This document shows positions 1-64,000 of a DNA stretch of 64,000 nucleotides, piece after piece; the first letter of the stretch is position 1, and every line of letters begins with the position of its first letter. The stretch lies in NCBI GenBank assembly GCA_017411325.1, contig JAFQQJ010000031.1, positions 1 through 64,000 of the forward strand, given 5' to 3'. The notes beneath the pieces are model-generated. The model worked only from the letters and a program-made list of their open reading frames with translations. It was not told the DNA's origin and made no database searches. The stretch is from Clostridia bacterium (GTDB lineage Bacteria > Bacillota > Clostridia > CAKSNL01 > HGM11501). The translations under genes and the position numbers were made by a program.

Positions 1-167
1 CCAAGCTAATCAACGGAACAAAGTGTGCTGACGGAAGCATAAAAACACTAAACATAAAAGCGGTAGCCGACATCCTCGGACACACCACTACCGAGATAAC
101 CGAAAGGTACTATGTAAAGAAGGATGCCTCAAGGCTAACCGGAATCACAGACGGATTCGAGATATGA
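1..167 (+). CDS. Tyrosine recombinase (integrase), C-terminal fragment cut by window edge
   Basis: The frame is open from base 3 and ends at TGA 165-167. The visible 54 residues are the conserved end of a phage-type tyrosine recombinase: an ILGHT motif holding the histidine of the H/W active-site position, then ERYYV with the nucleophilic tyrosine, then a short polar tail. The rest of the catalytic domain lies outside the window. The gene points toward a tRNA-Trp gene whose 3' end faces it, the usual arrangement for an integrase at the end of an integrated element. That an element lies to the left is inference; only the integrase tail is visible. Confidence 0.85.
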   Translation, partial: KLINGTKCADGSIKTLNIKAVADILGHTTTEITERYYVKKDASRLTGITDGFEI

Positions 168-560
168 TAGAATCGCAGAATAGAATACCCCTGAGAATGA
201 AATTAAATCACTCTCAGGGGTATCAAAATTTGATACGCATAAACAAAGAAAAGAGATTTTTATTTTGGGCAAAAAAATAATCTGTGAGAATTAAAAAATA
301 TTCTTGCAGAATTACTCTCTATAACCAAAATTGGCAGAATTGGCGAAATCAAGTGATGCTAAAATGATGATGTAGCAGACGGAATCGTTAGAAACGGATG
401 CAACCGTATGCGAAATTGATGCTCATTTCAGGCATAATTATTTGAATCACAAGACCACGCGCCGTTATCAAAAATATAATTAAAAATTACTAAAATTCAA
501 AATTGATGCTCTGAAATTTGATTTTGAAACACAAAAATTTTTAATAATTAAAAAATAAGA
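168..560. other. AT-rich gap after the integrase, no gene recognised
   Basis: About 400 bases between the integrase stop and the tRNA-Trp terminator. Both strands are interrupted by frequent stops and I see no start with a ribosome-binding site. The only structure is the hairpin at 185-223. If an element was inserted at the 3' end of the tRNA, its right end (att region) should lie in this stretch or at the tRNA 3' end. Confidence 0.5.
185..223 (+). terminator. Hairpin after the integrase gene
   Basis: A 12-bp perfect inverted repeat (ATACCCCTGAGA ... TCTCAGGGGTAT) with a 15-nt loop starts 18 bases after the integrase stop. No T-run follows, so termination is uncertain. The arm shares ATACCCCTG with the strand opposite the tRNA-Trp 5' end, possibly by chance. 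Confidence 0.4.
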
Positions 561-590
561 AGTGGCTCAAACGCAGTGTTTGAGCCACTT
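561..590 (-). terminator. Terminator of tRNA-Trp
   Basis: Near-perfect hairpin (AAGTGGCTCAAAC ... GTTTGAGCCACTT) a few bases beyond the tRNA 3' end on the minus strand, followed by a U-rich stretch on that strand. It fits a Rho-independent terminator for the tRNA transcript. Confidence 0.8.
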
Positions 591-594
591 TGTA

Positions 595-670
595 TGGCAG
601 GGGCAGAAGGACTTGAACCCTCGGCACGTGGTTTTGGAGACCACTGCTCTACCAACTGAGCTATACCCCT
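595..670 (-). tRNA. tRNA-Trp (anticodon CCA)
   Basis: The minus strand folds as a complete 76-nt cloverleaf: acceptor AGGGGTA paired with TGCCCCT, D-arm GCTC/GAGC, anticodon stem GTGGT/ACCAC around loop CTCCAAA (anticodon CCA, reads UGG), T-loop TTCAAGT, and an encoded 3' CCA. It is transcribed from the promoter at 779-807 through a broken copy of itself at 724-761 and ends at the 561-590 hairpin. Confidence 0.97.
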
Positions 671-723
671 AAACAGCAAATATTAAGTTTTATTGAGTTA
701 CCATACGAACATAGGGACACGGC

Positions 724-761
724 TTTGGAGACCACTGCTCTACCAACTGAGCTATACCCCT
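724..761 (-). pseudogene. Truncated tRNA-Trp copy (5' half only)
   Basis: Thirty-eight bases are identical to the 5' half of the intact tRNA-Trp: acceptor 5' strand, D-arm, anticodon arm 5' strand and anticodon loop with CCA. After the loop the sequence diverges: the 3' side of the anticodon stem reads GCCGT instead of ACCAC, and the T-arm and acceptor 3' strand are lost. It lies between the promoter and the functional tRNA, so it should be transcribed in the precursor. It could be a recombination scar or a decayed tandem duplicate. Confidence 0.85.
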
Positions 762-778
762 GTATTCACGACTATAAA

Positions 779-807
779 AGTATAGCACAAATAGAAAGGG
801 TTGTCAA
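779..807 (-). promoter_or_regulatory. Promoter for the tRNA-Trp transcript
   Basis: Minus-strand TTGACA (807-802), a 17-bp spacer and TATACT (784-779), close to the sigma-A consensus. Transcription would start near 772, just ahead of the broken tRNA copy. Confidence 0.85.
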
Positions 808-854
808 GTGGAAAAATAAAAAAGTTTTGAAAGAGGCGTTTTTACGTTTTTTTG

Positions 855-883
855 TTGACTCATTGCCGTGTCGGGAGTATAAT
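855..883 (+). promoter_or_regulatory. Promoter for the 904 gene
   Basis: TTGACT (855-860), 17-bp spacer, TATAAT (878-883). AAGGAG follows at 890-895, eight bases before the ATG at 904, leaving a very short untranslated leader. Confidence 0.8.
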
Positions 884-903
884 TAATTTAAGGAGATGAG
901 AAA

Positions 904-1815
904 ATGAAAAAATTAATAAGTATTCTTTTGCTTTGTATGTTGTTTTTCGGAATTATAGCGAAGGCAAATTTTAATTTTTTTGATGAAAATGGTTTAAGGT
1001 GTTTAGTTCCTACGGGATGGACGGAAAACACCGACGATAATACATCAGGGGTTACGACGTACATTTATGGAGACGAGGCCATGATGCAGTTCTATACAAA
1101 AGATCTGTGGGAAGATGTGCCCGACGAAGCTAAAGAAGGCGCAAAACGAAGTATTCTTGATACCTCAATTTTCAGTGAAGAAGATATAGCTGATATAATT
1201 GCTGCAGAGGGTCTTGAAGCCGAAAGCATAACGATGGAAACTTTTGGTGGGAAAGAATATTTCTGTGCATATGTTCCGCTTTCCGGAGCAACATCGGTAA
1301 CCTTTATGATACATTGTGAATATGGTTATATGTATATGATTTCGTTTTTCGGAAATAAGTATGGTGATCGATATGCTGATTTTGTAGAGATGCTTGAAGG
1401 CTCGCTATATACTAATACTTCATATTCACCGGGAAGCAAGCTCAATAAATCTAATATTAAAGGATTTAAGAGCGAGCCGGATTTCATGTGGGCGAATTTT
1501 GCCGTAACATTATTGATAAGCGCGGTTGTAACAATAGGAATTTATACCGTTCCTGTCGTAATTTACCGCTATGCTATAAAGAAAACTACGGTTGAACGGA
1601 AGAAAGCACTGCTTATAACCGTTATTTACGGAATTGTTGCTTACATCATTATGGCTATCATAAATTATGTCATTGACGGAAGTGCAGCCGGTCTGAGTCC
1701 TTGCATCATTTGGAGCAGTGTTAACTATGGCATACTGAGGGGAAAAAAGAAAAAGGAAGAACCTTTGCCGGAACAGCCCTTTGACGGAGAATTCCCTGAA
1801 AATAATATGTTCTGA
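904..1815 (+). CDS. Secreted/membrane protein of unknown function
   Basis: 303 residues; I do not recognise a named family. An N-terminal hydrophobic segment (about residues 4-20) ending in AKA looks like a signal peptide. A polar domain of about 170 residues follows, beginning with a FDENGLRCLVPTGW segment like those in small exported proteins that bind or sense at the surface. Near the C-terminus two strong hydrophobic helices (about 195-220 and 237-257) are joined by a basic turn, and the end is charged (KKKKEE ... EFPENN). The topology suggests an extracellular domain anchored by a C-terminal hairpin. It has its own promoter and a bidirectional terminator at 1819-1851, so it is a single-gene unit. 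Start chosen by AAGGAG at 890. Confidence 0.75.
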   Translation: MKKLISILLLCMLFFGIIAKANFNFFDENGLRCLVPTGWTENTDDNTSGVTTYIYGDEAMMQFYTKDLWEDVPDEAKEGAKRSILDTSIFSEEDIADIIAAEGLEAESITMETFGGKEYFCAYVPLSGATSVTFMIHCEYGYMYMISFFGNKYGDRYADFVEMLEGSLYTNTSYSPGSKLNKSNIKGFKSEPDFMWANFAVTLLISAVVTIGIYTVPVVIYRYAIKKTTVERKKALLITVIYGIVAYIIMAIINYVIDGSAAGLSPCIIWSSVNYGILRGKKKKEEPLPEQPFDGEFPENNMF

Positions 1816-1818
1816 TAA

Positions 1819-1851
1819 AAAGCTCAGCACAAGAGAGTGCTGAGCTTTTTT
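1819..1851. terminator. Bidirectional terminator between convergent genes
   Basis: Perfect stem AAGCTCAGCAC/GTGCTGAGCTT with a 6-nt loop and A/T tracts on both sides. It serves the 904 gene and the convergent Crp/Fnr gene, whose last codons overlap it. Confidence 0.9.
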
Positions 1852-2527
1852 ATTCTGCCGTAAGAATTTCAAAATGCTTTCCTTTATAATTAATGATTCC
1901 TTCCGATTTCATAAGTGAAAGCTCCCTTGCAAGGGCGCTTCTGTCGGTAAGAAGGTAAGATGCAAGTTCTGTCTGGCTTATGGGGATGTCGAAGGAATGA
2001 GACTTTGATAAATGGCTTTGGTTTTTAAGATAGGCTGAAAGCTTTTCACGGAGAGTTTTATAACCTAAAAACAAAAGCCTTTCCTCTCTGGCAGAGAGGC
2101 GAAGTGATGCAATTTTGAAAAGCTCATTTAAAAAGGCGGTGTGGTGACGGCACATATTTTCGCAGGGGTGCATCAGCTTTCCCGCATCGAAAAAGACAAC
2201 GGAGCAGTCGCTCTTTGCATAAACGGTATAGTCAAAGCCGTTTGGCGGAAAGCCGAAAAGCTCGCCAAGCATATCACCCTTTTTAAATGTTTCGCTGCTC
2301 ACGGTTTTTCCCGCAAGGTCGGTGGCGGAAATATAAACACTTCCTTCGCTGATATATGCAATGTTTGAAATTCCGAGCTTTGAATAGCGGAAAATTTTTT
2401 CCCCCTGCATATAGTAGTTGGTTACGGCTCCGACCGACGATTTCAGGCGGGCGAAATCCGATGCCGAAAAGGACTGAAATCCTTGCATTTCAAGGCTTTT
2501 CGGCACTTTTTTGTCTGAAAAAGGCAT
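1850..2527 (-). CDS. Crp/Fnr-family transcriptional regulator
   Basis: 225 residues. Residues about 35-125 form a cyclic-nucleotide-binding-like beta-roll (EGSVYIS, FKKGDMLGELFGF); about 150-220 form the winged helix-turn-helix, with recognition segment PISQTELASYLLTDRSALARE. This is the Crp/Fnr architecture. No four-cysteine Fe-S cluster pattern is evident: the visible cysteines are one in the roll and two close together in CENMC, so its signal cannot be read from sequence. It is divergent from the anaerobic ribonucleotide reductase genes. A perfect 18-bp palindrome overlaps its -35 element, suggesting autoregulation and possibly control of nrdDG. GGGGG about 8 bases before the ATG is the likely ribosome-binding site. 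Confidence 0.88.
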   Translation of the reverse strand: MPFSDKKVPKSLEMQGFQSFSASDFARLKSSVGAVTNYYMQGEKIFRYSKLGISNIAYISEGSVYISATDLAGKTVSSETFKKGDMLGELFGFPPNGFDYTVYAKSDCSVVFFDAGKLMHPCENMCRHHTAFLNELFKIASLRLSAREERLLFLGYKTLREKLSAYLKNQSHLSKSHSFDIPISQTELASYLLTDRSALARELSLMKSEGIINYKGKHFEILTAE

Positions 2528-2535
2528 AAAAATAC

Positions 2536-2583
2536 CCCCTATATATTGTTATTTTTAAAAAATAAAACCCCTATATGTTGTTA
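2536..2583. promoter_or_regulatory. Pair of NrdR-box-like direct repeats
   Basis: Two 16-mers, CCCCTATATATTGTTA (2536-2551) and CCCCTATATGTTGTTA (2568-2583), differ at one position and are offset by 32 bp, about three helical turns. NrdR repressor boxes have a 16-bp core around TATAT and typically occur in pairs with this spacing next to nrd genes. They lie upstream of nrdD and also over the start and leader of the divergent Crp/Fnr transcript. The NrdR assignment is inference from motif, spacing and context. Confidence 0.6.
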
Positions 2584-2611
2584 TTTTATCATAAAATTGT
2601 TGCAAATGCAA
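2583..2611 (-). promoter_or_regulatory. Promoter of the Crp/Fnr gene
   Basis: Minus-strand TTGCAT (2611-2606), 17-bp spacer, TAAAAT (2588-2583). The -35 hexamer lies inside the 18-bp palindrome at 2597-2614. Confidence 0.6.
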
Positions 2612-2614
2612 CAA
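2597..2614. promoter_or_regulatory. Perfect 18-bp palindrome, candidate operator
   Basis: TTGTTGCA-AA-TGCAACAA, 8-bp perfect half-sites around two bases. Size and symmetry suit a dimeric Crp/Fnr protein. It covers the -35 of the Crp/Fnr gene and lies just upstream of the nrdD -35 (2622), so one bound dimer could affect both directions. Confidence 0.55.
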
Positions 2615-2621
2615 AAATTAT

Positions 2622-2650
2622 TTTACTATATAAAATCTTTATAATATAAT
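2622..2650 (+). promoter_or_regulatory. Promoter of nrdDG
   Basis: TTTACT (2622-2627), 17-bp spacer, TATAAT (2645-2650); the nrdD start follows about 75 bases downstream. Confidence 0.6.
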
Positions 2651-2726
2651 GGGTAATGCTCACTAATTATGTTTTTAAAAATATGTAAAAAGAAAGAACG
2701 AAGAAGGAAAAAAGAGAGGGAATTTT

Positions 2727-4910
2727 ATGAAGATTATCAAACGTAACGGATCCGAGGCAGAGTTTGACAGAATAAAAATCAAAAAGGCTATAGAGGGGGC
2801 AAATGCGGCAACCAGCGGTCAGAAGGAACTTACCGACCGTCAGATTGACTACATTTCCCTTGTTATTGAGGACTATTGCCGCGACATCGGAAGAGCGATG
2901 AGCGTGGAAGAAATTCAGGAGCTTGTTGAAACCCACATCATTCTGCAGGGAGCTCCCGAAACTGCAAAAAGATATATAAGATACCGTTTCACAAGAAACC
3001 TTGCCAGAGTTGCAAACACAACGGACAATCAGATTCTTTCTCTTATCGAATGTAACAACGAAGAGGTTAAGCAGGAAAATTCCAACAAAAACCCCACCGT
3101 CAACAGCGTTCAGCGTGACTATATGGCGGGCGAGGTAAGTAAGGATATCACAAGAAGAATCCTTTTACCCCAGGACATTGTTGATGCACACGAAGCAGGT
3201 ATCATCCACTTCCACGATGCTGACTATTTCGCACAGCATATGCACAACTGCGACCTTGTAAACTTAGAGGATATGCTTCAGAACGGTACCGTTATTTCCG
3301 GCACTATGATTGAAAAGCCCCACAGCTTTTCCACCGCCTGCAACATTGCAACTCAGATTATCGCACAGGTTGCCAGCAACCAGTACGGCGGACAGAGCAT
3401 AAGCCTTACGCATCTTGCTCCCTTCGTGCAGATTTCAAGAGAGAAAATCCGCCGTCAGGTAGAGGCTGAATTTGCCGAGGCGGAAATTGAAATTTCCGAA
3501 GAAAAGCTTACAAAGATTGTTGAAACCCGTCTGCTTGATGAAATCAAGCGCGGGGTTCAGACCATACAGTATCAGGTTGTTACACTTTTAACCACCAACG
3601 GTCAGGCTCCCTTCGTTACAGTATTTATGTACCTTAACGAGGCAAAGGAGCCCGGCTTGAAGAGAGACCTTGCATTAATCATTGAAGAGGTTCTCCGTCA
3701 GAGATGCGAGGGTGTTAAAAATGAAGCGGGCGTATTGGTTACACCTGCATTCCCCAAGCTTATCTACGTTCTTGAAGAAGACAACATAAAGGAAGATTCT
3801 CCCTACTGGTACTTGACAGAGCTTGCGGCCAAGTGTACCGCAAAGAGAATGGTTCCCGACTATATTTCCGAAAAAATTATGCTTGAGCTTAAAAAGGATA
3901 AAAACGGCGAAGGGCACTGCTACACCTGTATGGGTTGCAGAAGCTTCCTTACTCCCTATGTTGACGAAAACGGCAAGCCCAAGTATTACGGACGTTTCAA
4001 TCAGGGCGTTGTAACAATCAACCTGGTTGACGTTGCCTGCACAGCAAGAGCTGAAAGCAAGGACGAAAAGAAGTTCTGGGAAGTGCTTGAAGAAAGACTT
4101 GAGCTTTGCCACAGAGCACTTCAGTGCCGTCACGAAAGACTTGAAGGAACACTTTCCGACGCGGCTCCCATCCTCTGGCAGTATGGAGCAATCGCACGTC
4201 TTCCCAAGGGTAAACCCATAACGGAGCTTCTTCACGGCGGATATTCCACAATTTCCCTTGGCTTTGCAGGTCTCTGGGAGTGTGTATATGCTATAACAGG
4301 CAAAAAGCTCACCGAAAAAGAGGGCGAAGAATTCGGAATCAAGGTGCTTGAAGCACTTAACGCCGCATGCCGTAAGTGGAAGGAAGCAGAAAACATCGAC
4401 TACTCACTCTACGGAACACCGTTGGAGTCCACCACATACAAGTTTGCCAAGTGCCTTCAGAAGAGATTTGGTAAAATCAGCGGCGTAACAGATAAGAACT
4501 ACATCACAAATTCCTATCACGTTCACGTAACCGAGGATATCGACGCGTTCTCAAAATTGGCTCTTGAATCTAAATTCCAGGCACTTTCTCCCGGCGGTGC
4601 TATAAGCTATGTTGAGGTTCCCAATATGCAGGACAATATCCCCGCAGTGCTTAACGTAATGAAGTTCATCTACGACAACATTATGTATGCGGAGCTTAAT
4701 ACAAAGTCCGACTATTGCCAGGTTTGCGGATATGACGGCGAAATCCTTATCAAGGAAGATGACGGTAAGCTCGTATGGGAATGCCCCAACTGCAAAAACC
4801 GTGACCAGGCAAAGATGAACGTTGCAAGAAGAACCTGCGGATACATCGGCTCACAGTACTGGAATCAGGGCAGAACTCAGGAAATCAAGGAAAGGGTACT
4901 GCACTTATAA
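2727..4910 (+). CDS. nrdD: Anaerobic ribonucleoside-triphosphate reductase (class III)
   Basis: 727 residues, usual length. Cytoplasmic glycyl-radical enzyme that reduces ribonucleoside triphosphates to dNTPs under anoxia. Residues 1-90 form an ATP-cone allosteric domain (MKIIKRNGSEAEFDRIKI). Near the C-terminus are the zinc cysteine pairs C664/C667 and C686/C689, then the radical site RTCGY with Gly705. Start ATG 2727 has GAGAGGG upstream. The stop overlaps the nrdG start by one base (TAATG), so the reductase and its activase are coupled. Upstream sequence carries NrdR-like boxes and a palindrome. The family is inactivated by oxygen, which supports an anaerobic host. Confidence 0.97.
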   Translation: MKIIKRNGSEAEFDRIKIKKAIEGANAATSGQKELTDRQIDYISLVIEDYCRDIGRAMSVEEIQELVETHIILQGAPETAKRYIRYRFTRNLARVANTTDNQILSLIECNNEEVKQENSNKNPTVNSVQRDYMAGEVSKDITRRILLPQDIVDAHEAGIIHFHDADYFAQHMHNCDLVNLEDMLQNGTVISGTMIEKPHSFSTACNIATQIIAQVASNQYGGQSISLTHLAPFVQISREKIRRQVEAEFAEAEIEISEEKLTKIVETRLLDEIKRGVQTIQYQVVTLLTTNGQAPFVTVFMYLNEAKEPGLKRDLALIIEEVLRQRCEGVKNEAGVLVTPAFPKLIYVLEEDNIKEDSPYWYLTELAAKCTAKRMVPDYISEKIMLELKKDKNGEGHCYTCMGCRSFLTPYVDENGKPKYYGRFNQGVVTINLVDVACTARAESKDEKKFWEVLEERLELCHRALQCRHERLEGTLSDAAPILWQYGAIARLPKGKPITELLHGGYSTISLGFAGLWECVYAITGKKLTEKEGEEFGIKVLEALNAACRKWKEAENIDYSLYGTPLESTTYKFAKCLQKRFGKISGVTDKNYITNSYHVHVTEDIDAFSKLALESKFQALSPGGAISYVEVPNMQDNIPAVLNVMKFIYDNIMYAELNTKSDYCQVCGYDGEILIKEDDGKLVWECPNCKNRDQAKMNVARRTCGYIGSQYWNQGRTQEIKERVLHL

Positions 4911-5428
4911 TGAATTATTCGGCAATTAAAAACTGCGACATAGCAAACGGCTTCGGCGTAAGGGTTTCCCTTTTCGTTTCGGGCTGCACCCACCACTGCA
5001 AAAACTGTTTCAATAAAGAAACCTGGGATTTTGCATCAGGTGAGCCTTTTACAGAGGAAACGGAAGAAGACATTATAAAGATGATGGAGCCTTCCTATAT
5101 CGACGGGCTTTCGCTTCTCGGCGGAGAGCCTATGGAAAAGGTTAATCAGAAGGGGCTTTTGCCTTTCGTAAAAAAGGTGAAGGAGCGCTATCCCGATAAA
5201 AACATCTGGTGCTACACGGGTTATTTATACGAGGATTTGCTTCCCGGCGGCAAGGTGCACACCTGTGAAACAGATGAGCTTTTGGGTTTAATCGACATAC
5301 TGGTTGACGGTGAGTTTAAGGAAGAGCTTCACAGCATAATGCTTAAGTTCCGCGGTTCATCAAACCAGAGAGTAATTGACCTTAACAAAACAAGAAACTC
5401 GGGTGAAATCACCCTCTTTCTTGAATAA
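4910..5428 (+). CDS. nrdG: Anaerobic ribonucleotide reductase activating protein (radical SAM)
   Basis: 172 residues, usual length. Uses a [4Fe-4S] cluster and S-adenosylmethionine to make the glycyl radical on NrdD. The CX3CX2C cluster motif is C26-THH-C30-KN-C33, preceded by the GFGVRVSLFVSGC segment typical of NrdG; LLGGEP near residue 63 is the SAM-binding motif. It overlaps nrdD by one base and ends just before a strong terminator at 5436-5467. Confidence 0.96.
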   Translation: MNYSAIKNCDIANGFGVRVSLFVSGCTHHCKNCFNKETWDFASGEPFTEETEEDIIKMMEPSYIDGLSLLGGEPMEKVNQKGLLPFVKKVKERYPDKNIWCYTGYLYEDLLPGGKVHTCETDELLGLIDILVDGEFKEELHSIMLKFRGSSNQRVIDLNKTRNSGEITLFLE

Positions 5429-5435
5429 CACGCAA

Positions 5436-5467
5436 AAAAACAGCTCCGGAAACCGGAGCTGTTTTTG
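5436..5467 (+). terminator. Terminator after nrdG
   Basis: Stem CAGCTCCGG/CCGGAGCTG with an AAA loop, flanked by A7 and T5. The core and flanks reappear almost identically at 8035-8066 with the loop complemented (TTT), i.e. the same element in the opposite orientation. Confidence 0.9.
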
Positions 5468-5628
5468 CAACTGTCTGCAACTTAAAAAGATAAATTAACC
5501 CACAAAGCGAAAGTGGTTCTTGGCAAAAGCAACTTTGTATGTTACAATATTATGTTGCAGAGTTAACTCTGAGGCCGGTATACGGTTCGAAACGTATGCC
5601 CTAAAAAAACATTGCCACAGTTTGACAG
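5468..5628. other. Intergenic region with an unexplained hairpin
   Basis: Contains GGTATACG-GTTCGAAA-CGTATGCC (about 5576-5600), a stem with one G:T pair whose loop resembles a tRNA T-loop. No cloverleaf can be built around it. It lies just upstream of the promoter at 5612-5640. Confidence 0.35.
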
Positions 5629-5640
5629 ATGTGGTATACT
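5612..5640 (+). promoter_or_regulatory. Promoter of the 5680 gene
   Basis: TTGCCA (5612-5617), 17-bp spacer, TATACT (5635-5640). Transcription from about 5647 excludes the in-frame ATG at 5629 as start and favours ATG 5680. Confidence 0.7.
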
Positions 5641-5679
5641 GAGGAGGGTAAAAAACGCAAAAAGGATGACGGTGAATTT

Positions 5680-7230
5680 ATGAAAAAAGTGGCTTTGTTT
5701 GTAGCATTGTTGACACTGATGCTTTCAATCGTTCTGATATTTTCCCTTTGCAGCAGAAAAACAGAGCCGGCAAAAGAAATTTTGTCATTTGCTGGGAATA
5801 TTCAAAACGGCGGATATGTTATAGAAATTGGAGGTGAATATTATTATAACAGCGAGGAGGATGATTGCAGTCTTTATAAAATTTCTTCCGACGGGAAAGA
5901 AGAAAAAATAACCGGTGGCGGGCATCGCTTTTACGAAATGAATTACGGTGACGGATATATATATTATATAACGGGGGCACCGGGAATGGTGAATAAAACG
6001 TCTATTGACGGAAAATATACGAAAAGACTGGTCAACCAAAGAGTGGGAAATCTGTTGTTTTATAATAACCGTATGTTTTACCGCTTATCCGAAGATGACG
6101 ACTGGGGAAAGCTTTATTCTGCAAATTTAAACGGAAAAGACAGAAAGCTTTTGGCACAAAGAGCATTGAGTTTTTGCATATATGACGGAAGAATTTATTA
6201 CTGTGATATAGAAAATGAAAGTGCATTATGCTCAATGAAGCTTGACGGTACAGACAAGGTGAAAATCAACGATTCTTATACAAACGACTTATTTGAAGAA
6301 AACGGGATGCTCATTTATTCGGATGATAACAGAGAGGGTAGGCTTTTTTTATACGATATTGAAAATAAAGTTGAAAAATGTATAAGCAAGGACAGGTGCT
6401 GGAACTTAAACAGCAATAAGGATTGGATATTTTACAGAAATCAGAGCGATAAGGGAAGCCTTTATTGCATCAGCTTCGACGGAAGCGAAAAACATAAGCT
6501 TGTTGAAGGAAATATATCCCATATTATTGTAACAACGGATTATATATTTTACAGAGATATAGGAGATAAAAACAAAATAAAGAAATATGAGCTTTTGAAT
6601 GGAGTAACATCCGAGCCGGAAAAATATACAGATATTGTCTTATCATATAAAACGGATGAAACAGTTTACGAACACGTGAAGGACAAAAGCTATACTTATA
6701 AAGAGATAAATATTACATATCCCGTGCTCTATACAGGGTCTGACAAAATAAATGCTTTGATTGAACGGGAGGCAGTGAGTATATTTGACTTCAGCTATTA
6801 TGGAGACCCGGAAAATTTAAAGCTTGATATAGACTATAAAATAGCATATATGGACGAAGAAATAATAAGCATTATATTTAAGGGATATGGAGACCGCAAA
6901 TACTCTAATCACCCCACATATCATTTTTACACATTGAACATAGACCTTGTGACAGGAGAGAAGCTGGTGCTTTCCGATATCGTCGATGTTGATGCGGTAA
7001 TCAATGATTTGAATGAAAAAAATTACAGCTTCGTGATGTATGAAACCGAAAGTGTTTCAGAAAGATATTACATAAATGATTATGTTGAATTTGATAAGCT
7101 TTATTCCTGCGACAGCGGAAATTCTGTATACAGCTATGTTACAAAGGACGGAATTGGGTTAAGCATTCCGGTTTCTCATGCAATAGGTGACCATAAAGAA
7201 GTTGAAATTCCTATTGAAAGAAAGAGATAA
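5680..7230 (+). CDS. Membrane-anchored beta-propeller-like protein with DUF5050 and PdaC/DUF3298-like regions
   Basis: 516 residues from ATG 5680, which begins MKKVALFVALL; the upstream in-frame ATG 5629 precedes the predicted transcript start. Residues about 4-24 are a hydrophobic signal-anchor. Residues about 30-330 hold repeated units of the type DGRIYYCD...LCSMKLDGTDK, roughly 40 residues each, as in DUF5050 propeller-like surface proteins. The C-terminal 200 residues (ITYPVLYTGSDKINALIE; HFYTLNIDLVTGEKLVLSDI) resemble the DUF4163/DUF3298 modules seen in the deacetylase PdaC and the anti-sigma factor RsiV. No PdaC catalytic deacetylase domain is present, so a binding or sensing role outside the membrane is more likely than catalysis. 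Family assignment is by pattern only. Confidence 0.7.
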   Translation: MKKVALFVALLTLMLSIVLIFSLCSRKTEPAKEILSFAGNIQNGGYVIEIGGEYYYNSEEDDCSLYKISSDGKEEKITGGGHRFYEMNYGDGYIYYITGAPGMVNKTSIDGKYTKRLVNQRVGNLLFYNNRMFYRLSEDDDWGKLYSANLNGKDRKLLAQRALSFCIYDGRIYYCDIENESALCSMKLDGTDKVKINDSYTNDLFEENGMLIYSDDNREGRLFLYDIENKVEKCISKDRCWNLNSNKDWIFYRNQSDKGSLYCISFDGSEKHKLVEGNISHIIVTTDYIFYRDIGDKNKIKKYELLNGVTSEPEKYTDIVLSYKTDETVYEHVKDKSYTYKEINITYPVLYTGSDKINALIEREAVSIFDFSYYGDPENLKLDIDYKIAYMDEEIISIIFKGYGDRKYSNHPTYHFYTLNIDLVTGEKLVLSDIVDVDAVINDLNEKNYSFVMYETESVSERYYINDYVEFDKLYSCDSGNSVYSYVTKDGIGLSIPVSHAIGDHKEVEIPIERKR

Positions 7231-7300
7231 AACCCCCTTAAAAATCCCTATATAGAAGCGTGGATGAAAAACTACAATCCTTTGGCGAATAATAAAAAGG

Positions 7301-7444
7301 ATGACGGTGAGCAAGAATGAAAACGAAGAATGGTCAATAAATATAAGTAAGGGAACTGTAGCTAATGATGTGGCTAAAATATCTCAAATTTTAAGAGCAG
7401 TTAATCCGTATAAAATAAGAGTATATTTTAATACAGTAAGGTGA
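7301..7444 (+). CDS. Possible small ORF or gene remnant
   Basis: 47 codons from ATG 7301 to TGA 7442-7444, with AAAAAGG immediately upstream but too close for a good ribosome-binding site. The bases around the start (AAAAAGGATGACGGTGA) repeat those upstream of the 5680 gene exactly, and two other short frames here read like protein tails. The stretch looks like debris of a duplicated gene of the 5680 type. The peptide (WSINISKG... VNPYKIRVYF) matches nothing I recognise. It ends 4 bases before the 7449 gene. Confidence 0.3.
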   Translation: MTVSKNENEEWSINISKGTVANDVAKISQILRAVNPYKIRVYFNTVR

Positions 7445-7448
7445 TGTT

Positions 7449-7961
7449 ATGAACTTCGTAAAGAGACATAAGATTTTTGTATTAATTGCGGTTATTCTGT
7501 GCGTAATTACTTTTTTATGCTTCGGAATAAGGTTTGCAGATTATTTACACTCTGAATTTATTGATTGGATTCATCGTAGCTTGGATTACGAAAGAGCCTT
7601 GGAAGGCGTGGATGATTTCACCTGTGTGTTCTATCGCGACGGAACATACAGGATAAATTATCACAGTGGCAGATACAGCTTTGACTATTATGCAGAGGAT
7701 GAAGTTATAACCATATTTCCAAGCATAAAAGACTATACCGGCTCAAGTGGTCATATCAATAATTTGTACATCGAATCGGAAGAAGGCTATGTTATGCTTA
7801 CAAAAGGGAACAAAGCTACTTTTTACCTTTACGAAGACGTTATATTGCCCGATGTGCTACTTGAGGATGAAAGAGTAAGCGTAATAAAAATAAAGTCAAA
7901 AAGAGAAGTGCCGTTCAGGAAAATCTTTACTACAGTTTTCTTTGAGCCAAAGGGTTATTAA
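7449..7961 (+). CDS. Small membrane-anchored protein of unknown function
   Basis: 170 residues. A single N-terminal transmembrane helix (about 10-30) follows a basic start (MNFVKRHK); the remaining 130 residues are polar and rich in aromatics (YRDGTYRINYHSGRYSFDYYAEDE) and should lie outside. No family recognised. AAGGTGATGTT immediately before ATG 7449 supplies a ribosome-binding site. It follows gene debris at 7231-7444 and is followed by a terminator-like hairpin at 8035-8066. Confidence 0.65.
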   Translation: MNFVKRHKIFVLIAVILCVITFLCFGIRFADYLHSEFIDWIHRSLDYERALEGVDDFTCVFYRDGTYRINYHSGRYSFDYYAEDEVITIFPSIKDYTGSSGHINNLYIESEEGYVMLTKGNKATFYLYEDVILPDVLLEDERVSVIKIKSKREVPFRKIFTTVFFEPKGY

Positions 7962-8034
7962 TAGCCGAAGATTTAATTTAATGCCGCTATTTATCAGCGT
8001 GGACTATGTTGACACAGAAGGTACAACACGCAAA

Positions 8035-8066
8035 AAAACAGCTCCGGTTTCCGGAGCTGTTTTTGC
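8035..8066. terminator. Bidirectional terminator, near-copy of the 5436 element
   Basis: Stem CAGCTCCGG/CCGGAGCTG with a TTT loop, A7 before and T5 after, between convergent genes. Together with flanking ACACGC and GCA(T)CTGTCTG it matches 5430-5475 over about 45 bp. Confidence 0.85.
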
Positions 8067-8077
8067 ATCTGTCTGTA

Positions 8078-9244
8078 TTATTTCGCTATTCCGTAGGTTG
8101 CAAAGGTGCAGGAGACGCCGTTTGCATCTGATACAAAGAAGCGATACATATATCCCTCTATAAGGCCGCCGGGAATAAATAAACTCATTGTTCCGTCGTT
8201 GTTTCTCGCAATTAAGCCCTCGCCGACGGTGGCGGTTATTGCCTTTGCCGTTACCTCGTTAAAGGTAGCGCCTGTTCCGGGATTATCTGCCCTTCTGTAA
8301 TAAATAGTGTATGTATCACAGCCGGTGTCAGCAAATCTTATTTCGCAAAAATCAAAGGAAAGGTGCGTAGGTGCGGAAGCATCAAGTGACGCAGGGAATA
8401 AAAATTCGGGAGTTATGACAGGGGATTCCTGTTCATTTGCGGGAGCTTCCGTATTTTCGGTTTGTGCGGTTGCTTCTTCTGTTCCTTGCGCTTCTTCAGT
8501 TATCACTTCTTCTGCGGCAACCGTTTCTTCCGTAGCAGGTGCTGCTTCTGCAGGGGGTACTTCTTCCGCTGCCGGCTTAACAAAATTGGGATTGTGATAC
8601 TGTGCCGAACGAAAATCGTATTCCGAAATATATCCTGAAGTTGTTCCCTTGTGACCGTAAACGGTTACATATAAACTTCCGCCTGAGGTCTTTTCGATTT
8701 TAAGGTTAAGCATTGCCTTATTGGAGGGGTTAACTGCATTGAAGGAACCGTCCTCCTTCTTTTCGGTAACCACAACAAAGTGACGGTTTCCGGTGCGGTT
8801 GGGGTTGGTTGCAGCCGTAAAGTAAATGATTACGGGGCTGTAGGAGCCGTCGCCGTTTATATAGCGGTCAAAAGAGGCGAAAAAGTCATAGGTTTCACCG
8901 CCTGTTGCCCCGGGAACATCATTAAGAACCGTGGAAAACGGATTGCCCCAGGTATATCCCCTGGAAATCCAGTAGTTGCCCAGGTCTAATGGAGTCTTGT
9001 TGATTCCGATGGCAGAAAGTGCCATAGAAACAGAGGCCGTTCCGCATTCATTGTGCGCCCAGGGAGAAAACCTTCCCCAGTAATCCTGATAGTATACATC
9101 ACTTGAACGTATCTGGGACACATAGCGGACAGTACCGGGAGTAACCGACTCCGAATAATTATAGTCCACCAAAACAGCGGCATTGACGCTGACGGAAAGA
9201 ATTAAAATTACTGCGCTGATAAGGCATAAAAGCCGTTTTTTCAT
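8078..9244 (-). CDS. Secreted C39-like cysteine peptidase with Glu/Ala/Thr-rich linker
   Basis: 388 residues. Signal peptide at about 1-22 (ends VNA), so the protein is exported. Residues about 40-200 match the C39-like (Peptidase_C39_2, papain-like fold) pattern: nucleophile Cys67 in NECGTASVSMAL, His155 in NRHFVVV and a third position in AVNPS around residue 172. Residues about 220-275 are a low-complexity linker rich in E, A, T and P, typical of wall-spanning surface proteins. The C-terminal 110 residues form a separate beta-rich, fibronectin-like domain (YTIYYRRADNPGTG). Substrate unknown; such enzymes cleave peptides or isopeptide crosslinks. AAAGGAT precedes the ATG, and a consensus promoter lies at 9314-9342. 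Confidence 0.82.
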   Translation of the reverse strand: MKKRLLCLISAVILILSVSVNAAVLVDYNYSESVTPGTVRYVSQIRSSDVYYQDYWGRFSPWAHNECGTASVSMALSAIGINKTPLDLGNYWISRGYTWGNPFSTVLNDVPGATGGETYDFFASFDRYINGDGSYSPVIIYFTAATNPNRTGNRHFVVVTEKKEDGSFNAVNPSNKAMLNLKIEKTSGGSLYVTVYGHKGTTSGYISEYDFRSAQYHNPNFVKPAAEEVPPAEAAPATEETVAAEEVITEEAQGTEEATAQTENTEAPANEQESPVITPEFLFPASLDASAPTHLSFDFCEIRFADTGCDTYTIYYRRADNPGTGATFNEVTAKAITATVGEGLIARNNDGTMSLFIPGGLIEGYMYRFFVSDANGVSCTFATYGIAK

Positions 9245-9313
9245 CGTCTCAAATCCTTTCGGTAATCATTTTAAACGGTGAATTTTGCAAAATTATGACA
9301 AAAGTCAGCTACT

Positions 9314-9342
9314 ATTATAACATTTTGTCAAAATTCTGTCAA
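9314..9342 (-). promoter_or_regulatory. Promoter of the C39 peptidase gene
   Basis: Minus-strand TTGACA (9342-9337), 17-bp spacer, TATAAT (9319-9314): a perfect sigma-A consensus. TTTTGACAAAA and TTTTGTCA half-sites flank the -10 and could be an operator. Confidence 0.85.
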
Positions 9343-9384
9343 CTTTAAAATGGTCGGGCTTCCCGATTAAATTAGCATCACTCA

Positions 9385-9412
9385 TTGACTTTTGAAAAAA
9401 ATATGTTATAAT
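9385..9412 (+). promoter_or_regulatory. Promoter of OLE RNA and the oapA-dxs operon
   Basis: TTGACT (9385-9390), 16-bp spacer, TATAAT (9407-9412), predicting a start near 9419, where the structured RNA begins. Confidence 0.8.
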
Positions 9413-9415
9413 ATA

Positions 9416-10012
9416 GGAAGGTGGCGCAGTATTCTAGTCAGTACTTGCTGTTCTGAAGGCGGTCGTAAAAAGCCGCTTAAGGGCACATCGATGAAGTTCC
9501 TGGTGCTTGCTTCCGATGCCGGTCGGGGGTGTGTGCTGGGAGTTAAGGACTGGGGGCGGACCGCAATGGCATGCGGCGCATGACCCTCTTTCCGTGGAGA
9601 CTTTACTTTGTGGTTAATGCGGACACAATTTAGCTACGGGTAAGGATTAAACCTGCCATGCAGTGCTTTTCTGTGCTGTGGGTAGCGTAGCCTGCCTTGA
9701 GTGGGTATGTAGGATAGCGGACAGACAGCACCCTCTTGGCCGAGAGAGTGAGGTTATAGCTTCTTGAAAGCATATCTGCAAAAGAGGATAGGAACGGTTT
9801 TGTGCTGTGAAGGAAAACTTCTAGACTGTACCTTTTGTGGTGCAGGAAGGATTGTAGTGCGGACTTAGTGGCAATTCGGTAATGTCTAAGGCGACTTGAC
9901 AAGGGCTGATTTAAAGGGAAACCGCTCCCATCGGCGACGGGGGAGGATCAGGGCGGGAAATCCGACCGAACCTATGCCGCAAAATTTACTTCTTGCATTG
10001 CCACCTCATTTT
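9416..10012 (+). ncRNA. ole: OLE RNA (ornate, large, extremophilic RNA)
   Basis: About 595 nt without a credible reading frame, locally GC-rich, between a consensus promoter and oapA. The ends can pair: GGTGGC (9420-9425) with GCCACC (10000-10005), closing the molecule as expected for P1. Internal complementary blocks are frequent; the 3' part contains GGCGACGGGGGAGGATCAGG and GGGCGGGAAATCCGACCG, the kind of highly conserved, base-rich segment known from OLE RNAs. Length (family about 600 nt) and gene order (OLE, oapA, dxs, tlyA) match the known Bacillus and clostridial loci. OLE RNAs form membrane-associated ribonucleoprotein particles with OapA and help cells cope with stresses such as cold and ethanol. 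Sequence homology was judged by eye and context, not by covariance model. Confidence 0.85.
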
Positions 10013-10016
10013 TTAA

Positions 10017-10045
10017 TCCTTGCGGGGGAAAGCATTTCCCGCGAT
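10017..10045 (+). terminator. Hairpin between OLE RNA and oapA
   Basis: GCGGG(G)GAAA-GCA-TTTCCCGC, followed by GATTTATTT rather than a clean T-run. Probably a 3' boundary, processing site or weak terminator dividing free OLE RNA from the oapA-dxs messenger. Confidence 0.5.
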
Positions 10046-10068
10046 TTATTTATGGAGTGTGATTTTTT

Positions 10069-10677
10069 TTGGATACTGTCCGAAGTAGTAAGCCCGATCC
10101 TCAGGAAAAGGCTTTGAAACAAAAGCGTAAATATTTAAAATGGGCATTTTTAAGTATGCTTCTGACTTTTTCGCTTTCAGTACTTATCAACATCGTTTCG
10201 GAGATTGCCATAAAGGGCGCTCCGGCAGGAATTGCACTTTGCGTTTTGCTTGCAATCATTTTAATAGGCGTTCTTTTCGATATTGTGGGAACTGCGGCTA
10301 CCGCGGCGGAGGAAGCACCCTTTCATTCCATGGCATCAAGAAAGGTAAAGGGCGCGGCGAAAGGTATCGCTCTTCTTCGTAATGCGGAACGTGTTTCCAA
10401 TATCTGTAACGATGTAATAGGTGACATCTGCGGTATCGTTTCGGGTTCAACCACTGCTGTTATTGTAGGAATGCTTTTTGTGAAAAATTCGGATATGGCG
10501 TTCTGGGGCGGTATTGTTGTCACAGCATGTGTTGCATCTTTAACCGTAGGAGGTAAGGCCTTCGGTAAGGGAATTGCCATTTCCAAGAGCAATGATATAG
10601 TGTTCATGGTTGCCAAAGCACTTTCTGTTTTTGAGAAGGATGCGAAAACTAATGGAAAAAAGAAAAATACTAAATGA
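10069..10677 (+). CDS. oapA: OLE-associated membrane protein OapA
   Basis: 202 residues from TTG 10069, with GGAG 11 bases upstream. Four hydrophobic segments (about 25-42, 52-76, 120-138, 144-160) separated by basic loops make it an integral membrane protein with cytoplasmic charged ends (KQKRKYLK; KTNGKKKNTK). The DxxxD motif characteristic of OapA is D115-VIG-D119, preceded by the conserved segment SRKVKGAAKGIALLRNAERV. OapA binds OLE RNA and holds it at the membrane; its position directly after OLE and before dxs is the standard arrangement. It overlaps the dxs start by 26 bases. Annotated here by gene order, length, topology and motif. Confidence 0.88.
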   Translation: MDTVRSSKPDPQEKALKQKRKYLKWAFLSMLLTFSLSVLINIVSEIAIKGAPAGIALCVLLAIILIGVLFDIVGTAATAAEEAPFHSMASRKVKGAAKGIALLRNAERVSNICNDVIGDICGIVSGSTTAVIVGMLFVKNSDMAFWGGIVVTACVASLTVGGKAFGKGIAISKSNDIVFMVAKALSVFEKDAKTNGKKKNTK

Positions 10678-12514
10678 AAATTTAACACACGATGACTTAA
10701 AAGACCTTGATTTTGAGGGGCTTACTATGCTTTCTTCCGAAATCAGGGACTTTTTGATTGCCGGCGTTTCCAAAACAGGCGGACATCTTGCATCTAACCT
10801 GGGTGTTGTTGAGCTTACGGTTATGCTGCACAGATGTTTTGATTTTAAAAAGAACGACAGAATTATTTTTGATGTGGGACATCAGAGCTATGTCCACAAA
10901 ATTCTGACCGGCAGAATGAATGGGTTTGAAAATTTGCGTAAGACCGGTGGAATGTCGGGCTTTCCGAGACGTGAGGAAAGTGAGACCGACCTTTTTGATA
11001 CAGGTCACTCCGGCACAAGCCTTTCTCTGGCGGACGGAATTGCCACGGCAAAAATGCATACGGGCGAAGAAGGCTGCACCGTTGCGTTAATCGGTGACGG
11101 TGCTTTTACCGGCGGTCTTTGCTATGAGGCATTAAATAACATCGGAAACACGAAAAAAAATATTCTTATCATATTAAATGATAACGGAATGTCCATATCG
11201 GAGAATGTCGGCGCTGTGTCAAATCTCCTTACAAAGGTAAGGGCAAGCAAGGGGTATAACAGGGCAAAGTCCGGTGTCAAGGATGCTCTCGGCTTGTTAA
11301 AGGGCATCGGCCCCGCACTGGAAAAAGGAATTCGCCACATAAAGAACGGACTTAAAGGGGCTATAGTTCCTTCGGTATTCGCCGAAAGTCTCGGAATAAC
11401 CTATTTAGGACCTGTGGACGGGCATAACGTCAAACAGCTTGAATACTACATAAGCAGTGCGAAAAATATCGAAGGCCCTGTGCTTCTTCATGTGAAAACC
11501 GTGAAGGGAAAAGGCTATGCCCATGCAGAGGGAGAACCTTCAAAATTCCACGGCGTATCAGACTTTGAGGTGGACAAGGGTATAACCCACAGCATAAAGT
11601 CGGATTTTTCGGGTGCTTTCGGGATGGAGCTTTGTCTTCTTGCAATGAAAAACGAGCGTATCGTTGCGGTATGCCCTGCAATGACAAAGGGCTGTGGCCT
11701 TTCGGGCTTTGCAGAAAGCTTTCCCGACCGTTTTTACGATTGCGGAATTGCGGAGGAGCACGCGGTTACCTTTGCCGCCGGCCTTGCAAAGGGCGGGCTT
11801 GTTCCCGTTGTGGCTACCTACTCAACCTTTATGCAAAGAGCGTACGACGAAATATGGCACGATGTTGTCATGAATAATCTTCATGTGGTTTTCTGCCTTG
11901 ACAGGGCGGGGCTTCCCGGTGCGGACGGAAAAACCCACCAGGGAATTTATGACTTATCCTATCTCGGAAATATTCCGAATCTTCCAGTGCTTTCTCCGTC
12001 GTCCTTTGCGGAGCTTTCAAAAATGCTCCGTTTTGCGGTGGAGGAATATGACGGCCCCATAGCAATCCGCTATCCAAAGGGCTCCGACAGGGAATGCGGC
12101 TTTTCATCCTTTACCTTCGGAAAGGCAGAGCTTTGCAAAGAGGGGACAGATATAACGGTTGTTTCGGAAGGGCTTATGCTTAAGGATGTGCTGGATGCGG
12201 CACTTGAGGCTGAAAAAGAGGGTGTGCGGGCAGAGGTAATAAAGCTTTCCACCGTAACTCCTGTTGATTTGGAAGAAATAAAAAAATCCGTATCCGGGAC
12301 AGGCTGTCTCTTAACGGTAGAGGCAAATGTCATTCGTGGCGGAATGGGTGAGGCGATTTTCTCGGCTCTTCGTGCAAAGGGCGGAATAAAAGCCTTCCCC
12401 AATGCATTTATCGAGCACGGAAAGACCGGGGATATTTTAAGTGCATACGGTCTTGACAAAGAAGGAATAAAAGAAGCCATCATAAAAGAAGCGGGTGCAA
12501 AAAATGAGGCTTGA
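10652..12514 (+). CDS. dxs: 1-deoxy-D-xylulose-5-phosphate synthase
   Basis: 620 residues from ATG 10652, usual length. Thiamine-diphosphate enzyme that condenses pyruvate and glyceraldehyde-3-phosphate in the first step of the MEP isoprenoid pathway. Visible motifs: DVGHQSYVHKILTGR, the cofactor motif GDGAFTGGLCYEALNN, the catalytic glutamate region CGIAEEHAVTFAAG and DRAGLPGADGKTHQG. In-frame codons further upstream lie inside oapA and lack a ribosome-binding site; AGAAGGA at 10634 supports ATG 10652. It overlaps oapA by 26 bases and tlyA by 11, indicating one polycistronic unit with OLE RNA. Confidence 0.96.
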   Translation: MEKRKILNENLTHDDLKDLDFEGLTMLSSEIRDFLIAGVSKTGGHLASNLGVVELTVMLHRCFDFKKNDRIIFDVGHQSYVHKILTGRMNGFENLRKTGGMSGFPRREESETDLFDTGHSGTSLSLADGIATAKMHTGEEGCTVALIGDGAFTGGLCYEALNNIGNTKKNILIILNDNGMSISENVGAVSNLLTKVRASKGYNRAKSGVKDALGLLKGIGPALEKGIRHIKNGLKGAIVPSVFAESLGITYLGPVDGHNVKQLEYYISSAKNIEGPVLLHVKTVKGKGYAHAEGEPSKFHGVSDFEVDKGITHSIKSDFSGAFGMELCLLAMKNERIVAVCPAMTKGCGLSGFAESFPDRFYDCGIAEEHAVTFAAGLAKGGLVPVVATYSTFMQRAYDEIWHDVVMNNLHVVFCLDRAGLPGADGKTHQGIYDLSYLGNIPNLPVLSPSSFAELSKMLRFAVEEYDGPIAIRYPKGSDRECGFSSFTFGKAELCKEGTDITVVSEGLMLKDVLDAALEAEKEGVRAEVIKLSTVTPVDLEEIKKSVSGTGCLLTVEANVIRGGMGEAIFSALRAKGGIKAFPNAFIEHGKTGDILSAYGLDKEGIKEAIIKEAGAKNEA

Positions 12515-13274
12515 CTTATATATGGTTGAAAACTCTCTGGCAAGAAGCAGGGAGCAGGCAAAGGAATTGATTCTGGCAGGCAAGGTGATGCTGGACGGTA
12601 AGGTATGTGAAAAGCCGAGCACTTCCGTTTTTAATCAGACGGTTACCGTAAGTGAAGAAGAAAGCTTTGTGGGGCGCGGGGCGAAAAAGCTTCTTAAGGC
12701 ATTTTCGGTTTTTCATCTTGATGTGAAAGAGAAAATATGTATAGACGCAGGCGCATCCACAGGGGGCTTCACCGAAATTATGCTTAAAAACGGTGCATCG
12801 AAGGTTTACGCCGTGGACGTAGGACAGGATCAGCTTGCAGAAAGCCTTAAGGCAGATGAAAGAGTTATAAATCTTGAAAAGACCGATATAAGAAATCTGG
12901 AGCTTTCGGAAAAGGCGGATTTTTTCACGGCGGATGTGTCGTTTATTTCCCTTACCCAGGTGCTTTATCATCTTTTCCGCCTTTCGGGAGAGGGAGCCTT
13001 TGGTGTATGCCTTGTAAAGCCTCAGTTTGAGGCGGGGCGAGGGTTTGTCGGCAAAAAAGGTGTGGTAAAGGATAAAAAAGCACATATAAGAGTGCTTTCC
13101 GATATAACGGAATACGCAAAGGGCATAGGCTTTTCCGTAAAGGGACTTACTCCGTCGCCCATCACGGGACAAAACGGAAACATAGAATATCTTTTATATT
13201 TAAGTAAAAGCGGGGAAGACGGAGAATATTCCGTGGAAAAAACCGCTGCGGATGCATTTGGAGGGAATTTATGA
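12504..13274 (+). CDS. tlyA: TlyA-family rRNA (cytidine-2'-O)-methyltransferase
   Basis: 256 residues from ATG 12504 (MRLDLYMVENSLARS). Residues 1-60 are an S4 RNA-binding domain; residues about 60-250 are an FtsJ-like Rossmann methyltransferase with the SAM motif CIDAGASTGGFTE and the substrate-side motif KPQFEAGR. Homologues 2'-O-methylate 16S and 23S rRNA. It is the usual neighbour after dxs (yqxC in Bacillus). Overlaps dxs by 11 bases and the next gene by four (ATGA). Once annotated as hemolysin A, a role not supported by the sequence. Confidence 0.93.
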   Translation: MRLDLYMVENSLARSREQAKELILAGKVMLDGKVCEKPSTSVFNQTVTVSEEESFVGRGAKKLLKAFSVFHLDVKEKICIDAGASTGGFTEIMLKNGASKVYAVDVGQDQLAESLKADERVINLEKTDIRNLELSEKADFFTADVSFISLTQVLYHLFRLSGEGAFGVCLVKPQFEAGRGFVGKKGVVKDKKAHIRVLSDITEYAKGIGFSVKGLTPSPITGQNGNIEYLLYLSKSGEDGEYSVEKTAADAFGGNL

Positions 13275-13909
13275 ATATAGAAAAAACTCTTGAAAATTTA
13301 AGAAAGAATAATATGGCGGCATATTTTGTTGAAAATAAAAATGAGGCACTCGGATTGATAAAGGAGCTTATGGCAAAGGGCGAAACCGTTTCCGTGGGCG
13401 GCTCGGTTACCCTTGGTGAGGCGGGCGTTCTGGATTTGCTCCGGAGCGGAGACTATAATTTCCTTGACCGCTACAAGGAAGGACTTACAAGGGAAGAAGT
13501 AACAAGGGTTTTCAAGGAAAGCTTTTTTGCCGATACCTACCTTACAAGCAGTAACGCCATAACCGAAGAGGGCGAGCTTTACAACGTGGACGGCAATGCA
13601 AACCGGGTTGCCGCAATGCTTTTCGGCCCGAAGTCTGTAATAGTTCTTGCGGGTAAAAACAAAATAGTCGGAAGCTTAAAGGAAGCGGAAAAGAGGGTGA
13701 AAACCGTTGCCGCACCGAAAAATGTAAAAAGGCTTTCGATGAAAACCTACTGCAGCGAAAAGGGCTTTTGTATGGGTGCGGATGATGAAAAAATGTGTGC
13801 CGGATGTCAGAGCGAGGACAGAATCTGTGCAAGCTATACGGTAATGGCACGCCAGAGAATAAAGGACAGAGTTAAGGTAATTATAGTAAATGAAGAGCTG
13901 GGTTATTAA
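13271..13909 (+). CDS. LUD-domain protein (LutC/YkgG-like, DUF162)
   Basis: 212 residues. Single LUD domain with the family signatures VSVGGSVTLGEAGV (about 41-54), SSNAITEEGELYNVDGNANR (about 95-114) and LFGPKSVIVLAGKNKIV. The C-terminal part has cysteines in CSEKGFC and CAGCQSEDRIC (about 156-182) that may bind metal or a cluster. The family includes LutC of the lactate oxidation complex, but no lutA or lutB partner is nearby; stand-alone clostridial members have no assigned reaction. It starts inside the tlyA stop codon, so it is co-translated with the dxs operon, and it ends just before walR. Confidence 0.85.
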   Translation: MNIEKTLENLRKNNMAAYFVENKNEALGLIKELMAKGETVSVGGSVTLGEAGVLDLLRSGDYNFLDRYKEGLTREEVTRVFKESFFADTYLTSSNAITEEGELYNVDGNANRVAAMLFGPKSVIVLAGKNKIVGSLKEAEKRVKTVAAPKNVKRLSMKTYCSEKGFCMGADDEKMCAGCQSEDRICASYTVMARQRIKDRVKVIIVNEELGY

Positions 13910-13929
13910 TTCCTGAAGGAGGGCTACAG

Positions 13930-14631
13930 ATGGATAAGAAGAAAATTCTGGTAGTTGATGACGAGAGAGCCATCGGCGATATCTTAAAAATAAATTTAGA
14001 GAGAGAAGGCTATGCCGTTGCCGTTGCAATGGATGGTGAAGAGGGCGCCAATATGGCTTTTTCGCTTAATCCCGACCTTGTACTGCTGGATGTTATGCTT
14101 CCCAAGATGGATGGCTTTGAGGTTTGCAAGAAAATCCGCCGTGAGAGCGAGGTTCCGATTGTTATGCTTACTGCACGGACAGAGGAAATCGACAAGATTT
14201 TAGGCCTTGAGCTGGGCGCGGATGACTATGTTACAAAGCCCTTCTCGGTGCGGGAGCTTATGGCGAGAGTCAAGGCGAACTTAAGACGTACCGTAAGTAA
14301 GGAGAATATTCCCGACACGGAGGAAAATACCATAAAAATAGGTGAAATCACCATAAATACGGCAAGCTACGAACTCAGGAAGAGCGGTAAGGTAATAGAG
14401 CTTACACTTAGGGAGTTTGAGCTTGTAAAGTATCTTGCGGAATCTCCCAACCGTATTTTTTCAAGAGAGACTCTTCTTGAAAAGGTGTGGGGCTATGAGT
14501 ATTACGGAGATATGAGAACCGTTGACGTTACGGTAAGACGTCTCCGCGAAAAAATCGAGGACGATCCCGGCGAGCCCAAGTATATTATGACACGCCGCGG
14601 CGTTGGATATTACTTCTCAAAGGAAGAATAA
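13930..14631 (+). CDS. walR: Response regulator WalR (YycF), OmpR/PhoB type
   Basis: 233 residues. Receiver domain 1-115 with acidic pocket D10/D11, phospho-acceptor D54 (LLDVMLPKMDG), switch T81 and K103; the C-terminal winged helix (about 135-230) has LTLREFELVKYLA and DVTVRRLREKIEDD. High similarity to WalR by these motifs, and the following kinase and YycH/YycI-like genes fix the identity. WalR controls peptidoglycan remodelling genes by binding TGTWAH-N5-TGTWAH. A perfect match to that site lies at 16422-16438. GAAGGAGGG precedes the ATG. Confidence 0.92.
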   Translation: MDKKKILVVDDERAIGDILKINLEREGYAVAVAMDGEEGANMAFSLNPDLVLLDVMLPKMDGFEVCKKIRRESEVPIVMLTARTEEIDKILGLELGADDYVTKPFSVRELMARVKANLRRTVSKENIPDTEENTIKIGEITINTASYELRKSGKVIELTLREFELVKYLAESPNRIFSRETLLEKVWGYEYYGDMRTVDVTVRRLREKIEDDPGEPKYIMTRRGVGYYFSKEE

Positions 14632-14633
14632 TT

Positions 14634-16385
14634 ATGTTCAAAAGTATACAGTGGAAAATACTCACCCTGTTTATACTTCTTACTGTCATAGTAATGACTT
14701 TTGTTGCCGTATTCTCGGCAAGAGGCGTCAAGCACTATTATCACGAGCAGTTTGCCATTGACATGGAAGAAAGCGTATTTACGGAGAGTATGACGAAACA
14801 GCTTAATAGTGCGTCACAAAGCTCTTTTTCCGAGCTTTGTGACCTTCTCGGTAAGTTTTCCGTCAGAATCGGGATTGACTCCTACCGTGAGCTTTATATC
14901 CTTTCGGGATATGATGCCAGATGTCTTTTCTCCCTTTCGGGAAGAGCGCTTGATGCGGACTATGAAATTACGGGAAATGTTCTTGCGGCGCTAAACGGCG
15001 TTGTGGGAGGAGATATAAACGAGCACGGTGCGATAATGGACTATGCAGTTCCGCTTATGAGCGGGGATGAGGTTGCATACATCATATATGTGACGGATAC
15101 CAAGGTGGAAATGTTTGAGGTTATGAAAAGCATTCTGACCAATATTTTCCTGGCGCTCGTAATCGGTATTTTCATTTCGGTTTTTCTGGGCTTTGTGCTT
15201 TCAATTACACTTATAAGGCCCCTTAAGAGACTTCAGAAGTCGGCATCACAGCTGGCTGAAGGAAACTTTACGGGAAAAATAAAGGTAAACAACGACGACG
15301 AAATCGGCCGGCTTACCAAGGACTTTAACTATATGTCAGAGGCACTGGAAACCGGTATGATCCGTCTTGAAGCTGAGAAAAATAAGGTTGAAACCGTGCT
15401 TTTGTATATGACTGACGGCGTTATGGCGTTCAATGCGGACGGAAATCTGATTCATATAAATCCTGCGGTAACAAAGCTTCTTGACATAGAGGAAGAAGAA
15501 ATAGGCAGCTTTGATGAGTTTTTTGAATCCCTGGGTACGGATATTAATCTTGGTCAGTTTTTATATCTTTCCACGGAGCCATTTGAAAGCAGTATAAGCC
15601 TGGGAGAAAAGCATTTAAGGGTTTATCTTGCGCCGCTTCAGAAAAACGGAAAGGTAGACGGTGTTGTTGCGGTGTTCCACGATTATACCCGTCAGCAGAA
15701 ACTTGACGATGCGAGACGTGAGTTTGTTGCCAACGTTTCCCACGAGCTCAGAACTCCAATAACGGTTGTTAAAAGCTACACGGAAACCCTTATGGATATG
15801 GGAGCAGGGGACGAAACCACAGCTCATATGCTTGGTGTCATAAATGAAGAAGCAGACAGAATGACAAGGCTCATAAGAGACCTTCTTGCCCTGTCCAAGC
15901 TTGACAACAACAGGGAAATGCAGAAGTTGCCCGTAGATTTGCCTGCCCTTGTTGCTTCGGTGTGTGACCGTCTTTCCATAGAGGCATCGGAGCATAAGCA
16001 GAAAATTGTCCGTGATATCGCAGAGGAGGAGTTTTCAATTCTGATGGATAAGGACAGAATGGAACAGGTTTTGGTAAACATCGTAGGCAATGCCATAAAG
16101 TATACAAAGGACGGCGGAACGATAGAGGTCGGCTTAAAGCATGACGAAGAAAACGCCTATATCAGGGTTAAGGATAACGGTATCGGTATCCCTAAGGAAG
16201 ATCAGGCGCGTATATTTGAGCGTTTTTACCGTGTAGATAAAGCAAGAAGCCGTGCCATGGGAGGAACGGGATTAGGTCTTGCCATAGCCAAGGAAATTGT
16301 GGATGCCCACGGCGGAACCATAAGCCTTGAGAGCTATGAAGGCCGGGGAACAACGGTTACCATCACCCTTCCTTTTCTCGGATAG
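14634..16385 (+). CDS. walK: Sensor histidine kinase WalK (YycG)
   Basis: 583 residues. Transmembrane helix about 8-28, an extracellular domain of about 140 residues, second helix about 168-193, HAMP linker (IRPLKRLQKSASQLAEGNF, 195-245), a PAS-like domain (250-350), then HisKA with H370 in FVANVSHELRTP and an HATPase domain with N, G1 and G2 boxes (NIVGNAIKY, DNGIGIP, GGTGLGLAI). Partner of WalR two bases upstream; membrane sensor of cell-wall status. YycH- and YycI-like proteins, which modulate WalK through their membrane helices in Bacillus, follow downstream. Confidence 0.93.
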   Translation: MFKSIQWKILTLFILLTVIVMTFVAVFSARGVKHYYHEQFAIDMEESVFTESMTKQLNSASQSSFSELCDLLGKFSVRIGIDSYRELYILSGYDARCLFSLSGRALDADYEITGNVLAALNGVVGGDINEHGAIMDYAVPLMSGDEVAYIIYVTDTKVEMFEVMKSILTNIFLALVIGIFISVFLGFVLSITLIRPLKRLQKSASQLAEGNFTGKIKVNNDDEIGRLTKDFNYMSEALETGMIRLEAEKNKVETVLLYMTDGVMAFNADGNLIHINPAVTKLLDIEEEEIGSFDEFFESLGTDINLGQFLYLSTEPFESSISLGEKHLRVYLAPLQKNGKVDGVVAVFHDYTRQQKLDDARREFVANVSHELRTPITVVKSYTETLMDMGAGDETTAHMLGVINEEADRMTRLIRDLLALSKLDNNREMQKLPVDLPALVASVCDRLSIEASEHKQKIVRDIAEEEFSILMDKDRMEQVLVNIVGNAIKYTKDGGTIEVGLKHDEENAYIRVKDNGIGIPKEDQARIFERFYRVDKARSRAMGGTGLGLAIAKEIVDAHGGTISLESYEGRGTTVTITLPFLG

Positions 16386-16421
16386 AGCATTTTTTAATAT
16401 GTTAATCAAAAGTAATTCCGA

Positions 16422-16454
16422 TGTAATACTCCTGTAACATTGGTGTGTTATAAT
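16422..16454 (+). promoter_or_regulatory. WalR box and promoter
   Basis: TGTAAT-ACTCC-TGTAAC (16422-16438) fits the WalR consensus TGTWAH-N5-TGTWAH exactly. A perfect -10 TATAAT (16449-16454) follows at the right distance for an activator covering a poor -35 (ATACTC at 16426-16431). It drives the secreted-protein gene at 16486 and probably yycH-yycI, closing a feedback loop from the adjacent walR. Confidence 0.72.
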
Positions 16455-16485
16455 AATTACAGAATACTGAAAGGAGGCGCCGATA

Positions 16486-16944
16486 ATGAAAAAGTTAATA
16501 TCTTTGATTCTTGTTTTGATTATGCTTGTATCTATGTCGGCTGTCAGCCTTGCAGCAGGAGTAACTTATAAGGATGTGGGAAATGCGGCAAACATTCTGG
16601 TAATTAAAAAGCCTGAGAATGCCCAGTCCCAGAGTAATAAGAGCGTTTATCCCGTTTCCGGAGTTGCGAATCCCGGATGTACAGTAACGGTGCTTACATA
16701 TAACAGTGAAGACGGTCTTTATTATCCCAAGCAGGATAATGAAGGAAAGGTTTTGCAGACAACTGTTGGTGCAAGCGGGCTGTTTTGCTTCAATGTCCAG
16801 CTTTCTTCCGGCGATAACAATCTGGCTGTTCAGGCTGTAACTGAAGATAATACAAGGGTACAGAGAGTGTTTTTCAAAATAAACCTTGTGTCTCTTGGCT
16901 GGTACAACAGTATAAAGAGTCTTATAAACGGATGGATAAAATAA
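16486..16944 (+). CDS. Secreted Ig-like-domain protein inside the wal locus
   Basis: 152 residues. Signal peptide about 1-23 (cleavage after LAA). The mature part is one beta-sandwich-like domain with the pattern YPVSGVANPGCTVTV ... FNVQLSSGDNNLAVQA, seen in bacterial Ig-like and filamin-like modules, and a short amphipathic tail (WYNSIKSLINGWIK) that could touch the membrane. No such gene sits between walK and yycH in Bacillus. The perfect WalR box upstream suggests it belongs to the WalR regulon. AAAGGAGG supports ATG 16486. Role unknown. Confidence 0.75.
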   Translation: MKKLISLILVLIMLVSMSAVSLAAGVTYKDVGNAANILVIKKPENAQSQSNKSVYPVSGVANPGCTVTVLTYNSEDGLYYPKQDNEGKVLQTTVGASGLFCFNVQLSSGDNNLAVQAVTEDNTRVQRVFFKINLVSLGWYNSIKSLINGWIK

Positions 16945-16959
16945 ACAGGGAGAAGTAAA

Positions 16960-18405
16960 ATGAAGGAACGTATCAAAAGCTTCGTTCTCGTGTTGCTTAT
17001 ACTTTTAAGTATATGGCTTACTTCAGAAACATGGATTGATAAAAGGTTATGGCCGGATGGCTATAGCCTTTTTGTTAATGTAAAAGAATGGCCCATAATC
17101 AGAGAATTTTTTGAAAAAAGCTATTCTCAGCCCATGGAAAATTTAAGCAAGGCGAGAAAAATAGTAATTGCGGACGGCTCAGGCTCAAGTGCGGTGTTCT
17201 ATAACGGAGACCGTATTTTTAAAAATGTTTATTCGGATATTGAGGAGCTTCTTACTTCCTTTATGAAGGGAGAGGTAAGCATCAGGGCTAAATCCAATCT
17301 TACCGGAGAAAATGTGAGAGAGCTTTTAAACGAGCAGATAATGTATGCCTATGTCAACTATTCGGTTGCTATGCCGGGTGGATTTTTCGGACAGCTTATG
17401 GGTGTTGCAGAATCGGAGGCTTTCTCGGATCTTTCATCGGTAAGGGACTTTTTCATTATGCCTACGGGTGAGGAAAGCCTTGAACTTATCGCAATTGACG
17501 GTGAAAACGGAAATGTTATGCGCTATGAGCTTAACTATGAAAATACAGCGGGGCTTATAGAAAAGTTTGTGGGCTATGCTGAGGATGTTCCGCCCGAAAA
17601 CTATTGCGTTATGGCACTGCAGATGAATATGGATATATCGTCACCTGACGATGCGGTTAAGATGAAGACCTTGCTTGATTCCTTTCTGGTTCTGGATTCC
17701 GCTTCCACGGCTGACAGTAAAAAGGCTGAAATTGTAAGCCGCAACCTTGTTGAAAACGGCATTCCGGATGAGGTTATAAGATGTTTTTCATACAGCCCGG
17801 ATTCGCTCTACCGTTATGTTGACAGTGAAGGAACGGTTATTTATCTGGAAAATGATTCATCTCTTAAAATTTATAAAAACGGACTTGTGGAATATGAGGC
17901 GACAGCAAAGGAATACGGTATTCCGCTGGCAGGAGGAACAAGTCTTTACGAGAAGCTTAACAGTGCAATCCGCTTTGCCGGAAAGGTATATTCCGCAGCA
18001 TCGCCGGACGGTGAATTTTCAATGAATGTATCAAGGGATATCCGCCTTAATGCAAGCGGGGACACGGAGTTTCTGTTTGACTACTATTATGAGGGAACTC
18101 CTATCGCAATAAAGATGAACGACGGGGAAACAAAGATGCGTCATGCTGCCGAGATGACGGTGTCCGGGGGGAACATAACAAAATTCCGCATACTTTTAAG
18201 AAGCTATTCCGGCTCGGAAAAACATCGGGATTTTATGAATATTTACGAGGCGATAGACAAAATTGCGGCAAATTATGAGGATGCCGAAGAGCCTGTGAAA
18301 ATCGAGGATATGTTTCCGGCATATATGGAAGATGGCGGAAGCGAAAGACTTTTGCCCTGCTGGGTAGGATATGTTGCGGGATTGCCTATAGTGATCTGTG
18401 AATAA
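16960..18405 (+). CDS. yycH: YycH-like WalK regulator
   Basis: 481 residues. One N-terminal transmembrane helix (about 7-24) in MKERIKSFVLVLLILLS, followed by a conserved-looking SIWLTSETW...LWPDG segment and a long extracytoplasmic region, the YycH architecture. In Bacillus YycH and YycI form a complex that holds WalK in check through helix contacts. Family similarity is weak outside the N-terminus, so the name rests mainly on topology and position after walRK. AGGGAGAA precedes the ATG; a 22-base gap leads to yycI. Confidence 0.8.
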   Translation: MKERIKSFVLVLLILLSIWLTSETWIDKRLWPDGYSLFVNVKEWPIIREFFEKSYSQPMENLSKARKIVIADGSGSSAVFYNGDRIFKNVYSDIEELLTSFMKGEVSIRAKSNLTGENVRELLNEQIMYAYVNYSVAMPGGFFGQLMGVAESEAFSDLSSVRDFFIMPTGEESLELIAIDGENGNVMRYELNYENTAGLIEKFVGYAEDVPPENYCVMALQMNMDISSPDDAVKMKTLLDSFLVLDSASTADSKKAEIVSRNLVENGIPDEVIRCFSYSPDSLYRYVDSEGTVIYLENDSSLKIYKNGLVEYEATAKEYGIPLAGGTSLYEKLNSAIRFAGKVYSAASPDGEFSMNVSRDIRLNASGDTEFLFDYYYEGTPIAIKMNDGETKMRHAAEMTVSGGNITKFRILLRSYSGSEKHRDFMNIYEAIDKIAANYEDAEEPVKIEDMFPAYMEDGGSERLLPCWVGYVAGLPIVICE

Positions 18406-18427
18406 TTGTTGAAGAAAGGAGCTTTAT

Positions 18428-19189
18428 ATGAACTGGAAGAAAATAAAAACTGTATTGATATTTCTGTTTCTTGCAATTGATATTTTTCTTATAATATGGA
18501 ATATAATGCTCCGTCATGAGGCTCTGGTGGTGGACGAAAGAACCATTCGCGATACATCGATGCTTCTGGAAAAACGCGGAATTAAAATTCCCGACGGAAT
18601 AATTGACGAGGAGATTCCCGAGATAAACGGTATTTCGGTGCGGAATGTTCTTGCTTCGGAAGCGGAGTTTGTGGGCGGTATTCTCGGGAAAAGATATGAA
18701 AAAGAGAACAATGTTTTCTACAATGATGAGTGTTCGGTTGAAATAAACGGCAACAGCTTCGTAATAGAAAGCAATGTAAAAATAAAAAATGCGGAGGAAG
18801 CGGAAAAATGGCTTGAAGAGCTGGGCTTTGACCTGAAAGATACGGTAAAGGCAGAGTACAGAGGAGAGCTTATAATCAAAAGCGTATATAAAGGCTATGA
18901 CATTTACGGAAGCCGTATTTCCGTTAAAGTCAAAGGAAATACGACGGTTGCTTACGGAAGCTTTTTCTATGTGATTGAAGGATCTGAAAATAAAACGGAA
19001 ATCCGTCACGCCACGTCGGTGCTTCCGAGGCTTATCCAGGAGGGTATAGCAAACTGCTCGGTATCAGCGGTAAATGTCGGCTATAAGGTGGACAGCGCAG
19101 ACAATAAATTTGCCGAAGCAACGGCAACGCCCACCTACAGAATTCTGCTTTCAGACGGCAGAGAAATTTTTTACAATGCGACAAAATAG
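18428..19189 (+). CDS. yycI: YycI-like WalK regulator
   Basis: 253 residues. The start MNWKKIKTVLIFLFLAIDIF is the typical YycI signature, a short basic stretch leading into one transmembrane helix (about 6-25). The outer part has alternating beta strands resembling the YycI/YycH fold (RAEYRGELIIKSVYKGYDIYG; AYGSFFYVIEG). It would act with YycH to restrain WalK. GAAAGGAG precedes the ATG. Last gene of the wal cluster; a tRNA gene follows with its own promoter. Confidence 0.85.
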   Translation: MNWKKIKTVLIFLFLAIDIFLIIWNIMLRHEALVVDERTIRDTSMLLEKRGIKIPDGIIDEEIPEINGISVRNVLASEAEFVGGILGKRYEKENNVFYNDECSVEINGNSFVIESNVKIKNAEEAEKWLEELGFDLKDTVKAEYRGELIIKSVYKGYDIYGSRISVKVKGNTTVAYGSFFYVIEGSENKTEIRHATSVLPRLIQEGIANCSVSAVNVGYKVDSADNKFAEATATPTYRILLSDGREIFYNATK

Positions 19190-19191
19190 TG

Positions 19192-19220
19192 TTTACAAAT
19201 TAAAGTAATTGTGGTATTAT
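19192..19220 (+). promoter_or_regulatory. Promoter of tRNA-Arg
   Basis: TTTACA (19192-19197), 17-bp spacer, TATTAT (19215-19220); the tRNA begins 25 bases later. Confidence 0.7.
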
Positions 19221-19244
19221 ATGTGCTGCAGTTACTTTTGATAT

Positions 19245-19321
19245 GTGCCCGTAGCTCAGTTGGATAGAGCAATAGCCTCCGACGCTATGTGCCGTGCGTT
19301 CGAATCGCATCGGGCATACCA
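19245..19321 (+). tRNA. tRNA-Arg (anticodon CCG)
   Basis: 77-nt cloverleaf: acceptor GTGCCCG/CGGGCAT, D-stem GCTC/GAGC, anticodon stem ATAGC/GCTAT with loop CTCCGAC (anticodon CCG, reads CGG), T-arm GTGCG-TTCGAAT-CGCAT, encoded CCA. A strong terminator starts at its 3' end. Confidence 0.96.
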
Positions 19322-19365
19322 AAGAAAAGAGCACTGCCCGAAAGGGTGGTGCTCTTTTCTTTGGT
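19318..19365 (+). terminator. Terminator of tRNA-Arg
   Basis: Long stem ACCAAAGAAAAGAGCAC/GTGCTCTTTTCTTTGGT with an inner CCCGAAAGGG hairpin. The left arm includes the tRNA CCA. Confidence 0.85.
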
Positions 19366-19392
19366 AATATTCAATGCAGCGATTCGAACTTG

Positions 19393-19645
19393 TCGCAGCA
19401 CAAATTGCCCGCAGGGAATTTGTGCTATGTCGCATCGGTACACTGCCGCATGGCTTAGCACTATCGCAGCAACACAAACGGGACAGCACAGAGACCGTCC
19501 CCTACGGTCGCAGCACAAATTGCCCGAAGGGAATTTGTGCCATGTCGCATCGGTACACTGCCGTTTGGCTTAGCACTTTTTTGGCAACGCAAACGGGACG
19601 GCACAGAGACCACCCCCTACTGTCGCAGCACAATCGGCAATACAG
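19393..19645. repeat. 115-bp tandem repeat (two full copies and a partial third)
   Basis: Units begin with TCGCAGCACAA at 19393, 19508 and 19623, a period of exactly 115 bp; copies 1 and 2 are about 85-90% alike, and the third breaks off after about 20 bases. Each full unit holds a hairpin GCACAAATT-GCCCG(C/A)AGGG-AATTTGTGC and, near its end, a minus-strand REP-like palindrome preceded by GTAG (19479-19505, 19594-19620). Open frames across the block are by-products of the GC-rich repeat; none has a start signal. Confidence 0.85.
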
Positions 19646-19652
19646 GCGGTAC

Positions 19653-19677
19653 GTAGGGGAGGGGCTTGCTCCTCCCG
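19653..19677 (+). repeat. REP-like palindrome (GTAG type)
   Basis: GTAG followed by the palindrome GGGAGG-GGCTTG-CTCCTCCC. The same element occurs twice inside the transposase gene at 36566-37051. GTAG next to a palindrome is the hallmark of REP sequences recognised by RAYT transposases. Confidence 0.75.
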
Positions 19678-19741
19678 TTTGGAAATCGTCTTTTTCCAAA
19701 CAAAAAACCGGCAGACTCCTCGTTCTGTCGGTTTGATGCTT

Positions 19742-19966
19742 TCAGTCTAAGGGCCTGTCGTCGGAAATAACGCCGCGCTCTTTGAAGAGAAGGGTTATGC
19801 ACCAGATGCCCGCCAGTCCCACAAGGGAATAAATGATTCTGCTTAAGAGTGCTGCCTGACCGCCAAAAAGAGTGGCGACAAGGTCAACACCGAAAAGACC
19901 GATGGAACCCCAGTTTACGGCACCGACAATGACCAGCACCAATGCAATTATGTCCGCTATCATCAT
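19742..19966 (-). CDS. DUF378 family membrane protein (YuzA-like)
   Basis: 74 residues from ATG 19966, with AAGGAG eight bases upstream; an in-frame GTG three codons earlier overlaps that site and is less likely. Two transmembrane helices (about 5-27 and 40-60) flank the family motif VIVGAVNWGSIGLFGVDLV. Function of DUF378 proteins is unknown; they are widespread small inner-membrane proteins. Monocistronic. Confidence 0.88.
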   Translation of the reverse strand: MMIADIIALVLVIVGAVNWGSIGLFGVDLVATLFGGQAALLSRIIYSLVGLAGIWCITLLFKERGVISDDRPLD

Positions 19967-20019
19967 ATAAATCACTCCTTACAGAGTTAAGTATAGCCAA
20001 AGGGCGGACTGTTTATGCA

Positions 20020-21399
20020 TTATACATTAAAAATTATTTGTGCTACATTAAAATAAATTAAAAGTGAAAGCGAGTCAACGATGGTTGTGATGAAGGGCGA
20101 TGCCATAATTGCGGGATCAAAGCCCAGCTTTTTTGCCCCCACGGGAAGCAGACAACCGATGGTTTTTGCAAAAATTACCGTAATCAAAAGACTTATGCTT
20201 ACGGTAAGCGCCATATCGATAACAAGGCTTAAAGCAAATTCGCCGCCGCCGAAATAATATTTCATAATAAAAATTCTTATGAAGTTGACAAGTGCAAGGG
20301 AAACTCCGCAAAGGAGGGAAATCCTTATTTCCTTAAACCACGCTTTTAATACATCAAGACCTTTAAGCTCACCCAGCGCAAGACAGCGGATAATAAGAAT
20401 TGAGGTCTGAGAACCGCAGTTACCGCCGGTGTTCATCAGCATTGGTATAAAGCCGATGAGAAAGCCGAGAGAAGATAATCTGGATTCAAAGGAATCGATA
20501 ATCGCACCGGTAATCGCGGCGGAAAGCATAAGTATCATAAGCCAGGGAATTCTGTTTGCAAAGTGACGGAAAACGCCTGTCTTAAGGTAGGAATCCTCGG
20601 AAGGCGTAACCGCTGCCATAATTTCAAAGTCCTCGGTTGTCTCTTCTTCAATAACGGTTACGGCGTCATCAACGGTAATGATGCCGACAATTCTGTTCTC
20701 GGTATCAACCACCGGCATTGCGAGTAAACCGTACTTTGTAAACATCGCGGCAACCTCTTCCTTATCGTCACCGGTATGACAGAAGACGATTCGTTCATCC
20801 ATAATGTCGCTGATTAAGGTGTCCTCGCTTGCAAGAATGATGTCCTTAAGGGAGAGTGTACCGATTAAAACTCTGTCCTTTTCCGTAACATAAAAAGTGG
20901 AAATGTCCTCAACCGAATCACCGAATCGTCTGATATGGACAAGAGCACCCTTCACGGTCATTTCCTTTTTAAGGTCGATAAATTCGGTGTTCATTAAGCT
21001 TCCCGCCGAATCCTCGGGATAGCGGAGAAGCTGATTTATCGATTTTCTGGTATCGGGATCTGTATGCTTTAAGATACGGTTTACCATATTGGCAGGCATT
21101 TCCTCAAGCAGATCCACCGTATCATCCACGAAAAGCTCGTTTAAAATATTGTGAAGCTCTCTGTCCGTAATGGCAGAAATTACACTTTCCTGCAAATCCG
21201 AGTCCATGGAGGCGAAAATTTCCGCCGCAGGCTCTTTCGGGATAATGCGGAAAATCTTAACCGCATCCTCCTCTTTTAATTCTGCGAGAATTTCTGCAAT
21301 ATCAACCTCGTTGAACTCTTTTAAAATTTCTTTTATTTCAGAAAATTTTCTCTCGGAAAGCAGCAGGGATAAATTTTCCGTAATTTCTTTTTCAAACAT
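20020..21399 (-). CDS. mgtE: Magnesium transporter MgtE
   Basis: 459 residues from ATG 21399 (MFEKEITENL). Residues about 1-130 form the superhelical N domain (FNEVDIAEILAEL; LLEEMPANMVNRIL), 130-255 the paired CBS domains that sense cytosolic Mg2+ (VLIGTLSLKDIIL; RIVGIITVDDAVTVI), then five transmembrane helices with the pore segment GFIPMLMNTGGNCGSQTS and KTIGCLLPVGAKKLGFDPA. Channel-like Mg2+ uptake gated by its own CBS domains. The messenger begins with a leader of about 150 nt containing a 25-codon ORF and ends in a terminator-like hairpin right before the ATG, so expression is probably attenuated. Confidence 0.95.
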   Translation of the reverse strand: MFEKEITENLSLLLSERKFSEIKEILKEFNEVDIAEILAELKEEDAVKIFRIIPKEPAAEIFASMDSDLQESVISAITDRELHNILNELFVDDTVDLLEEMPANMVNRILKHTDPDTRKSINQLLRYPEDSAGSLMNTEFIDLKKEMTVKGALVHIRRFGDSVEDISTFYVTEKDRVLIGTLSLKDIILASEDTLISDIMDERIVFCHTGDDKEEVAAMFTKYGLLAMPVVDTENRIVGIITVDDAVTVIEEETTEDFEIMAAVTPSEDSYLKTGVFRHFANRIPWLMILMLSAAITGAIIDSFESRLSSLGFLIGFIPMLMNTGGNCGSQTSILIIRCLALGELKGLDVLKAWFKEIRISLLCGVSLALVNFIRIFIMKYYFGGGEFALSLVIDMALTVSISLLITVIFAKTIGCLLPVGAKKLGFDPAIMASPFITTIVDSLSLLIYFNVAQIIFNV

Positions 21400-21553
21400 A
21401 AAAAAACCGCCTTTCCGCACAGGCGAAAAAGCGTAACAAAAGGAGACAGGGGATTACCTGCCGCTTCCGGACGCCTGACAACCGTGCGATATTTTATTGA
21501 AAATACATAATCGACTACTGTCCGCGTCCATAAAAACACCTCCGTTTTTTAAT
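21400..21553 (-). promoter_or_regulatory. mgtE leader with terminator-like hairpin and leader ORF
   Basis: The minus-strand leader contains CGCCT-GTGCGGAA-AGGCG followed by GTTTTTTT (about 21400-21425), whose T-run abuts the mgtE ATG. CAGGCG at 21477-21472 can pair with CGCCTG of the terminator 5' arm, giving an alternative fold. A short ORF with a strong GGAGGTG site occupies the first half. The sequence does not match the M-box consensus I know. A Mg2+- or translation-responsive attenuator is the natural inference. Confidence 0.55.
21454..21531 (-). CDS. Putative leader peptide upstream of mgtE
   Basis: 25 codons from ATG 21531 to TAA, preceded by GGAGGTG at ideal distance, the best ribosome-binding site in the leader. 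It encodes MDADSSRLCIFN, then a cysteine- and glycine-containing tail ending SGSGR. The distal codons contain the CAGGCG sequence that can pair with the terminator arm, so ribosome position could decide termination. Too short for homology; support is the start signal and the position. Confidence 0.5.
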   Translation of the reverse strand: MDADSSRLCIFNKISHGCQASGSGR

Positions 21554-21559
21554 AAATTT

Positions 21560-21588
21560 ATTATAGCACTCAGAATTTAATAAGTCAA
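21560..21588 (-). promoter_or_regulatory. Promoter of the mgtE leader
   Basis: Minus-strand TTGACT (21588-21583), 17-bp spacer, TATAAT (21565-21560). Confidence 0.82.
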
Positions 21589-21633
21589 TAACGATATTTT
21601 ATACAAAAATCGCGGAAAATATGCTTGTTTTAC

Positions 21634-21662
21634 TTGACTAAAACACTATTTTAATATAAAAT
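21634..21662 (+). promoter_or_regulatory. Promoter of obgE operon
   Basis: TTGACT (21634-21639), 17-bp spacer, TAAAAT (21657-21662). The leader of about 105 nt carries an inverted repeat GTATGCGGA ... TCC(G)GCATAC (about 21690-21734). Confidence 0.65.
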
Positions 21663-21773
21663 AATATAGATATAGTATACTAAGGAAGGTATGCGGATTT
21701 TTATATCGGGCAGAAAAGAAAAATTAAGTCCGGCATACTATCAGGATAACAGCGGAAGAGAGGAGCGCTTAAC

Positions 21774-23045
21774 GTGTTCGCAGATAAGGCGGAAATTTTA
21801 ATAAAAGCAGGTAACGGCGGAAACGGACTTGTGTCCTTCAGACGTGAAATTTATGTGCCTGCCGGCGGACCCGACGGCGGTGACGGCGGCAAGGGCGGCG
21901 ACATTGTTTTTGTAATAGATCCCGAGGTTAACACTCTTGCGGATTTTAAATTCAAAAGAAAATATTTTGCGGAAAACGGCGAGGACGGAAAGGCGAAAAA
22001 ATGCTTCGGTAAAAGCGGAGCCGACCTTTTAATCGGTGTTCCCGAAGGAACACTTATCCGTGATAAGGAAACAGGAAAAATTCTTGCCGATATGACAGGC
22101 GAAAATAAAAGAGTGGTTGTGGCAAAGGGCGGAAACGGCGGCTTTGGAAATCAGCATTTTGCAACCCCGGTGCGCCAGGCACCACAGTTTGCAAAAAGCG
22201 GAATAAAAACAAAGGAGCAGACCGTGACACTGGAGCTTAAAATGATAGCGGACGTCGGTCTTGTGGGCTTTCCCAATGTGGGTAAAAGCACAATTTTATC
22301 CTGCGTAACAAAGGCACAGCCTAAAATTGCAAACTATCACTTTACCACACTTCAGCCCAATTTGGGCGTTGTGTTTATGGGCGAGGGAAGAAGCTTTGTT
22401 TTAGCCGACATCCCCGGAATAATCGAGGGTGCATCCGAAGGCCTCGGCCTCGGCCACGACTTTTTGCGTCACATCGAAAGAACGAGAATAATAATTCACG
22501 TTGTGGATGTGTCGGGAAGCGAAGGAAGAAACCCCATAGAGGATTTTGAAAAAATAAACGAGGAGCTTTTGGCATATAATGCCAATCTTGCCGCACTTCC
22601 CCAGGTTGTGGCGGCAAATAAGTCGGATATTGTATATGACGAGGAGATGAAGGATGCATTTCTTAACTACCTTAAGGAGCGTGACATTCCCTGCTTCCTG
22701 ATTTCCGCGGCAACACATCAGGGCCTGATGCCCCTTCTCAATTATGTGGAAAGTCAGCTTAAAACTCTGCCTCCCATACCCGTGTTTGAGACAGAAATCG
22801 CCTACGACCTTGAAGCAGAAACCTCAGATGAGTTTGAAATCACCTTCGAGGACGGTGTTTACTATGTGGACGGGCCCTTCGTTGAAAGGTTAGTCGGCAG
22901 CGTAAACTTTGAAAACGACGAGTCCGTGGCATATTTCCAGAGGACACTGCGTAAGCGCGGCATAATCGATGCTTTGGTTGAAGCAGGCTGCCGTGAGGGT
23001 GACACGGTTTGCGTAATTGATATTGAATTTGAATATAAGGACTGA
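21774..23045 (+). CDS. obgE: GTPase Obg/CgtA
   Basis: 423 residues, full length for Firmicutes. Glycine-rich Obg domain 1-158 (GNGGNGLVSFRREIYVPAGG), Ras-like G domain with G1 GFPNVGKST, G3 DIPGIIEGA, G4 NKSD and G5 SAATHQG, and the C-terminal OCT domain from about 350. Essential GTPase in 50S maturation and the stringent response. Starts at GTG 21774 with GAGGAG upstream. rpmA, the usual upstream neighbour, is absent here; yhbY, nadD-yqeK and rsfS follow as one unit. Confidence 0.96.
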   Translation: MFADKAEILIKAGNGGNGLVSFRREIYVPAGGPDGGDGGKGGDIVFVIDPEVNTLADFKFKRKYFAENGEDGKAKKCFGKSGADLLIGVPEGTLIRDKETGKILADMTGENKRVVVAKGGNGGFGNQHFATPVRQAPQFAKSGIKTKEQTVTLELKMIADVGLVGFPNVGKSTILSCVTKAQPKIANYHFTTLQPNLGVVFMGEGRSFVLADIPGIIEGASEGLGLGHDFLRHIERTRIIIHVVDVSGSEGRNPIEDFEKINEELLAYNANLAALPQVVAANKSDIVYDEEMKDAFLNYLKERDIPCFLISAATHQGLMPLLNYVESQLKTLPPIPVFETEIAYDLEAETSDEFEITFEDGVYYVDGPFVERLVGSVNFENDESVAYFQRTLRKRGIIDALVEAGCREGDTVCVIDIEFEYKD

Positions 23046-23050
23046 TTTTT

Positions 23051-23344
23051 TTGTTAACAAGTAAAGAAAGAGCCTATTTAAGAGGCGAAGCAAATAATAT
23101 ACAGGCAAATTATCAGATAGGTAAGGGCGGTATTACAGATGCTCTTTGTAAGAGCCTGTCTGAAGCATTGGAAGCAAATGAGCTTATCAAGGTAAAGATT
23201 CTTGAAAACGCTGACCTTCCCACTAAAAGTGCGGCAGTAACAGTTGCGGCGGCAACAGCTTCCAACATCGTTCAGTGCATAGGAAGAGTTTTCGTGCTTT
23301 TCCGTCCCCACAGGGAAAAGGAAAAGAGGAAATATCTTAAATGA
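23051..23344 (+). CDS. yhbY: YhbY/CRS1-CRM RNA-binding protein
   Basis: 97 residues from TTG 23051, with AAGGA overlapping the obgE stop region. A single CRM domain with the family signatures ERAYLRGEANN and QIGKGGIT (GxxG loop) and the tail VLFRPHREKEKRKYL. Binds pre-50S ribosomal particles and assists assembly, consistent with its place directly after obgE. It overlaps the next start by four bases (ATGA). Confidence 0.92.
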   Translation: MLTSKERAYLRGEANNIQANYQIGKGGITDALCKSLSEALEANELIKVKILENADLPTKSAAVTVAAATASNIVQCIGRVFVLFRPHREKEKRKYLK

Positions 23345-24468
23345 GAAAAATCGCTCTTTTCGGCGGAAGCTTTGATCCCATCCACAAGGGACACATTGAA
23401 ATTGCAAAAGAAGCGGTAAAAGCCCTCTGCCTTGATGAGGTTATATTTATCCCGTCGGGCATAAGTCCTCATAAAGCGGGGCTTACGGCATCGAATGAAG
23501 ACCGTTATAATATGGTGTGTCTTGCCTTGGAAAATGAGGAAAAGCTTTCCGTATCGGATTTTGAAATTAAAAAAGAAACAAAGTGTTACAGCTTTGAAAC
23601 CGTAAAGGAATTTAAAAAGCTTTATCCTTCCTGTGAGCTTTATTTCATCATCGGAGACGACCAGTATGAAAAGTTTACCACCTGGTATAAGTGGGAGGAG
23701 CTTCTTAAAATGTGCCGCTTTGTTGTTTTCACAAGGGGCGGGGCAGAAATTAAGCCTCCGTTTACGGAAATAAAAATTCCGCCCATCGGAATATCCTCAA
23801 CCGAAATAAGGGAGAAAATAAAAAACGGGGAGGATGTTGGCGCGAAGGTGAATGAAAAGGTATTATCCTATATAAAGGAAAAAGGGCTTTATAAAGAAAG
23901 CTTAAGCGAAATAATAAAAAAGCTTAAGGGAACACTAAAGGAATCAAGATTCCGTCACACTCTTGGAGTTGCGGATACCGCAGTCGCCCTTGCAAAGCAC
24001 TACGGAGCGGATACCGATAAGGCGTATCTTGCAGGACTACTTCACGACTCGGCAAAGAATTTTACGGATGATGAGCTTTTTGCTCTTTGCGATAAGTATA
24101 ATATTCCTTTGTCGGAGGACGACAGAAAGGCTCCTCCGATAATCCACTCCTATGTGGGTGCGGCAATCGCAGAAGTGGAATACGGCATAGAAGATAAAGA
24201 GATATTGGACGCCATATATTACCACACCACGGGGAGCGAGGATATGTCGCTGCTTTCAAAGATTATCTTTGTTTCCGATATGACTGAGCCGGGAAGGAAG
24301 GATTTCCCCGGGCTTTCAGAGATAAGAAGGCTTATGTATGAAGACATTGACAAGGCACTTGTTGCCTCAATGGATGCAACCATCTCATATGCAAAAATGA
24401 AGGGCTCCTTTTTACATCCCGATACCCTTAAAGCAAGGAATTTCATTTTAGCGAAAGGAAAAAAATAA
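23341..24468 (+). CDS. nadD: Fused nicotinate-nucleotide adenylyltransferase and HD hydrolase (NadD-YqeK)
   Basis: 375 residues, twice the length of NadD. Residues 1-185: NadD with GGSFDPIHKGH (H15, H18), SPHK near 42 and ISSTEIR near 150-156; it adenylates nicotinate mononucleotide in NAD synthesis. Residues about 190-375: YqeK-type HD domain with H205, H234-D235 and later histidines (YYHTTGSEDMSLLSK), a symmetrical Ap4A hydrolase family. In Bacillus the two are adjacent separate genes; here the frame is continuous with no stop between. The fusion links NAD synthesis to dinucleoside-polyphosphate turnover. Overlaps both neighbours, so it is embedded in the obgE operon. Confidence 0.93.
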   Translation: MRKIALFGGSFDPIHKGHIEIAKEAVKALCLDEVIFIPSGISPHKAGLTASNEDRYNMVCLALENEEKLSVSDFEIKKETKCYSFETVKEFKKLYPSCELYFIIGDDQYEKFTTWYKWEELLKMCRFVVFTRGGAEIKPPFTEIKIPPIGISSTEIREKIKNGEDVGAKVNEKVLSYIKEKGLYKESLSEIIKKLKGTLKESRFRHTLGVADTAVALAKHYGADTDKAYLAGLLHDSAKNFTDDELFALCDKYNIPLSEDDRKAPPIIHSYVGAAIAEVEYGIEDKEILDAIYYHTTGSEDMSLLSKIIFVSDMTEPGRKDFPGLSEIRRLMYEDIDKALVASMDATISYAKMKGSFLHPDTLKARNFILAKGKK

Positions 24469-24806
24469 TGGAAACCAAGGAAAAAACAGCTTTAATAAAA
24501 AGTATACTTGAAGATAAAAAAGGAATAGATGTAACGGTGATGGACCTTACTGATATTTCAAATGTAACCGACGCCTTTGTGATTGCGTCGGGCACATCTG
24601 TCTCCCACATAAAGGCACTTTCGGATTATGTGGAAGAGGGATTGGGAGAAAAGGGAATTGATCCCCTGCGTGTTGAAGGCTATAACAGCGCCAAGTGGAT
24701 ATTACTTGACTACGGCGATGTTTTAGTTCATATATTCAGCGAGGAAGCAAGACAGTTTTATTCGCTGGAATGGCTCTGGGCGGATGCCCCGAAAGACGAA
24801 AATTAA
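24468..24806 (+). CDS. rsfS: Ribosomal silencing factor RsfS (YbeB/Iojap)
   Basis: 112 residues. Family signatures: VMDLTDISNVTDAFVIASG, RVEGYNSAKWILLDYGDVLVHIF and EEARQFYSLEWLW. Binds ribosomal protein L14 and blocks 30S-50S joining in starved cells. It starts in the nadD-yqeK stop (TAATG), following the classic nadD-yqeK-rsfS order, and is followed 28 bases later by leuS. Confidence 0.95.
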   Translation: METKEKTALIKSILEDKKGIDVTVMDLTDISNVTDAFVIASGTSVSHIKALSDYVEEGLGEKGIDPLRVEGYNSAKWILLDYGDVLVHIFSEEARQFYSLEWLWADAPKDEN

Positions 24807-24834
24807 AAAGCAACATCAGAAAGGATGAATTAAT

Positions 24835-27243
24835 ATGTACGATTTTAAAACAATAGACAAAAAATGGCAGAACTACTGGGACGAGCACGAGAGCTTCGTT
24901 GCAAAAACAGGCGAAGACAAGAAAAAGAGCTTTCTTCTTGTAGAATTCCCCTATCCTTCGGGACAGGGACTTCATGTTGGTCACCCCAGATCCTACACCG
25001 CTCTTGACAGCGTTGCAAGAAAGAGAAGACTTGACGGTGAAAACGTGCTTTTCGCCATCGGCTGGGATGCTTTCGGTCTCCCCGCTGAAAACTATGCCAT
25101 AAAGAACCACGTTCATCCCCGTATCGTTACGGAGCAGAACATCAAAAACTTCAAGCGTCAGCTTAAGTCCATCGGCTTTTCCTTTGACTGGAGCCGTGAG
25201 ATAAATACCACCGATCCCGGATATTATAAGTGGAGCCAGTGGATTTTCCTTAAAATGTTTGAAAAGGGCCTTGCATATAAGAAGGAAATGCCCATCAACT
25301 GGTGCACAAGCTGTAAGTGCGGTCTTGCCAACGAAGAGGTTGTTGGCGGTAAGTGCGAGCGTTGCGGCGGAGAGGTTATCCAGAAGCAGCAGAGCCAGTG
25401 GATGCTTAAGATTACAGAATATGCTGACAGACTTTTATCTGACCTTGAAGACCTTGACTATGCAGATAGAATCAAGGCACAGCAGATTAACTGGATCGGA
25501 AGAAGCGAGGGTGCAGAAGTAAACTTTAAAATCGCAGGAACAGAGGATATATTGACCGTTTACACCACCCGTCCCGATACACTCTACGGTGCTACATATA
25601 TGGTAGTGTCACCCGAGCATCCCTTTATCGAAAAATATAAGGAAAAAATTACAAACTATGCTGATGTATTGGCATATAAGGAAGAATCGGCAAAGAAGTC
25701 CGAATTTGAAAGAACCGAGCTTGCAAAGGACAAGACAGGTGTGGCTCTTTCGGGCCTTATGGCAGTAAATCCCGTAAACGGCAAGGAAATTCCCATCTGG
25801 ACAAGTGACTATGTATTGATGACCTACGGAACAGGCGCAATTATGGCGGTTCCCGCTCACGATACAAGAGACTTTGACTTTGCAAAGAAATTTGACCTTC
25901 CCGTAATTCAGGTAATCGATGGCGACTGCGATATTGAAAAGGAAGCATTCACCGATGTTGAAACCGGTACAATGATAAATTCGGGCATACTTACCGGTCT
26001 TTCCGTTAAGGAAGCACAGAAAAAGATTATAGACTGGTTAGAAGCAGAAGGCCTTGGCGTAAGAAAGGTAAACTTCAAGCTCCGTGACTGGGTATTCTCC
26101 CGTCAGAGATACTGGGGCGAGCCTATTCCCATCGTTCACTGCGAGTGTTGCGGCTATGTTCCCGTTCCCTATGAAAACCTTCCTCTTACACTTCCCGACA
26201 TTGAAATGTTTGAGCCCGGTCAGAACGGCGAATCTCCCCTTAACAACTGCACAGAATGGGTTAATACAACCTGTCCCAAGTGCGGAAAAGCTGCAAAGAG
26301 AGAAACGGATACCATGCCTCAGTGGGCAGGTTCTTCCTGGTACTTCCTCCGTTATACCGATCCCAAGAATAACGAGGCACTTGCTTCCAAGGAAGCACTT
26401 GATTACTGGATGCCCGTTGACTGGTACAACGGCGGTATGGAGCATACCACGCTTCACCTTTTATATTCAAGATTCTGGCACAAGTTCTTGTATGATATCG
26501 GCGTAGTTCCCACAAAGGAGCCCTATGCAAAGCGCAGCTCCCACGGTATGATTTTAGGTGAGAACGGCGAAAAGATGTCCAAATCCAGAGGTAATGTTGT
26601 AAATCCCGACGAGATGGTTGAAACCTACGGTGCTGACGCATTCAGAACCTATGAGCTCTTTATCGGAGCCTTCGATCAGGCAACTCCCTGGTCAACGCAA
26701 GGTCTTTCCGGATGTCACAAGTTCTTAGACCGTGTATGGAACTTAAGAGAAATGATAACAGGCGGCGATGAATATTCAAAAGACCTTGAAAGCAATGTGC
26801 ATAAGACCATTAAAAAGGTAGGAGACGACATTGAAAAAATCAAGTTCAATACCGCAATTGCTGCATTAATGGCACTTGTTAATGATTTTTATAAGAAGGG
26901 CAGCGTAACACGCGGAGAGTATAAGACTTTAATTACTCTTCTTAATCCTTTCGCTCCTCATATCACAGAAGAGCTTTGGGAAATGCTCTCCTTCGGCGGA
27001 GTTCTTTCCGATACTTCATGGCCTTCCTATGACGAGGCTAAAACCGTTGACGAGGAAATTGAGCTTGCGGTTATGATGGGCGGAAAAATTAAGGCTAAAA
27101 TTATGGTTGCATCCGATGCAACAGAAGATGCAATTAAGGAAACAGCGCTTGCTGATGCAAAGGTAACTGAAGCACTTTCGGGAAAAACAATAGTAAAGAT
27201 TATCGTTGTTCCCGGAAAGCTTGTAAACATTGTAGCAAAGTAA
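24835..27243 (+). CDS. leuS: Leucyl-tRNA synthetase
   Basis: 802 residues, bacterial length. Class I synthetase with HVGH (47-50) and KMSKS (580-584); an editing CP1 domain around 220-420 ([39 protein letters not shown]); zinc-type cysteine pairs CTSCKCG/CERCGG and CPKCG; the leucine-specific stretch and a C-terminal tRNA-binding domain. Charges tRNA-Leu. AGAAAGGATG precedes ATG 24835. No T-box leader fits in the 28-base gap, so it is likely expressed with the upstream operon. Confidence 0.97.
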
Positions 27244-27262
27244 TCTAAAAGGATAGATTTTA

Positions 27263-28531
27263 ATGAAAACCAATTACGATAGCCTATTTGAGCATAATGC
27301 CACACTGGCGAAACAGTGTATTGCGGCGGATGCTTTTGTTAAGACCTTTCCCGAAAAAGCGGCATCTCTTTATGGCAAGGCGGTAAAAACCTTCCTTGCC
27401 GTAATATGCTGCAGTAATGACATCGCCTTTGACAGAACCAAGGATTTAACCCCCATCAATATGATTGGTGCGGCGTATTCCTACGGCGTAATAAGCAAAT
27501 ATGAAAAAGGTGTGCTTGACGATATGCGCTATGCCGCATATCTTGCGGATAATCCCCGCATTGCGGTAAAGAGGATAGATACAAAAACACTGCTTGAAAA
27601 GGTGATAAGCTTTTTTGGTATGGTAATGCGCTATTACCACCTGGAAAATGAGCAGTATTCCGAGGACAATCTGCCCATAGGCAACTGCGAAGTGATTTCG
27701 ATTATAAAAAGCTTTGAAATGGACACCGCCTACGACAGGGTATATCTTGCATCGGAGGAGGGAGGGGGCTTTGCCATTGTGGCACAGTATGCCCTTCACC
27801 GTTCAGAGGTTGCCGATGAGGTATTTTCATATCTTGAAAATGAGGATATAAAGCGTCGCTTCATATCCTGCAAAACGGTGCTGCGGCCTGAAGTTATTCC
27901 CCATCAGGAAGGTAACAATTTAATATGTGTCAAGACGAGTGTGCCTGAGGGCTATGTAAGCTTGTCCTTTGATGATATTTCAAATCTTTATACGGAGCAG
28001 AGACTTAAGCTTATCGTAAATCTCGCAAAGGTTATTTTTGACCTTCATACATCGGAGAGACCTCTTGCTCTCGGCGGGTTTGAGCCTTCAGACATATGGG
28101 TTTCCTATAAAGGGCTTAAGTGTGTTGTTTCGGGACTTGAGTCAAAGGTTAAGTCCTGTGTAAACACAGAGGGTAATGTGAAAGCCGACATAAAAAGCTT
28201 TGCCTATATTGCGGCAAGCTTATTCCCGGAATATGAGGATATTCCCATTGCGGGACTACTGATAAAGCACGTTCTTATGGGAAGCGGAAAAAGCCATATG
28301 GACAGAATTTATCCCGTGCTCAAAAAAGAGGCATCTCATTTTACCTTTGAAAGTGCGCAGCTTGATGCGTTTGAGCGATCACCTTCCGAATTTTATGAAG
28401 CTCTTAAGAGCGGGCTTCTTGAAATAAAGGAAGAGAGTGCAAGCGTGCCTGAGAACGGAGAGGAAAAGGAAGAAGCCGCGGCACAGGAAGTAAACTTCGA
28501 CGAAATGTACAGTAAAGTATTTAACGATTAA
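27263..28531 (+). CDS. Uncharacterised protein with a kinase-like C-terminal region
   Basis: 422 residues, no signal peptide or membrane helix. The N-terminal 120 residues are helical (ALYGKAVKTF-like pattern, with paired tyrosines), vaguely like HEPN/DUF4145 domains. Residues about 235-330 resemble the C-lobe of a protein-kinase fold (LIVNLAKVIFDLHTSERPLALGGFEPSDIWV ... ADIKSFAYIAASLFPE), but no HRD or DFG motif is present, so any kinase would be inactive. The C-terminus is acidic. Twenty bases after leuS. Function unknown; the structural guess is weak. Confidence 0.6.
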   Translation: MKTNYDSLFEHNATLAKQCIAADAFVKTFPEKAASLYGKAVKTFLAVICCSNDIAFDRTKDLTPINMIGAAYSYGVISKYEKGVLDDMRYAAYLADNPRIAVKRIDTKTLLEKVISFFGMVMRYYHLENEQYSEDNLPIGNCEVISIIKSFEMDTAYDRVYLASEEGGGFAIVAQYALHRSEVADEVFSYLENEDIKRRFISCKTVLRPEVIPHQEGNNLICVKTSVPEGYVSLSFDDISNLYTEQRLKLIVNLAKVIFDLHTSERPLALGGFEPSDIWVSYKGLKCVVSGLESKVKSCVNTEGNVKADIKSFAYIAASLFPEYEDIPIAGLLIKHVLMGSGKSHMDRIYPVLKKEASHFTFESAQLDAFERSPSEFYEALKSGLLEIKEESASVPENGEEKEEAAAQEVNFDEMYSKVFND

Positions 28532-28555
28532 TGTGGAAAAGAAAGGGTGACTCAG

Positions 28556-29044
28556 ATGGAAAGACGCGATAAACACAATTATTATCTGGATATAGCCCAG
28601 ACTGTATTGGAGCGCGGTACCTGCCTTCGCAGAAATTACGGTTCCATCATCGTAAAAAATGATGAAATTCTTTCAACCGGCTACACAGGCGCGCCCCGCG
28701 GCAGAAAAAACTGCCTTGATATGGGGACTTGCCGCCGTATGATGCTTAATGTTCCCAGGGGTGAACGTTATGAAATGTGCAGAAGCGTTCATTCTGAGGC
28801 AAACGCCATAATAAGTGCGTCGAGAAAGGATATGATCGGTGCAACTCTTTATCTTGTGGGAGTGGAGGCGGACACCGGAGAGCTTGTTCACGATGCCTGC
28901 AGCTGTGCAATGTGCAAGCGCCTGATAATAAATTCAGGCATTGAAAGAGTTATTATCAGAAATACCGAAACGGAGTATACCGTAACATCGGTTAATGAAT
29001 GGATTGAAAACGACGATTCATTAGGCGATACAACGGGCTATTGA
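28556..29044 (+). CDS. dCMP deaminase family protein (ComEB-like)
   Basis: 162 residues from ATG 28556, with AAAGGGTG upstream. Zinc deaminase with HSEANAI (about residues 79-85, catalytic Glu) and the cysteine pair in ACSCAMCKRLI (about 118-128). Fits dCMP deaminase/ComEB, which converts dCMP to dUMP for thymidylate synthesis. The second motif reads SCAMC instead of the usual PCxxC. Two bases separate it from holB. Confidence 0.88.
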   Translation: MERRDKHNYYLDIAQTVLERGTCLRRNYGSIIVKNDEILSTGYTGAPRGRKNCLDMGTCRRMMLNVPRGERYEMCRSVHSEANAIISASRKDMIGATLYLVGVEADTGELVHDACSCAMCKRLIINSGIERVIIRNTETEYTVTSVNEWIENDDSLGDTTGY

Positions 29045-29045
29045 T

Positions 29046-30014
29046 ATGATACATGAAGATATAAAAAAGGGGCTTAATCATTTAATAGAGAATGACAGGA
29101 TTTTTCACGCCGTAATTTTTTCGGGTGCTGAAGGAATCGGAAAGAAAACCCTTGCACGCTCCTTTGCCATGGCAATTCATTGCGAAAGCAAGGAGATGCG
29201 CCCCTGTGGAATCTGTCCTTCCTGCATCAAGCATAAAACAGGAAATCATCCCGACTACCGGGAGGTTTACCCCGAAAAGGACAAAAAGATAATCGGTGTG
29301 AATGTTGTAAGAGAGGCCTTTGAGGACTTGTATATAAAGCCGCTTTTGTCAGATAAGAAAATTATCTTTGTTCCTGAGGCGGATTTACTTGAAGCTCCGG
29401 GGCAGAATGCGATGCTTAAAAGCTTTGAGGAGCCGCCGTCTTACGGTGTTATTATTCTGGCGGTTAAAAATCTCAATTCGCTTCTTGCCACCATTAAATC
29501 CCGTGCGGTGATATATGAGCTTAATCCGGCATCGGAGGATAAAATTGCAGAGATATTGAGGGAAAATTATCCCGGAAAGGCAGGAGAAATTCCTTTTCTT
29601 GCAAGCTTTTCCGGCGGTTTAATCGGAAAGGCTGTTGCCTTGTGTGAAAGTGAAGAATTTGCCGCACTCCGCTCTGAGGCGATACAGCTTATGCTCTCTT
29701 TTCCGAAAAGCAGGTTTGGAGCCATAAAGCTTTCTGACTTTTTCAAAGAGAGGGAAGATAAAGAAGCACTTCTTTTTGACATTGCCTTAAGCTTTTTCAG
29801 AGACCTTTCCGTATGTAAGGAAGGCTCAGGTGATTTTTTAAATTCGGATTTTTCCGCGGAAATTGAGAAAACGGCAAAAAATGTGGGAAGAAGTAATGCG
29901 GCAAAGGCACTTTTCCTTCTTTCGGAAGCGAAAAGTAAAAAATCAAAAAATGCAATTTACGATTTGTGGATAACTAATCTTTTTATAGAAATGTGGGAGG
30001 TACTAAATGGTTAA
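29046..30014 (+). CDS. holB: DNA polymerase III subunit delta'
   Basis: 322 residues. AAA+ clamp-loader subunit: Walker A-like GAEGIGKKT (27-35), zinc module CGICPSCIKHKTGNHPD (about 57-73) and an SRx region (LLATIKSRAVIYEL). Loads the beta clamp with DnaX and HolA. ricT follows with an 8-base overlap, the same pair as in Bacillus (holB-yaaT). Confidence 0.92.
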   Translation: MIHEDIKKGLNHLIENDRIFHAVIFSGAEGIGKKTLARSFAMAIHCESKEMRPCGICPSCIKHKTGNHPDYREVYPEKDKKIIGVNVVREAFEDLYIKPLLSDKKIIFVPEADLLEAPGQNAMLKSFEEPPSYGVIILAVKNLNSLLATIKSRAVIYELNPASEDKIAEILRENYPGKAGEIPFLASFSGGLIGKAVALCESEEFAALRSEAIQLMLSFPKSRFGAIKLSDFFKEREDKEALLFDIALSFFRDLSVCKEGSGDFLNSDFSAEIEKTAKNVGRSNAAKALFLLSEAKSKKSKNAIYDLWITNLFIEMWEVLNG

Positions 30015-30882
30015 GGTAGTAGGAATACGGTTTAAGCCTGTAGGAAAGATATATTTCTTCGATCCGGTCGGGATTGAGTTCGAAGAGGGCGAATATGCCG
30101 TTTTAGATACCGCAAGAGGAGTAGAGTGCGGATGCGTTGCTCAGAAAAACCACGAGGTTATGCCTTGTCAGGTGGTTGAGCCCTTAAGGAAGGTAATAAG
30201 AAAAGCAAATGACGAGGATATGAAAAAGCTTGAGGGAAACCGCCGCCGTGAGGAAGAGGCATATAAAATCTGTATGCAGAAGATAAATGAGCATAAGCTT
30301 GATATGAATCTTGTGGATGTGGAATGTGCATTTGACGGAAGCAATCTCCTTTTCTACTTTACGGCAGACGGCAGAGTTGACTTCCGTGAGCTTGTAAAGG
30401 ATCTGGCGGGAGTATTCCGCACAAGAATTGAGCTTCGTCAGATCGGTGTAAGAGACGAGGCTAAAATGATTGGCGGTGTAGGTATCTGCGGAAGAACTTT
30501 ATGCTGCAGCGGTTATCTTGATTCGTTTGTTCCCGTGTCTATAAAAATGGCAAAGGAGCAGGGGCTGTCACTTAATCCTACGAAAATTTCCGGTTCCTGC
30601 GGAAGGCTTATGTGTTGCCTTAAATATGAGCAGGAGGCATATGAAGATTTGACAAAATCAATGCCCAAGGTTGGCGCTTTGGTTGAAATTCCGGGAGGAA
30701 TCAAGGGAACAGTTGAAAAAATTGCCCTTCTTCGTAGAATTGTAACCGTAAGAATTGACGGAAACAACACCTCCGACTTAAAGGACTTTCCTGCAGACGA
30801 ACTTAAAATCCTTCGCAACGGAAAGGCTCGTCACGACGCAGAAAGCGACATTAATGAAGAAGAATTAAAAGGTCTTGAATAA
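30007..30882 (+). CDS. ricT: PSP1/RicT (YaaT) regulatory protein
   Basis: 291 residues. N-terminal PSP1 domain (VGIRFKPVGKIYFFDP) and the conserved cysteines GGVGICGRTLCCSGYL and SGSCGRLMCCLKYEQE that in Bacillus bind Fe-S clusters of the RicAFT (Y) complex, which promotes RNase Y-dependent mRNA maturation. GGGAGG inside the holB tail is its ribosome-binding site. A strong terminator follows. Confidence 0.93.
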   Translation: MVKVVGIRFKPVGKIYFFDPVGIEFEEGEYAVLDTARGVECGCVAQKNHEVMPCQVVEPLRKVIRKANDEDMKKLEGNRRREEEAYKICMQKINEHKLDMNLVDVECAFDGSNLLFYFTADGRVDFRELVKDLAGVFRTRIELRQIGVRDEAKMIGGVGICGRTLCCSGYLDSFVPVSIKMAKEQGLSLNPTKISGSCGRLMCCLKYEQEAYEDLTKSMPKVGALVEIPGGIKGTVEKIALLRRIVTVRIDGNNTSDLKDFPADELKILRNGKARHDAESDINEEELKGLE

Positions 30883-30883
30883 G

Positions 30884-30919
30884 AAAAATGGCACAAAGCA
30901 AAAGCTTTGTGCCATTTTT
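30884..30919. terminator. Terminator after ricT
   Basis: Stem ATGGCACAAAGC/GCTTTGTGCCAT, AAAA loop, A5 and T5 flanks; bidirectional between convergent genes. Confidence 0.9.
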
Positions 30920-30943
30920 ATATAATAAAAAGTTTCCTTCCTT

Positions 30944-32623
30944 TTACCCTGTTATTGCCTTGATAACCAAATCGTCAATTCTGTCTCTTATCGCCTGCAT
31001 AAGGGCAGTATCGTCTGCACATTCAGCGAATGTCAAGGTCTTTCCGTAAACAGCTTCAATTTCAGATACAACATAGTCCTTTCCGTAGAAGGACTCGCAA
31101 AGTCTTAAAACGCGGATATCCTCAAAAGCCTTATACATATAGTAAAGTCTCATAGACTCCAGGGGCTTACCCCGTCTTCCGGGATAAACCAAAAAGGCAT
31201 CGCCTGCCCAGCCCCAGTAGCCTGCCGTGCCGTTTAAGAAGGGATTAAAGCAATCATCCGAAAACTCGTTGTTGTAGAAGTTGTAGCCCCAGTGCAGGAA
31301 GCCCTTTATGCCGTACTTATACATCTGCATACCGATGGAGCGGGTACGTCCGCCGCTGTGGCAGAAATAGCGGTTGCTTGCCTTAAGCCAGGGGCCGCTG
31401 CAATAGTAAACCCAGCGCTCAGGGATATCTTCAGCCATAAAGTCCTCAATCTGATCCTCGCAGGGAACGGGGGTGTTGATTAAGCCCTTTTGATAGTATT
31501 CCACGTGGCTTATAGCGTCAAGCGACTTGAAATCCTTAAGTATATCAACGATGTTTTCCCTGTTTTTCATATATCGCTCAATGTGCTTTTCGTTGGGCTC
31601 GTCTGAAATGTGGAAATAGGTCTTGCCCTTAAGACCGCACTTTTCCAAGTGGGCGGTAAATTCTGTTAAAAACTGTCTTATAAAGGAAACGTATTCTTCA
31701 CCGACGGAGTCTGTCTCCCAACCGAAAATTCTCTTGTATTCACCGTCAACCGTCGCCATAATCTTGGGCGCATGGAGCGCACCCCACTGGGTAAAGAGGT
31801 GGGAAATTTCAAAAAATTCAATTCCGCAGCGCCTGCACATAGCTACCCAGCGGTCGAAAAGCGAAAAGTCAAAGGTGTACTTGCCTTTATTTACGGTTAC
31901 GCCGATAAGCTGTGTGGTTGTCCGCTCTCCGCCAACTGCTGTGTCAAGAGGCGGTGTAAAAACGGGGGTTAAAATCATATTGTTGCCGTTTTCTGCAGCT
32001 GTCCTTATGAAGTTTTCGCAAATTTCAAAGTGTCTGTCGGAAAAGGGCTCAACCTCGTAGTAATCGGCGATACAGTCCGCATAAAACCAGGTTGTGCAGA
32101 TGTGGTCTGCTTCGGGGAGTGATGTAGGAAGGATTTCCACGGGTATGATTTCTTCCTTTAAGTAAATTCCGTCCTTTGTTGTTACACGGATTTTTGTTTC
32201 GTAAACTCCCGGCTCTAAATTTTCGCATGGATTAAATTCAATCCACATAGCACGAAGCTGCATTTTGCAAAGGGCGTAGCATCCGTCGTGCATCAGGGGA
32301 TGAAGCAGATCGGGATAAAGTCCGGGCTTTGCGCCGTTTAAGAATGTGGGATCTGCACTTATTGCCTTATCGGGGGTAACGTGGGTGGGAAGATAGTTCG
32401 GGATATTTTCCACCGCAAGGATTTTTACATAGGGAGAAAGCGCACCTTCCGCCTCAAAACGCAGATGGCGGACGGCACTGCCTGACTCGCCGTCATATAC
32501 AAGGAGCTGAATTGCCGCCCTTTCGTTTTTGTACATACGAAGGCGTTTTATTTCTGCAAATTCAGAAGGTGTCTGGTGAAGAAAGCATTTATCCATTGCG
32601 GATACAATTTTTGTTTCAAGCAT
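30944..32623 (-). CDS. DUF4091 glycoside-hydrolase-like protein (copy A)
   Basis: 559 residues, no signal peptide, so cytoplasmic. An N-terminal beta domain (about 1-160, ending EPGVYETKIRVTTKDGIY) is followed by a (beta/alpha)8-like core with TTWFYADCIADYY, MILTPVFTPPLDT, EISHLFTQWG, YFHISDEP and FLHWGYNFY. The Asp-Glu of ISDEP is a likely acid pair, as in glycosidases. The C-terminal helical region (RLYYMYKAFEDIRVLRLCESFYG) is the DUF4091 signature. It is about 80% identical to the next gene, a tandem duplicate. Probably acts on oligosaccharides taken into the cell; substrate unknown. Confidence 0.8.
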   Translation of the reverse strand: MLETKIVSAMDKCFLHQTPSEFAEIKRLRMYKNERAAIQLLVYDGESGSAVRHLRFEAEGALSPYVKILAVENIPNYLPTHVTPDKAISADPTFLNGAKPGLYPDLLHPLMHDGCYALCKMQLRAMWIEFNPCENLEPGVYETKIRVTTKDGIYLKEEIIPVEILPTSLPEADHICTTWFYADCIADYYEVEPFSDRHFEICENFIRTAAENGNNMILTPVFTPPLDTAVGGERTTTQLIGVTVNKGKYTFDFSLFDRWVAMCRRCGIEFFEISHLFTQWGALHAPKIMATVDGEYKRIFGWETDSVGEEYVSFIRQFLTEFTAHLEKCGLKGKTYFHISDEPNEKHIERYMKNRENIVDILKDFKSLDAISHVEYYQKGLINTPVPCEDQIEDFMAEDIPERWVYYCSGPWLKASNRYFCHSGGRTRSIGMQMYKYGIKGFLHWGYNFYNNEFSDDCFNPFLNGTAGYWGWAGDAFLVYPGRRGKPLESMRLYYMYKAFEDIRVLRLCESFYGKDYVVSEIEAVYGKTLTFAECADDTALMQAIRDRIDDLVIKAITG

Positions 32624-32639
32624 AAAATCGTTCCTTTCA

Positions 32640-32669
32640 TAAAAGCACGAAGCAAAGCTTCGTGCTTTT
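32640..32669 (-). terminator. Terminator-like hairpin between the DUF4091 paralogues
   Basis: AAAAGCACGAAGC-AAA-GCTTCGTGCTTTT, located after copy B and just before the ribosome-binding site of copy A, so read-through would set the ratio of the two. Confidence 0.75.
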
Positions 32670-32673
32670 ACAC

Positions 32674-34356
32674 TTACTTGTTTATTGCAGCAACTATTAA
32701 ATCGTCAATTCTGTCACGGATAGCCTGCATAAGCGCGCTTTCGTCAGCACATTCTTCAAATGTTAAAGTCTTTCCGTAAACAGCTTCAATTTCAGAAACA
32801 ACCTTGTCTTTTCCGTAGAAGGACTCGCAAAGTCTTAAAACTCTTATGTCTTCAAAAGCCTTATACATATAGTAAAGTCTTATGGATTCCCAGGCTTTTC
32901 CGCTTCTTCCGGGATATACTATATAACCGTCGCCTGCGCTTCCCCAGTAGCCAAGGTTTGCATTTAAGAAGGGGTTGAAGGGCTCGTCGGAGAACTGGGA
33001 ATTATAATAGTTGTAGCCCCAGTGTAAAAAGCCCTTTATGCCGTACTTATACATCTGCATTCCGAGGCTTCTTGTGCGTGCACCACTCTGGGCAAAGAAG
33101 CGGTTTGTCGCCTTCGTCCAGGGGCCGCAGCAATAGTAAACCCAGCGTTCAGCGATGTCTTCTGCCATAAAGTCTTCAATTCTTGACTCGGAGGGAACGG
33201 GAACCTCGATAAGTCCTTTCTGATAATATTCTACGTGGCTTAAAGCATCAAGTGACTTAAAGCCCTTTAAGATATCAACGATGTTTTCTCTGTTCTGCAT
33301 ATAACGGTCAACGTGCTTTTCGTTGGGCTCGTCTGAAATGTGGAAATAGGTTCTGTCTTTAAGGCCGTTTTTCTCAATATACTGGGTAAACTCGGTTAAG
33401 AACTGTCTTATAAAGGTAACATATTCTTCTCCGACAGAATCTGTTTCCCAACCGAAAATTCTCTTGTATTCACCGTCTACCGTTGCCATAACTTTGGGAG
33501 CGTGGAGTGCACCCCACTGGGTGAAGAGGTGGGAAATTTCAAAATATTTTACGCCGCAGCGGTCGCAAATTTCTACCCAGCGGTCAAAAAGTGAAAAATC
33601 AAAGGTGTACTTTCCGTTTTCAACCGTTACGCCGACAAGCTGTGTGGTTGTTCGCTCTCCACCCTGTGCTGTGTCAAGGGGCGGTGTGAAAACGGGAGTT
33701 AAAATCATATTGATGCCGCTTTCAACTGCGGTTTTTATAAAGTTTTCGCAAATTTCAAAATGCTTATCCGAGAAAGGCTCAACCTCGTAGTAATCGGCAA
33801 GGCAGTCTGCATAAAACCAGTTTGTGCAGATGTGGTCTTCAGAAGGAAGGCTTGCGGGAAGAATTTCCACAGTAAAGGGAATTTCTTTTACATGAAAACC
33901 GTTTTTGTGTGTTATGCGAAGCTTGATTTCGTAAACTCCGGGCTCTAAATTTTCTTCGGGGTTAAATTCAAACCACATAGCACGAAGCTGCTGCTGACAA
34001 AAAGCATAGCATCCGTCGTGAATTAAAGGATGAAGCAAATCGGGATAAAGTCCGGGCTTTGCACCGTTTAAAAAGGCAGGGTCCGACTCCATGGCAAGCT
34101 TGGGTGTTACGGGAGTGGGAAGGTAGTTCGGAATATTTTCAACTGCAGAAATTTTCGTATAGGGGGAAAGCGCACCTTCAACCTCAAAACGGAATACGCG
34201 AACTGCGTTCCATGAATCAGCATCGTCATAAACCAGGAGCTGAACTGCCGCTTTTTCGTTTTTGTACATACGAAGACGGGTAATTTCGGCAAACTCAGAA
34301 GGTGTCTGGTGAATAAAGCATTTTTCCATTGCAGATACAATTTTCGTTTCAAACAT
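32674..34356 (-). CDS. DUF4091 glycoside-hydrolase-like protein (copy B)
   Basis: 560 residues from ATG 34356, with AAAGGA upstream. Same domain order as copy A: N-terminal beta domain, core motifs TNWFYADCLADYY, TPVFTPPLDTAQGGE, ISHLFTQWG, HISDEP, HWGYNYY and C-terminal YMYKAFEDIRVLRLCESF. Differences concentrate in the N-terminal 100 residues and in the segment before the C-terminal helices, where copy A has GTAGYWGWAGDAFLVYPG and copy B NLGYWGSAGDGYIVYPG. Promoter-proximal in a two-gene unit divergent from an AraC regulator that probably controls it. Confidence 0.8.
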   Translation of the reverse strand: MFETKIVSAMEKCFIHQTPSEFAEITRLRMYKNEKAAVQLLVYDDADSWNAVRVFRFEVEGALSPYTKISAVENIPNYLPTPVTPKLAMESDPAFLNGAKPGLYPDLLHPLIHDGCYAFCQQQLRAMWFEFNPEENLEPGVYEIKLRITHKNGFHVKEIPFTVEILPASLPSEDHICTNWFYADCLADYYEVEPFSDKHFEICENFIKTAVESGINMILTPVFTPPLDTAQGGERTTTQLVGVTVENGKYTFDFSLFDRWVEICDRCGVKYFEISHLFTQWGALHAPKVMATVDGEYKRIFGWETDSVGEEYVTFIRQFLTEFTQYIEKNGLKDRTYFHISDEPNEKHVDRYMQNRENIVDILKGFKSLDALSHVEYYQKGLIEVPVPSESRIEDFMAEDIAERWVYYCCGPWTKATNRFFAQSGARTRSLGMQMYKYGIKGFLHWGYNYYNSQFSDEPFNPFLNANLGYWGSAGDGYIVYPGRSGKAWESIRLYYMYKAFEDIRVLRLCESFYGKDKVVSEIEAVYGKTLTFEECADESALMQAIRDRIDDLIVAAINK

Positions 34357-34455
34357 CAAAATCATTCCTTTCCTTATTATAGCTTAAGTATATCAAGTAT
34401 TTATAAAAAAGTCTTGCACTTTTAGTTTTTGTTTCGGTATTTTCGGATATTTTTG

Positions 34456-34484
34456 TTGTATTTTTTAATATATGGTGGTAAAAT
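34456..34484 (+). promoter_or_regulatory. Promoter of the AraC gene at 34503
   Basis: TTGTAT (34456-34461), 17-bp spacer, TAAAAT (34479-34484), then AGAGGTG before ATG 34503. Confidence 0.6.
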
Positions 34485-34502
34485 ATTTTAAGAGGTGATT
34501 TT

Positions 34503-35393
34503 ATGAAATACACCAAAACCGTGCTTAAGGAGATAATAAACGTTGAAAGCATAAGAACGGTGCACTATTTTGAGTATTCAAAGGACTATATCTATGAGGG
34601 TGAAAAGCACGACTTCTGGGAGATAGTTTATGTTGACAAGGGCAATGTCACCGTGGGTGCGGACGATAAGAAAATCTTACTTAATCAGGGGGATGTTTAC
34701 TTTCATAAGCCCATGCAATGGCACAATGTTGCGGCGGATGGCATAACTGCGCCCAACCTTGCGATAATATCCTTCGACTGCCACGATGAGGCAATGAACT
34801 ATTTTACCGATAAGCTTTTTCATCTGGAGCCGAGACTAAGGACGGTTTTATCCCACGTAATCACCGAAACGGAAAATGCCTTTATAACGCCCATCGGAAA
34901 ATATTATAAGGGTATGCTTTCGGCAAATCCCGAAGCCTCGGAATGCTCAGAGCAGCTGATAAAGGTGTATTTAACGGAATTTTTACTTCTTCTTTTAAGG
35001 GAAAATGCCCAAAATGAGCGGGTAAAAGCAAAAATTGACGAAAACTCCTTTGACAGAATAGTAAAATTTCTTGAGGAAAACATTGCAGAAAACGTGTCCC
35101 TTTCCGATGTTGCAAGCTTTATGCACATAAGCCAGTCCACGGTAAAAAAGTTTTTCAAGGAAAATACGGGAAAGGGCTTTGTCACCTACTTCACCGAAAT
35201 GAAAATGAAGGAAGCAAAAAGGCTTTTCAGGGAATACAGCAAAAACGTGGCGGAGGTGGCACAGAAACTCGGCTATAACGATTCAGCATATTTTGCCCGG
35301 GTTTTCAGGCGTGTAACACATTTAAGCCCCTCGGAATATAAAAAATCCGTAAAAGAATTTGATAAATGCTTTGCATACAGCAAGGATTTGTGA
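34503..35393 (+). CDS. AraC-family transcriptional regulator
   Basis: 296 residues. N-terminal cupin sensor (about 20-110: HDFWEIVYVDKGNVTV, VYFHKPMQWHNV) for a small ligand, often a sugar, and a C-terminal double helix-turn-helix (about 195-290: VSLSDVASFMHISQSTVKKFF; VAEVAQKLGYNDSAYFARVF). Divergent from the DUF4091 pair and upstream of the dehydrogenase gene, so it probably responds to the substrate of that cluster. Confidence 0.92.
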   Translation: MKYTKTVLKEIINVESIRTVHYFEYSKDYIYEGEKHDFWEIVYVDKGNVTVGADDKKILLNQGDVYFHKPMQWHNVAADGITAPNLAIISFDCHDEAMNYFTDKLFHLEPRLRTVLSHVITETENAFITPIGKYYKGMLSANPEASECSEQLIKVYLTEFLLLLLRENAQNERVKAKIDENSFDRIVKFLEENIAENVSLSDVASFMHISQSTVKKFFKENTGKGFVTYFTEMKMKEAKRLFREYSKNVAEVAQKLGYNDSAYFARVFRRVTHLSPSEYKKSVKEFDKCFAYSKDL

Positions 35394-35427
35394 TAGAATA
35401 TACATAATATAAAAAGGAGATGTTTTT

Positions 35428-36549
35428 ATGGCTAAAGATATAAGATATACCTATCCTGCGTTAAAGGAATTCTGCGAAACCGCATTTCAGAAAATCGGCT
35501 TTTCAAAGGGTGACAGCGAAATTATAACGGACGTGCTTCTGCTTTCAGACCTTTACGGAATTGCAAGCCACGGAATGCAGAGACTTGTAAGATACCATAA
35601 GGGTATTGAAAAGGGATTAATCAAGGTTGATGCAAAGCCTGAAATCGTCTTTGAAACCCCCGTTTCTCTTGTAATCGAGGGTAACGATGGTATGGGACAG
35701 CTCAATTCCTATTTTGCAATGACCAAGGCAATCGAAAAAGCTGAAAAGAGCGGCATCTGCATTGCCAACGTGAGAAATTCAAACCACTTCGGTATTGCAG
35801 GATACTATGCAAAAATGGCGGCGGACAAGGGCTATATCGGTTTTGCTATGACAAATTCCGAGGCGATTATGGTTCCCACCTTCGGTAAAAAGGCAATGCT
35901 CGGCTCTAACCCCATCGCAATGGCAATGCCAGCAAAGCCCTATCCTTTCTTCTTCGATGCATCAACAACCGTTGTAACAAGAGGAAAACTTGAGCTTTAC
36001 AATAAAATGGAAAAGCCCCTTCCCGAGGGCTGGGCGCTTGACAAAAACGGACACGGCTCCTCCGATGCATCCGATGTTCTTAAGAATATCGTTGCCAAGG
36101 CAGGCGGCGGAATTATGCCCCTGGGCGGTGAAACCGAACAGCTGGGAAGCCACAAGGGCTACGGCTATGGTATGGTTTGCGAAATTTTCTGTTCCATCCT
36201 TTCTATGGGTATCACTTCAAATCACACCCATATCGACGGTAAGGGCGGCACCTGTCACGGCTTTGCTGTTATCAATCCTGCAATTTTCGGAAATCCTGCA
36301 GAAATTGAAGAGCATTTTTCAACCTTCCTTCGTGAGCTTCGTGAAGCTCCCAAGGCTGAGGGTGCGGAAAGAATTTACACCCACGGCGAAAAGGAAGTTA
36401 TCGCATATCGCGACAGAATGGAAAACGGCATTGACATAAATGTCAACACCGTTGCCGAAATGGTTGACTTCTGCGAGTTTGTAGGTCTTGACGTTGAAAA
36501 GTATCTCGGCAAGCTTGACCTTGAAAAGAAGGAAAGCTCCTATAACTGA
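35428..36549 (+). CDS. Ldh2-family (malate/L-lactate/ureidoglycolate) dehydrogenase
   Basis: 373 residues. NAD(P)-dependent 2-hydroxyacid oxidoreductase of the Ldh2/YlbC fold, unrelated to classical LDH. Signatures: SDLYGIASHGMQRLVRY, VRNSNHFGIAGYYA (catalytic His), LGSNPIAMAMP and HKGYGYGM. Members reduce or oxidise malate, ureidoglycolate, 2,3-diketogulonate or similar acids; the substrate cannot be decided. AAAAAGGAGATG precedes the ATG; 35 bases after the AraC gene, probably co-transcribed with it. Confidence 0.88.
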   Translation: MAKDIRYTYPALKEFCETAFQKIGFSKGDSEIITDVLLLSDLYGIASHGMQRLVRYHKGIEKGLIKVDAKPEIVFETPVSLVIEGNDGMGQLNSYFAMTKAIEKAEKSGICIANVRNSNHFGIAGYYAKMAADKGYIGFAMTNSEAIMVPTFGKKAMLGSNPIAMAMPAKPYPFFFDASTTVVTRGKLELYNKMEKPLPEGWALDKNGHGSSDASDVLKNIVAKAGGGIMPLGGETEQLGSHKGYGYGMVCEIFCSILSMGITSNHTHIDGKGGTCHGFAVINPAIFGNPAEIEEHFSTFLRELREAPKAEGAERIYTHGEKEVIAYRDRMENGIDINVNTVAEMVDFCEFVGLDVEKYLGKLDLEKKESSYN

Positions 36550-36565
36550 GAAAAGTAGCTATACT

Positions 36566-37051
36566 ATGGTACCACCAAAACGGAAACCTGCAAGATTAAA
36601 AGGATATGATTATTCTTTGCCCGGTGCATACTTTGTAACGGTTTGTACAAAGGACAGAAAATGTATATTGGGAGAAATCGTAGGGGAGGGGCTCTGTCCC
36701 CTCCCGGAAAATATATTAACGCCTTTAGGAAAAGAAACGGAAGCCGCAATACAATTTATAGACAATAATTATACCGGCGTAAAAATAGACCGGTATGTTA
36801 TTATGCCGAATCATATCCATTTAATAGTGATTATTGAAGATACGGGAGGGGACGGAGCCCCTCCCCTACAAAGCATAATGGGACGGTTAAAGTCTTATAC
36901 TACAAACGTATACGGAAAAACACTTTGGCAGCGTTCCTTCCACGACCATATAATCCGTGATGAAGAGGATTATAAAAAAATTGCCGAATACATTGATACC
37001 AATCCGCAAAAATGGAAGCTTGATTGCTTTTACTATGGAAAACCGCAGTGA
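36566..37051 (+). CDS. REP-associated tyrosine transposase (RAYT, Y1 transposase)
   Basis: 161 residues from ATG 36566. IS200-like HUH endonuclease: MPNHIHLIV (about 88-96) carries the HUH pair, and WQRSFHDHIIRDEEDYKKIAEYI includes the candidate catalytic tyrosine. N-terminal GAYFVTVCTKDRKCIL is typical for RAYTs. These single-copy enzymes act on REP palindromes. Two REP palindromes lie inside the coding frame (36680-36706 and 36843-36869) and are translated as VGEGLCPLPEN and GGDGAPPLQS. No IS ends were found around it, so it is a domesticated-type RAYT. Confidence 0.88.
   Translation: MVPPKRKPARLKGYDYSLPGAYFVTVCTKDRKCILGEIVGEGLCPLPENILTPLGKETEAAIQFIDNNYTGVKIDRYVIMPNHIHLIVIIEDTGGDGAPPLQSIMGRLKSYTTNVYGKTLWQRSFHDHIIRDEEDYKKIAEYIDTNPQKWKLDCFYYGKPQ
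36680..36706 (+). repeat. REP-like palindrome within the RAYT gene (copy 1)
   Basis: GTAG followed by palindrome GGGAGGGG-CTCTGTC-CCCTCCC. Confidence 0.8.
36843..36869 (-). repeat. REP-like palindrome within the RAYT gene (copy 2, inverted)
   Basis: The minus strand reads GTAG then GGGAGGGG-CTCCGT-CCCCTCCC, the inverse of copy 1, 137 bases downstream. Confidence 0.8.
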
Positions 37052-37070
37052 ATTTCGCTGCGGTTTTTTT
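37039..37070. terminator. Terminator between the RAYT gene and the 37069 gene
   Basis: AACCGCAG/CTGCGGTT with a 9-nt loop and T7; it includes the RAYT stop codon. Confidence 0.8.
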
Positions 37071-38427
37071 AATAAATTCTTTTTATTATACCAAACTGTT
37101 CGTTGGTGATGTAAATCTTTCCGTCGGGGGAGGCAATGGCTTTATCCGAATAGATATAACGCCTGAGAAGCGTAAGCTTTTCTCCGTCGAAGGAGTAATA
37201 GCCGTCGTTATAGGGCGATACACTGTAGTTGTTGGAGCTTAAACTGATGGCATACTCTTCAGGCATCCATAAGCATTTTAAATAAACCTTTCCGTTTGCT
37301 TCACCGATTAATTCCACGCTGTTAAAGTCGGGGAAAAGGTCATTTATATAGGTTACGCCTCCGTCCGGAGAAATCTTGCAGAGATGTAAGTGCTTGTGAA
37401 GGAAGGTATTTCCCTTCCATCCCGTGTAGCGGAGGGAGGAAACGTAAACATCATCGCCGATTTTCACAGCCTTTTCCACATAAGAATTGTCAGTAACTCT
37501 TATAAAGGAGTCGTCAACAACGAGGTAGGTGTGACGTTCATAAGGGATATAGGGGGGCTGTGTAACGGAATAGTGATAGCCGAGGCTTAAGGTTATAAAG
37601 TGCATTCCGTTTTCGGTATATTCTGTGTAGCTTGCTTTTGAGTCATCAAGGGTGGTAGTCCCCGAGGCTAAAACTGAAATTTCAGAAAGAACCTGTCCGT
37701 CAAGCACGAAGCGGTTGTCTTTAATCTCAAGCTTTCGGTCGGACATTATAAATTCCCGTCCTTCCTTGTATTCAAAGGGCTCGATTTTTGTTATTTCGTC
37801 GGTTTTGTAGTCAACGCGGAAAAATCCTTCGCCGCCCGCCGCAAGACCTCGGATAATTGCATAGTCGGGAGTTTCCTTCAAGATTATCATGGAGCTTCCG
37901 AAGCCTCTGAAACATGGCTTTACGGTAAGGGTGCGCCTGCCGTCCTTTTCGGAAAAGTCAATGTCCCAGTAAAATTCTTCGGTGGCATAATCGTAGGTAA
38001 GGGGGAAATAGGTGATGCCGCGGAAGTTGAAGAGTGGGTATTCTGCTTCGGAGTTATTTACTTTTACGCCGTTCACATAAACGGGGTAGGTAACAAGTGT
38101 TGCCTTGTTGTATTTCGGGTTTTGTGTGGTTTCGTATATGGGAAGGTTACCCATATAATAATCCTTGGGATGCGCGGCAATGAAAAGCCCTTCCCCCTCT
38201 ACCCAGGAGGAGGAAACCTTAAGGGCCGCCATATAGTCATAGGTCATGGGAAAATAGGTTACATCCTTGTATGAAAGGATGGGATAAATTGAATCAAAAT
38301 AGTAAATTGAGCTTGTATCAAGAATAAAATCATAGTCGGGGATTAAAACCGTAATTTCATCCTCCGATGCGGAGGGTATTACGCAAAGTGCAAGGACAAT
38401 GGTGATTAAAAGTATTATTTTTTTCAT
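37069..38427 (-). CDS. Secreted protein with copper-amine-oxidase N-terminal-like repeats
   Basis: 452 residues from ATG 38427, with AAAGGAGG upstream; in-frame codons before it lack a start signal. Signal peptide about 1-20. Two copies of a short repeat, YPILSYKDVTYFPMTYDYM and YPLFNFRGITYFPLTYDYA (about 48-66 and 130-148), match the stalk-type 'copper amine oxidase N-terminal domain' found in many Firmicutes surface proteins, which is not catalytic. The remainder (about 170-450) has propeller-like strands (KIGDDVYVSSLRY; DGKIYITNEQFG). Extracellular; role unknown. Confidence 0.72.
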   Translation of the reverse strand: MKKIILLITIVLALCVIPSASEDEITVLIPDYDFILDTSSIYYFDSIYPILSYKDVTYFPMTYDYMAALKVSSSWVEGEGLFIAAHPKDYYMGNLPIYETTQNPKYNKATLVTYPVYVNGVKVNNSEAEYPLFNFRGITYFPLTYDYATEEFYWDIDFSEKDGRRTLTVKPCFRGFGSSMIILKETPDYAIIRGLAAGGEGFFRVDYKTDEITKIEPFEYKEGREFIMSDRKLEIKDNRFVLDGQVLSEISVLASGTTTLDDSKASYTEYTENGMHFITLSLGYHYSVTQPPYIPYERHTYLVVDDSFIRVTDNSYVEKAVKIGDDVYVSSLRYTGWKGNTFLHKHLHLCKISPDGGVTYINDLFPDFNSVELIGEANGKVYLKCLWMPEEYAISLSSNNYSVSPYNDGYYSFDGEKLTLLRRYIYSDKAIASPDGKIYITNEQFGIIKRIY

Positions 38428-38489
38428 AAAATATCCTCCTTTTGTTTTGGTAATTATATTATAATGTATGCCTGTATTTATTGTCAATA

Positions 38490-38519
38490 AAAAATACGCG
38501 TCCGCAGACGCGTATTTTT
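38490..38519 (-). terminator. Terminator after the rRNA methyltransferase gene
   Basis: ATACGCGTC-CGCA-GACGCGTAT with A/T tracts on both sides; the stop codon of the 38518 gene touches it. Confidence 0.85.
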
Positions 38520-39285
38520 ACCTTGATTTTCTTAAATGCTCATACATCATAATTCCTGCGGAAACGGAGGCGTTTAATGATTCTGCCTTGCCGTTCATAG
38601 GAATTATGGTCAGTATATCGGCGTTTTCCAAAATATAATCGCACACGCCGTTTCCCTCATTACCCACGATAATTACGCATTTTCCCGAAAGGTCGGTTTC
38701 ATATAAATCCGTTGACTTATCGGAAAGTGCCCCTGCCACGGTTTTATAGCCCGCCTTCTTAAATTCGGGGAAAACTATGTCCGTAACGGCATCCTTTGCG
38801 ATGGGCAAATTGAAAACCGAGCTCATGGTGGAGCGGACGGTCTTTGAATTGAACAAATCCACACAGCCCTCTGAAAGAATTACTGCCGCATCGCCCCTGG
38901 CATCTGCAGTACGGACAATGGTACCCAGGTTTCCCGGGTCCTGAAGGCGGTCGCAGTAAACAATAAGGGAGGGTGCACTTTTAAGGATTTCTTCAATGGT
39001 CGCACACTTTGCCTTTGCCACCGCCAGCATATCCTGGGGCGACTCGGTATCGGTGATTTCTGCATAGGTTTTCTTGTCTGTCGCAAAAACCTTTACACCG
39101 TCGGGGAAAGCAAAATCTGTATCCTCACGGCAGATAATATAGGAAATTTCCGCACCGTTTTCTATGGCGTCAAGCACGCTTCTCTTGCCTTCAATTATAA
39201 ATTCGCCGCTCTTTTCACGGAAGGAGCGCTTGGCAAGCTTTTTTATATATTTGATTTTATCGTTAGAGGGAGAGAGTGTAAGCAT
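38518..39285 (-). CDS. TrmH/SpoU-family RNA 2'-O-methyltransferase
   Basis: 255 residues from ATG 39285, with AAGGAG upstream (MLTLSPSNDKIKYIKKL). N-terminal substrate-binding domain about 1-95, then the SpoU knot with the three motifs DPGNLGTIVRTADARG, VIIVGNEGNGV and IIPMNGKAESLNASVSAGI. Uses SAM to methylate a ribose in rRNA or tRNA; an RlmB/TsnR-type activity on 23S rRNA is typical at this position after rplT. The exact target cannot be read. Confidence 0.92.
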   Translation of the reverse strand: MLTLSPSNDKIKYIKKLAKRSFREKSGEFIIEGKRSVLDAIENGAEISYIICREDTDFAFPDGVKVFATDKKTYAEITDTESPQDMLAVAKAKCATIEEILKSAPSLIVYCDRLQDPGNLGTIVRTADARGDAAVILSEGCVDLFNSKTVRSTMSSVFNLPIAKDAVTDIVFPEFKKAGYKTVAGALSDKSTDLYETDLSGKCVIIVGNEGNGVCDYILENADILTIIPMNGKAESLNASVSAGIMMYEHLRKSR

Positions 39286-39342
39286 AATGATTCTCCTTGA
39301 AAAATAAAAAGCGGTGTAAAACACCGCTTTTTCGCATTCTTA

Positions 39343-39696
39343 TTAAAGAGCGCTCTTTGCCTTTGCAACGAGCTCAGCGAAAGCTGCGGGATCGTTGATA
39401 GCAATTTCAGAAAGCATCTTTCTGTTAAGAGCGATGTCAGCTTTCTTAAGACCGTTCATAAATCTGGAATAGTTTATGTCGTTCATCTTGCAAGCTGCGC
39501 TGATTCTGGTGATCCAGAGTCTTCTGAAATCTCTCTTTCTTAACTTTCTTCCGATGTAAGCATAGTCAAGAGCCTTCATTACAGACTGCTTAGCAACTCT
39601 GTACTGCTTGGAACGTGCACCGATATAGCCCTTAGCCAGCTTAAGTATTTTCTTATGTCTCTTCTTTGCGGATAATCCGCCTTTAATTCTAGCCAT
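39343..39696 (-). CDS. rplT: 50S ribosomal protein L20
   Basis: 117 residues, full length. Signatures [25 protein letters not shown] (in part) and [18 protein letters not shown]. Assembles early on 23S rRNA and, in Firmicutes, represses the infC-rpmI-rplT operon by binding its leader. Third gene of that operon. Confidence 0.98.
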
Positions 39697-39714
39697 CTTT
39701 TAGTCCTCCCTGTC

Positions 39715-39912
39715 TTATTTGTAAGGAATAAGGGTCTTCATTACCTTTGCGTTGGAAACGCTTAAGTAACCGCCCTTTCTGAGTCTTCTTTTTCTCTTGG
39801 TGCTCTTCTTGTTCAATATATGGCTCTTGAAAGCCTTTCCGCGCTTGATTTTACCGTTTTTGGTGAATCTTAAACGCTTTGCCGCGCCTCTGTGGGTCTT
39901 AATCTTAGGCAT
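39715..39912 (-). CDS. rpmI: 50S ribosomal protein L35
   Basis: 65 residues, usual length; starts [15 protein letters not shown] and contains [17 protein letters not shown]. Between infC and rplT as usual. Confidence 0.98.
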
Positions 39913-39966
39913 AGTTATTAACTCCTCTCAGTAGTATTTTATACATAAGCATTACTGCTTTTTGCC

Positions 39967-40485
39967 TTACTTCTTTTCGAAGGGTGCAACAATCATAAAC
40001 ATGTTACGGCCCTCGAGTTTAGGTTTCTTTTCTACGTTACCGAAATCTTTAAGTGCTTCTTCTACCCTCTCAAGAAGCTGAGTTCCCAATAAAGAATGGT
40101 TTACCTCACGTCCGCGGAAGCGGATAGTTACCTTAAGCTTGTCGCCGCCTGATAAAAACTTTTTCGCGTGGTTCATTTTTGTTTCAAAATCGTGAGTGTC
40201 GATGGAAGGAGTCATCTTGATTTCCTTTGTATCAACAACGTGCTGGTTTTTACGGTTTTCCTTTTCCTTCTTCATCTGGTCGAAACGGTACTTGCCGTAG
40301 TCCATGATTTTGCAAACAGGGGGGTCAGCATTGGGTGACATAAGAACCAAATCAAGCTCCTTCTCGTCAGCCAGCGCCTGTGCTTCGGCAATATCCAGTA
40401 TGCCGAGCTGCTCGCCCTCACTACCGATGAGTCTTACGCTCTTTGCGGTAATTTCTTCATTGATCATCAATTCCTTGATACTGAT
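39967..40485 (-). CDS. infC: Translation initiation factor IF-3, probable AUC start
   Basis: 172 residues if started at ATC 40485. N domain SVRLIGSEGEQLGILDIAEA, linker, and C domain with KMTPSIDTHDFETKMNHAKKF and KLEGRNMFMIVAPF. GGAGG (40498-40494) lies eight bases before ATC; the in-frame GTG 40494 overlaps that site and cannot be used, and the next ATG (40467) is much too far. IF-3 genes commonly use AUU or a similar rare start so that IF-3 limits its own synthesis; the encoded start (I)SIKELMINEEI aligns with known IF-3 N-termini. Heads infC-rpmI-rplT. Confidence 0.93.
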   Translation of the reverse strand: MSIKELMINEEITAKSVRLIGSEGEQLGILDIAEAQALADEKELDLVLMSPNADPPVCKIMDYGKYRFDQMKKEKENRKNQHVVDTKEIKMTPSIDTHDFETKMNHAKKFLSGGDKLKVTIRFRGREVNHSLLGTQLLERVEEALKDFGNVEKKPKLEGRNMFMIVAPFEKK

Positions 40486-40630
40486 AAAAAACACCTCCGA
40501 TTAAAATAAAAAAATCTGCGCGCAGAATATGCCGCAGAAATACAGATAAAACCCCTTAAGGTTTTTTTAGTATTTACCAATCCGCTATGGCGGTCGGTGA
40601 GAAGCGGCAGGCTTCTGCTTGTTTTGCTAA
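40486..40630 (-). promoter_or_regulatory. infC leader, probable L20-type autoregulatory element with terminator
   Basis: About 140 nt of leader between the promoter and infC. It contains GCAGAAGCCTGCCGCTTCTC, which folds on itself and resembles the L20-binding mimic of 23S rRNA, and near its end TCTGCG ... CGCAGA followed by T7 (about 40511-40545 read on the minus strand), an intrinsic terminator. Operon, position and terminator fit the Firmicutes L20 leader; the family call needs a covariance model. Confidence 0.65.
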
Positions 40631-40633
40631 AGT

Positions 40634-40662
40634 AGTATACCACAAGGAATTTTATTTGTCAA
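40634..40662 (-). promoter_or_regulatory. Promoter of infC-rpmI-rplT
   Basis: Minus-strand TTGACA (40662-40657), 17-bp spacer, TATACT (40639-40634). Confidence 0.88.
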
Positions 40663-40785
40663 GTGTTTTTTTAAATAAAATTAAACCCCTAAAAAAAGTG
40701 AGATTTTTTTAAAAAATATCTATGCAAGAAAGGATTTTTGTGGTAAAATATTAAGAAAAGACACATTCAAAAGGAGTGTTGGTAT

Positions 40786-41469
40786 ATGAAAAAAATTTAT
40801 GAAGGCAAAACAAAGGACGTATATTCTCTTGACAACGGCAATGTAATGCTTAAGTTCAAGGACGATTGCACAGGCAAAGACGGCGTTTTCGATCCCGGTG
40901 AAAACTCTGTAGGTCTTACAATCGAGGGTATCGGAAAGGCAAATCTTGAAACATCCATAAGATATTTTGAGCTTCTCAAAAAAGCAGGCATCAAAACTCA
41001 CTATGTTTCTGCAAATATCGAGGATGCAACAATGGAGGTTCTTCCCGCCAAGGTTTTCGGTCACGGACTTGAAGTTATCTGCCGCCTTGTTGCAACAGGA
41101 AGCTTTATCAGAAGATACGGAGAATATATCGAAGACGGAACACCCATTCCCGGAGGATATGTTGAATGCACATTTAAAAACGATGAAAAGGGCGATCCCT
41201 TGGTTACAGGCGAAGGATTGGCTGCTCTTGGCGTAATGAGCCTTGAGATGTTCCAGAGTATGAAGGAGCAGACATTGAAGATTACAAAAATCGTTGCAGA
41301 CGATTTAAAGACCATGGGACTTGACCTTTGGGATATCAAGTTTGAATTCGGCTACAACAACGGCGAGGTTATATTAATCGACGAAATTGCTTCCGGTAAT
41401 ATGAGAGTTTACAAGGACGGTAAGATTGTTGATCCCGTTGAGCTTACAAAGATTATTCTTTCCAAGTAA
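40786..41469 (+). CDS. purC: Phosphoribosylaminoimidazole-succinocarboxamide synthase
   Basis: 227 residues, usual length for the compact bacterial form. ATP-dependent ligase joining aspartate to CAIR in purine synthesis. Motifs: [41 protein letters not shown], and [27 protein letters not shown] precedes the ATG. It stands alone, separate from other pur genes, and a terminator follows. Confidence 0.96.
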
Positions 41470-41481
41470 TTATTAAAAGTT

Positions 41482-41519
41482 AAAACCGCTTGCCAGGGTT
41501 TTATGGCAGGCGGTTTTTT
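41482..41519 (+). terminator. Terminator after purC
   Basis: ACCGCTTGCCA/TGGCAGGCGGT (one wobble), 8-nt loop, T6. Confidence 0.88.
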
Positions 41520-41575
41520 GTTTGTATGATTAAATTTTGCCTAAGTGCACAGACTACCTTAAAGGAGTGATATCT

Positions 41576-42562
41576 TTGTGTACGGCAATTTCTGTTACGG
41601 TTAAGGATAATTATTTTGGAAGAAATCTTGATTTTGAGTTTTCTTTCGGAGAGAAGGTCATAATTACCTCAAGAAATTTCAAGTTTTCTTTCCGGAACGG
41701 CAAAAAGATAGAAAAACATTATGCGATAATCGGTATGGGAATTGAAAGAAAAGGCTTTCCGCTGTACTTTGATGCAACAAACGAAGCGGGCCTCAGTGCG
41801 GCAGGGCTGAATTTTCCGTATAGCGCAAAGTATACGGAGGAAAAGGCGGATGCTTGTAATGTTGCATCCTTTGAGCTTATTCCATGGATATTGACACAGT
41901 GCATCTCGGTAAAGGATGCCGTCAGATTGCTTGATAATATGAGCATAACAAATGAAGCCTTTGACGAAATGCTGAAACCGTCGCCTCTGCATTGGATAAT
42001 TGCAGATAAATTTGAAACGGTGGCTGTGGAACAGACAAAGGACGGAATAAGAGTTTTTAAATCGCCTGTCGGGGTTCTGACAAATAACCCGCCGTTTGAT
42101 ATGCAGATGTTCAATCTCACAAATTATATGTCGGCAACGGCAGAAGAGGCAAAGAATATGTTTTCGGACAAGGTTGATTTAAGGCCTTATTCAAAGGGGA
42201 TGGGAGGACTTTCCCTTCCCGGCGATTTATCCTCGGCATCAAGGTTTGTAAAGACGAGCTTTTTGAAACTCAACTCGGTTTTCGGAAATACCGAGTCGGA
42301 AATAGTCAACCAGTTTTTCCACATTCTTTATTCGGTATATCAGATAAGGGGTGCGGTAAAGGCAGGAGAAAAATATGAAATTACCCATTATACATCCTGC
42401 TGCAATACCGATAAGGGGATATATTATTACACCACTTACGGAAACTCCGGAATAAATGCCGTGTCGCTTTCTGAAGAGAATTTAGAAGATGACAAGCTTA
42501 AATGCTATGACCTTATCAGGGAACAGAAAATTTTGTTTCAAAATGGGCGGAAGATGAAATGA
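41576..42562 (+). CDS. Choloylglycine hydrolase family protein (bile-salt hydrolase/penicillin V acylase-like)
   Basis: 328 residues from TTG 41576, with AAAGGAG nine bases upstream. This start puts Cys at position 2 (MCTAIS), the N-terminal nucleophile exposed after Met removal in this Ntn-hydrolase family; longer in-frame starts would bury it. Further family residues: YFGRNLDFEFSF (Arg16, Asp19), AGLNFP, LTNNPPF (oxyanion Asn) and LPGDLSSASRF (Arg near 226). Closest in pattern to clostridial conjugated bile acid hydrolases, which remove glycine or taurine from bile salts in the gut; penicillin V acylase activity is the alternative. No signal peptide. Single-gene unit. Confidence 0.9.
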   Translation: MCTAISVTVKDNYFGRNLDFEFSFGEKVIITSRNFKFSFRNGKKIEKHYAIIGMGIERKGFPLYFDATNEAGLSAAGLNFPYSAKYTEEKADACNVASFELIPWILTQCISVKDAVRLLDNMSITNEAFDEMLKPSPLHWIIADKFETVAVEQTKDGIRVFKSPVGVLTNNPPFDMQMFNLTNYMSATAEEAKNMFSDKVDLRPYSKGMGGLSLPGDLSSASRFVKTSFLKLNSVFGNTESEIVNQFFHILYSVYQIRGAVKAGEKYEITHYTSCCNTDKGIYYYTTYGNSGINAVSLSEENLEDDKLKCYDLIREQKILFQNGRKMK

Positions 42563-42586
42563 AAATTGATTTTCTGTTTATTCTTT

Positions 42587-44695
42587 TTATCTGTAAAATG
42601 CTATGCTTTCAAAGTCGCCCAAACGGAAGGTAATTTCGGTTTTGCCGTCGGGAAGGGCCTTTTCTGATAAAATTTCACCGCCGAGGGAATTTTTTGCCTT
42701 AAAGGGAAGTGTTGCTTTATCCGTAATCTCACCAAAGGCGGTGTTTGACAGGGTTACAACGGAAGGGAAATGCATTTCCCTGTCACACAGTATGGCGCTT
42801 ATCAAGGGAGAGTTTGTTTCTTCATCCGCTTTTTCAAGGGTGATAAGAGAGGAAAGACCTGCTGATGAAAAAATTTCCTTAAGTGTTTTTCTTATATCCT
42901 TATCAAGCTCTGTTGCGTAAGTGTAGAAAATCTGTGATGCAATGTAGAAGGCCGTTCCCTTTCCGTAGGTTTTCTTCGTGACTATCGGCATATCGTGCCA
43001 GGTTTTTAAGACTTTTGCATCTTTTACATCCAGCTCCTCAATCACGGTCTTAAGCCTTATGCCAAGGTCGTTTTCCGAAAGCTGGGAAGGATGTTCGATA
43101 AATAATATATCTTCCTTTTCAATGCCGAACATCGTCTCAAAATCGGCGGGCATATTGGTATAGCAAAGACCTCCCACCTTTTTATCGGCAAGGAGATAGT
43201 CGGCGATAACCGTTCCGCCGTTTTTTGTAAATTCCGCTATTTTTTCAGCCACGGCTTCGGAAAGCACATAGGAACAGGGGAGGATTAACACCTTATAACG
43301 TGAAAGAGAGCCTTTTAATATTTCCTTTGCACATATAAAATCCGAAGGGATGTGCAGATCTGAAAGTGCAAAATTTGCGCCAACCACGGCATTTAAGTGA
43401 TAGGACTTCATATTGTCGGGGCCCATTATGTGATTTACGGACTGGTCCTGATAAATGCATACCTCGGAATAATGCTCCGCCTTTTCGTAGGTTTCGGGAA
43501 AAAGCGATTCAAGCTTTTTTGAAAACCCGGCAAGCTTTAAGGTTTTCTTTCTCACTGTTCCGTCGGGGCGGGTTAAGCCGAAATCGTTACCTTCCAGGTC
43601 GCTCTGCCTCGGACGCCAGCACCAGTACATAAGTCCCTTGGTGCCGTAGCCTGCCCGCTGAAGAAGGGTGGTGGTAAGCTCATTAAGCGAAGGCGACTTG
43701 GGATCGATATAGCGAAGGGAGCCTCCCTGCGCTTCGATTACAAAGGTGGATTTGGAAAGGGCTTTTGCAAGGCTTTCGGACATCGCCATATAAAGTGCGG
43801 TTTGCCTTGACGGTCTGATAAAGCAGCTTATGCCGATTATGTCGCAACACTCTGCCAGTTTCCAGGAGTCAATACTGTTTTGAATTCCCGTAAGCATTTC
43901 GCAGATGGTGGGCTGATTTGCTCCGTTTTCTTTAAATATTCTGTCCGCATCTTTAATGTGAGAGGCTAAATTTTCTTCCATAAAGCTTCTGAAATCCTCC
44001 CAGGAGGTATAACCTCCCCGCTGACGGCTTGTGCCGGTGGGGGGATAAACCGCGTCAAAGGAAGCAAAATCCGAAGGACCTTCCGATGCCCAGAATTTGT
44101 TAAGAGAGTCAATGGATTTGTATTTTTCTTTTAGCCACTTACGGAAACGGGCGATTGTGTGGGGACAGTAACAGATGAAGGAATCAAAATTTCCCGGGCG
44201 GAATAAAACAGGCTCACCCCAGAGGACGAATCCTGCCACGCGGGAATCTCCCGCAAAATGGCGGGCAACTTCCCTTAAATATCGGTGGGCGTATTCTAAA
44301 TATGCGGGATCGTCAATACAGCACACGGTGAACTGCATATGCATATCGTAGCTTCCGTTGTTGTCGGTAAAGCCCTGACTTTTACCTCTGTTTTCCTCCA
44401 TCAGCCAGCGGGGGGAGTAAAATCCCACGTTGTTTTGAGTTGCCACATTTACAAGGGGCGTTATGCCGTACTTTGTGCAAAGCTCAATGAAATAATCAAT
44501 TTTTGTAAAGTCAAACTTTCCCTTTTCGTATTCAATGTCGTGCCACTCGGCAAAGCCGTGGGCACAGGTGAAGCCCGATTCTGCCATATTTTTTATGTCA
44601 TTTTCCCATTCTTCCATAGGGGGAGATACGGTACGGCAGAAGGGGGCATACATGGCACCCGTTAAAAAGGCACCGTCTTTAATTCTTATAGTCAT
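42587..44695 (-). CDS. GH42-type beta-galactosidase family protein
   Basis: 702 residues, cytoplasmic. TIM-barrel catalytic domain about 1-390 with acid/base Glu161 in GFVLWGEP (most GH42 enzymes have Asn before this Glu; here it is Gly) and nucleophile Glu321 in FVIEAQGG; a trimerisation domain of about 200 residues with a class I amidotransferase-like fold (YKVLILPCSYVLSEAVAEKI) follows, then a small beta domain. Last gene of the murQ-nanE-kinase operon, four bases after murQ, so it probably frees amino-sugar-containing oligosaccharides. The altered residue before the acid may shift specificity. Confidence 0.85.
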   Translation of the reverse strand: MTIRIKDGAFLTGAMYAPFCRTVSPPMEEWENDIKNMAESGFTCAHGFAEWHDIEYEKGKFDFTKIDYFIELCTKYGITPLVNVATQNNVGFYSPRWLMEENRGKSQGFTDNNGSYDMHMQFTVCCIDDPAYLEYAHRYLREVARHFAGDSRVAGFVLWGEPVLFRPGNFDSFICYCPHTIARFRKWLKEKYKSIDSLNKFWASEGPSDFASFDAVYPPTGTSRQRGGYTSWEDFRSFMEENLASHIKDADRIFKENGANQPTICEMLTGIQNSIDSWKLAECCDIIGISCFIRPSRQTALYMAMSESLAKALSKSTFVIEAQGGSLRYIDPKSPSLNELTTTLLQRAGYGTKGLMYWCWRPRQSDLEGNDFGLTRPDGTVRKKTLKLAGFSKKLESLFPETYEKAEHYSEVCIYQDQSVNHIMGPDNMKSYHLNAVVGANFALSDLHIPSDFICAKEILKGSLSRYKVLILPCSYVLSEAVAEKIAEFTKNGGTVIADYLLADKKVGGLCYTNMPADFETMFGIEKEDILFIEHPSQLSENDLGIRLKTVIEELDVKDAKVLKTWHDMPIVTKKTYGKGTAFYIASQIFYTYATELDKDIRKTLKEIFSSAGLSSLITLEKADEETNSPLISAILCDREMHFPSVVTLSNTAFGEITDKATLPFKAKNSLGGEILSEKALPDGKTEITFRLGDFESIAFYR

Positions 44696-44699
44696 ACAA

Positions 44700-45509
44700 T
44701 CACTCCTTATCGTATGCGTTTATGGCACGCCTTACATTCCATCCGTTTTCGGAAAGAAGTTGCCCGGATTTTTCAAAATCAAGCCCGAGTATTTCTGAGA
44801 CCATTGTAACGGCACGCTTTTTTAGCTTGGTATTTGATGTCACCATATTTACCATATAGTTTTTGTAGGTATAGCCGCTTTTAATGAAAAATGCGGTGGA
44901 AAACATATTTAGTATCAGCTTCTGACTTGTACCTGCCTTCATTCGGGTGGAGCCCTTGATAACCTCGGCTCCCGTCAGCGATTCTATGGTGAGGTCTGCT
45001 ATCTCAGCCATTTTAGTGCCTTCGTTGTTTACTATTGCACCGACAAAGCAGCCCGCCTTTTTTGCTTCAGCCATAAATGTGGCTACAAATGGAGCATTGC
45101 CCGATGCGGAAATTCCGATAACAATATCGCCCTTTTTAATGTTTTTTGAAATAAAGGCATCCTTTGCGGCTTTTTCGCTGTCTTCACAGCCCTCGGAAGC
45201 ATTTACAATGGCGCCTATCCCGCCTGCAATTACGGCGGAAATCGTTTCGGGATCAGCACCGTAGGTGGGAGGGCATTCTGCCGCATCGGCAACGGCTAAC
45301 CTACCGCTGGTACCCGCACCGCAGTAAACAATTTTACCTCCGTTTTTTACCGCCTTTACCGCTTCGTCAACCAGAAGGGAAATTTTCGGAATAAGGTTTC
45401 TCACAATTCCGGGGACAAGGGCATCCTCATCGTTTATCATATAAAGAACGTCCTCGGTGGAGCTGTCCGATATCAGGGTTGTTTTTTCGTTTACCGATTC
45501 TGTGTTCAT
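44700..45509 (-). CDS. murQ: N-acetylmuramic acid 6-phosphate etherase, short form
   Basis: 269 residues, about 30 shorter than usual. SIS-domain lyase that removes the lactyl ether from MurNAc-6-P, giving GlcNAc-6-P. Signatures: YCGAGTSGRLAVADAAECPPTYG (in part), GISASGNAPF, and EVIKGSTRMKAGTSQK with the catalytic glutamates. The deficit lies after residue 230, where one helical repeat appears missing; the active-site motifs are intact. Overlaps nanE by four bases (ATGA). Confidence 0.93.
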   Translation of the reverse strand: MNTESVNEKTTLISDSSTEDVLYMINDEDALVPGIVRNLIPKISLLVDEAVKAVKNGGKIVYCGAGTSGRLAVADAAECPPTYGADPETISAVIAGGIGAIVNASEGCEDSEKAAKDAFISKNIKKGDIVIGISASGNAPFVATFMAEAKKAGCFVGAIVNNEGTKMAEIADLTIESLTGAEVIKGSTRMKAGTSQKLILNMFSTAFFIKSGYTYKNYMVNMVTSNTKLKKRAVTMVSEILGLDFEKSGQLLSENGWNVRRAINAYDKE

Positions 45510-46192
45510 TTTACGTCCCCCTCTATTACGCTGTTGAAATAGGTGGTAATTGCCATGGGGTTTGTGATGGCTTTTCCGATTACCATGGCGTGGATGCCCA
45601 TATCAAAAGCCTTTTTTACATCCTCAATTCTCCAGAAACGGCCCTCTGCCACAAGCCTTGCGGAAAGGCGTGCATCAAGTATTTCACGGAGAAGTGAAAA
45701 ATCGGGAACGTATTTGTCACAAGGAGCATATAAAGCCCCCGGAACATAGCCCGAAAGGGTGGTGGAAACTGCGTCAGCCCCTGCCTCGGATGCCATTTTT
45801 GCTTCCTCAAGGGTGGAAATGTCCGCCATAACCTGAATGCCGAACCTTTCGTGAATCTTTCTTATAAGCTCGTAGGGATCTCCCTTTATGCTGCTCTTTT
45901 GCACTGTTGCATCAAGGGCAATAATTGTTGCACCGGCATCGATTATTCTGGCAACACCGTCAATGTCGGGGGTTATTATGGTGTGCCCTGTTTCATCCTT
46001 CCTTTTATCGATTCCGATAATCGGAACGGAAACTCTTTTTCTTATGGCGGAAATATCCTCATAACCATTGGCTCTTATGGCTTTTGCACCGCCTATTACC
46101 GCCGCTTCTGCCATAACGGCAAGATATTCCGAGTTTCGTAAGGGATTACCCTCCAAAGCCTGACTTGATACAATTAATCCTTTTGGAAACAT
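45506..46192 (-). CDS. nanE: N-acetylmannosamine-6-phosphate 2-epimerase
   Basis: 228 residues. TIM-barrel epimerase interconverting ManNAc-6-P and GlcNAc-6-P. Signatures: GLIVSSQALEGNPL, GAKAIRANG, PIIGIDKR (catalytic Lys), TPDIDGVARIIDAGATIIALDAT and EGRFWRIEDVKKAFDMG. The kinase gene ends three bases upstream, with GGAG within its tail. No nanA lyase is present in the window, so the source of ManNAc-6-P is unclear. Confidence 0.94.
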   Translation of the reverse strand: MFPKGLIVSSQALEGNPLRNSEYLAVMAEAAVIGGAKAIRANGYEDISAIRKRVSVPIIGIDKRKDETGHTIITPDIDGVARIIDAGATIIALDATVQKSSIKGDPYELIRKIHERFGIQVMADISTLEEAKMASEAGADAVSTTLSGYVPGALYAPCDKYVPDFSLLREILDARLSARLVAEGRFWRIEDVKKAFDMGIHAMVIGKAITNPMAITTYFNSVIEGDVK

Positions 46193-46194
46193 AG

Positions 46195-47115
46195 TTATTC
46201 TCCTTTTATCTCATTTAATAAAAATTCTTTGGTTCCTTCAAAAACTCCCGAAGGGTTATAGTAAAAGCTTGCATCGGGAAAGAATGCTTTTACCTTTTTT
46301 TCAAAGGAGTCCTTAAAATAGGGAAGGGCGTTTATAAGACCGCCGCATCCCGCTACGGAAATTTTTTCAAGGCCAAGCTTTCTTGCACTCAAAATGGCAA
46401 GATCGGCAATTTTTTCGCCCGCCTCACACATAATTTTAAGTGCGGCAGCATCGCCCTTTTCACACATTTTAAAAACAATTTTTGAATATGCTGCAATTTC
46501 AGAGCGTGTTGCATAGCTTATACCGCTTCTTACACTGTCACGGATGTCCCTTATTTTTCCTATGTCGGCGCATTTTTCAATGGGCTCTGAAAGGTGAGCT
46601 GTTTCCTTTGCAAGAAGGGAAAGCTCTTTTGTGTCATCCAGCGAATAAAGAGTGTGTCGTATGGCGGATAAGCCGATGTCATATCCGCTTCCGCCGTCAC
46701 CTATGTTCATTCCCCAGCCGCCTGTTACGATTTTCTCATTTCCGTTTTTGCCGATGGCAATGCTTCCCGTACCAAGTAAAAGTACTATGTCACAGCCGTG
46801 CTTTTCAGCAAGGGAAAGAGCCGCAGTGCCGTCGCTTTCGCGGAAAATATAGATTTTAACATCGGGGAAAACGGCTTTAAGTGTAAGAGAAAAGCTTTCT
46901 GTGTTCTTTCCGCCCAGGTTTACCGCAATATGCGAAAGTGCAAAATCTTTTTTTATTTCACAAAGAATGTTATAAAGCTCTTCTATTATTTCGCCCGAAT
47001 CAGAAGGAAGACCGAAGCCCGCAGAGCGAATGGTTTTAAGTGGTATTTCTGAAGGATAAGAAAATATGGCAAGCTCTGTTTTGCTTCCGCCCGAATCTAT
47101 TATGAGGTAATGCAT
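46195..47115 (-). CDS. BadF/BadG/BcrA/BcrD-family amino-sugar kinase (MurK/GlcNAc kinase-like)
   Basis: 306 residues from ATG 47115, with AAAGGAGG upstream (MHYLIIDSGGSKTEL). ASKHA-fold kinase: phosphate-1 motif DSGGSKTE, phosphate-2 region LLLGTGSIAIG, GGWGMNIGDGGSG, adenosine motif VAGCGGLINALPYF. In Clostridium acetobutylicum the homologous MurK, also next to murQ, phosphorylates both MurNAc and GlcNAc at O6; the same role is likely here. First gene of the operon, divergent from an RpiR regulator. Confidence 0.88.
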   Translation of the reverse strand: MHYLIIDSGGSKTELAIFSYPSEIPLKTIRSAGFGLPSDSGEIIEELYNILCEIKKDFALSHIAVNLGGKNTESFSLTLKAVFPDVKIYIFRESDGTAALSLAEKHGCDIVLLLGTGSIAIGKNGNEKIVTGGWGMNIGDGGSGYDIGLSAIRHTLYSLDDTKELSLLAKETAHLSEPIEKCADIGKIRDIRDSVRSGISYATRSEIAAYSKIVFKMCEKGDAAALKIMCEAGEKIADLAILSARKLGLEKISVAGCGGLINALPYFKDSFEKKVKAFFPDASFYYNPSGVFEGTKEFLLNEIKGE

Positions 47116-47147
47116 AGTGCGCCTCCTTTTAAAAGGTATATATATAA

Positions 47148-47176
47148 ATTTTACTATGTGCAAGAGTATGTGTCAA
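47148..47176 (-). promoter_or_regulatory. Promoter of the kinase-nanE-murQ-GH42 operon
   Basis: Minus-strand TTGACA (47176-47171), 17-bp spacer, TAAAAT (47153-47148). Confidence 0.8.
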
Positions 47177-47181
47177 TAAAA

Positions 47182-47196
47182 TGTAACTTTGTTACA
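47182..47196. promoter_or_regulatory. Palindrome between operon and RpiR gene, candidate operator
   Basis: TGTAAC-TTT-GTTACA, a perfect 15-bp inverted repeat five bases upstream of the operon's -35 and in the regulator's 5' region. Confidence 0.6.
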
Positions 47197-47251
47197 AAAT
47201 ATCTTGAAAAAAACTTACAGATATAATATACTTAAAATGGAGGCGATTAAT

Positions 47252-48067
47252 ATGGCTGAAAACATTTTTGATATGCTGAAAGAAGGGATGCCTTTTTTTA
47301 GCGAAGGCGAAAAGAAGCTGTCTCTTTTTATTATGTCGCATCCTGAGGATGTGGCGTTTATGAGTGTTTATGAGCTTTCGGAAAAATCCGGCGTGAGCGT
47401 GGCGGGTATTGTAAGATTCTGCCAGAAGACGGGCTATGGCGGCTATAAGGATTTTAAGATACATCTTGCAAAATCCGGCATCGCAAAAAATAGTGCTACA
47501 AGGGACGGAGAAAACGTAATAGAAGAAGACATTGACGCAATGAAGCTTACCTTAAAGGGGATTGATTCTTCCGCCCTTTTTAAGGGAGCCGGGCTTATCT
47601 CAGATGCAGGAAAAATCCTGGTATTCGGAACGGGAACAAGCCACATTGCGGGAAGCGATGCGGCAATAAAGCTTCGCCGTACCGGAAAGTGCGTGTTTGA
47701 CGAAAGCGATTTATATAAGGCGGCACTGCATCTTGCCTTTTTCAGCGAGGGGGATGTTCTTCTGGCATTTTCCCATTCGGGCGAAAACAAGGCAACAGTT
47801 AAAATCTGTGAGGCGGCAAAAAGAAGGGGGATAAATGTAATTGCAATAACCTCTTTCCCGAAAAGCCGGATAACCAAAAGTGCAGACGTTCTGCTTTACA
47901 CCAAAACCAACGAAAGCCCCATGCATAAAATGTCAATAACCTCAAGAATAAGTCAGGCGGCAATAACCGATGCCCTTTTTATGGAGTATTTTGCCTTAAG
48001 AAGGGATATTTTTAAGGCAAATATTGAAAGGGTTTCTGCTCTGGTTAAGGAGCTTGATATATTGTAA
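47252..48067 (+). CDS. RpiR/MurR-family transcriptional regulator with SIS domain
   Basis: 271 residues from ATG 47252, with GGAGG eight bases upstream. N-terminal helix-turn-helix 1-80 (YELSEKSGVSVAGIVRFCQKTG) and SIS sugar-phosphate-binding domain from about 110 (ILVFGTGTSHIAGSDAAIKL; LLAFSHSGENKATV). Family members such as MurR sense MurNAc-6-P or GlcNAc-6-P. Divergent from the murQ operon, with a palindrome in the shared region, so it most likely controls that operon and itself. Confidence 0.92.
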   Translation: MAENIFDMLKEGMPFFSEGEKKLSLFIMSHPEDVAFMSVYELSEKSGVSVAGIVRFCQKTGYGGYKDFKIHLAKSGIAKNSATRDGENVIEEDIDAMKLTLKGIDSSALFKGAGLISDAGKILVFGTGTSHIAGSDAAIKLRRTGKCVFDESDLYKAALHLAFFSEGDVLLAFSHSGENKATVKICEAAKRRGINVIAITSFPKSRITKSADVLLYTKTNESPMHKMSITSRISQAAITDALFMEYFALRRDIFKANIERVSALVKELDIL

Positions 48068-48125
48068 TTAAAACATTTGCACAAATAATACTTAAATAAT
48101 GCCCTGTTTTTAAGCCCCTTTTCTA

Positions 48126-48154
48126 TTGACAAAAAAATGACATAAGCGTATAAT
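48126..48154 (+). promoter_or_regulatory. Promoter of the FMN riboswitch-ribU transcript
   Basis: TTGACA (48126-48131), 17-bp spacer, TATAAT (48149-48154): perfect consensus. Confidence 0.88.
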
Positions 48155-48176
48155 GACATTAAAATAAATGGTTTGT

Positions 48177-48367
48177 TTTGGGGCGAGGTGAAATTCCTCA
48201 CCGGCGGTAAAGAGTCATAAGAAAAAGGTGCAACCTTTTGATGTTGGCTACGAGTCCGAGAGCCTGCGGCACGTAAGTGCGAAGGGTTGATTGGGGTTGG
48301 ATTCCCTGACCGACGGTTATGCAGATGAGGCGTAAGGCTTATTTGTTAAAGTCCGGATGAAGAAACG
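48177..48367 (+). promoter_or_regulatory. FMN riboswitch (RFN element)
   Basis: All conserved blocks occur in order: GGGGCGAGGTGAAATTCC, TCACCGGCGGTA, GTCCGAGAGCC, TTGGATTCCCTGACCGACGG and AGTCCGGATGAAGAAA. About 190 nt, six-stem design. The terminator at 48386-48418 follows, then ribU. FMN binding would favour the terminator and shut off riboflavin uptake. Confidence 0.97.
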
Positions 48368-48385
48368 AAAGCTTGAATGTTTTGT

Positions 48386-48418
48386 GCCCCTTTTTGCATT
48401 TTGCAAAAAGGGGCTTTT
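48386..48418 (+). terminator. Riboswitch-controlled terminator
   Basis: GCCCCTTTTTGCA-TTT-TGCAAAAAGGGGC followed by TTTTCT, between the aptamer and ribU. Confidence 0.92.
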
Positions 48419-48445
48419 CTCATACAGACCGGAAAAGAGGATATT

Positions 48446-48988
48446 ATGAAAAAGACAAGAATGTTAACGGTAACCGCAATGCTTTCCGCAATGGCGGTAA
48501 TATTGCAGTACTTAGGCTCGGTTATGGGCCTTAAGGTAGGCGGCTTTCTGGAAATCGAATTTTCCGACCTTCCCGCAATAATCGGAACCCTTTCAATGGG
48601 CCCCTTTTGCGGCGTTATGATTGAGCTTATGAAAAATGTAATTCATTGCTTTATCACATCCACAGGCTATGTGGGCGAATTTGCAAACTTCTGTGTAAAC
48701 GGTGTTTATGTTCTGGTTCTCGGGCTCATTTATGCGGGACATAAAACAAAACGCCGTGCGGTTTTAGGCTTTGCTGTTGCAACCGTTGCATACTCCATTG
48801 TGGGAGCGCTTATCAATTATTTTATAATGCTTCCTTTATATATGCCCGATGCACCTGCGGCAGTAAAATTCGACCTGGTTATGACACTTATTACCCCCTT
48901 TAATATTTCAAAGGGTGCAATCCTTGCGTTTATTACCCTTGTAATTTATAAAAAGCTTTCTCCCATTATAAAGGGAACTGCAAGATAA
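48446..48988 (+). CDS. ribU: Riboflavin ECF transporter S component
   Basis: 180 residues from ATG 48446, with AGAGGAT upstream. Five to six transmembrane helices and RibU signatures TAMLSAMAVILQYLG, LEIEFSDLPAIIGTLSMGP and FVNGVYVLV-type segment CVNGVYVLVLGLIY. Riboflavin-binding S subunit that works with a shared EcfAA'T energising module, not encoded in this window. Controlled by the FMN riboswitch directly upstream. Confidence 0.95.
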   Translation: MKKTRMLTVTAMLSAMAVILQYLGSVMGLKVGGFLEIEFSDLPAIIGTLSMGPFCGVMIELMKNVIHCFITSTGYVGEFANFCVNGVYVLVLGLIYAGHKTKRRAVLGFAVATVAYSIVGALINYFIMLPLYMPDAPAAVKFDLVMTLITPFNISKGAILAFITLVIYKKLSPIIKGTAR

Positions 48989-49000
48989 GGATGATTTTTT

Positions 49001-49627
49001 ATGAAATGGTACAAAACTGAAATAGCGGATATGCTGGTCTCGGTCTTCTGTAACGGGCTTGATAACCTTATGGATAAAACAGGCTATGAGTTTTCTGAAG
49101 CAGAGGATTATGCCGATTCGGATGTCCTGGTTATTTTTTCATCTAAGTACGATAAGTCGGTTAAAAAGGTGATGGATAAGCTGGCGGAAGAAGGCTGCTA
49201 TTCAAGCCTTAATGCGGCGGTTTTCGCCTTTAGTCCCGAGGAAGAAAATCCCCTTCTTGATTTAACCCTTGTTTCGGGAGAAAAGAATCTGGCATCTGCC
49301 CTTTCCGACCTTCTTAAAATGCTCGACTACTATTTATATATAACGCCCGTGGATGTGGGCTATGAGCTTTCAAAGCGCGGCACCTTTACTTATGAAAAGG
49401 GCACCGAGGCAATTAATTTTGCATCAGTTAAGGAGTCGGCACTTTCTTTTCTTGAGGGGATAGATGATGCATTGATGATACTTGAAGCGGGGGAAGAAAT
49501 TTTCATAAGTGACATCGAAAATTTGACCTATGACTTATCCGATGCAACAGGAGACACACGCCTTACCATAGCACCCCTTCGCACACTTAAAGGTGAGAGG
49601 GTAAGATTTTCAATAATGCACAAATAA
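49001..49627 (+). CDS. Uncharacterised protein, possible FtsZ-C-like fold
   Basis: 208 residues, no signal or membrane segment, 12 bases after ribU and sharing its transcript. No family recognised. The C-terminal 80 residues (ALSFLEGIDDALMILEAGEEIFISDIE ... DTRLTIAPLRTLKGERVRFSIM) follow the helix-strand spacing of the FtsZ C-terminal domain, and the N-terminal half (DVLVIFSSKYDKSVKKVMDKL) could be part of a Rossmann-like layer, but the GTP-binding GGGTGSG motif of FtsZ is missing. Ends at a strong terminator. Confidence 0.55.
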   Translation: MKWYKTEIADMLVSVFCNGLDNLMDKTGYEFSEAEDYADSDVLVIFSSKYDKSVKKVMDKLAEEGCYSSLNAAVFAFSPEEENPLLDLTLVSGEKNLASALSDLLKMLDYYLYITPVDVGYELSKRGTFTYEKGTEAINFASVKESALSFLEGIDDALMILEAGEEIFISDIENLTYDLSDATGDTRLTIAPLRTLKGERVRFSIMHK

Positions 49628-49667
49628 AAAATCACTTGTATGCAACACTGCATACAAGTGATTTTTT
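49627..49667. terminator. Bidirectional terminator after the ribU operon
   Basis: AAAAATCACTTGTATGCA-ACAC-TGCATACAAGTGATTTTT, 18-bp perfect stem, shared by convergent genes. Confidence 0.92.
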
Positions 49668-50493
49668 ATTTTCTTTTCTTCTTTCTGTATTCCGTGGGAG
49701 ATAAGCCGACCTTTGCCTTAAACAGCTTTGCAAAATAGGCGGCGTCCGAAATTCCCACGCGCTCGGCAATTTCCGTAACCGTTAAATTTTCGTATTTCAG
49801 AAATTCCTTTGCCTTTTTTATTCTTACCTTTATGCGGTATTCTGATGGAGAAAGGGAAGAATATTCCTTGAAAAGACGACGGAAATATATTTCGCTGACA
49901 CTGCACATTGAGGCAATTTCCCCGATGGTGAGATTACCCAGTATGTCGTTTTCAAGATAGCTTATGCCCTTTTCAATTACGGAAAAACGGTTATTTAAAA
50001 GGGCTTTCGACCGCTCAAAATAGCCTATGTCCGCTAAAATGTCATACATAACCGACTTCATTTTGGCGGGGGATGAAAGGGCGGCACTGCTCAAAGCGCA
50101 AAGCTTTTCAAACCGCTTTACATCCTGAGGGAAATCGGTGTCGAAAATCAAAACATCATCAGAAAGGGAAAAATCCTCCCCATCCTTATAAAAAAACAGG
50201 TTAACGCCCACGGTACTTCCGCCGTCAATGGGGAAAAAGCGGACGCTGTATTCGGAATTTTTCGGGGCATAGACGATATTTCCGCTTCCGGCATAAAGCT
50301 TTCTCCCGTCCTTAAGGGTGTATTCCGCCTCGCAGGAATCAAGATATAAAATCATATGCATCGCCTTGGGCTCACCAATGGAGGAAAAGCTGTCGTGGCC
50401 GTCTGCCCAGAATCGTCTCAGCGCATTAACTACCTTTATCGAATAATTATGGTCGTAAAGCATATCGGGGGATAAATAATTCAACTCATTCAC
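49666..50493 (-). CDS. AraC-family transcriptional regulator
   Basis: 275 residues. Cupin-type sensor domain (about 35-105, LYAGSGNIVYAPKNSEYSVRF) and C-terminal AraC helix-turn-helix pair (LTIGEIASMCSVSEIYFRRLFKEY in part; VTEIAERVGISDAAYFAKLFK). Divergent from the oxidoreductase-epimerase-nagA-nagB operon, so the likely regulator of it. Confidence 0.92.
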   Translation of the reverse strand: MNELNYLSPDMLYDHNYSIKVVNALRRFWADGHDSFSSIGEPKAMHMILYLDSCEAEYTLKDGRKLYAGSGNIVYAPKNSEYSVRFFPIDGGSTVGVNLFFYKDGEDFSLSDDVLIFDTDFPQDVKRFEKLCALSSAALSSPAKMKSVMYDILADIGYFERSKALLNNRFSVIEKGISYLENDILGNLTIGEIASMCSVSEIYFRRLFKEYSSLSPSEYRIKVRIKKAKEFLKYENLTVTEIAERVGISDAAYFAKLFKAKVGLSPTEYRKKKRK

Positions 50494-50582
50494 CGCCTTT
50501 TAATGATAATTAATTATAACAGAGGATTTTATGTATGTCAACTTTTGTATCGGAAAGTTATGGTTTTGTATCGTTTTATCTG

Positions 50583-50611
50583 TTGACGAAAAGACTTATT
50601 TCCTTTATACT
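50583..50611 (+). promoter_or_regulatory. Promoter of the 50642 operon
   Basis: TTGACG (50583-50588), 17-bp spacer, TATACT (50606-50611). Makes in-frame codons before about 50618 unlikely to be translated. Confidence 0.8.
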
Positions 50612-50641
50612 GAACTTAATAATATAAAAGGGGTGTTTTTT

Positions 50642-51712
50642 ATGAAAAAACTTCGTATAGGTATTGTGGGCTACGGCGGAATAAGCCAGGGCGTTCACGT
50701 TCCCGGCTACTTAGCCTGCCCCGACAAAGCAGAAATCACCGCACTTTGCGATATCAATCCCGAAAAGCTGAAACTGGCAAAGGAAAAATTAAACCTTTCC
50801 GACTCTGCGCTTTTCACAGATTATAAGGAAATGATAAAAAGCGGGCTTATTGATGCAATCGACATCTGTACGCCCAACCATATGCATTGCCCCATTGCAT
50901 CTGCGGCAATTGACGCGGGCCTTCCCTTCAGCACAGAAAAGCCCATGGGCTTAAGCTATGCCGAGGCAAAGGCTCTTTATGATAAGGCAGAGAGTGCAAA
51001 AAGCAAATCCTTCATCTGTTTTTCCTGGCGCTATCGCCCTTATACAAGATATGTAAGAGATATTATAAAGAGCGGCGAAATCGGAAAAATCTATCACATT
51101 TATATATCCTACATCAAGGACAGCGGTCTCTGGGAAGGAAGAAAGCTTGAATGGAGATTTGACAAGGACAGAGCGGGCACAGGCGTACTTGGAGATCTCG
51201 GAAGCCATATGATTGATATCGCGCGCTTCTGGGGCGAGGAATTCAAGGGCGTCTTCGCACAGACCGGTACATATATTACCGAGCGTCCCACAGAGGATAC
51301 GGGCGAAATCAAAAAGGTTACCACCGATGACTGGTGCAACATCACCGGTATGACGGAGTCGGATATTCCCGTTACAATTTCCCTTTCAAGAACCGCAACG
51401 GGCTATGACGACAGAATAACCTTTGAGGTATTCGGCGAAAACGGCCGCCTTCGCTATTCCTGGATTGCAGGTAAGCAGGATATTGAAATCTGCACAGGCA
51501 AGGAGGACGTTAAGTCAAGAACTGTCCGCCATCTTGTACCCCCCGCAGGCTATGAGGCAAATCAGTCCCTCTACTTTGTAAATATGATAAACGGAATTGA
51601 GGACGAATTTACCGCTCACTTAGAGCACGGAATTGCCTGCCAGAAGGTTTTGGAAGCGGCAGAAAAGTCTGCTAAAGAAGGCAGATATGTTACTATTGAT
51701 GAAATAAGGTGA
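50642..51712 (+). CDS. Gfo/Idh/MocA-family NAD(P)-dependent oxidoreductase
   Basis: 356 residues from ATG 50642, with AAAAGGGGTG upstream. Rossmann motif GIVGYGGISQGVHVPGY (about 7-23), EKPMG (about 102) with the conserved lysine that binds the nucleotide, and the (alpha/beta) substrate domain with GDLGSHMIDIARFW. Oxidises or epimerises sugars and inositols, often as part of 3-keto sugar chemistry. First gene of a four-gene operon with a TIM-barrel epimerase, nagA and a nagB-like gene; an amino-sugar derivative is the plausible substrate. Confidence 0.92.
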   Translation: MKKLRIGIVGYGGISQGVHVPGYLACPDKAEITALCDINPEKLKLAKEKLNLSDSALFTDYKEMIKSGLIDAIDICTPNHMHCPIASAAIDAGLPFSTEKPMGLSYAEAKALYDKAESAKSKSFICFSWRYRPYTRYVRDIIKSGEIGKIYHIYISYIKDSGLWEGRKLEWRFDKDRAGTGVLGDLGSHMIDIARFWGEEFKGVFAQTGTYITERPTEDTGEIKKVTTDDWCNITGMTESDIPVTISLSRTATGYDDRITFEVFGENGRLRYSWIAGKQDIEICTGKEDVKSRTVRHLVPPAGYEANQSLYFVNMINGIEDEFTAHLEHGIACQKVLEAAEKSAKEGRYVTIDEIR

Positions 51713-51716
51713 AGAA

Positions 51717-52541
51717 ATGAAGCTTGGAACTTTAGTAAGAATAACAGATATTACCAAGGCTGACGAAGAGTTTGGTAAGGTTAAGGAACTTGGTCTTCCT
51801 TCCTGTCAGCTTGTATATAAACCTGCTGCCTACAAAAACGAGGATGCCGAAATAATCAAGGCGGCAGCGGAAAAGCACGGCATTGAAATTTCCGCTATGT
51901 TTGCGGGTTACAACGATAACGACACCGTGTGGGACATATACTTTGGCTATAAAACCGCGGGCATCAACGTGGAAGCCTACAGAAAAAGCCGTATCGATTA
52001 CATAAAAGCGGCATCGGACTTTGCAAAAATTATCGGCATTACCGATATTATCATTCACGCAGGCTTTGTGCCCAACAACCCCTTTGCCGATGAGTACGGC
52101 ACGCTCATTTGCGGAATCAACACTCTTACGAGTTATTTCCGTCCCAAGGGACAAAATCTCCTTCTTGAAACAGGGGGAGAGGCGCCCATCACCCTTCTTC
52201 GTTTAATCGAGGATGTGGGAGCGGACAATCTTTTCATAAACTTCGATCCCGCAAACATCCTTATGTACGGCTACGGTCATCCCGTGGATGCACTTAAGGT
52301 TTTCGGAAAATATGTAAGAAATATGCACGGCAAGGACGGATTTTTGCCAACGGATACACGCCATACCGGCCGTGAAGCTCCCGTGGGTGACGGTGCGGTG
52401 GACTTTAAGGGCGTAATTGAGGAATTCCGTCGCCTGTCCTATGACCGCTATATCACAATCGAGCGTGAAATCTCAGGAGAAGCGCAGATAAGGGATATAA
52501 TAAAGGCTAAAGAATATTTTGAAAAGCTTTTGGCTGAGTGA
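51717..52541 (+). CDS. Sugar phosphate isomerase/epimerase (AP endonuclease 2-like TIM barrel)
   Basis: 274 residues. Xylose-isomerase-like fold with metal-ligand positions in LLETGGEAP (Glu), NFDPANIL (Asp) and MHGKDG (His). Family members epimerise or dehydrate keto sugars; often paired with Gfo/Idh/MocA enzymes, as here. Four bases after that gene. Confidence 0.9.
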   Translation: MKLGTLVRITDITKADEEFGKVKELGLPSCQLVYKPAAYKNEDAEIIKAAAEKHGIEISAMFAGYNDNDTVWDIYFGYKTAGINVEAYRKSRIDYIKAASDFAKIIGITDIIIHAGFVPNNPFADEYGTLICGINTLTSYFRPKGQNLLLETGGEAPITLLRLIEDVGADNLFINFDPANILMYGYGHPVDALKVFGKYVRNMHGKDGFLPTDTRHTGREAPVGDGAVDFKGVIEEFRRLSYDRYITIEREISGEAQIRDIIKAKEYFEKLLAE

Positions 52542-52548
52542 GGATGCT

Positions 52549-53715
52549 ATGTTAATTAAAAACGGAAATGTAATAACCGAAAACGAAATCCTTAAGGGCT
52601 TTGATGTATTAATTGAGGGCGACGAAATAGTAAAAATAGGAAAAGACCTTTCGGGCATTGAAGTAATTGATGCGAGCGGAAAATATGTAATGCCGGGGCT
52701 TATCGACATTCACACCCACGGCGGCTTCGGGGGCGACTTTTCAGATGCTACGATTGATTCCTACGACAAGGCACTTTCCTTTCATTCTAAAAACGGAACA
52801 ACATCTCTTTTGACATCTTCCGTAACCGCACCGGTTGAAGACATATTGAAGCTTATCGATATGACAAGACGGTATAAGGCAAAGGAAAATCCCATCTGCC
52901 GTGTGCTCGGAGCACACATTGAGGGGCCATTTATATCGGTTAAGAATAAGGGTGCGCAAAAGGAAGAATATTTAAGGAGACCGGCGGACGGGTATGATTT
53001 CATATCGAAGAATGTCGATGTGATAAAGACGATTACCGTGTCGACGGAGCTTCCCGGAATGGCTGATATGATAAAGGAGCTTAAAAGCCTGGGCGTAGTT
53101 GTGGCAGGCGGCCACGATGACGGCAAGGAGGAAGAAATCTACCCTGCCATTGATGCGGGCTTGAGCCTTTGCACCCATTGGTACTGTGCCATGTCAACGG
53201 CAAGGGTGGAAAACGGAAAGCGAAGCGCAGGGCTTATGGAAATCGGCTTAACGGACGACAGACTTACGCTGGAGCTTCTTGCAGACAATCACCACATAAT
53301 ACCCCAGCTTCTCAAAATGGCATACAAAATGAAAGGCGCGGATAAGCTTGTCTTGGTTTCCGACTGTCTTCGTGCAGGCGGTCAGCCCAAGGACGGAAGG
53401 GTTTATACTCTCGGCAGAGAAAACGATACCGAAGCAACAAAATTCATTGTGGATTTAGGTGTTGCAAGGCTTCTTGACGGAACACGCTTTGCGGGAAGCA
53501 TAACACCGCTTGGTGTTATGCTGAAGAATGTAACAGGAGAGGGGATACCCCTTGTTGATGCGGTTAAAATGGCATCAATCACCCCGGCAAGGGTAATCGG
53601 GGTTGATGAGCTCTACGGCTCAATTGCCGAGGGCAAAAAGGCAGATATCTACATCGCGGATGCAGAACTTAATCCCGAAATGACAATAGTTAACGGAAAA
53701 ATAGTTGAGTCTTAG
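52549..53715 (+). CDS. nagA: N-acetylglucosamine-6-phosphate deacetylase
   Basis: 388 residues from ATG 52549, with GAGTGAGGAT upstream. Amidohydrolase that turns GlcNAc-6-P into GlcN-6-P. DIHTHGGFGGDF metal motif (about 57-68), GAHIEGPFIS, GGHDDG, HWYCAM and LVSDCLRAGGQPKDG. The usual catalytic HxN/HLFNAM motif is HWYCAMS here, a variation within the family. Feeds the following nagB-like gene. Confidence 0.93.
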   Translation: MLIKNGNVITENEILKGFDVLIEGDEIVKIGKDLSGIEVIDASGKYVMPGLIDIHTHGGFGGDFSDATIDSYDKALSFHSKNGTTSLLTSSVTAPVEDILKLIDMTRRYKAKENPICRVLGAHIEGPFISVKNKGAQKEEYLRRPADGYDFISKNVDVIKTITVSTELPGMADMIKELKSLGVVVAGGHDDGKEEEIYPAIDAGLSLCTHWYCAMSTARVENGKRSAGLMEIGLTDDRLTLELLADNHHIIPQLLKMAYKMKGADKLVLVSDCLRAGGQPKDGRVYTLGRENDTEATKFIVDLGVARLLDGTRFAGSITPLGVMLKNVTGEGIPLVDAVKMASITPARVIGVDELYGSIAEGKKADIYIADAELNPEMTIVNGKIVES

Positions 53716-53753
53716 AGCGTTAAGCTCTCAGACTTTATTAGGAGGAGTAAAAC

Positions 53754-54578
53754 ATGGATATATATAAGATAAGTAAGGAAGAATGGGCAAAAAATTCTAA
53801 AATTCCTTTCAGAGTAGCGGAAAAAGCCACGGATATGCACGTTGAAATGGCACGATTAATGGCGGATGTGCTTAAGGAAAACAACGCCAAGGGAGAAAAG
53901 ACAGTAATAATTCTTCCCGTTGGCCCCATAATGCAGTATGAACCCTTTGCAAAGGTGATAAATGAGGAAAAAATCAGCCTTAAAAACGCCTGGTTTATAA
54001 ATATGGATGAGTACCTTACGGCGGATGGCAAGTGGATTGACTATGACAATAATCTTTCCTTCCGTGCTGTTATGGACAGACTTCTCTATTCAAAAATTGA
54101 TGCAGAACTGGTTATGCCCGAAAGCCAGCGCCTTTTCCCCGAGCCCGGCAAGGAAGCGGAAATCGATGCATTGATTGAATCCTTCGGCAAGGTTGATATC
54201 TGCCTGACGGGTGTGGGCATCAACGGACATATCGCATTTAATGAACCCCCCGAGGCGGACGAGGCAATCACTGATGAGGAGTTTAAGAATATCGGAACAA
54301 GATGCTTGAACATCGCAAGGGAAACCATAGTTAATAACGGCCTTCACAAGGTTGCAGGAGCTCTTGACATTTTCCCGAGAAGATGTATAACCATTGGTAT
54401 GAAGCAGCTTCTTAAAGCTAAGGTGTTAAAGGTTTACCTTTACTGCGACTGGCAGTGGGGCATTGCAAGAAAAATTTCTCTTGCCGATGAATCAAAAACT
54501 ATGCCTGCATCCTTCCTTCAGAGCCATCCCAACAGCGAAATGGTTATAACAAAGGATTTATACGAATTCATGCTGTAA
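53754..54578 (+). CDS. Divergent glucosamine-6-phosphate deaminase-like protein (NagB/6-phosphogluconolactonase superfamily)
   Basis: 274 residues. Retains NMDEYL (about 84-89, catalytic Asp) and GVGINGHIAFNEP (about 151-163, catalytic His) of NagB, but the phosphate-binding GLATGSTP loop is replaced by ILPVGPIMQY. It is longer than typical NagB and has a Trp-rich segment (CDWQWGIARKI). Probably converts GlcN-6-P, or an altered substrate, to a ketose phosphate. Last gene of the operon, followed by a terminator. Confidence 0.8.
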   Translation: MDIYKISKEEWAKNSKIPFRVAEKATDMHVEMARLMADVLKENNAKGEKTVIILPVGPIMQYEPFAKVINEEKISLKNAWFINMDEYLTADGKWIDYDNNLSFRAVMDRLLYSKIDAELVMPESQRLFPEPGKEAEIDALIESFGKVDICLTGVGINGHIAFNEPPEADEAITDEEFKNIGTRCLNIARETIVNNGLHKVAGALDIFPRRCITIGMKQLLKAKVLKVYLYCDWQWGIARKISLADESKTMPASFLQSHPNSEMVITKDLYEFML

Positions 54579-54581
54579 TTG

Positions 54582-54613
54582 AAAAAGCCGTAGGATAAAC
54601 CTACGGCTTTTTA
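54582..54613 (+). terminator. Terminator after the nagA-nagB-like operon
   Basis: AAAAAGCCGTAGG-ATAAA-CCTACGGCTTTTT. Confidence 0.92.
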
Positions 54614-54786
54614 AGTGAAATATTTCGCTTAAGCTCAATGTGAAATAATTTTTATCAAAATTGTGAAATATGATGCCTTGCATCAAGTGAAATGAAATAA
54701 ATCCAAACGCCCGCAGGCATTTCACATTGCGAAGCAATATTTCACGCCCGAAGGGTATTTCACAAATCAGAATGATTTATTTCGTT
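54614..54786. repeat. Mirror-symmetric multi-hairpin array with GTGAAAT/ATTTCAC spacers
   Basis: GTGAAAT occurs at 54615, 54640, 54663 and 54687; its complement ATTTCAC occurs at 54719, 54739 and 54757, with ATTTCG at 54779. Between the spacers lie small hairpins, on the right all with a GAA triloop: ATTGC-GAA-GCAAT, CCC-GAA-GGG and AAATCA-GAA-TGATTT; on the left TGATGC-CTT-GCATCA and AATTTT-TATC-AAAATT. The spacers can pair pairwise across the centre, giving a large branched structure. No coding potential. Family not recognised. Confidence 0.7.
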
Positions 54787-54787
54787 C

Positions 54788-54825
54788 AATAAAAAATGCT
54801 TGTCTGTCGACAAGCATTTTTTATT
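54788..54825 (-). terminator. Terminator of tRNA-Pro(GGG)
   Basis: AATAAAAAATGCTTGTC-TGTC-GACAAGCATTTTTTATT, perfect stem directly after the tRNA 3' end. Confidence 0.92.
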
Positions 54826-54901
54826 GGTCTGAGTGGGGAGACTCGAACTCCCGGCCTCTTGAACCCCATTCAAGCACGCTACCAATCTGCGCTACACCCA
54901 G
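54825..54901 (-). tRNA. tRNA-Pro (anticodon GGG)
   Basis: 77-nt cloverleaf on the minus strand: acceptor CTGGGTG/CACTCAG, D-arm GCGC/GCGT region, anticodon stem CTTGA/TCAAG with loop ATGGGGT (anticodon GGG), T-arm GGGAG-TTCGAGT-CTCCC, encoded CCA. Promoter at 54926-54954. Confidence 0.96.
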
Positions 54902-54925
54902 ATACTCTCGCTAAACGCAAAAACT

Positions 54926-54954
54926 ATTATAGCACGCAGGATAGAGTTTGTCAA
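54926..54954 (-). promoter_or_regulatory. Promoter of tRNA-Pro(GGG)
   Basis: Minus-strand TTGACA (54954-54949), 17-bp spacer, TATAAT (54931-54926): perfect consensus. Confidence 0.88.
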
Positions 54955-55018
54955 GAGAAATTTTTAAATATTTTAAATTTATTTTGTTGTAAGTTATAAT
55001 TTGGGAGGTATAAGACTG

Positions 55019-55046
55019 TTGACAAGTTATTGAAAAATGATATAAT
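55019..55046 (+). promoter_or_regulatory. Promoter of the 55087 gene
   Basis: TTGACA (55019-55024), 16-bp spacer, TATAAT (55041-55046). Confidence 0.85.
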
Positions 55047-55086
55047 TAAATGAAGGGAAATATTTAAAATATGGAGGTGCTGTGCT

Positions 55087-56136
55087 GTGAAAAGAAAATT
55101 TATTGGTTTAACTGTGGTGCTTGCTGTCATAATGTCCGTTTTATGCGTCAATGTATGGGCGGAAACCTGGGCCGAAATAAACGGCGTGCCGGAGATTGTT
55201 AATTTCTCGGGCATGGACGATTGGAATGAATACGGAGATGATTACAGTCCCTATGTGACTATGTACGCTCTGGACGGCAGAACGTTGTCAGTCGAGTGGG
55301 AAAATATTGCCGCCTATGAAAGTGTTGGCTGGTACTGGGGCGAGCCTGTAACTGTGCAGGCTTTGGATGGCAGGACTATGATTATCGGCAAAAACAGAGT
55401 TCGTGATTATGAAAAAGTTGGTTGGTACTGGGGAGAACCTCAAACTATGTATGGGTTTGAAAAAATCGGCAGAAATTTACAAAAAGTATCTGTAACTGTC
55501 GGCTTGAACAGAGTTCTCGAGTTTGAGGAACACGGCTGGTACTGGGGTGACGTTACAACTATTTACGATTCGGAATATGAAAAAGTTGCAGACACGGGTA
55601 CGAACAGGGCTCCCGAGTATGAGAGAATGGGGTATTACTGGGGAAAGCCTACCACTATGTACGCTTTGGATGGAAGAACTATAGTTGTCGGAGAAAACAG
55701 AGTACCTGATTATGAAGCGGTTGGATGGTATTGGGGCGAGCCTGTTACATTGCAATCTTTGGACGGCAGAACCATAGTTGTCGGAGAAATGAGAATTAAG
55801 GCATATGAAAACGTAGGTTGGTATTGGGGTAAGCCTGTGACAGTATACGATTGGAAGGGAAATCCTGTAACGATAGGAGAAAATCGTGTTGATGAATATT
55901 TGGAGGATGGGTATACTAAAGAAAAAAACACAGGAAATAATTCTTACGGCAGAGATATGTCTGATGCGTGCTATATGTGTAACGCGGGATGGAATGATTG
56001 TACGTTTTGCGTCGGAGGGACATACAGGACATATGATATCTACTATAGAACCTATGTTACTGAAAGATGCACTGCTTCCGGCTGCATCAATGGCAGAGTT
56101 AGGTGTCATACGTGCGGCGGAGATGGCTGGAAATAA
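55087..56136 (+). CDS. Secreted YWGEP-repeat protein with C-terminal CxxC zinc-finger-like domain
   Basis: 349 residues from GTG 55087, with GGAGGTG seven bases upstream. Signal peptide about 1-24. Residues about 45-280 hold seven imperfect repeats of 30-38 residues built around VGWYWGEPVT, YALDGRTIVVG and NRVPDYE. The C-terminal 55 residues have CYMCNAG, CTFCVGG, CTASGC and CHTCGGDGW, spaced like the DnaJ CxxCxGxG zinc module. Repeats of this aromatic kind occur in clostridial surface proteins, but ending in a DnaJ-like finger is unusual. Function unknown; its own promoter and terminator make it monocistronic. Confidence 0.78.
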   Translation: MKRKFIGLTVVLAVIMSVLCVNVWAETWAEINGVPEIVNFSGMDDWNEYGDDYSPYVTMYALDGRTLSVEWENIAAYESVGWYWGEPVTVQALDGRTMIIGKNRVRDYEKVGWYWGEPQTMYGFEKIGRNLQKVSVTVGLNRVLEFEEHGWYWGDVTTIYDSEYEKVADTGTNRAPEYERMGYYWGKPTTMYALDGRTIVVGENRVPDYEAVGWYWGEPVTLQSLDGRTIVVGEMRIKAYENVGWYWGKPVTVYDWKGNPVTIGENRVDEYLEDGYTKEKNTGNNSYGRDMSDACYMCNAGWNDCTFCVGGTYRTYDIYYRTYVTERCTASGCINGRVRCHTCGGDGWK

Positions 56137-56162
56137 TTTTTCGAAACCTTATATTAGCAAAT

Positions 56163-56199
56163 AAAAAGAGAGAGTACCCTTTAGGTACTCTCTCTTTTT
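56163..56199 (+). terminator. Terminator after the repeat protein
   Basis: AAAAAGAGAGAGTACC-CTTTA-GGTACTCTCTCTTTTT. A similar sequence terminates tRNA-Pro at 61083-61118. Confidence 0.9.
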
Positions 56200-56422
56200 G
56201 GTGCGAGTATTCATAACGTGTCAGAATAAAACTCACAAAAAGTTGGTAGCGACAGCGAGCCGTTGTGAGGGCGTTTACAACCGAGCAGGTGAGCCGAGCG
56301 TGACTTTTTGTGAAAGAGGAGAAGCAAGGAAGCGGGCGGATGACTTTTTTGCATAAAAACGTCGAAGCAAAGCGAACTTTGCTTCGACGTGGTGTGAGTG
56401 TTCATAACGTGTCAAAATAAAA
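56200..56422. repeat. Direct repeat pair bracketing two palindromic units
   Basis: GGTG(C/T)GAGT(A/G)TTCATAACG at 56200 and 56391 begins two 32-bp direct repeats matching at 29 of 32 positions. Between them lie a 79-bp unit with terminal inverted repeats CACAAAAAGT/ACTTTTTGTG (56234-56312) and a perfect 14-bp hairpin ACGTCGAAGCAAAG-CGAA-CTTTGCTTCGACGT (56359-56390). No gene in this 336-base gap. Each direct repeat follows a hairpin, as the decayed tRNA ends at 60.9 kb do. Confidence 0.65.
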
Positions 56423-56472
56423 ATAACAAGTAAACGGCGTCAAATCGCATAATTCAGAGATGGTCCATTTAA

Positions 56473-58455
56473 TTATTTTATCATCAAATATAAAGGTTCA
56501 CAGTAATCAAGCTCAAGCCCAAGCTTAAGCTCCTGATTTTCATTTACACATTCTGCCTTTTCCCATTCACCGTCTTGGTTAAGAATATAAAATCCCTTTG
56601 CAACTGCCCACTTTTCAGGCAGGTGCAGTGTGATATCCGAAATAGTGTCTGCGCCGAGGTTTATAAGTGTTACAATCCCCATAAACTCCTTATCACTCAC
56701 AGGTTCATTCACTATGGTATATATATTCGGTTCTTTCCTCACAAAAAGGTATTTATCACCGCACCACAAAAGCAGTTCTTCAAAGAGTTTTTTCCTGCGG
56801 TAGTTAAAGAGAGATTGCGAATAGTTGTCGTTGAGTGTTTGACCGAGTATTACCACCTTACCGCCAAGCTTATTTTCGAATCTTGTCATTGCAGGTGAGA
56901 TAAATTCCTTTAAATAATTATACTCTTCGCTTATTACATCAGCATTCTGGTCTGTAACCGTGATTTTAAGAAGCTTGCCGTTTCTTCCGTTTGCAAACAT
57001 ATGCGCCGCTGGCATATTCTTTCCTTTGCCCTCTGTCCTGAATTTTTCGCAGATAATCTCTCTTGCGCCCAAGTCCCAGCAAAGAGGATGTGTTGCAACA
57101 TCATCACCTATTTCGACACCTAAGTATTCTCCAAAGCCTCTTTCGCAAAGTGCCTTTGCAGCAGTTCCGTCGAGAAACAAGCCTTTTGAAAGATATTTTA
57201 ATACTGTTTCATCATCGGCATGCTTTGCTTGTCTTATGTCCCAGAAAGCAACATCCGATTCCTCTGTTGTATGAGGTATTCCGAAAAGGCTTACCGCTCT
57301 TATCCATAACGGATAAACATGTTCTGTCGATTTTTTATCTGCCGTGTTCCAAAACGGGTCATAGCAAAGCTGGGCACCTGTTATTCTGCAACCCTTAACA
57401 GCATTAAACAAAGCATTAAATTTCTTGCGTTCACTTTTGAACATAGCAGGAAAGGTCTTTTCCTCATTAGCATCGTCCAAGAGCTGTTGGATATTGAAGG
57501 TTGAGCCGATATAGCCGTAAGAATAGGCTGCCGACATAATAACCTTCATCTGTTTTCCCTCTGTAAAAAATCTGGTATGAGGAAATGTATCCGATTCGTG
57601 ATAAAAGTCAAAATCACCCTTAATATGCTGTTTGGAATACAAGGGATGGAACATCGTATGCGGTATATCCTTTGACTCTATTCCACAATAAGCTACACCA
57701 AACAGACGTGAAAACGGTGTATGATTAGGTCCTGCCAATGCTCTTGCAATAGCTTCGGTAGCATCTCCTTCATAGTCAGCGGCACCCGACTGCATATAAC
57801 CGATAGGGATTTCGGGAGATTTCTTATCCACCTCTTTGCGGATTGCATCAGCAAAGCTAACCATAGACTCCTTAGTAAGCTCGCGCCATCTCCTCATAAG
57901 TGCATAGCCTTCGTCGGTATCAGAGTTAAAAGCACTCAAAAGCTCGTCCCTCGAATAGTATTTGCCCTCTCGACTTGCAAACTCGTCTAAATGATTCTTA
58001 CAAAAACAGCCTGTTCCAAGAGTATAATCATCCTCGGTTATAATAAATGCAGGCTTTGCAATTTCGGCAAAGAGTGCCGTCATTTCGGCAAATTGCTTTT
58101 TGAAATTCTCGTCAAACGGACAGTTCTGGAATGGTGATTCTGTTCCGTCCTCTCTTACTACTCCTGTAAATTCATCAGAACGTCCCGATTTTAGTGTAGC
58201 TGTAATCCACCAACCACAGTCTATGCCGTAAGGCGAAAGCTCACTCTTTACTTCAGCGAACAGCTTTGCCCTTTCCTCGTAAAACTCTCTTGGAGGAAAT
58301 CCCACTGCTCTCCAACCGCCACAAGGTGCTGCAAGTGCGAATCTGGTAAAACTGTAATTGTTATAAAGCTCCATTATATCATCTATTATTATATCTTTTG
58401 TCGGCCAGTCCAAATCAAGCGATATAGGGATAATTATATCCAGTTCTTTTCTCAT
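56473..58455 (-). CDS. Putative glycosidase-like TIM-barrel protein, family not identified
   Basis: 660 residues, no signal peptide. N-terminal half has a barrel-like alternation (IIIPISLDLDWPTKDIII; FALAAPCGGWRAVGFP; GIDCGWWITATLKSG), with acidic clusters FIITEDDYTLG near 147 and FYHESDTFPHTRFF near 290 that could hold catalytic residues. The middle (GKVVILGQTLNDN) resembles the amidotransferase-like domain behind many GH42-type barrels, and the end (LHLPEKWAVAKGFYILNQDG) is a beta domain. This order suggests a glycoside hydrolase of the GH42/GHA clan acting inside the cell. Thirteen bases after the FAD oxidoreductase gene, probably co-transcribed. Confidence 0.65.
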   Translation of the reverse strand: MRKELDIIIPISLDLDWPTKDIIIDDIMELYNNYSFTRFALAAPCGGWRAVGFPPREFYEERAKLFAEVKSELSPYGIDCGWWITATLKSGRSDEFTGVVREDGTESPFQNCPFDENFKKQFAEMTALFAEIAKPAFIITEDDYTLGTGCFCKNHLDEFASREGKYYSRDELLSAFNSDTDEGYALMRRWRELTKESMVSFADAIRKEVDKKSPEIPIGYMQSGAADYEGDATEAIARALAGPNHTPFSRLFGVAYCGIESKDIPHTMFHPLYSKQHIKGDFDFYHESDTFPHTRFFTEGKQMKVIMSAAYSYGYIGSTFNIQQLLDDANEEKTFPAMFKSERKKFNALFNAVKGCRITGAQLCYDPFWNTADKKSTEHVYPLWIRAVSLFGIPHTTEESDVAFWDIRQAKHADDETVLKYLSKGLFLDGTAAKALCERGFGEYLGVEIGDDVATHPLCWDLGAREIICEKFRTEGKGKNMPAAHMFANGRNGKLLKITVTDQNADVISEEYNYLKEFISPAMTRFENKLGGKVVILGQTLNDNYSQSLFNYRRKKLFEELLLWCGDKYLFVRKEPNIYTIVNEPVSDKEFMGIVTLINLGADTISDITLHLPEKWAVAKGFYILNQDGEWEKAECVNENQELKLGLELDYCEPLYLMIK

Positions 58456-58467
58456 TTTCTTATCTCC

Positions 58468-59688
58468 TTACAGTGCAGCACCATTTTCTTTAAGTCTTGT
58501 TCTCAAAGCCTTAATATCTACGGTGTGAGCATTCTTATTTGTATTATGAGCAAGTGCCGCCGCAGTTCCTGCCGCTTCTCCCAGACAAGCACAAATTGGC
58601 ATTATTCTGACCGAAGAATGTGCCTCATGAGTTGCACTTAAGCATCTGCCTGCAACAAGCATATTGTCATACTCCTTAGGCAAAAGTGTTCGGTATGGGA
58701 TTTTATAATATTGATTAAGCGGAATATGTATGATAGTTGTACCAGTACCTGCAGGGTTATGTATATCTATATCATAATTACCGAGTGCTATTGTATCCTC
58801 GAAATCCATACAGCTTGTAAGCTCGTCAGCAGTAAGGATATGCACACCCTTTAGCTTTCGGCTTTCTCTTACACCTATATGGCTTGCCACCGAAACAAGT
58901 GTAGCATCCTTGAATGCCTTGGAATTTTCCTTCAAAAAGTCCATCATTTCCATAATCTGCTTTCTTGCAAGCATTTCCGCCTTACCTATTTCCACCGCAT
59001 CAACGGGGTTATGCTTTACAATTCTTGTGGTATTAAAATGTACAATCCCCTTGCCGTAGCCGTAGAATACTAAGATATTCTCTCTTGGATTTATTATCTT
59101 CTTTTCAGCCTGTAGTTTAGCATACTTTTCCTGAAGCATCGGTCTTTCGCTGTCATAAAGCTCTACATCTACACCACATACGCGAAAACATGTAGTCATA
59201 GGCTGGCTTAAGCCGTCAGATTCTCTTCCGAGCTGATGATCGCAGTTTGTCATTGCAATAAGCTCACCATCTCCCGAACAGTCGATAAAGTAATCTGCCT
59301 CAAACTCCATCACGCCCGATTTTGTAGCAACAGATACGCTCTTTATCTGTCGTCCTTCCGTTTTTGCCTCAAATACAGTAGCATGGAACAGCACATCTAC
59401 ACCTGCCTCTACTGCCATATCGTCAAATACACATTTGTAGCTCTCCCACGATGTGTCTTTATACTTTTTCTTTCGTTCGAGCATTTCACTAAAAATACCT
59501 GCCGAGAGAATCTTACCGTCCCTTGTTGCAAATTCCATAAATGGATATACCAGGCTGTTTGTCATAGCACCGCCAAGACAGCCGAATTTCTCTACTAAAA
59601 GCACCGACAATCCCTCTCTTGCGCCGCTCACAGCCGCCGCAACGCCTGCCAAGCCACCGCCTACTACTATAAGATTATATTTTTTCAT
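58468..59688 (-). CDS. FAD-dependent oxidoreductase (FAD_oxidored family)
   Basis: 406 residues. Dinucleotide-binding GGGLAGVAAAVSGAREG (about 9-25) with the acidic ribose-binding ending VLLVEKFGCLGGAMTNSLV; DCSGDGELIAMTNC and the late FAD motif NMLVAGRCLSATHEAHSSVR. Typical of the FAD_oxidored family (PF12831), often in sugar-utilisation clusters where it may oxidise a hydroxyl of a glycoside. Together with the 56473 gene it forms a two-gene unit divergent from a PocR-AraC regulator. Confidence 0.88.
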   Translation of the reverse strand: MKKYNLIVVGGGLAGVAAAVSGAREGLSVLLVEKFGCLGGAMTNSLVYPFMEFATRDGKILSAGIFSEMLERKKKYKDTSWESYKCVFDDMAVEAGVDVLFHATVFEAKTEGRQIKSVSVATKSGVMEFEADYFIDCSGDGELIAMTNCDHQLGRESDGLSQPMTTCFRVCGVDVELYDSERPMLQEKYAKLQAEKKIINPRENILVFYGYGKGIVHFNTTRIVKHNPVDAVEIGKAEMLARKQIMEMMDFLKENSKAFKDATLVSVASHIGVRESRKLKGVHILTADELTSCMDFEDTIALGNYDIDIHNPAGTGTTIIHIPLNQYYKIPYRTLLPKEYDNMLVAGRCLSATHEAHSSVRIMPICACLGEAAGTAAALAHNTNKNAHTVDIKALRTRLKENGAAL

Positions 59689-59754
59689 AATTTTTCACCT
59701 CAACTATATATTATCATTTTTATGGAAAAAATCTTATAAAACAAATACAAATGC

Positions 59755-59783
59755 TTGAACAAACAATACATATATGCTATAAT
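59755..59783 (+). promoter_or_regulatory. Promoter of the PocR-AraC gene
   Basis: TTGAAC (59755-59760), 17-bp spacer, TATAAT (59778-59783). Confidence 0.78.
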
Positions 59784-59811
59784 AAGCAAAAATATATATC
59801 GGAGAGTGTAA

Positions 59812-60615
59812 ATGGAATACAGCAAGTTATATGATTTGATAAATTATCTGCAATATGGGACAAACCTGCATATAGGGGTGCTTTTTTTAGGAAGCTACGG
59901 AAATGATATGGTAAAGCTTCCGCACAGGCAGGAAATTCATGCAGGAGTTTTGTGTGATGAGTTCAAGACACAGAATTTTGACAGGTGCTACCGTTGCAGA
60001 AACAAAGCCGTTTACAAGGCGCTGAAAACAAAAAAAGATTTTGGCGGTGTATGCATAAACGGCATTTACGAATATACAAGACCTGTTGTTATAAATGACG
60101 AGGTGGCAAGTATTATTTATATCGGAAATATCTATGATGAAGAAAAGGGGTTTCCAAGACTCAAGCTGCATATAGGTGAAAGAAAGTGGCTGTTAGATAC
60201 CTTGGAAAAGGATTTTGACGAAGATAAATGCAGGGATATAGGCAGGCTTTTGGAAAGTTATATCCGTGTACTTCTGGAAAACTATACCGCAAAGCCCGAA
60301 AACAATCCTGTTATTGACAATATCAAAAGCTACATAGAGGACAACCTTGAATTTGACATAAGAATCTCGCATATAGCCAAGCTTTTTCACTATAACGAGC
60401 AGTATTTAGGGCGGTTTTTTAAGAGAGAAACAGGGAAGAGCTTCAGTGATTACATCAACCTGAGAAGACTTAAAAAGGCACAATATCTTCTTGGAAATTC
60501 CGATAATTCAATCCTTGATATAGCAAATAAGGTGGGTTTTAATAATGTAACTTATTTTAACAGAATATTCAAAAGGACATATGGAATTACGCCGTCTGAA
60601 TACAGAAAAAACTGA
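59812..60615 (+). CDS. AraC-family regulator with PocR sensory domain
   Basis: 267 residues. N-terminal PocR domain (about 5-155) with the cysteine set C46, C58, C61 (CYRCRNKAVYKALKTKKDFGG in part) and the strand VVINDEVASIIYIGNIY; C-terminal AraC helix-turn-helix pair (IRISHIAKLFHYNEQYLGRFF; ILDIANKVGFNNVTYFNRIF). PocR domains bind small molecules such as diols or hydrocarbons; here the divergent oxidoreductase and glycosidase-like genes point to a sugar-derived ligand. Confidence 0.9.
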   Translation: MEYSKLYDLINYLQYGTNLHIGVLFLGSYGNDMVKLPHRQEIHAGVLCDEFKTQNFDRCYRCRNKAVYKALKTKKDFGGVCINGIYEYTRPVVINDEVASIIYIGNIYDEEKGFPRLKLHIGERKWLLDTLEKDFDEDKCRDIGRLLESYIRVLLENYTAKPENNPVIDNIKSYIEDNLEFDIRISHIAKLFHYNEQYLGRFFKRETGKSFSDYINLRRLKKAQYLLGNSDNSILDIANKVGFNNVTYFNRIFKRTYGITPSEYRKN

Positions 60616-60632
60616 GCAGTTGCTCAGTTTTT
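60606..60632 (+). terminator. Terminator of the PocR-AraC gene
   Basis: AAAAAACTGAGC-AGTT-GCTCAGTTTTTT, overlapping the stop codon. Confidence 0.9.
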
Positions 60633-60638
60633 TCTGTA

Positions 60639-60830
60639 TTATTCAAGCACAAACATATATACCGTTCTATTTTCAAGCATTACCGAAAGCTTGCCGTTTT
60701 CTATACCGTAAGAATTTCCATCAAACACTTTTTTGTGTTCCTGAATTTTTCAAGGAACTCCAATTAGATACTCTTTGCATTCTTATCAACCTGAAATACG
60801 ATCGCAAGGATTTTATTATCTTTTTTTAAG
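60639..60830 (-). pseudogene. Decayed 3' end of a hydrolase-like gene
   Basis: The minus strand encodes VFDGNSYGIENGKLSVMLE and then NRTVYMFVLE to a stop at 60641-60639, reading like the C-terminal beta domain of a glycosidase. The frame is broken by TGA at 60752-60750; upstream, another frame gives KKDNKILAIVFQVDKNAKSI before a stop. No start or upstream body remains. A remnant of a deleted gene, perhaps of the adjacent sugar cluster. Confidence 0.55.
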
Positions 60831-61078
60831 CTCGTTGCTTTCTTAAGGTTCAAGTCCCGTCATTTTTGCATAGGCAAAAAAATAAAGGTATCAACTCGCG
60901 TTGATACCTTTATTTGTATGGTCGGGATGACAGGATACAGCCGCTTTGCGTCTTGTCTGCTCGGTTACCCAAATGCTTCGCATTTCGGTACCAACCATCG
61001 CACCACTTGCCTAAAAACGATTATCAATCGTTTTATTAACGGCTCGTGCCTTCTTAAGGTTCAAATCCTTACATTAAC
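60831..61078. repeat. Decayed tRNA repeats with hairpins
   Basis: GGTCGGGATGACAGGAT (60920-60936) duplicates the 3' end of the intact tRNA-Pro at 61120-61136 and follows its own terminator-like hairpin AATAAAGGTATCAAC-TCGC-GTTGATACCTTTATT (60880-60915). Two copies of GCTCGT(T/G)(G/C)CTT(T/C)CTTAAGGTTCAA (about 60831 and 61033) flank this. The remainder has no gene. It looks like the remains of a second tRNA unit. Confidence 0.6.
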
Positions 61079-61082
61079 AAAT

Positions 61083-61118
61083 AAAAAGAAGAAGTACCCT
61101 TTGGATACTCCTTCTTTT
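61083..61118 (-). terminator. Terminator of tRNA-Pro(UGG)
   Basis: AAAAAGAAG(A)AGTACC ... GGATACTCCTTCTTTTT immediately beyond the tRNA 3' end. Confidence 0.85.
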
Positions 61119-61195
61119 TGGTCGGGATGACAGGATTTGAACCTGCGGCCCTCTGCTCCCAAAGCAGATGCGCTACCAAACTGCGCTACATCCCG
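61119..61195 (-). tRNA. tRNA-Pro (anticodon UGG)
   Basis: 77-nt cloverleaf on the minus strand: acceptor CGGGATG/CATCCCG, D-arm GCGC/GCGC, anticodon stem TCTGC/GCAGA with loop TTTGGGA (anticodon UGG), T-arm GCAGG-TTCAAAT-CCTGT, encoded CCA. The nearest good promoter is about 400 bases upstream (61597-61625). Confidence 0.96.
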
Positions 61196-61596
61196 GTACT
61201 AAACTGTGCATTGAACGCATACGGCAAACTGCCAATGCATCCCGTTATTAAGTTGTATTATAAATTATCCGCAGGTTCCCTGCGCCCCTCTCGGCTTCGC
61301 CGCCACTCGGCGGGGCCTGTTAACCGCCTTCCCTGAAGCTTCTCCCTTAATCCGCCCCCGGCGGCGGTCGAACCTTCAGCCCAAAGCAGATGCGATTGCC
61401 TTGCTGCCAATGCATCCCGATATTAAACTATGCAATGTGAATTTTCCGCGACAATTTTTTGTCGCTTCTACTGCCAAGAAAACAACCGGAAAACCTTATC
61501 CGGTTTTCAACGTTTGTTTTCCTTGCTTCGTAAATGCTTTGTGGCATTTACTCCGCTCGCTCCCGATATTATCATTATATTAGACCAACAAACAGT
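61196..61596 (-). pseudogene. Transcribed region with three decayed tRNA-Pro copies
   Basis: On the minus strand TCGGGAGCGAGCGGAG (about 61566), TCGGGATGCATTGGCAGCAAGGCAATCGCATCTGCTTTGGG (about 61431-61391; 20-mers match tRNA-Pro with indels) and ACGGGATGCATTGGCAG (about 61252) repeat the 5' part of tRNA-Pro(UGG) with changes that destroy the cloverleaf. Inserted between them are GC-rich palindromes such as CCCCGCCGAGTGGCGG. No protein gene. The stretch lies between the promoter at 61597 and the intact tRNA. Confidence 0.6.
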
Positions 61597-61625
61597 ATTA
61601 TACTGAAAAAACACACATTTGTCAA
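61597..61625 (-). promoter_or_regulatory. Promoter reading toward tRNA-Pro(UGG)
   Basis: Minus-strand TTGACA (61625-61620), 17-bp spacer, TATAAT (61602-61597): perfect consensus, with only decayed tRNA copies between it and the tRNA. Confidence 0.8.
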
Positions 61626-61627
61626 GT

Positions 61628-61662
61628 AAAAAAGGAGCTTTGATTATCAAAGCTCCTTTTTA
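61628..61662. terminator. Terminator upstream of the tRNA-Pro promoter
   Basis: AAAAAGGAGCTTTGA-TTA-TCAAAGCTCCTTTTT, isolating the tRNA promoter from the minus-strand gene at 61759. Confidence 0.88.
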
Positions 61663-61758
61663 TATTTTTTTGAAAATCCTGTAGTTTTCGCACTTTCTCA
61701 AACAGCCGATGATAGCGCTGTTTTTTTTACTTAAGATTAAGGATTTTGATCGGTATAA

Positions 61759-62667
61759 TTATTCTATCTTATAGTCGTTGTAAATAGCTTGTTTTGCTTT
61801 GGATAAGCCATCACCGTAAAGAGTTTTAGAGTTTTGATCGCACTCTTTGAATAGAGTAAACTTAAAGTTGGTTATTTTATCAGACTCGTTGAATACAGGC
61901 TCCAGCAAGTAAGTGATTTTATTTTGCGGTGGTCGATGAGCCTCTATCTTAATTTTAACTATGCTTTCTCCGCTTTCGTTTAATGAACCTTCTAAAGTGG
62001 TATAGAGATGTGCTTTTGATAATTTTCTTTTCATAAAGCCACTTCTTTTTTTGATTTCTTTTTCTATTGTTGTTTTTCCTTTTATGCAAAGAAATGAGTT
62101 ATATTTTTCTTCTAATGTGCAGTCTGCTGTTGCATAAGAAAGAATATCTGTGATTTTTTTGTTTTTGATGATGGTTGCAATGTCGTCCATTATTTTGATT
62201 TTTTCAGAATAATTTATATCTTCAAAAATAAGGTATGGAACAGAAATGATTTTCTTGGTGTTTTCGAGCTTTTCTTTATGATTATCTTTGTACATTTTGA
62301 ATACTTCGAAAAAATCATCATCAAATTGATAATGGTCACAACTTCCATCGGTGTAAACGACTCTGAAATATTGTGGGACTTCATACAGTTTAGGCTCTTC
62401 GATTTGTTTTAGGTGGCCTATTTTTTCGCAAATGAAGTTTCTGATAGATTCTGAGTCTTCTTCCGAGTACTCTTCAATATAGGGAGTTGACTTGATATGA
62501 CCGCCTCCTTTACCAGGGATTGCCAATCTCATTGATATTATATTTTTTTGGCAAACATTCCTGAAAGAGCTATAATAGCCAAACTCCCCTTCGTAATTAA
62601 GATAAAAAAGGGAGGCTATTTTTTTGATTGTTTTTTTAGAGTTAATCGAGTATTCGGAATAATCCAT
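61759..62667 (-). CDS. Hypothetical protein, AT-rich
   Basis: 302 residues, no signal peptide or membrane segment, no family recognised. Charged, lysine-rich composition and codons richer in A/T than the neighbours (KNKKITDILSYATADC), which suggests recent acquisition. A middle segment YFRVVYTDGSCDHYQFDDDFFEVF looks like a short beta domain; the last 90 residues (GESIVKIKIEAHRPPQNKITYLL) form a second one. AAAGGAG lies eight bases before the ATG. Monocistronic beside the tRNA-rich region. Confidence 0.55.
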   Translation of the reverse strand: MDYSEYSINSKKTIKKIASLFYLNYEGEFGYYSSFRNVCQKNIISMRLAIPGKGGGHIKSTPYIEEYSEEDSESIRNFICEKIGHLKQIEEPKLYEVPQYFRVVYTDGSCDHYQFDDDFFEVFKMYKDNHKEKLENTKKIISVPYLIFEDINYSEKIKIMDDIATIIKNKKITDILSYATADCTLEEKYNSFLCIKGKTTIEKEIKKRSGFMKRKLSKAHLYTTLEGSLNESGESIVKIKIEAHRPPQNKITYLLEPVFNESDKITNFKFTLFKECDQNSKTLYGDGLSKAKQAIYNDYKIE

Positions 62668-62772
62668 ACGTATGCTCCTTTCGCAATTTTGTTATTTATG
62701 AGATTTATATGTTAGCCTGGATCGTAGAATTTTTATACTGTATTTATAGGCTTTAGTATGCTCCTTTTTATT

Positions 62773-64000
62773 TTATTCCTCGCATCCTTCGGCTTCGCCC
62801 TGGTATTCGTGGAGGAAGTCCTCGGCGATTTTTTGCATTGTAACCTTAACCTTGCCGCTTTCGGAAAAATCAAAATACATATGAAGTCTGCCGAAATAGG
62901 TATCAATTATCTGCACTTCTATCTGAAGCGTATCGCCAACCCACATGGCGGAGTTTGCCGACTTAAAGTGAAGATCGGGAACGCTTCCGCAGGCAACATC
63001 CCCTGAATATCCTCCCTCGGGGAAGGGCTCAAAATAGTTTCTGTCAAAGGCAAAATTAAGCACCTTTGCACCACGTTTATTGGTATATTCCATTTTGCCT
63101 TCGTCCCCGGAAAAAGTAAAGCGGACTTTTGAAAGAGTCATGGGGTTATCGGAAAATACAAAGGTTTTGCCGTTGATTTTTGCCGACTTTTCGTCCTCTC
63201 TTCCGTTGCAGTGCCAAAGCTCTAAGCTTTCGGAATAGCTCTTAAGCTCATCATGCGCGATTTTGTTTTCAGGAAGGGGGCTATCTGATGCCGTATTATG
63301 AACAAGCTCAAAATATGAGTTGATAATGGTCTTTTCCGCAGTACCGTTACCCTGATTATCCGCATTGCAGATTAAAATCATATCCTTGTCGGGGGAGCAA
63401 ACGGCAAACTGGCTTCCCATTCCGTTGAAATAGAAGGAATTATAAGGAAGAGTCCAGAACTGATAACCATAGCCGTAGCCCTCGCCTCTGTGAACGTCAA
63501 TTAAGTTGCTTGTTGCTTCCTTCAAATAGTCGGCACTAAGTATCTGCTCTCCCTCGTGATTGCCGTAGTGCATACAGAAGTTTGCCACTTTAAGTAAATC
63601 GGTGGGCTTGCAGATTAATGCAGAGTCGCTCCAGGCGTGACCGCCGGGGCAGGTCAGCATATAAGCTTCCTTTGAAACTCCGATTTTATCCATAAACTTT
63701 TCCCTTAAATATTCCATTAAGGTTTTGCCTGTAAGCTCCTCAACCATAGCGCCCATAACAAACGAGCCGGTGGAGTCGTATTCAAAATATGTGCCGGGCT
63801 CTCTTGAAATGCCGTTAAATGCACCGCTTGCCCAGAAATAGTCCCTTAAACGGTCGTTGGGTTTTCGGGAGAAGAAGTAGGCGGCACCACAGGGCCAGCC
63901 CGTTGCCATCATAAGCATATTACGGATGGTCTGCTTTCTTACATTTTCGCAGGCACCCTCCGTTATTTCGGGAGGGAACACGTCGCAGATTTTGGTATCC
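62773..64000 (-). CDS. Serine hydrolase, beta-lactamase/PBP4* family, C-terminal part (cut by window edge)
   Basis: Open to the window edge (the frame continues upstream as DTKICDVFPPE), so the visible 409 residues are the distal part. Motifs: second active-site element FEYDSTGSFVMGAMVEELTG (usually YxN; here YDS), KPTDLLKVANFC, and the third-box region NGMGSQFAVCSP. The SxxK serine lies outside the window. After the catalytic domain (to about residue 230 of the visible part) comes a lipocalin-like beta domain of about 150 residues found in this family. Likely a peptidase or esterase related to class C beta-lactamases. Confidence 0.85.
   Translation of the reverse strand, partial: DTKICDVFPPEITEGACENVRKQTIRNMLMMATGWPCGAAYFFSRKPNDRLRDYFWASGAFNGISREPGTYFEYDSTGSFVMGAMVEELTGKTLMEYLREKFMDKIGVSKEAYMLTCPGGHAWSDSALICKPTDLLKVANFCMHYGNHEGEQILSADYLKEATSNLIDVHRGEGYGYGYQFWTLPYNSFYFNGMGSQFAVCSPDKDMILICNADNQGNGTAEKTIINSYFELVHNTASDSPLPENKIAHDELKSYSESLELWHCNGREDEKSAKINGKTFVFSDNPMTLSKVRFTFSGDEGKMEYTNKRGAKVLNFAFDRNYFEPFPEGGYSGDVACGSVPDLHFKSANSAMWVGDTLQIEVQIIDTYFGRLHMYFDFSESGKVKVTMQKIAEDFLHEYQGEAEGCEE

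Follow-up and report, generated by a model that had tools for sequence, protein, structure and literature searches.

OLE RNA is a large, membrane-associated non-coding RNA. The closest described systems are the OLE RNAs (Rfam RF01071) of Halalkalibacterium halodurans and Clostridium acetobutylicum with their partner protein OapA. OLE variants 1 and 2 were also described from uncultured gut Bacillota (TANB77 and RF39), and these clades largely lack OapB and OapC according to the part of PMC11332333 drawn on. A locus of this type was analysed in the window, the whole stretch of 64,000 nucleotides of contig JAFQQJ010000031.1 from a Clostridia bacterium. With high probability, positions 9405-10020 of the forward strand together with oapA form a complete OLE ribonucleoprotein locus, one that is typical of an RNA class already described. 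The following features were defined.

9385 to 9412, forward strand: putative sigma-70-type promoter of ole, TTGACT-16-TATAAT (11 of 12 consensus bases)
9405 to 10020, forward strand: ole gene, OLE RNA of full-length type (Rfam RF01071, cmscan, 473.7 bits, model positions 1-616 of 616)
9458 to 9477, forward strand: P4 hairpin with A-run loop (RF01071 alignment and 106-sequence alignment)
9547 to 9593, forward strand: P6 stem, region of the published bS21 site (RF01071 alignment; site from PMC12054373, in part)
9738 to 9741, forward strand: GGCC palindrome of loop L9.3 (106-sequence alignment)
9888 to 9940, forward strand: 3' domain hairpins with GGCGAC loops, around the published OapB site (alignment; P12.2/P13 naming tentative)
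10020 to 10044, forward strand: terminator-like hairpin in the gap between ole and oapA (from the sequence)
10069 to 10677, forward strand: oapA, 202 amino acids, CNNM-like predicted membrane protein, TTG start (alignment, predicted fold)
10652 to 12514, forward strand: dxs, 1-deoxy-D-xylulose-5-phosphate synthase (TIGR00204, 666 bits, above cut-off)
12504 to 13274, forward strand: tlyA, rRNA 2'-O-methyltransferase (ATG at 12504 or GTG at 12495; TIGR00478, above cut-off)

The locus shares with the H. halodurans and C. acetobutylicum systems the full-length secondary structure with its conserved positions, the L9.3 palindrome and P4 A-run, the order ole-oapA-dxs-tlyA, the DxxxD motif of OapA, and OapB and OapC genes in the genome bin. 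It differs from both in its apparently mesophilic host, and in the inverted P4 closing pair and the C61 to G loop change of its lineage. The OLE identity had been proposed in an earlier note, which named a covariance search and a comparison of the protein at 10069 with known OapAs as its possible refutations. The covariance match was overwhelming (E 5.3e-137, against a gathering score of 50), and the alignment upheld OapA. The paired ends GGTGGC and GCCACC, read in the same note, were located at 9420-9425 and 10000-10005. A single OLE copy was found in the bin. No large deletion relative to the model was observed and P7, P8 and P9 are retained; unlike variants 1 and 2, the RNA thus spans the whole model and is of the full-length type.

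OLE is already known from many anaerobic bacteria, gut ones included, and the present locus is unsurprising. It was present in 151 of the 391 sampled genomes of the class and in three of the four family genomes examined. In the fourth, G003 (65% complete), neither OLE nor OapA was found and CNNM matches were present. Since OLE is frequent in the class and has been published from uncultured gut Bacillota clades (PMC11332333, in part), the surprise that the earlier note implied at an OLE outside extremophiles was not borne out.

Conservation of the RNA was assessed in an alignment of 106 OLE sequences, from which L043, L050, L070 and L074 (partial OLEs at contig starts) were left out and which includes both L003 and L042, taken from one and the same 7959-base contig, judging by length and identity. 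Of 201 positions conserved in at least 95% of the sequences, 198 are kept in the window RNA. The three near-universal positions that are altered (61, 117 and 406), together with two mismatched pairs in P6, could point to a decayed or diverging OLE that is no longer functional. Against this, all three changes are common to the window and a same-genus genome, the OLEs of the two agree at 96.9% of 616 positions, both sides of the P4 closing pair were altered, and oapA remains open across 202 codons. Loss of function is thus regarded as extremely unlikely, and a conserved, full-length OLE RNA is the reading retained.

The closing wobble pair of P4 is U-G in the window lineage, as in 4 of the 106 OLEs, and G-U in 100; loop position 61 is G in the window lineage and C in 102 of the 106. 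At the sequence level, the A-run UAAAAA of P4 is present. Loop L9.3, described as the kissing-loop bridge of the OLE dimer (PMC12286853, part of the text), reads exactly GGCC in 98 of the 106 aligned OLEs, including the window. In P6, GACCC is retained and CCUCU stands in place of CCUCC, so that unlike H. halodurans OLE, and like 104 of the 106 aligned sequences, the window RNA has no core of the anti-Shine-Dalgarno mimic. The motif (CCTCC in the DNA) occurs in just two of the 106 and is no criterion for membership; as a class-wide trait, the mimic described for H. halodurans is unsupported. According to the part of PMC12054373 used, bS21 still binds OLE mutants with an altered mimic.

The OapA of the window was aligned with 63 OapAs of named OLE-carrying loci, three of which are truncated by contig ends, and 18 columns were invariant. 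These 64 sequences were drawn from 81, namely the window and 80 named loci. For want of a usable OapA frame, L049 and L117 were omitted, and 15 more were removed for thinning, including three without OLE next to oapA (L089, L110 and L119). The expected DxxxD motif was recovered as D115-VIG-D119, both aspartates being invariant in all 64 sequences. The TTG start is also found in the relatives G001 and G002, and in one of these an in-frame GTG precedes it as well. A frameshift in the T-run at the start (8 T in the window, 7 T in G001) was ruled out, the in-frame TTG being present in all three genomes.

The predicted model of OapA is mostly helical and of membrane type (pLDDT 89.9). In structural alignment its four best matches were CNNM/CorB entries (Z 11.9-13.3; 7m1t with Z 13.3, rmsd 2.5 over 130 residues) and the next match reached 8.2, bearing in mind the aligner's caveat that helical models may reach Z of about 13 through a common arrangement. 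The lower-scoring Smac/DIABLO (Z 8.2) and Fluc (Z 7.7) matches were treated as background from helical folds. Foldseek with the same model returned nothing at E 0.001 (best 5.9e-3), and a Pfam search at E 10 gave CNNM as best match (E 0.006) and two other rows (E 0.3 and 0.53). Like the CNNM Mg2+ exporters MpfA and CorB, OapA is thus predicted to have a CNNM-like fold; unlike them, it has only 202 residues, carries the DxxxD motif and gave no match to CBS or CorC domains in the domain profile search.

The putative promoter of ole, whose second hexamer is preceded by TG, agrees with the consensus promoter noticed earlier. The dxs and tlyA identities also stood, both profiles scoring above their cut-offs, while tlyA gave 235.6 bits with NF049952, under its cut-off of 250. 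The 26-base overlap of oapA and dxs is consistent with a possible dxs ATG at 10652 and the oapA stop at 10677, and is also found in L042, the nearest named relative. The proposed gene order is the standard arrangement among the named loci: ole lies directly upstream of oapA on the same strand in 77 of 80, and dxs comes next after oapA in 76 of the 78 with room; no OLE lies beside oapA in L089, L110 and L119. An OapA reading frame adjoins OLE in all 33 fetched loci (window included), 30 of which are the top-scoring of 151.

Such a stable order, with ole directly upstream of oapA, and the transcription of the H. halodurans cluster as one polycistronic RNA (PMC12265935, in part) would also suit about 600 bases acting mainly as a cis-acting leader controlling oapA-dxs-tlyA, with no separate trans-acting RNA particle. 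Five genomes of the class argue otherwise, having their sole listed OapA apart from ole: on different contigs in G173, G313, G325 and G343 (contig breaks are possible for some) and about 203 kb apart on one contig in G349. The terminator-like hairpin that ends the RNA in the window also speaks against a leader; as a conserved 3' element of OLE this hairpin was ruled out, its sequence being absent from G001 and G002. Published work in which OapB, OapC and bS21 bind OLE and ole mutants show growth phenotypes (PMC12054373 and PMC9723947, each in part) is likewise at odds with a leader. A mere leader is therefore considered very unlikely, and a trans-acting OLE particle is favoured.

The earlier note suggested looking for OapB and OapC elsewhere in the genome, and both genes were found in the bin, a difference from the TANB77 and RF39 clades. 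The OapB gene, located through synteny between map and infA (neighbours named by inspection), had 7k9b (OLE-associated protein B) as sole PDB match at E 0.001 (E 3.5e-12, query residues 7-89) and no match in Pfam or NCBIfam. A Pfam search for KOW missed it, its three matches being an rplX-like and two NusG-like reading frames by neighbourhood. The OapC gene adjoins rpsL and fusA; its top PDB match was YbxF (E 1.7e-10), and PRK13602 (72.1 bits) outscored YlxQ (30.5 bits), both under their cut-offs, indicating a YbxF-like rather than a YlxQ protein. The bS21 gene (rpsU) was identified by TIGR00030.

The bin shows 5.09% contamination and two nusG-rplA-rplJ regions. Tetranucleotide composition was compared for 14 of 17 fetched stretches, the short L158, L159 and L163 being left out. 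The correlation with the window was 0.85-0.93 for the contig bearing OapB and 0.752 for the 16.8-kb contig bearing OapC and rpsU, which makes it less sure that these two genes belong to the organism. The contamination, and four of the 14 stretches falling below r 0.85, would allow the contig of the window itself to be a binning contaminant in an organism without OLE. This is hardly credible, as the other ten stretches reach r 0.85 or more and the same locus occurs in one same-genus and one same-family genome; the locus is accordingly assigned to the organism.

Protein composition and tRNA G+C suggest that the host is a mesophile, as previously supposed, and a gut origin is plausible. The bile-salt-hydrolase-type enzyme was confirmed as a member of the choloylglycine-hydrolase family (PF02275). 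Amino-sugar salvage held in part: NanE was recovered, the nagA-like gene matched only broad Amidohydro families, and the nagB-like reading frame at 53754 had no Pfam match at E 0.001. The search for a 16S gene in the bin gave no match.

A profile search for CNNM/MpfA was positive in 12 of 14 control genomes and found nothing in the bin. Across the 391 class genomes, strong CNNM matches (best E < 1e-15) were found in 71 of 151 OLE carriers versus 218 of 240 other genomes, compared by a Fisher test that takes no account of relatedness; the 44 weaker matches were all in OapA carriers. Because 71 of the 151 carriers have a strong match, OLE does not strictly replace MpfA. The window also contains a gene for an MgtE-type Mg2+ channel; its proximity to the OLE locus was judged to be probably coincidental.

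Based on these data, a mechanism can be proposed. Transcription of ole would probably start from a sigma-70-type promoter of its own and run ahead of oapA-dxs-tlyA, in part jointly with these genes. The RNA would fold into the full-length structure and pair with a second copy via the A-rich P4 loops and the GGCC kissing loop of L9.3. OapA may hold it at the membrane, with OapB expected at the 3' domain, OapC at the kink-turn and bS21 at P6. By analogy with H. halodurans, the particle may aid the cell under Mg2+ load, cold, solvent and carbon-source stress; here it would probably take the place of the MpfA-type Mg2+ exporter missing from the genome.

In genus g7 (same class, reduced genomes), OapA paralogs were found at a distance from OLE, and in most of the genomes they lie between proS and infC. 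They are new as far as the literature was searched. Five near-complete genomes of the seven sampled gave neither OLE nor the OLE-linked OapA copy, in a whole-genome search blind to short pieces, as it missed 131-base OLE tails at contig ends of G166 and G266 that cmscan found. OapA counts in the class genomes drop G114 (E 8.7e-5) and G123 (E 4.8e-5). The OLE-distant OapA is retained in genomes where strong CNNM matches are missing. It keeps the core residues D71, D115, G118, D119, S125, G126, K163 and K167 and lacks P84, M88, A89 and G162, which are kept by 63 to 66 of 66 OLE-linked OapAs, the OLE-linked copies of g7 included. Only inner clades of the OapA tree were used, as its outgroup comprised two MpfA sequences and the node uniting all OapA had a support of 0.25. 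One reading, which we regard as evenly balanced, is that OLE is a module detachable from a transporter core formed by OapA, that OapA was duplicated in g7 and can work RNA-free, and that P84, M88, A89 and G162 are the likely OLE-docking face of the window protein.

The locus adds a clean and complete OLE example from a bacterium that is apparently mesophilic and has no MpfA-type exporters in its bin. It argues against 'extremophilic' as a clue to function, as published surveys already imply. The g7 paralogs bear on the suggestion in print that OLE and OapA may never be found separately, and comparing OapA with and without OLE yields a short list of residues for separating OapA activity from RNA docking.

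The earlier note had read about 595 nt of paired non-coding sequence, followed by a membrane protein gene, dxs and tlyA, as an OLE locus. A search with the Rfam OLE covariance model (RF01071), which it had called for, gave a significant match of 473.7 bits (gathering score 50; E 5.3e-137) extending over 616 of 616 model positions. The same place and the same score were obtained when the whole window was scanned.

9405-10020, plus strand: OLE RNA
10069-10677, plus strand: oapA, encoding the OLE partner protein OapA (202 aa)

The promoter, the closing repeats, the hairpin, the TTG start and the DxxxD motif were all present as claimed, oapA and dxs overlap by the expected 26 bases, and the identities of dxs and tlyA were supported by matches to TIGR00204 and TIGR00478. 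No second OLE match was found in the covariance search of the 2.94-Mb bin, the metagenome-derived genome which holds the window. Sequence evidence could hardly make it more certain that the window RNA is an OLE, and the locus is a further example of an already known RNA class.

The integrity of the RNA was evaluated in an alignment of 106 OLEs, composed of the window, two relatives, the 30 top-scoring loci of the class and 73 of the best 80 named loci (of 568 confirmed candidates). Of the 201 positions with 95% or higher conservation across this alignment, the window OLE keeps 198. Its three departures (positions 61, 117 and 406) are all common to a genome of its own genus, to which it is 96.9% identical, and the change at position 61 also occurs in the family relative (82.0% identity). 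The closing pair of stem P4 is G-U in 100 and U-G in 4 of the 106 OLEs, and C61 is replaced by G in 4 of them; as two of the four U-G rows (L003 and L042, the nearest named relative) derive from one contig, few independent events are involved. The L9.3 palindrome GGCC is present in the window OLE and is exactly GGCC in 98 of 106. The window RNA belongs to the full-length type and not to the shortened TANB77/RF39 variants, as these are defined in PMC11332333. The CCUCC anti-Shine-Dalgarno mimic of the H. halodurans OLE does not occur here in its exact form, and it is missing from 104 of the 106 aligned OLEs. A 381-nt OLE in genome G371 (L134, 1969-2349, minus strand) lacks distal P5 and almost the whole of the model from about position 249 to 435, L9.3 included, and still scores 253 bits.

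Window OapA gave no match to Pfam or NCBIfam at E 0.001; a permissive search returned CNNM, a family of Mg2+ exporters, as a weak Pfam match (E 0.006). Its similarity to known OapA was borne out by an alignment with 63 OapA proteins of named loci (from the best 80 of 568), in which D115 and D119 are invariant. The AlphaFold2 model (pLDDT 89.9) was closest to CNNM/CorB structures in Foldseek (best E 5.9e-3, probability 1.00; none at E 0.001). Structural alignment to CNNM/CorB gave Z values of 13.3, 12.8, 12.0 and 11.9 (next row 8.2), values which helical models can reach through a common arrangement, as the aligner itself warns. The CNNM-like match agrees with the work on H. halodurans OapA in PMC11332333.

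Of 391 class genomes sampled, 151 have OLE, as do three of the four family genomes examined, which are also the four examined for the order; the fourth (G003) has neither OLE nor OapA and has CNNM matches. Among the 80 named loci, the best of the 568 confirmed candidates, 77 have OLE immediately before oapA in the same orientation (73 whole, 4 cut at the contig start), and, in the 78 with room, dxs comes next after oapA in 76 and tlyA lies downstream in 74. The three exceptions without OLE among these 80 (L089, L110, L119) are all at contig starts, with almost no room before oapA in L119. No OLE was found in the 432 bases (L089) or 259 bases (L110) up to the start codon taken, which may reflect insertion or misassembly; the end of a transposase-like ORF precedes oapA in L089. 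L089 1-432 and L110 1-259 are starts of MAG contigs with oapA-dxs-tlyA. Linkage between ole and the listed oapA is not universal: in G173, G313, G325 and G343 the two genes are on separate contigs, and in G349 about 203 kb lies between them. Their contigs also differ in G110, G158 and G390, where the separation looks like contig breaks. Since OLE is frequent in the class, the gene order is standard and 2,822 OLE matches in Bacillota, gut clades included, are already reported in PMC11332333, the locus is a good catch, yet an ordinary one.

None of the 151 OLE carriers among the 391 class genomes lacks OapA, while 8 of the 159 OapA carriers have no OLE match. Two of these eight (G166, G266) have an OLE tail at the end of a contig, and the OapA match of G155 begins at base 87 of its contig. 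The other five (G007, G099, G170, G270, G302) belong to a single reduced-genome genus, g7 (0.9-1.1 Mb, 98-100% complete). In these five, no OLE was found up to E 1 within about 3.5 kb around OapA (cmscan, permissive filters), nor up to E 10 in a whole-genome search, which detected OLE in the congeners G045 and G285 at E 9.6e-104 and 6.0e-102. As this search missed the short tails of G166 and G266, it excludes long OLEs only, and a slight chance remains that a highly diverged or short OLE is present in g7. G045 and G285 each have two OapAs, one adjoining OLE and one apart.

L127-L133: OapA copies without adjacent OLE, DxxxD kept, from genomes G170, G007, G270, G099, G302, G045 and G285

A proS-like ORF lies upstream of six of the seven copies (a different gene in G285) and infC-rpmI-rplT-like ORFs downstream of six (a different gene in G302), named by inspection and by L20-leader matches in six, all under the Rfam gathering score. 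The seven form a single clade (support 0.973), sister to the OLE-linked g7 copies (0.968). Across 66 OLE-linked OapAs, 29 columns show conservation of 90% or more; 17 of them persist in six or all of the seven OLE-distant copies, and 7 have been lost from six or all. Of these 7, P84, M88, A89 and G162 (window OapA numbering) are still kept by both OLE-linked g7 copies, and G67, N114 and G161 are not. The OLE-distant copies keep DxxxD, unlike CNNM domains as described in PMC11332333, where it is also stated that OLE and OapA 'might never appear independently'. No strong CNNM match was found in the five OLE-free g7 genomes. A literature search on OapA with CNNM and paralog found nothing beyond that source. 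OLE-free OapA is a matter of one genus, g7, and probably of one event, with long branches.

The host had been proposed to be a mesophilic gut anaerobe. For 34 window proteins, the IVYWREL fraction, converted by the generally known formula, gives an estimated growth temperature of about 36 C, and four tRNAs have 56-58% G+C. Window Dxs has an IVYWREL fraction of 0.363, next to 0.360 and 0.367 for goat and sheep rectum MAGs, 0.373 and 0.367 for Halobacillus and a higher 0.400 for Thermoclostridium. Protein composition and tRNA G+C thus point to a mesophile, and this part of the proposal held. An animal gut fits the gene content without being proven by it: the window encodes a choloylglycine-hydrolase-family enzyme and NanE, and contains a Gut-1 RNA.

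54714-54787, minus strand: Gut-1 RNA (RF01706), 69.1 bits, adjoining a tRNA

The closest named record among the matches listed is an uncultured 'Clostridia bacterium' MAG, with 93% identical OapA.

OapB and OapC, which were to be sought elsewhere in the genome, are both in the bin: OapB, which matches the solved OapB, on contig C64 between map and infA, and OapC (YbxF) on C25 ahead of rpsL and fusA, neighbours being named by inspection as for the nusG regions below. The gene rpsU (bS21) is also on C25; in L009 (2559-5206), rpsU and oapC are 2.2 kb apart on the same contig. Bin contamination is 5.09%, and the presence of two nusG-rplA-rplJ regions (L010 and L011, on C10 and C4) is a sign of it. 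Composition correlates with that of the window at 0.752 for C25 versus 0.85-0.93 for C64; a poorer fit was also seen for C40 (0.708), C20 (0.784) and one stretch of C4 (0.681). This 20-kb stretch of C4 holds one of the nusG-rplA-rplJ regions.

According to PMC12265935, PMC9723947, PMC12054373, PMC12286853 and PMC10898510, OLE is a dimeric RNA at the membrane, where OapA holds it and OapB, OapC and bS21 are further partners; defects under Mg2+, cold, alcohol and carbon-source conditions follow when the complex is lost. MpfA exporters are reportedly rarer among OLE carriers. In the 391 class genomes, strong CNNM matches occur in 71 of 151 OLE carriers versus 218 of the 240 genomes without OLE (p 9e-22 in a Fisher test, relatedness of the genomes being ignored). 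The window's bin has OLE and gave no CNNM match in a search that was positive for 12 of 14 control genomes. Some 10 kb separate the OLE locus from a gene for an MgtE-type channel.

20020-21420, minus strand: MgtE-type Mg2+ channel with CBS domain

The lower frequency of CNNM in OLE carriers, together with the lack of a CNNM match in the bin, suggests that the OLE particle carries part of the Mg2+ handling in the window organism.

Follow-up and report, generated by a model that had tools for sequence, protein, structure and literature searches.

REPs carried in frame inside tnpA-REP genes have been described as unique to subclass 2.4 (Quentin et al., 2018, PMC6006769), so on the text of that article REPs inside RAYT genes are already known. 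There the insertions generally lie between the HuH and Y motifs, and the article text gives no second site before the HuH segment, no fixed opposite orientation, no within-gene matching and no concerted change. Other described systems combine the same ingredients differently. In the canonical REPtron, one RAYT stands between two REPs of its own family in inverted orientation (Nunvar, 2010, PMC2817692), and the two inverted REPs of a REPIN, or BIME, can form either a hairpin each or a single long hairpin (Bertels and Rainey, 2011, PMC3116915). In-frame palindromes tolerated in loops are also known from intragenic GTAG REPs and Rickettsia palindromic elements, which hit various unrelated genes (PMC3733652). 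Known TnpA-REP enzymes bind and cut the single-stranded GTAG tag with its hairpin; in vitro, the Escherichia coli enzyme tolerates most changes of stem sequence and leaves the inverted REP unbound (PMC8266576).

Here we compare with these systems a RAYT gene found in a 64,000-nucleotide stretch (the window) of a Clostridia bacterium genome (assembly GCA_017411325.1, contig JAFQQJ010000031.1, forward strand). Like the subclass 2.4 enzymes (group 4 of Bertels), as described in the text of PMC6006769, it has NHIH, WQ and YIxxNP motifs, in-frame REPs and a variable insert between beta3 and alphaC, off the active site. Unlike the REPtron pair, its REPs lie within the ORF, around the catalytic segment; unlike in a REPIN, a doublet that multiplies as a unit in the genome, the spacer of about 140 nt is protein-coding; and unlike the other intragenic elements, the REPs are paired, fixed in place and housed in the gene of the related enzyme. 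A literature search covering the text of PMC6006769 but not its supplementary Figure S10 found no description of a matched, oriented and co-changing pair around the HuH segment, so priority for the paired arrangement is uncertain.

An inverted REP pair inside a RAYT reading frame

The window gene is a RAYT (TnpA-REP), and on this sequence and fold agree (Table 1). It matches Pfam Y1_Tnp (E = 2.4e-5) and the NCBIfam equivalog REP_Tyr_transpos (5.4e-19, yet under the family cut-off), and PDB 4ER8 is its top match both by sequence (3.1e-10) and by fold (8.1e-8). The HuH and Y--NP features are present, with H83, H85, Y142 and N146 all invariant in an alignment of 77 homologues, as is the association with GTAG-tagged palindromes that marks RAYTs—two lie within the gene and further ones in the genome. 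Against the subclass 2.4 motifs NH[IFV]H, WQ and YIxNNP, the window gene has NHIH, WQ and YIDTNP and its relatives YIENNP or YIDENP; assigned by motifs and not by a subclass model, it appears to be of the subclass 2.4 / group 4 kind. The gene starts 16 nt past the stop of an upstream 373-aa oxidoreductase-like gene (36549-36566), and its own stop codon sits, as judged by eye, within a terminator-like hairpin followed by T7 (about 37040-37071).

Table 1. Positions within the window of the RAYT gene, its internal elements and an extragenic REP
Feature	Position	Strand	Basis
RAYT / TnpA-REP gene, 161 aa, HUH single-strand endonuclease	36566..37051	+	PF01797, NCBIfam REP_Tyr_transpos, fold match 4ER8
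Site 1: forward REP with GTAG foot, 8-bp stem and 6-nt loop; in frame, residues 39-47	36680..36706	+	sequence, folding, model (predicted beta-hairpin loop)
Segment between the REPs, 136 nt, coding for first helix and HuH strand	36707..36842	+	sequence, model
HuH metal-binding motif codons, MPNHIH	36803..36820	+	sequence; M80, P81, H83, H85 invariant in 77 homologues
Site 2: reverse REP matching site 1 at 26/27; in frame, residues 93-102	36843..36869	-	sequence, folding, model (predicted loop ahead of helix 101-116)
Catalytic tyrosine Y142 codon, within YIDTNP	36989..36991	+	Y142, N146 invariant in alignment
Extragenic REP, same GTAG foot, similar stem, different loop	19653..19677	+	sequence, folding, family census

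The initial annotation had placed two GTAG palindromes in opposite orientation in this gene, both translated in frame, and it proved exact in its coordinates and right about the translation. Site 1 (GTAGGGGAGGGGCTCTGTCCCCTCCCG) and site 2 are both 27 nt long, the second being an inverted copy of the first (96% complementary), and each folds as a GTAG foot, an 8-bp stem and a 6-nt loop. They read in frame as IVGEGLCPLPE and TGGDGAPPLQ, respectively. Their feet point outward, giving the inverted REP doublet typical of REPINs, and the two sites and their spacer make up a unit of about 190 nt. Chance is excluded as a source both of the palindromes (two GTAGGG palindromes observed in the gene vs 0.005 expected) and of the pair (none of 2,000 dinucleotide shuffles of the gene gave two). 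No external REP was found within 300 bp of the gene, so the flanking inverted REPs of a canonical REPtron are absent here. The annotation had also suggested that the inserts are tolerated in loops, and an AlphaFold model (pLDDT 87; from an alignment built without two plasmid rows) agrees: both are predicted to occupy loops, site 1 (39-47) as a turn joining two short strands and site 2 (93-102) as a low-confidence loop leading from the HuH strand to the next helix.

What had been called a third copy, at 19653-19677, does share the GTAG foot and has a similar stem, but carries a CTTG loop instead of CTCTGT; this looser relative probably belongs to another REP family of the genome. Just ahead of it, a 115-nt unit is repeated in tandem (2.1 copies with 88% matches; 19392-19633), and across this repeat runs a 120-aa ORF (19374-19736) that looks spurious. 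The genome-wide count that the annotation had proposed gives 11 places matching the window gene's REP pattern at up to 3 mismatches, the two in-gene ones included. Two extragenic REPs of this family (L001 and L002; G000:C6 6927 and 12119) lie about 5 kb apart within a longer repeated unit. A sample of 820 kb (28%) from the window's own genome contained 34 GTAGGG palindromes of several families, 9 of them in RAYT genes that make up about 0.3% of the sample; a palindrome followed GTAGG in 42 of 782 cases there, vs roughly 1% or less with control tags. Cognate REPs are scarce, and for some internal REPs the 28% sample contains no close outside copy.

Five RAYT copies occur in this genome, which is incomplete, and their REPs differ from one another. 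Three (the window gene, L013 and L015) carry both internal sites in the same two positions, the REPs of each gene matching in inverted orientation; a fourth, L014, has site 2 only, plus a forward copy further along; and the fifth, L016, is truncated by a contig end. In L014 (G000:C14:188081-188566) site 1 is short, and the reverse REP at gene nt 270 and the forward REP at nt 354 form an inverted pair in another arrangement.

Distribution and concerted change among relatives

A search across the class, together with a scan of 84,980 species genomes, gave 156 usable genes, of which 140, mostly from Clostridia, were kept after dropping those more than 85% identical; a phylum-wide search was treated apart from this set. 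The homologues were picked by similarity to the window gene, and many are metagenome-assembled. Most are intact, 119 of the 140 passing an open-frame and length filter. Both sites were found in 90 genes, site 2 only in 26, site 1 only in 12 and neither in 12; thus 36% are without at least one detectable site, as judged by a palindrome detector that overlooks decayed or bulged palindromes. Orientation is nearly fixed (site 1 forward 102:1; site 2 reverse 116:5), and in the 90 two-site genes the forward REP stands ahead of the HuH-coding segment and the reverse REP behind it, at the same two places, with a median spacer of 142 nt. The tree reconstruction gives presence at both sites as the root state, followed by scattered losses that amount to about as many changes as random labels would, so that presence of a site by itself carries little phylogenetic signal.

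Relatives without the inserts, for which the annotation had proposed to look, exist: 9 genes have a short (empty) site, and homologues from Leptolinea (Chloroflexota) and Spirosoma (Bacteroidota) are without both. The Leptolinea gene has REPs only outside it and the Spirosoma gene has a double-foot palindrome directly 3' of it, a layout that fits the classical REPtron as an alternative state. Some other Bacillota RAYTs (L243, L244 and L245, G634; L246 and L247, G592; L248, G653) have REPs in the site-2 region that are forward or double-foot, without the Clostridia-type matched pair; in L243-L245 they are long inserts of several hundred nt. Plasmids yielded only distant relatives.

Beyond position, the two sites of a gene match each other. 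Past the foot, identity is 91% within genes vs 63% between genes in the 140-gene set, a value that no permutation out of 20,000 reached. In 45 path-disjoint gene pairs, taken from a tree that left out the REP columns, how far two genes differ at site 1 correlates with how far they differ at site 2 (rho 0.81; 0.73 given protein identity), and where the palindrome switched, both sites had changed in 17 of 22 pairs. Because the divergences correlate across path-disjoint pairs and most switches are joint, relatedness alone is insufficient to account for the matching. For each of the two sites, the tree implies about 44-45 changes of the outer stem word. Cassette-like exchange of the HuH segment between genes is rejected, segments inside and outside being alike in switch and non-switch pairs (p = 0.37). 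Since many gut-bacterial relatives share the layout with other hairpins, what is preserved seems, from these sequence comparisons, to be the matched pair itself. REP palindromes within a RAYT frame, which the annotation had noted in the window gene, are real but not peculiar to it, and subclass 2.4 offers a published precedent.

A forward REP lies within 200 nt upstream in 16 of 35 genes where site 1 is absent vs 17 of 100 others (p = 0.0012, kinship ignored), and in 15 of 28 where site 1 is decayed at full length (vs 17 of 100; p = 0.0003, kinship again ignored); with a short site 1 it is found in 1 of 7, so the effect is confined to decayed full-length sites. Absence of site 1 is scattered over the tree. 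Some relatives of the window RAYT carry external REP copies, and those beside a gene are similar to the REP inside it (0.86 vs 0.63). For dispersed REPs 1-10 kb off the agreement is only partial: 9 of 30 agree with the internal REP at ≥90% vs 1.4 expected, and their mean similarity to it is non-significant (p = 0.15).

What the pair may be kept for

We favor the reading, at a probability of roughly 55%, that the RAYT ORF holds an outward-facing, REPIN-like pair of cognate REPs on either side of its catalytic core, and that the pair is retained as DNA sites at which the gene's own product acts. The enzyme would recognize the pair in the gene that encodes it when the DNA is single-stranded and folded, each DNA strand presenting exactly one GTAG and hairpin. 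As a fixed reference copy the pair may link the enzyme with its REP family, it may serve as cleavage sites that limit or mobilize the gene, or both. Excising the roughly 190-nt unit would leave 86 of the 90 genes out of frame and thus inactive. As the E. coli enzyme tolerates stem changes and ignores the inverted REP, one enzyme need not force two matching stems; the scarcity of cognate REPs in the window's genome and the 36% of genes without at least one detectable site also speak against this reading. A bolder form, which we put forward only tentatively, is that each RAYT gene of the clade is a coding REPIN—its REPs matched identity tags, obliged to stay identical and co-evolving with the enzyme, and the gene an obligate substrate of its own product. 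If that were true, the pair would be a self-limiting cleavage site or a master copy seeding the REP family.

Among the alternatives, the one that survives best, unlikely as we judge it, is that the two copies are homogenized by template switching or gene conversion and persist in tolerant loops as relics of inheritance that no longer have a function. Such correction classically acts on inverted repeats spaced like these, about 140 nt apart; the pair is also old and vertically kept, being present at both sites at the root, and losses are frequent. The loop tips speak against it. Where both copies are 26 nt long, stem positions 7-9 differ in 4-20% within a gene vs 28-46% between sister genes, and the two apical bases differ within a gene (37 and 53%) as they do between sister genes (32 and 50%). 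This contrast, which across all lengths is weaker and barely significant (interaction CI -0.287 to -0.005), favors, without proving, the view that the stems are under selection rather than one copy being converted wholesale by the other. Also against relics, the local hairpin and GTAG foot stay intact through many stem changes, and decay of the left copy goes with an external substitute.

Slightly less probable still is that, in mRNA or single-stranded DNA, the two sites pair into one stem of about 27 bp that loops out the HuH-coding segment and dampens expression (e.g., by attracting RNase III or holding up ribosomes). Whole-gene folding does predict exactly this 27-bp pairing of site 1 with site 2 (DNA z -5.2, RNA z -6.4), and selection on such a stem would act on site-to-site matching. 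However, a long stem needs neither palindromic copies nor a GTAG foot nor any likeness to extragenic REPs, and complementarity of the apical bases is not maintained.

We consider it improbable that mobile REPs from the genome's own pool inserted repeatedly at two loop-coding hot spots. The short sites, including the Leptolinea and Spirosoma homologues, and the REPs of other orientation at site 2 in some other Bacillota would suit such insertion, but orientation is the same at both sites in nearly all genes, presence is reconstructed at the root, and independent events would not so regularly yield matched pairs. That Gly/Pro-rich loops are selected as protein with the palindromes as by-product is largely refuted and very improbable: site 1 is in phase 0 in 99 of 102 genes, almost always as GTA-GG (Val-Gly), but much of that bias is expected because one other phase reads a TAG stop, and site 2 rejects selection on the peptide.

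Conservation of DNA in a coding gene and its meaning

At site 2 the CTAC falls in all three phases (85, 24 and 7 genes), and the peptides read from the three frames are mutually unrelated (GGDGAPPLQ, NGTSRTSSPT and LREAPLR). It follows that what is conserved is the DNA and not the peptide; homologues keep the palindromes in other sequences and frames, and the shared peptide that would have spoken against the initial annotation was not found in them. The 8-10 encoded residues, placed by the model in predicted loops, are probably tolerated. The RAYT pair is thereby a clear case of conservation at the nucleic-acid level within a coding gene across different frames.

The clade supplies natural combinations of enzyme and tag in a single gene, with dozens of inferred tag switches. 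Some loci double the material: a tandem of two similar REP-bearing RAYTs (L126:10001-11271) has identical internal REPs in both, and four loci with two RAYT genes each (L107, L112, L127 and L159) have internal REPs unlike each other (in L112 partly so), making them natural tests of specificity. Such linkage of enzyme and tag makes enzyme-REP specificity readable from sequence and testable by a single-strand cleavage assay, and it touches on the open questions of how REPs spread, how RAYTs and REP families are matched and how non-mobile transposases persist.
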